Part shown: positions 1 through 10,185 of the stretch, in pieces
Layout: each line of letters opens with the position of its first letter
Position numbering within the stretch: the first letter of the stretch is position 1
From: Octadecabacter sp.
GTDB taxonomy: Bacteria > Pseudomonadota > Alphaproteobacteria > Rhodobacterales > Rhodobacteraceae
Direction of reading: 5' to 3'
Length of the DNA: 10,185 bases
NCBI GenBank assembly: GCA_003533975.1
Contig: DQCL01000231.1
Coordinates: 1 to 10,185, forward strand
Notes under the pieces: generated by a model
What the model was told of the DNA's origin: nothing
Seen by the model: only the letters and a program-made list of their open reading frames with translations
Database searches by the model: none
Made by a program: the position numbers and the translations under genes

Positions 1-84
1 ATAGCTGATCCCGAACATGCCCGCGATGGCGACGAATAAATAAACCGCGCCGGTAATGCGCGAAAAACGCTTAATAGAATTCAT
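1..84 (-). CDS. DUF4386-like membrane protein, N-terminal fragment
   Basis: Only the first 28 codons lie in the window; the gene continues past the left edge. The start is the ATG complementary to 82-84, with a weak purine-rich ribosome site (GGGACA) upstream. The peptide begins MNSIKRFSRITGAVYLF and runs into a hydrophobic segment (AIAGMFGI). A short basic head, an R-x-x-G-x-x-Y-L motif and a first membrane helix are how DUF4386 proteins of unknown function typically begin. It lies 80 bases downstream of the NmrA-like gene on the same strand, so the two may be co-transcribed. The family call rests on a very short piece; another small multi-pass membrane protein is possible. Confidence 0.5.
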   Translation of the reverse strand, partial: MNSIKRFSRITGAVYLFVAIAGMFGISY

Positions 85-164
85 ATTCTTGTCCCATTTT
101 AGATAACCAAATTTGAAGTTTTGATATTGGACAGATTAATCGGAACTCGGCTTCCGTTCGTCGG

Positions 165-935
165 TCAGTTTTGTTCGATTGCGTTCATGACTACTGGTGT
201 TTGAAACTTCCATTGCTGCCAAAGCGCAGTTCCGCTGACCAGCGCCGCCATGAAATGCGCAACATTCGCGCGTGCAGTCGGGCGTCCCGAAAAAATTCCG
301 GTTACGGGGGATGGAAGGATCTCATATTGTGACACTTCTGAATTGGTCAGGCTGTCGGGGCGCACCGCACACCATTCGATATACTGATTGGATGTGCCCA
401 CGTCCTGATGCAAATGTTGCAGCGCATTCTCGTTGTCCCGATGTGGTGGTATTGCTCTACGCAAAAGAGCCAAAACAACGCGATCAAACAGTGTTCGCTG
501 CGCGTCTATATCGGGATTTGCGGCACCAACCGTATTCATCAGAATGAAGCGGACCGGATCGGCAGGCGCGTTGCCCTCGATTGCGCGGCATAGGTGACAG
601 ACAGCGTCAGTACAAAGTAGCTTTGGTGCGCCGTACACGCCTTTAAAATCCATAACATGGCCAAGACAGGAGACCACGGCACTGCAACCGCGTACATGCT
701 CGCGCATCTCGGCATCTGGTATGTCCAGAACACTCGCACGAATAACTTTCATGTTAGGGTGGCTGCGCACTTCATCCTTCAGTTTTTCCGGTGAACGGGC
801 TATTGCGCGGACTTGGCCGCCCGCAAACAATAGCTGTTCAAGCAAAAGACTACCGGTCGCGCCCGTGGCTCCGACAACCAATGTGGTTGTGGCGATTGAA
901 CGTCTTGCGACGGTATTATTCCCAAGTTTTGACAT
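165..935 (-). CDS. NmrA-like / atypical SDR NAD(P)-binding protein
   Basis: This is a 256-residue protein of the NmrA-like, atypical short-chain dehydrogenase type, expected in the cytoplasm. The dinucleotide-binding loop is visible near the N-terminus as VGATGATG (residues 21-28, GxxGxxG), followed by a helix and the strand QVRAIARSPEKL, whose arginines would suit NADPH. Later features fit the family: VVSCLG (87-92) at the end of strand 4, an 'MNTVGA' strand (133-138), a VRPDSLTN segment (191-198) and the terminal ARANVAHFM helix (221-229). The classical YxxxK catalytic pair is not evident, so this may be a redox sensor, an isomerase-like protein or a reductase of unknown substrate. The start at 935 is supported by AAGGA eight bases upstream. 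It is transcribed away from the flavoprotein operon and precedes the DUF4386-like gene. Specific function unknown. Confidence 0.8.
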   Translation of the reverse strand: MSKLGNNTVARRSIATTTLVVGATGATGSLLLEQLLFAGGQVRAIARSPEKLKDEVRSHPNMKVIRASVLDIPDAEMREHVRGCSAVVSCLGHVMDFKGVYGAPKLLCTDAVCHLCRAIEGNAPADPVRFILMNTVGAANPDIDAQRTLFDRVVLALLRRAIPPHRDNENALQHLHQDVGTSNQYIEWCAVRPDSLTNSEVSQYEILPSPVTGIFSGRPTARANVAHFMAALVSGTALWQQWKFQTPVVMNAIEQN

Positions 936-1049
936 TTTGTTTTCCTTAGAATGTGATGCTGTTGGCAGAAACTACCCATGAGACATCCCAAACGAAACAG
1001 GCCAAATTCGTTGGTTCTATATGCAAAAACGCATGGAACAGTGCCCATG

Positions 1050-1203
1050 GCCGTGCTTTATGGCGTGGAGAAAGAAGCGCGGGGCCAATCCCCCGAGGTC
1101 CGTATGCTTATACGTCAAGAAACCGCAAACCCGTTTTCGATGATCTGGAGGAATGGCTGCACGCACAGCTTCCCAAAATATCGGGCAAGTCAAGCTGCTA
1201 TAG
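1050..1203 (+). pseudogene. IS66-type transposase fossil (frameshifted)
   Basis: Two reading frames together spell a short stretch of an IS66-family transposase. The frame beginning at 1050 reads AVLYGVEKEARGQSPEVRML up to about 1118. The next part, in another frame from 1118 to 1192, reads RNRKPVFDDLEEWLHAQLPK followed by ISGKS. IS66 transposases carry these motifs in this order (…LY-IEKEARGQSP…RQ…P-DDLE-WL-AQL-KISGKS…), just before the last part of their catalytic core. A further shift back to the first frame near 1191 (QAAID, then a stop) may continue the match. No IS ends, no TnpA/TnpB and no intact catalytic core are present, so this is an old remnant and cannot move. The open frame 953-1312 that covers part of it should not be taken for a gene. 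Confidence 0.72.
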
Positions 1204-1204
1204 A

Positions 1205-1218
1205 TTGATCTCGGTCAA
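1205..1218 (+). promoter_or_regulatory. FNR/FnrL-type box
   Basis: TTGATCTCGGTCAA matches the FNR consensus TTGATnnnnATCAA at nine of ten defined positions. Its centre is about 41 bases before a position near 1253, and AACAAT at 1241-1246 would serve as a -10 element. That is the geometry of a class II FNR-activated promoter. It lies about 150 bases before the start of the exported flavoprotein gene, the first of three redox genes, so oxygen-limited induction of that operon is a reasonable inference. The site touches the end of the IS66 fossil. A chance match in one short palindrome is possible. Confidence 0.45.
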
Positions 1219-1367
1219 TACTGAGGGCTCGAATGCATGCAACAATCCATTTGTTGAATATGAATCGCGTTCTGGAATTGCTTCTCGGGTAAATTCCATC
1301 CCACAGGAGTAGCTGGTTTCGATCATTCATTCAAAACTTTGGAAAAACGAATTATCAGGAGAATGTT

Positions 1368-2915
1368 ATGAGAAGTGACTTAGAAAGCAAGAAAACTGCT
1401 GGCCTTACTCGCCGCCAGTTATTGGGCACAGGTGCTGTTGCTGGTGCGACTTTGACACTGACCGGTATGGTCAATGCTGCCCCGCGTGAAATGCCCGAAA
1501 GTTGGGACGAGGAAGTTGATGTGGTCGTCATCGGCACCGGTTTTGCCGGACTCGCCGCAGCGTATGAAGCGACCAAAGCTGGCGCCTCGGTGGCATTGCT
1601 TGAAAAGATGCGTACACCTGGCGGAAATTCGATCATCAATGGTGGCGTAATTTCCGCGGCAGGGTCGCCGGAGCAAGCCGAACAAGGCATCGAGGACGGT
1701 CCCGATGCAATGTATTCGGATATGTTGAAAGCCGGGTTGGGGCTGAACCATCCGCAACTTGCACGAAAAGTCGCAGAAGAGTCCGCCGCAATAGTTCAGT
1801 GGACCATTGACGAGCTTGGCGTCGCGTATCGTGGCATGGTTCATATGGGCGGCCATGCGGTACCGCGCTCCTACGCAACCGCTGCGGGAAGCGGCTCTGG
1901 CATTGTGATCCCACAGCTTGAAAAGCTGGCAGAACTGGGTATTGAGCCGCGCACGGGCACGTTGCTCAAGCATCTGATCCGCGATGAAGACGGTCGCGTC
2001 AAAGGCGTCGAAGTTCAGGTTGGCTATCGTTTTCCCGATGCCGACAGCGGTGATCCAGTGAAGATCAAGGCCCGCCGTGCGGTCGTGCTCGCGACCGGCG
2101 GTTTTGGCAACGATGTCGACTATCGCATGATGCAGGACCCGCGCCTGACTGGCGAACTTGATACGACGAACCACCCCGGTGCAACCTCCGAAGCTTTGCG
2201 CGAAGCGATGAATATTGGTGGATCACTGATCCAACCTTCGTGGATTCAGCTTGGTCCTTGGACCAGCCCAGACGAACGCGGCTTTGGACTTGCACCTCAT
2301 TTTGTCCAAGGGGTCGCGGCTGCCTATGGGCTTTGGATTGAAACGACGACGGGTCAGCGGTTTGTGAACGAGATGGCGGATCGCAAGACGCGCGCCGATG
2401 CCATCATCGCAGCAGGCAACAAGGTCATCGCCTTCTGTGATGCTGGCGGTTTTGAGAAGGCAAAGACAGCACCGGGGGCCAAGCTTGACCGTTTGATGGA
2501 ATCGGGCGTTCTTAAGGAATACGCCTCGCTTGAAGAGATGGCGGCGGCATACGAAGTCCCGCTTGACGCGCTGCAAGAGACCATCGCGACTTTCAATGCT
2601 TCGGTAGCAGCGGGCGAAGACAGCGAGATGGGCCGCTATATGCAAGCTGACCAGTTCGCCATTGAAAACGCGCCCTACTACGCTGTGCGGCTTCTTCCGA
2701 AAATCCACCACACGATGGGCGGAATAGCCATCAACACAGAGGCGCAGGCGTTAGACGTAACCAACAGCGAACCCATCCCGGGTCTCTATGTCGCGGGTGA
2801 AGCGGCAGGCGGGGTGCATGGGGCGTCGCGGCTGGGATCCTGCGCTATTGCGGATTGCTTGGTCTTCGGACGGATCGCGGGCCGCAATGCCGCCGCAGAA
2901 GAAAGCTGGGATTGA
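1368..2915 (+). CDS. Tat-exported FAD subunit, flavocytochrome c / fumarate reductase family
   Basis: This 515-residue protein belongs to the FAD-binding family of soluble fumarate, urocanate and related enoate reductases, which transfer electrons from cytochrome hemes through FAD to an unsaturated acid in the periplasm. A twin-arginine signal is clear: TRRQLLG (14-20), a hydrophobic stretch, and a likely cleavage near residues 37-38. The FAD-binding loop GTGFAG (56-61) ends in an acidic residue, E79, and a second flavin segment is LATGGFG (241-247). Compared from memory with Shewanella FccA, the catalytic acid arginine (R402 there) is R339 in NEMADR, and H504 and R544 correspond to H448 (HHTMGG) and R488 (GASRLG). 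The substrate-site histidine H365 is replaced by G296, and the T-E-x-x-R proton-path stretch is not conserved. The acceptor is therefore probably not fumarate. AGGAGA at 1357-1362 sets the start. The heme partner is encoded immediately downstream rather than fused. Confidence 0.85.
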   Translation: MRSDLESKKTAGLTRRQLLGTGAVAGATLTLTGMVNAAPREMPESWDEEVDVVVIGTGFAGLAAAYEATKAGASVALLEKMRTPGGNSIINGGVISAAGSPEQAEQGIEDGPDAMYSDMLKAGLGLNHPQLARKVAEESAAIVQWTIDELGVAYRGMVHMGGHAVPRSYATAAGSGSGIVIPQLEKLAELGIEPRTGTLLKHLIRDEDGRVKGVEVQVGYRFPDADSGDPVKIKARRAVVLATGGFGNDVDYRMMQDPRLTGELDTTNHPGATSEALREAMNIGGSLIQPSWIQLGPWTSPDERGFGLAPHFVQGVAAAYGLWIETTTGQRFVNEMADRKTRADAIIAAGNKVIAFCDAGGFEKAKTAPGAKLDRLMESGVLKEYASLEEMAAAYEVPLDALQETIATFNASVAAGEDSEMGRYMQADQFAIENAPYYAVRLLPKIHHTMGGIAINTEAQALDVTNSEPIPGLYVAGEAAGGVHGASRLGSCAIADCLVFGRIAGRNAAAEESWD

Positions 2916-2977
2916 TGAAATGGCGTGGCGCTCGCAAGGGCGCCACATTTTGCCGAATGGGTGAGGGAAATGCATCG

Positions 2978-3649
2978 ATGATCTGGCTGCGGAGAAAACA
3001 TTTTGGCATCGCGGTGCTTGCATGGGCGACAGGCATTTTAGGGATCGCTTTCGCGGTGCCCTTTGGTGCCCACGCACAATCAGGATCGGCAACGGAAATT
3101 GAGTTCTCGATAGACTGCTCACCCCTTGGGGGCGAATCGTGCATCATTCTGGCCGAGAGTGGACAAGTGCGTGATCAGCGACAACTTGGCGCTGATATCG
3201 ACTCATTGCTGGGTCATGATGGGACGGCTGTTTCGGTTTTGAATGAATGCACCGGCTGCCATGTTGGCGAGTCCGTCTTGCCAGAGGGGCACATCGCGAC
3301 GCTTGGCATGCCGTTGGCCCATTGCCGAACCTGCCATACGCCGAACAGTGATCGGTCCTTGGCAGGTCTGGTGCCGCTTGACCATACGCATGCGCTTTCA
3401 GGTTTTGGATGCGCGTCCTGCCACGAACCGGCGCCTGCCACGATGCGGGAACCTGCAACCGAAGTCTGCTTGTCCTGCCATGGGTCCTTGGAAAGCCTGG
3501 CAACTCAGACTGCCGATGTAAAGCCGACCAATCCGCATAGCTCACCGCATGGGGCTCCCTTTGCCGAATGCACTTTGTGTCACATGCAACATGAGCCGTC
3601 TGATAACTTCTGCTCCACGTGTCACGATTTTGAATTCAATCTGCCGTGA
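2978..3649 (+). CDS. secreted hexaheme cytochrome c, tetraheme FccA-like C-terminus
   Basis: The chosen start gives a 223-residue protein with a standard Sec signal (MIWLRRKHFG, hydrophobic core, AHA cleavage at residue 33) and GAGGGAAA at 2963-2970. An upstream in-frame ATG at 2915 overlaps the flavoprotein stop (TGATG) and would add 21 residues; it spoils the signal peptide but cannot be excluded. Six CxxCH motifs bind covalent heme: residues 91, 116, 145, 164, 198 and 212 (first Cys of each). The last four, with the ending CSTCHDFEFNLP, match in spacing and sequence the tetraheme domain of Shewanella flavocytochrome c (which ends CDSCHSFDFNMP before the flavin domain). The first two form an extra diheme unit resembling the one in the next gene. 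Its likely role is to pass electrons to the FAD subunit in the periplasm. No lipobox is seen. Two further cysteines (47, 55) lie before the hemes. Confidence 0.85.
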   Translation: MIWLRRKHFGIAVLAWATGILGIAFAVPFGAHAQSGSATEIEFSIDCSPLGGESCIILAESGQVRDQRQLGADIDSLLGHDGTAVSVLNECTGCHVGESVLPEGHIATLGMPLAHCRTCHTPNSDRSLAGLVPLDHTHALSGFGCASCHEPAPATMREPATEVCLSCHGSLESLATQTADVKPTNPHSSPHGAPFAECTLCHMQHEPSDNFCSTCHDFEFNLP

Positions 3650-3697
3650 GGCGGCAATTGCAACCATAGCCAGAGGGCCAAAATAAGAGGACGAAAG

Positions 3698-5038
3698 ATG
3701 ATGAGACAGAATAAGTTGAGCGGAAAGTTACAGCGCAACGGGCTTCGTACCATGGTTGCCGTCACTGTGGGTTTATTCGCGAGTGTGGCGATGGCTAGCC
3801 CGAATTTTGGCGGCCAATGCACCTCTTGCCATCAAGATTCAACCAACCTACCAGCTGCGCACCCGCCGATTTCGTCAATGGAATCTGCACAGTGCTTGTC
3901 GTGCCACCAGACAAACAGCAATGCGGCGACAGGTGTTCTCGCGCCATCGCTGGCTGATATGCAGACCCAACACCAAACGCATACAAGTGAGCAAGAACAA
4001 GCCCAAGATCAACTGCAAACCCATACTCAGACACAGCTCATGATCGGGTATTCGGGCGAACCGAGGGAAGAGCATCGCGGGCAGACTGGAGGTGGGCATG
4101 GAAACCAAGCCCACGAGGGCCAATCCAGCCCTTGGTCATACGGCCTGACTTTAGGCATTCTTTCCAGCTCGGATATTGAGCAACACCGCTCCAATTCAAT
4201 TTTCCATGGCTCATCAGATGCTTCCTTCTTTCAGCCCGGCGCTGCGGGTGGCGGGCACGAAGCCGAAGATGATGCTGTGGCCGGAAACCGGGTGCATCTG
4301 GGTTTGCGCGCGGATTATGAATTGGGCCTTGGTGAGGGTACTTCGCTTACCTATGGCGCGAGGCTTAATTTTGACGAATTCCTCAACGAAGACTTCAACC
4401 GCACGAGCGCGCGTTTAAGCGTAAGATGGAAGGCGAAGTCCGAGGCTAGCATGCTCCAGCTAACGTCGTATTTGCAACAAACGATGTTTGAGGGTGCGCC
4501 CGAAAACACTGAAATCAACTTTACCGGATACGGTATCAACCTGAACTATCATCAAGACTTGACGGAGGGCACCATGGCAATCGCCGCACTTCGCGCCCGT
4601 CAACGGGACTATGATGGTGAATCAACCGCCCGAAATGCGGAATTCAGCCTGTCGCTCGGATTAAGAAATGCGCACCCAGATTTTGGCATATTGAATTATG
4701 GGCTGTCCTTCGTGAGTCGCAATAATGCCAAAAAAGAGCACAGTCGTTATAATGGCCCCTCGGTGTTTGCCTCCATCGACAAATCTGTTTCAGATACAAT
4801 GACGCTTGGCCTATCCGGCGAGCTCGGTGTACGCACCTACAAGGGCCCGGATTCTATCGCTTTCATCACGCGGTATGATAGATTTGCAGAGGCCGGTTTT
4901 TCGATCCGTGACACGCGGCTAAAGATCCTCTCTGTGACACCGGAATTTTCCTGTCACTACAACCTTACCCATTCAAACATAGATCGATTTGATGGCAATA
5001 GCTCTTACTGCGCTCTCGCGCTGGAAAGGCGGTTTTGA
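3698..5038 (+). CDS. diheme cytochrome fused to outer-membrane beta-barrel (Slam/DUF560-like end)
   Basis: This 446-residue protein has a Sec signal (cleavage after AMA, residue 33). Two CxxCH heme sites follow at 41-45 and 66-70, then a Gln/His/Thr-rich linker (about 88-147), then about 300 residues of alternating-polarity segments ending in Phe (LERRF), the usual signal for outer-membrane barrel insertion. The last 60 residues (…RYDRF…RDTRLKILSVTPEF…HSNIDRF…ERRF) resemble the end of the Slam/DUF560 barrel. Slam proteins carry a TPR domain in front; here two hemes stand in its place. Functional parallels are fused cytochrome-porins such as Cyc2, which has one heme. The protein may carry electrons across the outer membrane or help export a partner; both are inferences. 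AAGAGGA at 3685-3691 supports the start. It is probably co-transcribed with the cytochrome gene 48 bases upstream. Cys419 and Cys438 in the last strands are unusual for a barrel. Confidence 0.72.
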   Translation: MMRQNKLSGKLQRNGLRTMVAVTVGLFASVAMASPNFGGQCTSCHQDSTNLPAAHPPISSMESAQCLSCHQTNSNAATGVLAPSLADMQTQHQTHTSEQEQAQDQLQTHTQTQLMIGYSGEPREEHRGQTGGGHGNQAHEGQSSPWSYGLTLGILSSSDIEQHRSNSIFHGSSDASFFQPGAAGGGHEAEDDAVAGNRVHLGLRADYELGLGEGTSLTYGARLNFDEFLNEDFNRTSARLSVRWKAKSEASMLQLTSYLQQTMFEGAPENTEINFTGYGINLNYHQDLTEGTMAIAALRARQRDYDGESTARNAEFSLSLGLRNAHPDFGILNYGLSFVSRNNAKKEHSRYNGPSVFASIDKSVSDTMTLGLSGELGVRTYKGPDSIAFITRYDRFAEAGFSIRDTRLKILSVTPEFSCHYNLTHSNIDRFDGNSSYCALALERRF

Positions 5039-5081
5039 AACGGCACACAGTGCAATTTAGCGAGAAAATCGGCTGTTTTTC

Positions 5082-5097
5082 AAGTTCATTTGAACTT
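5082..5097. repeat. perfect dyad AAGTTCA-TT-TGAACTT
   Basis: A 7-bp perfect inverted repeat with a 2-base centre lies 44 bases after the barrel gene. The centre is too tight for a good terminator loop and no T-run follows on either strand, so a protein-binding operator is more likely than a terminator. There is no gene start close by on either strand that it would obviously control, so its role is open. Confidence 0.4.
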
Positions 5098-5129
5098 ATT
5101 GATAGGTGGAATGCGCTTGCGCAAAGGGG

Positions 5130-5165
5130 TCGGTTGAGCAAAACCCCGTGAGGTGCTCTGACCGA
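5130..5165 (+). terminator. imperfect hairpin downstream of the redox operon
   Basis: TCGGT (5130-5134) and GAGCA (5136-5140) pair with TGCTC (5154-5158) and ACCGA (5161-5165), giving ten base pairs with a small internal loop and a 13-base hairpin loop. Only a weak TTTGT follows, so intrinsic termination is doubtful. The position, about 90-130 bases past the last redox gene, is where a transcription end or RNA-stabilising structure would be expected. A competing pairing of GGGGT (5126-5130) with ACCCC (5143-5147) exists. Confidence 0.25.
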
Positions 5166-5793
5166 TTTGTCGGCCTTCCTCGCGGGATATTATAGCCCCA
5201 ATCATGGCATTGACAGCAAGCGTCTACCGATGGTGTGTGGGCGCGATGACAACTTTCGCACGCCAGATCACTCTTGTGCGAAGCGTGGGGGGGTGGCTCA
5301 ACTTCGGCAGGTCAGCGCAGCTATATCAGTGTTAACACCGTGACATGTTGTGCAGATTGCCGTTGGCGCCCACGATTGATGCCGTATTTCGTTATCCTGC
5401 ACGGACTGTTGGACGCGACTCTCATAGCTGCAATGTTCTGAGTAATCGAAATGGCGTTGTCATTGAATAGCGGCCAGCGGCGGACAGGTCGATTTGGGGA
5501 TGTCCGTTAACAGAACGCTGCCCTCCAAACCAAGCATGTCGCTACGTCGATAGCCGACATCCACATTCGCTTGAAACCAAGATGTACTCTGCACTGCCGC
5601 AAGTCGGCTCAGAGCCCAAACTGCAAAATGCTGCACTCATCACCGTACTGCCACCTGAGGCGTGATCGCTGCTGAACTGGCAGGCCTCAATGTTCTGAAA
5701 CCAGTAAACAGCAACTCGTCAGGATCCATTTGGTGCCCACGTTTCGGCGGAGACAGCACGACGCACGGCAAGTCAGCGCAGGAAACCCAATTC
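5166..5793. other. gene-free stretch, nothing recognised
   Basis: Neither strand holds a convincing coding frame here. The plus-strand open frame starting at 5662 runs into the antisense of the next gene and has no ribosome site. Minus-strand frames are broken every few dozen codons; the longest ATG-started one noticed is about 29 codons near 5735-5650. No tRNA, rRNA, CRISPR repeat or integrase core site was recognised. The stretch separates the redox operon from the mobilisation segment, so a junction of transferred DNA may lie in it, but no flanking direct repeat was found. Confidence 0.5.
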
Positions 5794-6660
5794 CTACATC
5801 TGCATCAGCTTGCTGGACACTATAATGGGATCCAAACCGACATAGATTTCGTTATTATTCGGCTCAGTACGATGCCCAGAATAGATTTCGCCCAACTTTC
5901 TCTCGATGGCAATCGCTTCCAACACGGTGCCGATCGGTTGATTGGTGTGTAATATCCACTGCTTCTCAATCGACATGCGATATTTGTTGAAACTATCCAC
6001 TCGTTCAACAGCGTTTTGAGCATGACCAATTTTGATCACGCGCCCGCCCTTGCCCAACGTGGCGATGTAGATGCTATTGGTCGCGCTAATATCAGGTTGT
6101 ACTGAATATTCCCTACCGGCGTAGGGATGTTTCTGCTGGAGTTGCTTCACTCTGGACTCTAGCGCTTTGAATCGCGGAGTCATAACCTCCAACTCTACTC
6201 CATTGGAGGCAATCAAGTCTTCGAGTGATTCAGCAAGCTCGTCGTGGAGTTCTTGTAGCGTCGAGATCGCTCGCTGAGTGTGGATATTTGGGCCGTAACC
6301 TGAAAGCTCTTTAAACTCGGGTGGCTCTTTAAATTTCCATGCTCTGATGGGTTGAATGGCAAAAGGCCACCGATAACTTCCGTCTTTCATCCTGTCCCAA
6401 CTGTGCTGTGCCTCGATGCCAAATTCAGCGGTGTCGGCTGTCATGTGGCTAATTTGCCAAGCACCGAAAACGCGGCCTTTGAGCTTTTCAGGTATTTCTA
6501 CGTTTGGATTTGTGGGGTTGCGGCTTACCACAGCGAAAACAAGGTCGCCCTCCTGTGATCCGCGAATAGCCATCGTCCGATTTGCCTTGCTAGTAAATAT
6601 AACGGGACCGCCACGGTTTTCATTTCCACCCCAGACATACGTGTAAAAGACATTGGTCAT
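5794..6660 (-). CDS. EVE/PUA-like domain fused to GIY-YIG nuclease-like domain
   Basis: The protein has 288 residues, with the start at 6660 supported by GAGGAAA six bases upstream. The C-terminal part (about 196-277) has the layout of GIY-YIG proteins of the T5orf172/MUG113 type: SIYIA (Tyr198), then VIKIG (209-212), an arginine in AVERVDSF (R220), a helix with a probable catalytic Glu (E253 in AIERKL) and EIYVGL near the end (E271). The N-terminal part (about 1-135) resembles PUA-like EVE domains: a leading strand with Trp10, EGDLVFAVVS (37-46), a GRVFGAW strand (62-68) and WPFAIQPIRAW (98-108). EVE domains in restriction systems recognise modified bases. A helical linker (about 130-180) joins the two. 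A modification-dependent nuclease or a DNA-processing defence protein is a plausible inference. No methylase or other defence partner is seen beside it. It lies back to back with the mobilisation genes, so it is probably cargo of the same element. Confidence 0.6.
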   Translation of the reverse strand: MTNVFYTYVWGGNENRGGPVIFTSKANRTMAIRGSQEGDLVFAVVSRNPTNPNVEIPEKLKGRVFGAWQISHMTADTAEFGIEAQHSWDRMKDGSYRWPFAIQPIRAWKFKEPPEFKELSGYGPNIHTQRAISTLQELHDELAESLEDLIASNGVELEVMTPRFKALESRVKQLQQKHPYAGREYSVQPDISATNSIYIATLGKGGRVIKIGHAQNAVERVDSFNKYRMSIEKQWILHTNQPIGTVLEAIAIERKLGEIYSGHRTEPNNNEIYVGLDPIIVSSKLMQM

Positions 6661-6856
6661 CTAGATTTCCTCGTGAGCGGTTTCTAATCGCGCGATTGAA
6701 TTTCAACATGCTGAACCGGATATTCAAAGAGGAGCGTTGAATCAAGTTTGGGCGAACCACGGCTTTCGGGCAGTCGCAGCACAAAATGTTGCCCCATACG
6801 AATGGAGGTTTAGTGGCGAAAATAGCAGTCTTCATACTGATTATTACGCTCGAGTA

Positions 6857-6912
6857 TCACCAACATCCTTGGTGACCCGACGGTGACCCGAGACCTCTTA
6901 CAAAACGGTGAC
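6857..6912 (+). repeat. candidate oriT repeats: inverted repeat plus GGTGAC direct repeats
   Basis: TCACCAA (6857-6863) and TTGGTGA (6869-6875) form a perfect 7-bp inverted repeat around CATCC. The right arm runs into two copies of GGTGACCCGA (6871-6880 and 6882-6891) spaced 11 bases apart, about one helical turn, and a third GGTGAC at 6907-6912. Clusters like this upstream of mobC and relaxase genes are typical of origins of transfer bound by the MobC ribbon-helix-helix protein. The CATCCTTGG in and next to the loop faintly recalls the YATCCTGY nick consensus of MOBP relaxases, but it is not a match. Position and structure support oriT; the nick site is not identified. Confidence 0.4.
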
Positions 6913-6925
6913 AACACACCGAAGA

Positions 6926-6939
6926 GGTAATGAATTACC
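6926..6939. repeat. palindrome GGTAAT-GA-ATTACC
   Basis: This is a perfect 6-bp inverted repeat with a 2-base centre, just before the A+T-rich stretch preceding the mob genes. It could be an operator for autoregulation of the mob operon by MobC or part of the oriT. No -35/-10 pair was convincing enough to call. Confidence 0.3.
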
Positions 6940-7003
6940 GCGTAACCTATTCTAAAATATATCGAAATGTATCTAGGAAATTGGTGGAGTTAGAGGGAGT
7001 AAC

Positions 7004-7126
7004 CTGGACTCTCTATTTGAAGTTTTAGAAGAATGGGAAAGCCACCTCAAGGGAATTGAGATTGATATCCCCAGCTCAGAATCTCGAACGCCTCAGGCGC
7101 CTCGTTTGCGGGGGCCATCGCTATGA
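7004..7126 (+). CDS. cryptic 40-codon ORF overlapping mobC start (CTG start?)
   Basis: A frame open from 6977 ends in a TGA (7124-7126) that overlaps the mobC ATG (ATGA), the usual arrangement for translational coupling. It contains no ATG, GTG or TTG start. The only near-cognate start after a good ribosome site (GAGGGAG, 6993-6999) is CTG at 7004, four bases downstream. The product would be an acidic, leucine-rich helix (DSLFEVLEEWESHLKG) followed by a polar tail ending RLRGPSL. The helix pattern looks like real protein. A single change (CTG to ATG) would give a normal gene, so this is either a rare CTG start or a decayed leader gene of the mob operon. Not recognised as any family. Confidence 0.35.
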   Translation: MDSLFEVLEEWESHLKGIEIDIPSSESRTPQAPRLRGPSL

Positions 7127-7566
7127 ATCATGCAGAAAACATCAAGACCGCAATAGATATTAAGTCTGCGTTTCGGGGAAAATCTCAGGCAGTTGAAAAG
7201 AAACCAAAACCATCGCAGTCCCCGATAACTCTTCGTGTGACGGATGAAGAGAGAGAACGCCTCAAATCTATGGCTGCGGGCATGTCCGTGAGTGCATATG
7301 TCCGCAAATGCATCTTTTCGGAGAATGCCACAAGGCGGAAACGGCGGTCACACATGCCTGTGAAAGATCAGGAAGCAATGGCGCGGGCTTTGGCTTTGCT
7401 GGGAGCATCACGGATTGCAAATAACCTGAACCAACTGGCTCACAAGGCCAATATGGGTTCCTTGATCATGGATGATAATGCCCTCGCACAAATTGATGAA
7501 ACTTATGCGCATGTGCGCCTAATGCGGGATGAACTGGTTTCCGCGCTAGGCCTGATTGAAGGTTAG
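7123..7566 (+). CDS. mobC: MobC-like relaxosome accessory protein
   Basis: This 147-residue protein has the two hallmarks of MobC. The first is a ribbon-helix-helix DNA-binding unit: the strand ITLRVTDEERERLKSMA (about 35-51) followed by the helix MSVSAYVRKCIF (54-65). The second is the MobC segment LGASRIANNLNQLAHKANMG (93-112). MobC proteins bind oriT, help open the strands and assist the relaxase encoded next to them. The N-terminal 30 residues are basic and probably disordered. The relaxase start follows the stop by only four bases, so the two genes are co-transcribed. The ATGA overlap with the preceding short frame suggests coupled translation. Binding to the GGTGAC repeats about 200 bases upstream is likely but inferred. 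Confidence 0.85.
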   Translation: MNHAENIKTAIDIKSAFRGKSQAVEKKPKPSQSPITLRVTDEERERLKSMAAGMSVSAYVRKCIFSENATRRKRRSHMPVKDQEAMARALALLGASRIANNLNQLAHKANMGSLIMDDNALAQIDETYAHVRLMRDELVSALGLIEG

Positions 7567-7570
7567 GCGC

Positions 7571-10171
7571 ATGATCCTGAAAGCCTCTCAACGGGGTGGC
7601 GGGATGCAACTTGCTGTGCATCTGCTGAAACCTGAAAACGAACATGTAGAATTGCATGAGATCAGCGGCTTTGTCGCTGATGATTTGGCAGGTGCATTCA
7701 AAGAGGTTTATGCGATTTCCAAAGGGACGCGCTGCAAGCAGTTTTTGTTTTCGCTGAGCCTTAACCCGCCGGAAATGGAAAATGTACCGGTTGAGGTCTT
7801 TGAAGATGTGATTGCACGGATTGAAGCCCAAATGGGGTTGGCGGGGCAACCTCGTGCAATCGTCTTTCATGAAAAGCAGGGTCGCAGGCATGCGCATTGT
7901 GTCTGGTCGCGGATTGATGCGGCAAAAATGAAAGCGATCAACCTGCCGCATTTCAAATTGAAACTTACTGAACTCTCGCGCCAAATCTATCTGGAACAGG
8001 GCTGGGATATGCCGCGCGGGTTGGAAGATTTTGCTGACCGTGATCCGCTAAATTATTCCCAAGCAGAAGCGCAGCAGGCCAAGCGCGTCAAACGCGATGC
8101 GCGGGCGTTGAAAGCAACATTCCAGAAATGCTGGGCTGGGTCGGATTCCCGTGCCGCGTTTGCGCATGCACTGAAAGAACAAGGGTTCGTTCTGGCTCGG
8201 GGGGATCGACGCGGATTTATCGCTGTTGATGCCACGGGCGAGGTTTACGCCATTGCGCGTTGGGTTGGCGTTAAAACCAAAGAGGTGCGGGCGCGGTTGG
8301 GCGATCTTGAAGGTCTGCCCAATGTCGAAGACGCCATTGCCATTCTGTCCCGTAGTTTTGACGCCAATAATTTTGAAACTCAGCAACGTGTTTCAGCGCA
8401 AAATGAGCGGCGCAAGGAAACACTGGAGAAAAAACGTCTTTCCTTAGTGGCAGAACAGCGTGGTGAGCGTAAAGATTTGGGCGATATGCAGCAGACTCGT
8501 CTTGCTGTGGAAACCACTGCCCGCATGGCAAGCCTGCCAACGGGTTTGAAAGCAACATGGGCAAAGATGACCGGGGCGTATCAACGCCTCTGTGCAGATA
8601 ATGAAGCGCAGATCAATGAGGCGTTACGGCGTGATCGGCACGAACGGCAGGCCCTTATTCAACGCCACCTGAAAGTTCGGCGCGCTCTGCAACATGAATT
8701 TGAGCAATTTGAATACCATCGTGAACTGAACGCCAAATCAGCACAACGTGATATTGACGCAAGATTACCTGATGCAGAATTCCCCCCTGAACAGGTGCCT
8801 TTGCATCCTGAATATGATCCTGCGCAACCGCTTATTATTCAGCCCGAAGATGACACGTTTTCCATTGCCGAAAAAGTTGCGCGTGATCCGGCGCATATTC
8901 TGGAAGTGATCGCGGATAAGAAGGAAGCCTTCACTCGCGCCGATATTTTGCGCGCTCTGGTGCAATATATTCCTGATCCGACTAAACTGCGTGGCGCAGC
9001 AGATGCGGCTTTGCGTTCACCTGATTTAATTGAGGTAAAATCTGGGCCAGAACCACGTTACTCAACGCAAGAATTCCTAAGCACCAAAGCCACATTGTCG
9101 GCGAATGCGCGCGTAATGGCGTCAAGCTCTGCGCCTTCAGTTTCGCGCAAACATATAGAAGCTGCCATCGCCAAGGAAAACGCCGCTCTCCAAAAATCTG
9201 TAGGGGCAAACCTGAGTGCAGAACAAGAAACCGCCATCCGTCACGTTCTGACCTCGGGGCAATTATCCTACGTCATTGGTCTGGCGGGGGCGGGTAAATG
9301 TACAATGCTATCAGCAGCGCGTCACGCATGGGAAAAGCAGGGGTTTCAGGTCATCGGGGCGGCGCTTTCGGGTAAAGCTGCCGACGGTCTGGAAACAGCT
9401 TCTGGTATTGAAAGCCGAACTTTGGCTTCTTTGGAATATAGCTGGCACAACGGCTATAATTTGCTGACCAGAAACTCGGTGCTGGTGATTGATGAAGCGG
9501 GGATGGTTGGCACCAAGCAACTGGCGCGATTTGTGAGTGCAGCCAAGAAAAGCGGTGCCACGCTGGTTTTGGTTGGTGATCCTGAACAGTTACAACCTAT
9601 TCAGGCCGGTAGGCCGTTCAAGGATATTGCGCAGGATAGTGGTGCTGCACGTCTTACTGAAATTCGTCGCCAAAGACAGGAATGGCAACGCCAAGCCTCA
9701 AGCCATCTGGCAGAGGGGCGTTGCGCCGATGCGATTGACACCTACCGGCAACAGGGCTTTGTCAGCACTGCCATTGATATGCCTGAGGCCATCGCCAAAC
9801 TGGCTCAAGATTATGTGACAGATATGGAATTGAACGGTTTGGACGTTTCTCGGCTGGCTCTGACCCATCGCCGCAAAGATGTGCATGCAATCAACCAAGC
9901 CATTCGTTCCTTGCGTAAATCCGGCGATAATCTAGCGGTGGAAACCTTGTTCCAGACCGAGCACGGCCCGCGCGCTTTCGCTGTTGGTGATCGTGTTATC
10001 TTCACCCGAAATGGCCGTGATCTTGGCGTGAAGAATGGTAGCTTCGGTGTGGTTGAAGGAATTGATAGTGACCAACTTCGTGTGCGCATGGATACCGATG
10101 GCAGTGATAAAGCCAGATCAGTCACAATAATGCCAGATCACTACAATGCCAGATCACTACGCCGCGTTTGA
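7571..10171 (+). CDS. MOBP-type relaxase fused to TraA-like helicase, 3' end frameshifted
   Basis: This enzyme cuts one strand at oriT and, through its helicase half, would unwind it for conjugal transfer. The start at ATG 7571 gives MILKASQRGGG, the usual beginning of this relaxase group; a TTG at 7556 overlaps mobC and is less likely. Residues 1-150 form the relaxase fold, with the metal-binding histidines H100, H107 and H109 in HEKQGRRHAH. A conserved middle region (about 170-260) and a charged coiled coil (about 270-400) follow. From about 435 onward it matches the helicase half of Ti-type TraA: Walker A GLAGAGKCT (570-578, Cys577 where Ser is usual), Walker B VIDEAG (D641, E642) and motif III GDPEQLQ (669-675). 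A 16-bp tandem duplication at 10129-10160 shifts the frame and ends the protein after 866 residues. It loses the DHGYA…HKSQG and SRH-type motifs V and VI. Removing one copy restores an open frame to the window edge. Confidence 0.82.
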   Translation: MILKASQRGGGMQLAVHLLKPENEHVELHEISGFVADDLAGAFKEVYAISKGTRCKQFLFSLSLNPPEMENVPVEVFEDVIARIEAQMGLAGQPRAIVFHEKQGRRHAHCVWSRIDAAKMKAINLPHFKLKLTELSRQIYLEQGWDMPRGLEDFADRDPLNYSQAEAQQAKRVKRDARALKATFQKCWAGSDSRAAFAHALKEQGFVLARGDRRGFIAVDATGEVYAIARWVGVKTKEVRARLGDLEGLPNVEDAIAILSRSFDANNFETQQRVSAQNERRKETLEKKRLSLVAEQRGERKDLGDMQQTRLAVETTARMASLPTGLKATWAKMTGAYQRLCADNEAQINEALRRDRHERQALIQRHLKVRRALQHEFEQFEYHRELNAKSAQRDIDARLPDAEFPPEQVPLHPEYDPAQPLIIQPEDDTFSIAEKVARDPAHILEVIADKKEAFTRADILRALVQYIPDPTKLRGAADAALRSPDLIEVKSGPEPRYSTQEFLSTKATLSANARVMASSSAPSVSRKHIEAAIAKENAALQKSVGANLSAEQETAIRHVLTSGQLSYVIGLAGAGKCTMLSAARHAWEKQGFQVIGAALSGKAADGLETASGIESRTLASLEYSWHNGYNLLTRNSVLVIDEAGMVGTKQLARFVSAAKKSGATLVLVGDPEQLQPIQAGRPFKDIAQDSGAARLTEIRRQRQEWQRQASSHLAEGRCADAIDTYRQQGFVSTAIDMPEAIAKLAQDYVTDMELNGLDVSRLALTHRRKDVHAINQAIRSLRKSGDNLAVETLFQTEHGPRAFAVGDRVIFTRNGRDLGVKNGSFGVVEGIDSDQLRVRMDTDGSDKARSVTIMPDHYNARSLRRV
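10129..10160 (+). repeat. 16-bp tandem duplication causing frameshift
   Basis: AATGCCAGATCACTAC occurs twice in direct succession (10129-10144 and 10145-10160). Sixteen bases is not a multiple of three, so the second copy changes the frame and the relaxase-helicase stops at 10169-10171. With one copy removed the frame reads IMPDHYAAFDHGYA, the sequence expected at this point in TraA-type helicases. A partial third match (GCCAGATCA) sits just upstream at 10112-10120, which may have favoured slippage. Confidence 0.9.
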
Positions 10172-10185
10172 TCACGGCTATGCCT

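Follow-up and report, generated by a model that had tools for sequence, protein, structure and literature searches.

The window, the 10,185 nt stretch of Octadecabacter sp. DNA analyzed here, harbors a three-gene cluster at positions 1368-5038 whose third gene is new: as judged from its sequence, the product is a SlipAM (Slam/type XI secretion) barrel in which a c-type diheme domain replaces the TPR repeats, the usual docking part of this export family. The most likely reading, to which we assign a probability of about one half, is a periplasmic reductase module that is under FNR control and docked at the outer membrane, and the cluster hints at an undescribed wiring of such enzymes to the outer membrane. 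The genes, termed FLAV (1368..2915), CYT6 (2978..3649, its start codon set by eye from an upstream GAGGG stretch and a hydrophobic signal) and BARREL (3698..5038), all lie on the plus strand with gaps of 62 and 48 nt, confirming the trio of Tat-type flavin reductase, hexaheme cytochrome and diheme barrel protein that a preliminary description had claimed. An operon had also been proposed, and a search for the three families in this order did retrieve it from three other genomes of the host family (L035, L036 and L037), i.e. from four of the nine FLAV-bearing family genomes with the window counted. FLAV occurs in nine of the 394 family genomes sampled and the heme barrel in five, all five of which also have FLAV.

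FLAV belongs to the flavocytochrome c family and is predicted to be an FAD enoate reductase of the Tat type. Its flavin domain is homologous to that of Fcc3, the periplasmic fumarate reductase of Shewanella (E=2e-69), and the tail of CYT6 matches the tetraheme c3-type family of the same enzyme. Fcc3 is however one fused polypeptide, whereas FLAV and CYT6 are separate, and FLAV contains no CxxCH motif and thus no fused tetraheme domain of the Fcc3 type. Residues R339, H448 and R488 are kept, while His365 and Thr377 of Fcc3, the residues for the second carboxylate, are replaced, the aligned residues of FLAV being neither His nor Thr. Among the 120 FLAV homologs listed, QLGPW and HH[CT]MGG are found in all, the RLG motif in 119 and the strict NE[LM]ADR pattern in 102. 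The preliminary description had likened the flavoprotein-cytochrome pair to fumarate-type reductases; this did not hold, as the active-site residues are not those of a fumarate reductase. Nor is the pair new, but appears to be of a known kind, with monocarboxylate-type residues and a resemblance to Mrd-Mcc, the methacrylate reductase pair found in Geobacter sulfurreducens AM-1 (PMC4427408). According to the accessible text of that source, one unit comprises a heme-free Tat flavoprotein and, after it, a multiheme cytochrome of the Sec type, as in FLAV-CYT6, and Mrd combines R/H/R catalytic residues with a tryptophan at the position of the fumarate reductase histidine, as FLAV does with W298. 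The spacing, for Mrd taken from the residue numbers printed in PMC4427408 and not from the Mrd sequence, is 150 from W to H and 40 from H to R in both proteins, and 42 (Mrd) or 41 (FLAV) from W to Arg. Mrd position 324, a valine in place of Ser/Thr (PMC4427408), corresponds to the FLAV stretch LAPHFVQ, the exact column being uncertain without the Mrd sequence. Mcc has 4-7 hemes and CYT6 six; the Mrd-Mcc locus differs in that, within the text accessible, it lacks a gene for an outer-membrane protein, and mcc is followed by one for a GTP cyclohydrolase (PMC4427408). The methacrylate system has its substrate demonstrated for Mrd only (PMC4427408). FLAV is probably a reductase of small unsaturated acids that acts at low oxygen; by its residues, the substrate class would be an alpha,beta-unsaturated monocarboxylate, not fumarate. 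The family of DMSP lyase, an enzyme that yields acrylate, exceeded the cut-off in 2 of 9 FLAV genomes vs 124 of 295 family genomes and is not enriched, so that DMSP-derived acrylate is without support as the substrate.

The second gene product, CYT6, is a c-type cytochrome with six hemes, the last four of them covered by a Cytochrom_c3_2 match; it has a Sec-like signal, and its N-terminal arm contains a cysteine pair. In all six copies examined from barrel-bearing genomes, two or more non-heme cysteines are present in this pre-heme arm, vs 0, 0 and 1 in the three barrel-less genomes and 0 in G261, where the contig ends, a pattern over ten sequences that may follow descent. BARREL consists of a signal peptide, a c-type diheme segment (CTSCH, CLSCH), a Q/H-rich linker and a 14-strand SlipAM barrel with phenylalanine as the final residue. 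As evidenced by the structure model, in which the heme domain is not resolved, it has a predicted outer-membrane-type fold with 14 strands, in line with the outer-membrane barrel postulated before; among the matches listed, the porins OmpG and CymA come nearest in fold, and no solved Slam-type barrel is found among the 50 fold matches listed. The two heme motifs also stood up to comparison, as both CxxCH are kept in eight of nine distinct barrel sequences, and likewise the [LM]PxxH histidine between them. With a cut-off of 22, SlipAM scores were 42.6 bits for the window and 34.7, 25.7, 34.6, 36.6 and 24.0 for L035, L036, L037, L038 and L013; in the precomputed Pfam lists, SlipAM appears for P0001, P0002 and P0005 but is missing for P0003 and for P0004, a fragment. 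All six heme barrels scanned passed for SlipAM without a TPR match (E 0.01 for the five orthologs, E 1 for the window protein), whereas all eight heme-free relatives scanned showed both TPR and SlipAM. In the tree the heme barrels form one clade, a separate branch next to heme-free members that come from this bacterial family too. The statement that no system of this composition had been described falls for the pair, and stands for a diheme barrel in the SlipAM/DUF560 family: no heme-bearing DUF560/type XI member was found by title or abstract among the open-access matches listed, 'surface lipoprotein assembly modifier' together with 'cytochrome' gave no match in the open-access literature searched, and the word 'cytochrome' is absent from the accessible main text of a 2025 survey of type XI cargo (PMC12282271).

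A CYT6 relative is present in all nine FLAV genomes, three of which (G182, G167 and G104) have the FLAV-CYT6 pair without a heme barrel. In Tropicibacter oceani, a plasmid carries a flavoprotein-cytochrome pair and the chromosome a cytochrome-barrel pair, leaving barrel and flavoprotein unlinked. Taken together, these cases make the barrel an add-on that is not essential, and the chromosomal pair of T. oceani, found without FLAV, makes barrel and cytochrome the tighter couple. The barrel at L013 has a single CxxCH, and its neighbors are a different flavoprotein and a tetraheme protein. In the FLAV tree the rows with a barrel do not form one clade, and no shared neighbors outside the module were seen in the loci listed, with a home-made gene picker that misses many genes. 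Barrel relatives were absent from PLSDB plasmids and from IMG/VR; in genome contigs a first scan gave no loci and a second gave three, and L014 and L015, with 38-40% over only 54 residues, were dropped as relatives. Of 61 relatives sampled, seven had a barrel match at E 0.001, with the window's as the only heme-bearing one, and no heme form was found in any of the 18 other genomes of its genus. Besides the window, 2 of 385 genomes in a class sample had a match at E 1e-20, in both cases with TPR and without heme, and none of 398 in a phylum sample did.

The gene directly upstream of the barrel is the cytochrome in five of six heme-barrel loci, L013 being the exception; in 7 of 21 heme-free SlipAM loci this place is taken by a lipobox (lipoprotein-like) gene. 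When the upstream frames were scanned crudely for a lipobox, the window, L035, L036, L037 and L013 had none, and L038 nothing but a short overlapping frame. Two genes resembling lipoprotein genes lie farther downstream at L013, with no Pfam match at E 0.1, and no cargo gene marked by a TbpB-type barrel or by a lipoprotein signal was found next to the heme barrels. Upstream of the module, 149 nt before the FLAV start codon, lies an FNR/Dnr-type palindrome, TTGATctcgGTCAA (1205..1218, plus strand), with one mismatch to the consensus TTGAT-N4-ATCAA cited in PMC5398030. Such sites, with at most one mismatch, precede FLAV in seven of nine loci and are absent upstream in T. oceani (L053) and G104 (L051); the background is 30 sites in 414,922 positions of partly overlapping DNA, or 0.029 per 400 nt. 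The module may thus be under FNR control. As the Mrd-like reductases of the host family sit behind FNR-type sites, a low-oxygen role is open to test in cultured strains.

For the outer-membrane dock we envisage that FLAV would be exported by Tat and reduce the double bond of an acrylate/methacrylate-like or larger monocarboxylate with electrons supplied by CYT6. BARREL, with its putative diheme domain in the periplasm where heme-free relatives carry TPR repeats, would hold CYT6, and hence the reductase, on the periplasmic side of the outer membrane via heme-to-heme contact; the two would exchange electrons, and the cysteine arm of CYT6 would perhaps help the contact. The recurrent gene order, the tighter pairing of barrel and cytochrome, the lack of TPR matches in heme barrels, the cysteines of the CYT6 arm and the active-site residues of FLAV speak for this reading. 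The usual electron donor of such reductases is a protein of the NapC/CymA family. None was found in seven of nine FLAV genomes, the window included, although the window and G261 assemblies among these seven are only 75-79% complete. This is a point for a bolder reading that we regard as unlikely, in which the 14-strand pore would admit a small reductant or oxidant from outside the cell. This would swap electrons with hemes that plug the pore, the hemes would relay them to or from CYT6, and FLAV could in this way draw on an external supply. The absence fails to discriminate between the readings, however, as the barrel-less G182 and G104 are without the family too, and another donor must therefore exist. 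BARREL does have the layout of the fused cytochrome-porin Cyc2, but its hemes are only two, both ahead of the barrel in sequence, and the Cyc2 motif AXPXFAR[Q/K][T/Y] before CXXCH, as given in the accessible text of PMC8406198, is absent, the window reading ASPNFGGQCTSCH. In Shewanella, electrons from an electrode reach periplasmic FccA via outer-membrane cytochromes, yet this inward flow passes mostly through CymA and the quinone pool, according to the accessible text of PMC3032769. Were a secretion-family barrel indeed turned into a small heme-plugged port, linking an extracellular donor or acceptor through the hexaheme carrier to the periplasmic enoate reductase, marine Rhodobacteraceae would own a compact and partly plasmid-borne electron route at the outer membrane, unrelated to Mtr and Cyc2; we consider this unlikely.

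The porin-like fold and the retention of the L013 barrel with one heme motif would also fit a pore that admits the unsaturated acid, with hemes that are structural or without a role. This is improbable in view of the conservation of both CxxCH and the intervening histidine, and of the linkage of the T. oceani barrel to the cytochrome and not to FLAV. Least probable of all is a redox variant of type XI secretion, in which BARREL exports or surface-displays CYT6, whose gene sits where heme-free relatives have the lipoprotein gene: the scan found no lipobox in CYT6, and multiheme c-type cytochromes receive their heme and fold in the periplasm. CYT6 moreover ends in heme motifs and not in the eight-stranded barrel described for type XI cargo (PMC8406197). 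On its own, the lack of a TPR domain is compatible with secretion, since NilB tolerates loss of its whole N-terminal domain, and the SlipAM domain alone is no proof of secretion ancestry, since PF04575 also covers exopolysaccharide exporters of the PgaA type (both in the accessible text of PMC8406197). Against the outer-membrane dock it counts that the reductase can work without a heme barrel, as G182, G167 and G104 keep FLAV-CYT6 alone.

We know of no outer-membrane redox centers in this bacterial group. With type XI outer-membrane proteins (Slam, NilB, DUF560/PF04575) BARREL has the SlipAM beta-barrel in common, but these carry TPR repeats in place of its c-type diheme segment; the cluster presents a SlipAM barrel with covalent-heme motifs in the TPR place, and a gene for a multiheme cytochrome in the spot that a lipoprotein gene fills in several relatives. 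The MtrAB/PioAB conduits likewise encode barrel and multiheme cytochrome together, but the window has no decaheme frame, and MtrB/PioB, as described in the accessible text of PMC8406198, form a 26-strand barrel that encloses a decaheme protein, compared to 14 strands in the BARREL model. According to the same text, Cyc2 resembles BARREL in placing an N-terminal c-type heme on an outer-membrane barrel, but has a single heme and 16 strands, against two hemes, 14 predicted strands and a SlipAM match. If the hemes of BARREL work, the cluster would represent an independent route to outer-membrane redox centers, besides Mtr-type complexes and Cyc2.

The window is one entire contig (C273) of a 2.66 Mb assembly that is 79% complete and belongs to the same family as Tropicibacter oceani (G357). 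As evidenced by motifs and domain matches, the three plus-strand genes at 1368-5038, separated by gaps of 62 and 48 nt, are those named in the preliminary description: a Tat-type flavin reductase, a hexaheme cytochrome and a diheme barrel protein. The reductase, FLAV (1368-2915), carries LTRRQLLG as its twin-arginine signal and matches FAD_binding_2 as well as, above cut-off, the flavocytochrome c model TIGR01813. The cytochrome, CYT6 (about 2978-3649), has six CxxCH motifs, the last four of which match Cytochrom_c3_2 with 58 bits versus a cut-off of 25. BARREL (3698-5038) combines two CxxCH motifs, a Q/H-rich linker and a barrel part scoring 42.6 bits against Pfam SlipAM (the Slam/DUF560 domain; cut-off 22). 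According to sequence shuffles, a chance origin of the heme motifs in the module is unlikely. Two further CxxCH lie in a 71-codon open frame on the minus strand (5099-5311), which is without further support and possibly due to chance. An NAD(P)-binding NmrA/SDR-type protein (165-935) is encoded divergently from the module, and a 288-residue protein whose similarity to T5orf172 is weak and below threshold lies on the strand opposite to it (5794-6660).

AlphaFold2, run on six sequences, predicted a 14-strand barrel, and among the matches listed in a fold comparison the BARREL model was nearest to OmpG and Klebsiella CymA. Together with the SlipAM match and the retention of both CxxCH in eight of nine distinct sequences, this model bears out the expected barrel of outer-membrane type with two heme motifs; a C-terminal RF is present in all eight sequences that reach the C-terminus. 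BARREL and five orthologues passed the SlipAM cut-off and lacked TPR, and TPR and SlipAM were both found in all heme-free relatives scanned (four in each of two scans). In a tree of 31 barrel domains the ten heme-bearing rows, of which P0003 and L013 are near copies and P0004 is a fragment, form one group with support 100/100 versus 21 heme-free rows, three of them flagged by the program for long branches; P0001, which differs from the window protein by one residue, was omitted. In the three-gene locus L036, the cytochrome (10149-10997) has eight CxxCH, and the extra segment preceding its six hemes resembles the diheme part of BARREL (36.6% over barrel residues 22-107), a likeness that hints at how BARREL may have acquired its heme domain.

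At E 1e-10 the BARREL profile matched 15 of 394 family genomes. The barrel is heme-bearing in five (the window, G302, G287, G348 and G357), and the other ten have barrel frames without CxxCH, one of which (L026) reaches the contig end. FLAV was found at E 1e-120 in nine of the 394, each with a CYT6 relative, and all five heme-barrel genomes fall within these nine, an overlap with a chance of 1.6e-9 assuming independent genomes, which they are not. In the search for the three families in the same order, FLAV-CYT6-BARREL recurs on one strand in G302, G287 and G348; in T. oceani FLAV-CYT6 is plasmid-borne and a second CYT6 lies with BARREL on the chromosome. G182, G167 and G104 have the pair but, at E 0.01, nothing that matches the barrel, and the G261 contig stops right after CYT6. 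FLAV-CYT6-BARREL is a real, small conserved module.

BARREL also occurs with another reductase. At L013 (3862-11251), from a second scan of genome contigs, a barrel with a single CxxCH is divergent from a flavoprotein of 28% identity to FLAV, accompanied by a four-heme protein; next to them are a TorA-type gene above cut-off and torD- and torC-like genes below theirs. Two lipoprotein-like genes follow further downstream.

Mobilisation genes in the window (a NikA/MobC-like protein, then a TraA-type relaxase/helicase, 7123-10171), the location of FLAV-CYT6 on a plasmid in T. oceani, and the absence of the module from 18 other genomes of the window's genus suggest that the module moves on plasmids. 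A 15-base stretch is present twice, close together, near the contig end (10130-10160), where the relaxase frame is cut short compared with the TraA model; this may be a mutation or an assembly effect.

In a crude scan with short flanks, 7 of the 21 heme-free loci (L025 doubtful) had a lipoprotein-like gene directly upstream of the barrel; its TbpB-type domain is above cut-off in L074 and below it in L020, whereas L006 and L023 have no such domain. A six- or eight-heme cytochrome fills that position in five of six heme-barrel loci. The CYT6 copies (n=6) of barrel-bearing genomes have at least two non-heme cysteines in the arm preceding the hemes; the numbers in G182, G167 and G104 are 0, 0 and 1, and in G261, with its contig end after CYT6, it is 0. 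The arm could be an additional tie to BARREL or, with few sequences, could reflect descent.

FNR-type sites, defined as at most one mismatch to TTGAT-N4-ATCAA, start 112-163 nt upstream of the script-picked FLAV start codons in the window and in L035, L036, L049, L050 and L052, versus a background of 0.029 per 400 nt in all fetched DNA. The three-gene locus L037 has a perfect site 422 nt upstream, with a broken second FLAV 5' piece (about 12175-12333) between site and intact FLAV. Only TTAAC-N4-GTCAA precedes FLAV in T. oceani (L053), a form reported as an Fnr site in PMC5398030, and no FNR-type site was found upstream of FLAV in G104 (L051). The L013 barrel has a site at -129, and CYT6 in L038 a two-mismatch site at -72.

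On sequence grounds, the most likely reading is that the module would be expressed under low oxygen, that FLAV would reduce an unsaturated monocarboxylate with electrons supplied by CYT6, and that the diheme segment would dock CYT6 at the outer membrane, the function we infer for BARREL. That electrons would then cross BARREL itself is a less likely reading. Such a port is favored by the example of Cyc2, a small porin with heme that oxidises iron (PMC8406198), by the failure to find a NapC/CymA-type donor in seven of the nine FLAV genomes, and by the inward electron flow to FccA known from Shewanella, which nevertheless runs mostly through CymA and the quinone pool (PMC3032769). It is disfavored by the lack of the same donor in the barrel-less G182 and G104 and by the number of hemes in BARREL, only two.

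As to the substrate, R339, H448 and R488 of FLAV align with the residues of Fcc3, the Shewanella periplasmic fumarate reductase, that serve in proton transfer and bind one carboxylate. Unlike Fcc3, FLAV has no equivalents of the His/Thr pair that holds the second carboxylate of fumarate; both are replaced. Among the matches listed (120 of 484 homologues at E 1e-150), QLGPW is kept in 120 and a strict pattern around R339 in 102, and these include proteins of Smithella- and Syntrophales-type bacteria with 58-62% identity. Co-occurrence of a DMSP lyase with FLAV was no more frequent than usual in the family genomes. In Mrd, the methacrylate reductase of Geobacter sulfurreducens AM-1, the residues are R353, H461 and R501, with Trp replacing His at 311 (PMC4427408); by that numbering W298 of FLAV lies at the same distance from the histidine (150), and the histidine from the arginine (40), whereas Trp to Arg is 41 in FLAV and 42 in Mrd. 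The view that no system of this composition had been described holds for BARREL, which is a new form of SlipAM barrel, but not for FLAV and CYT6, which are of known kind: by active-site residues, Trp spacing and homologue motifs, the pair looks like Mrd and its cytochrome Mcc.
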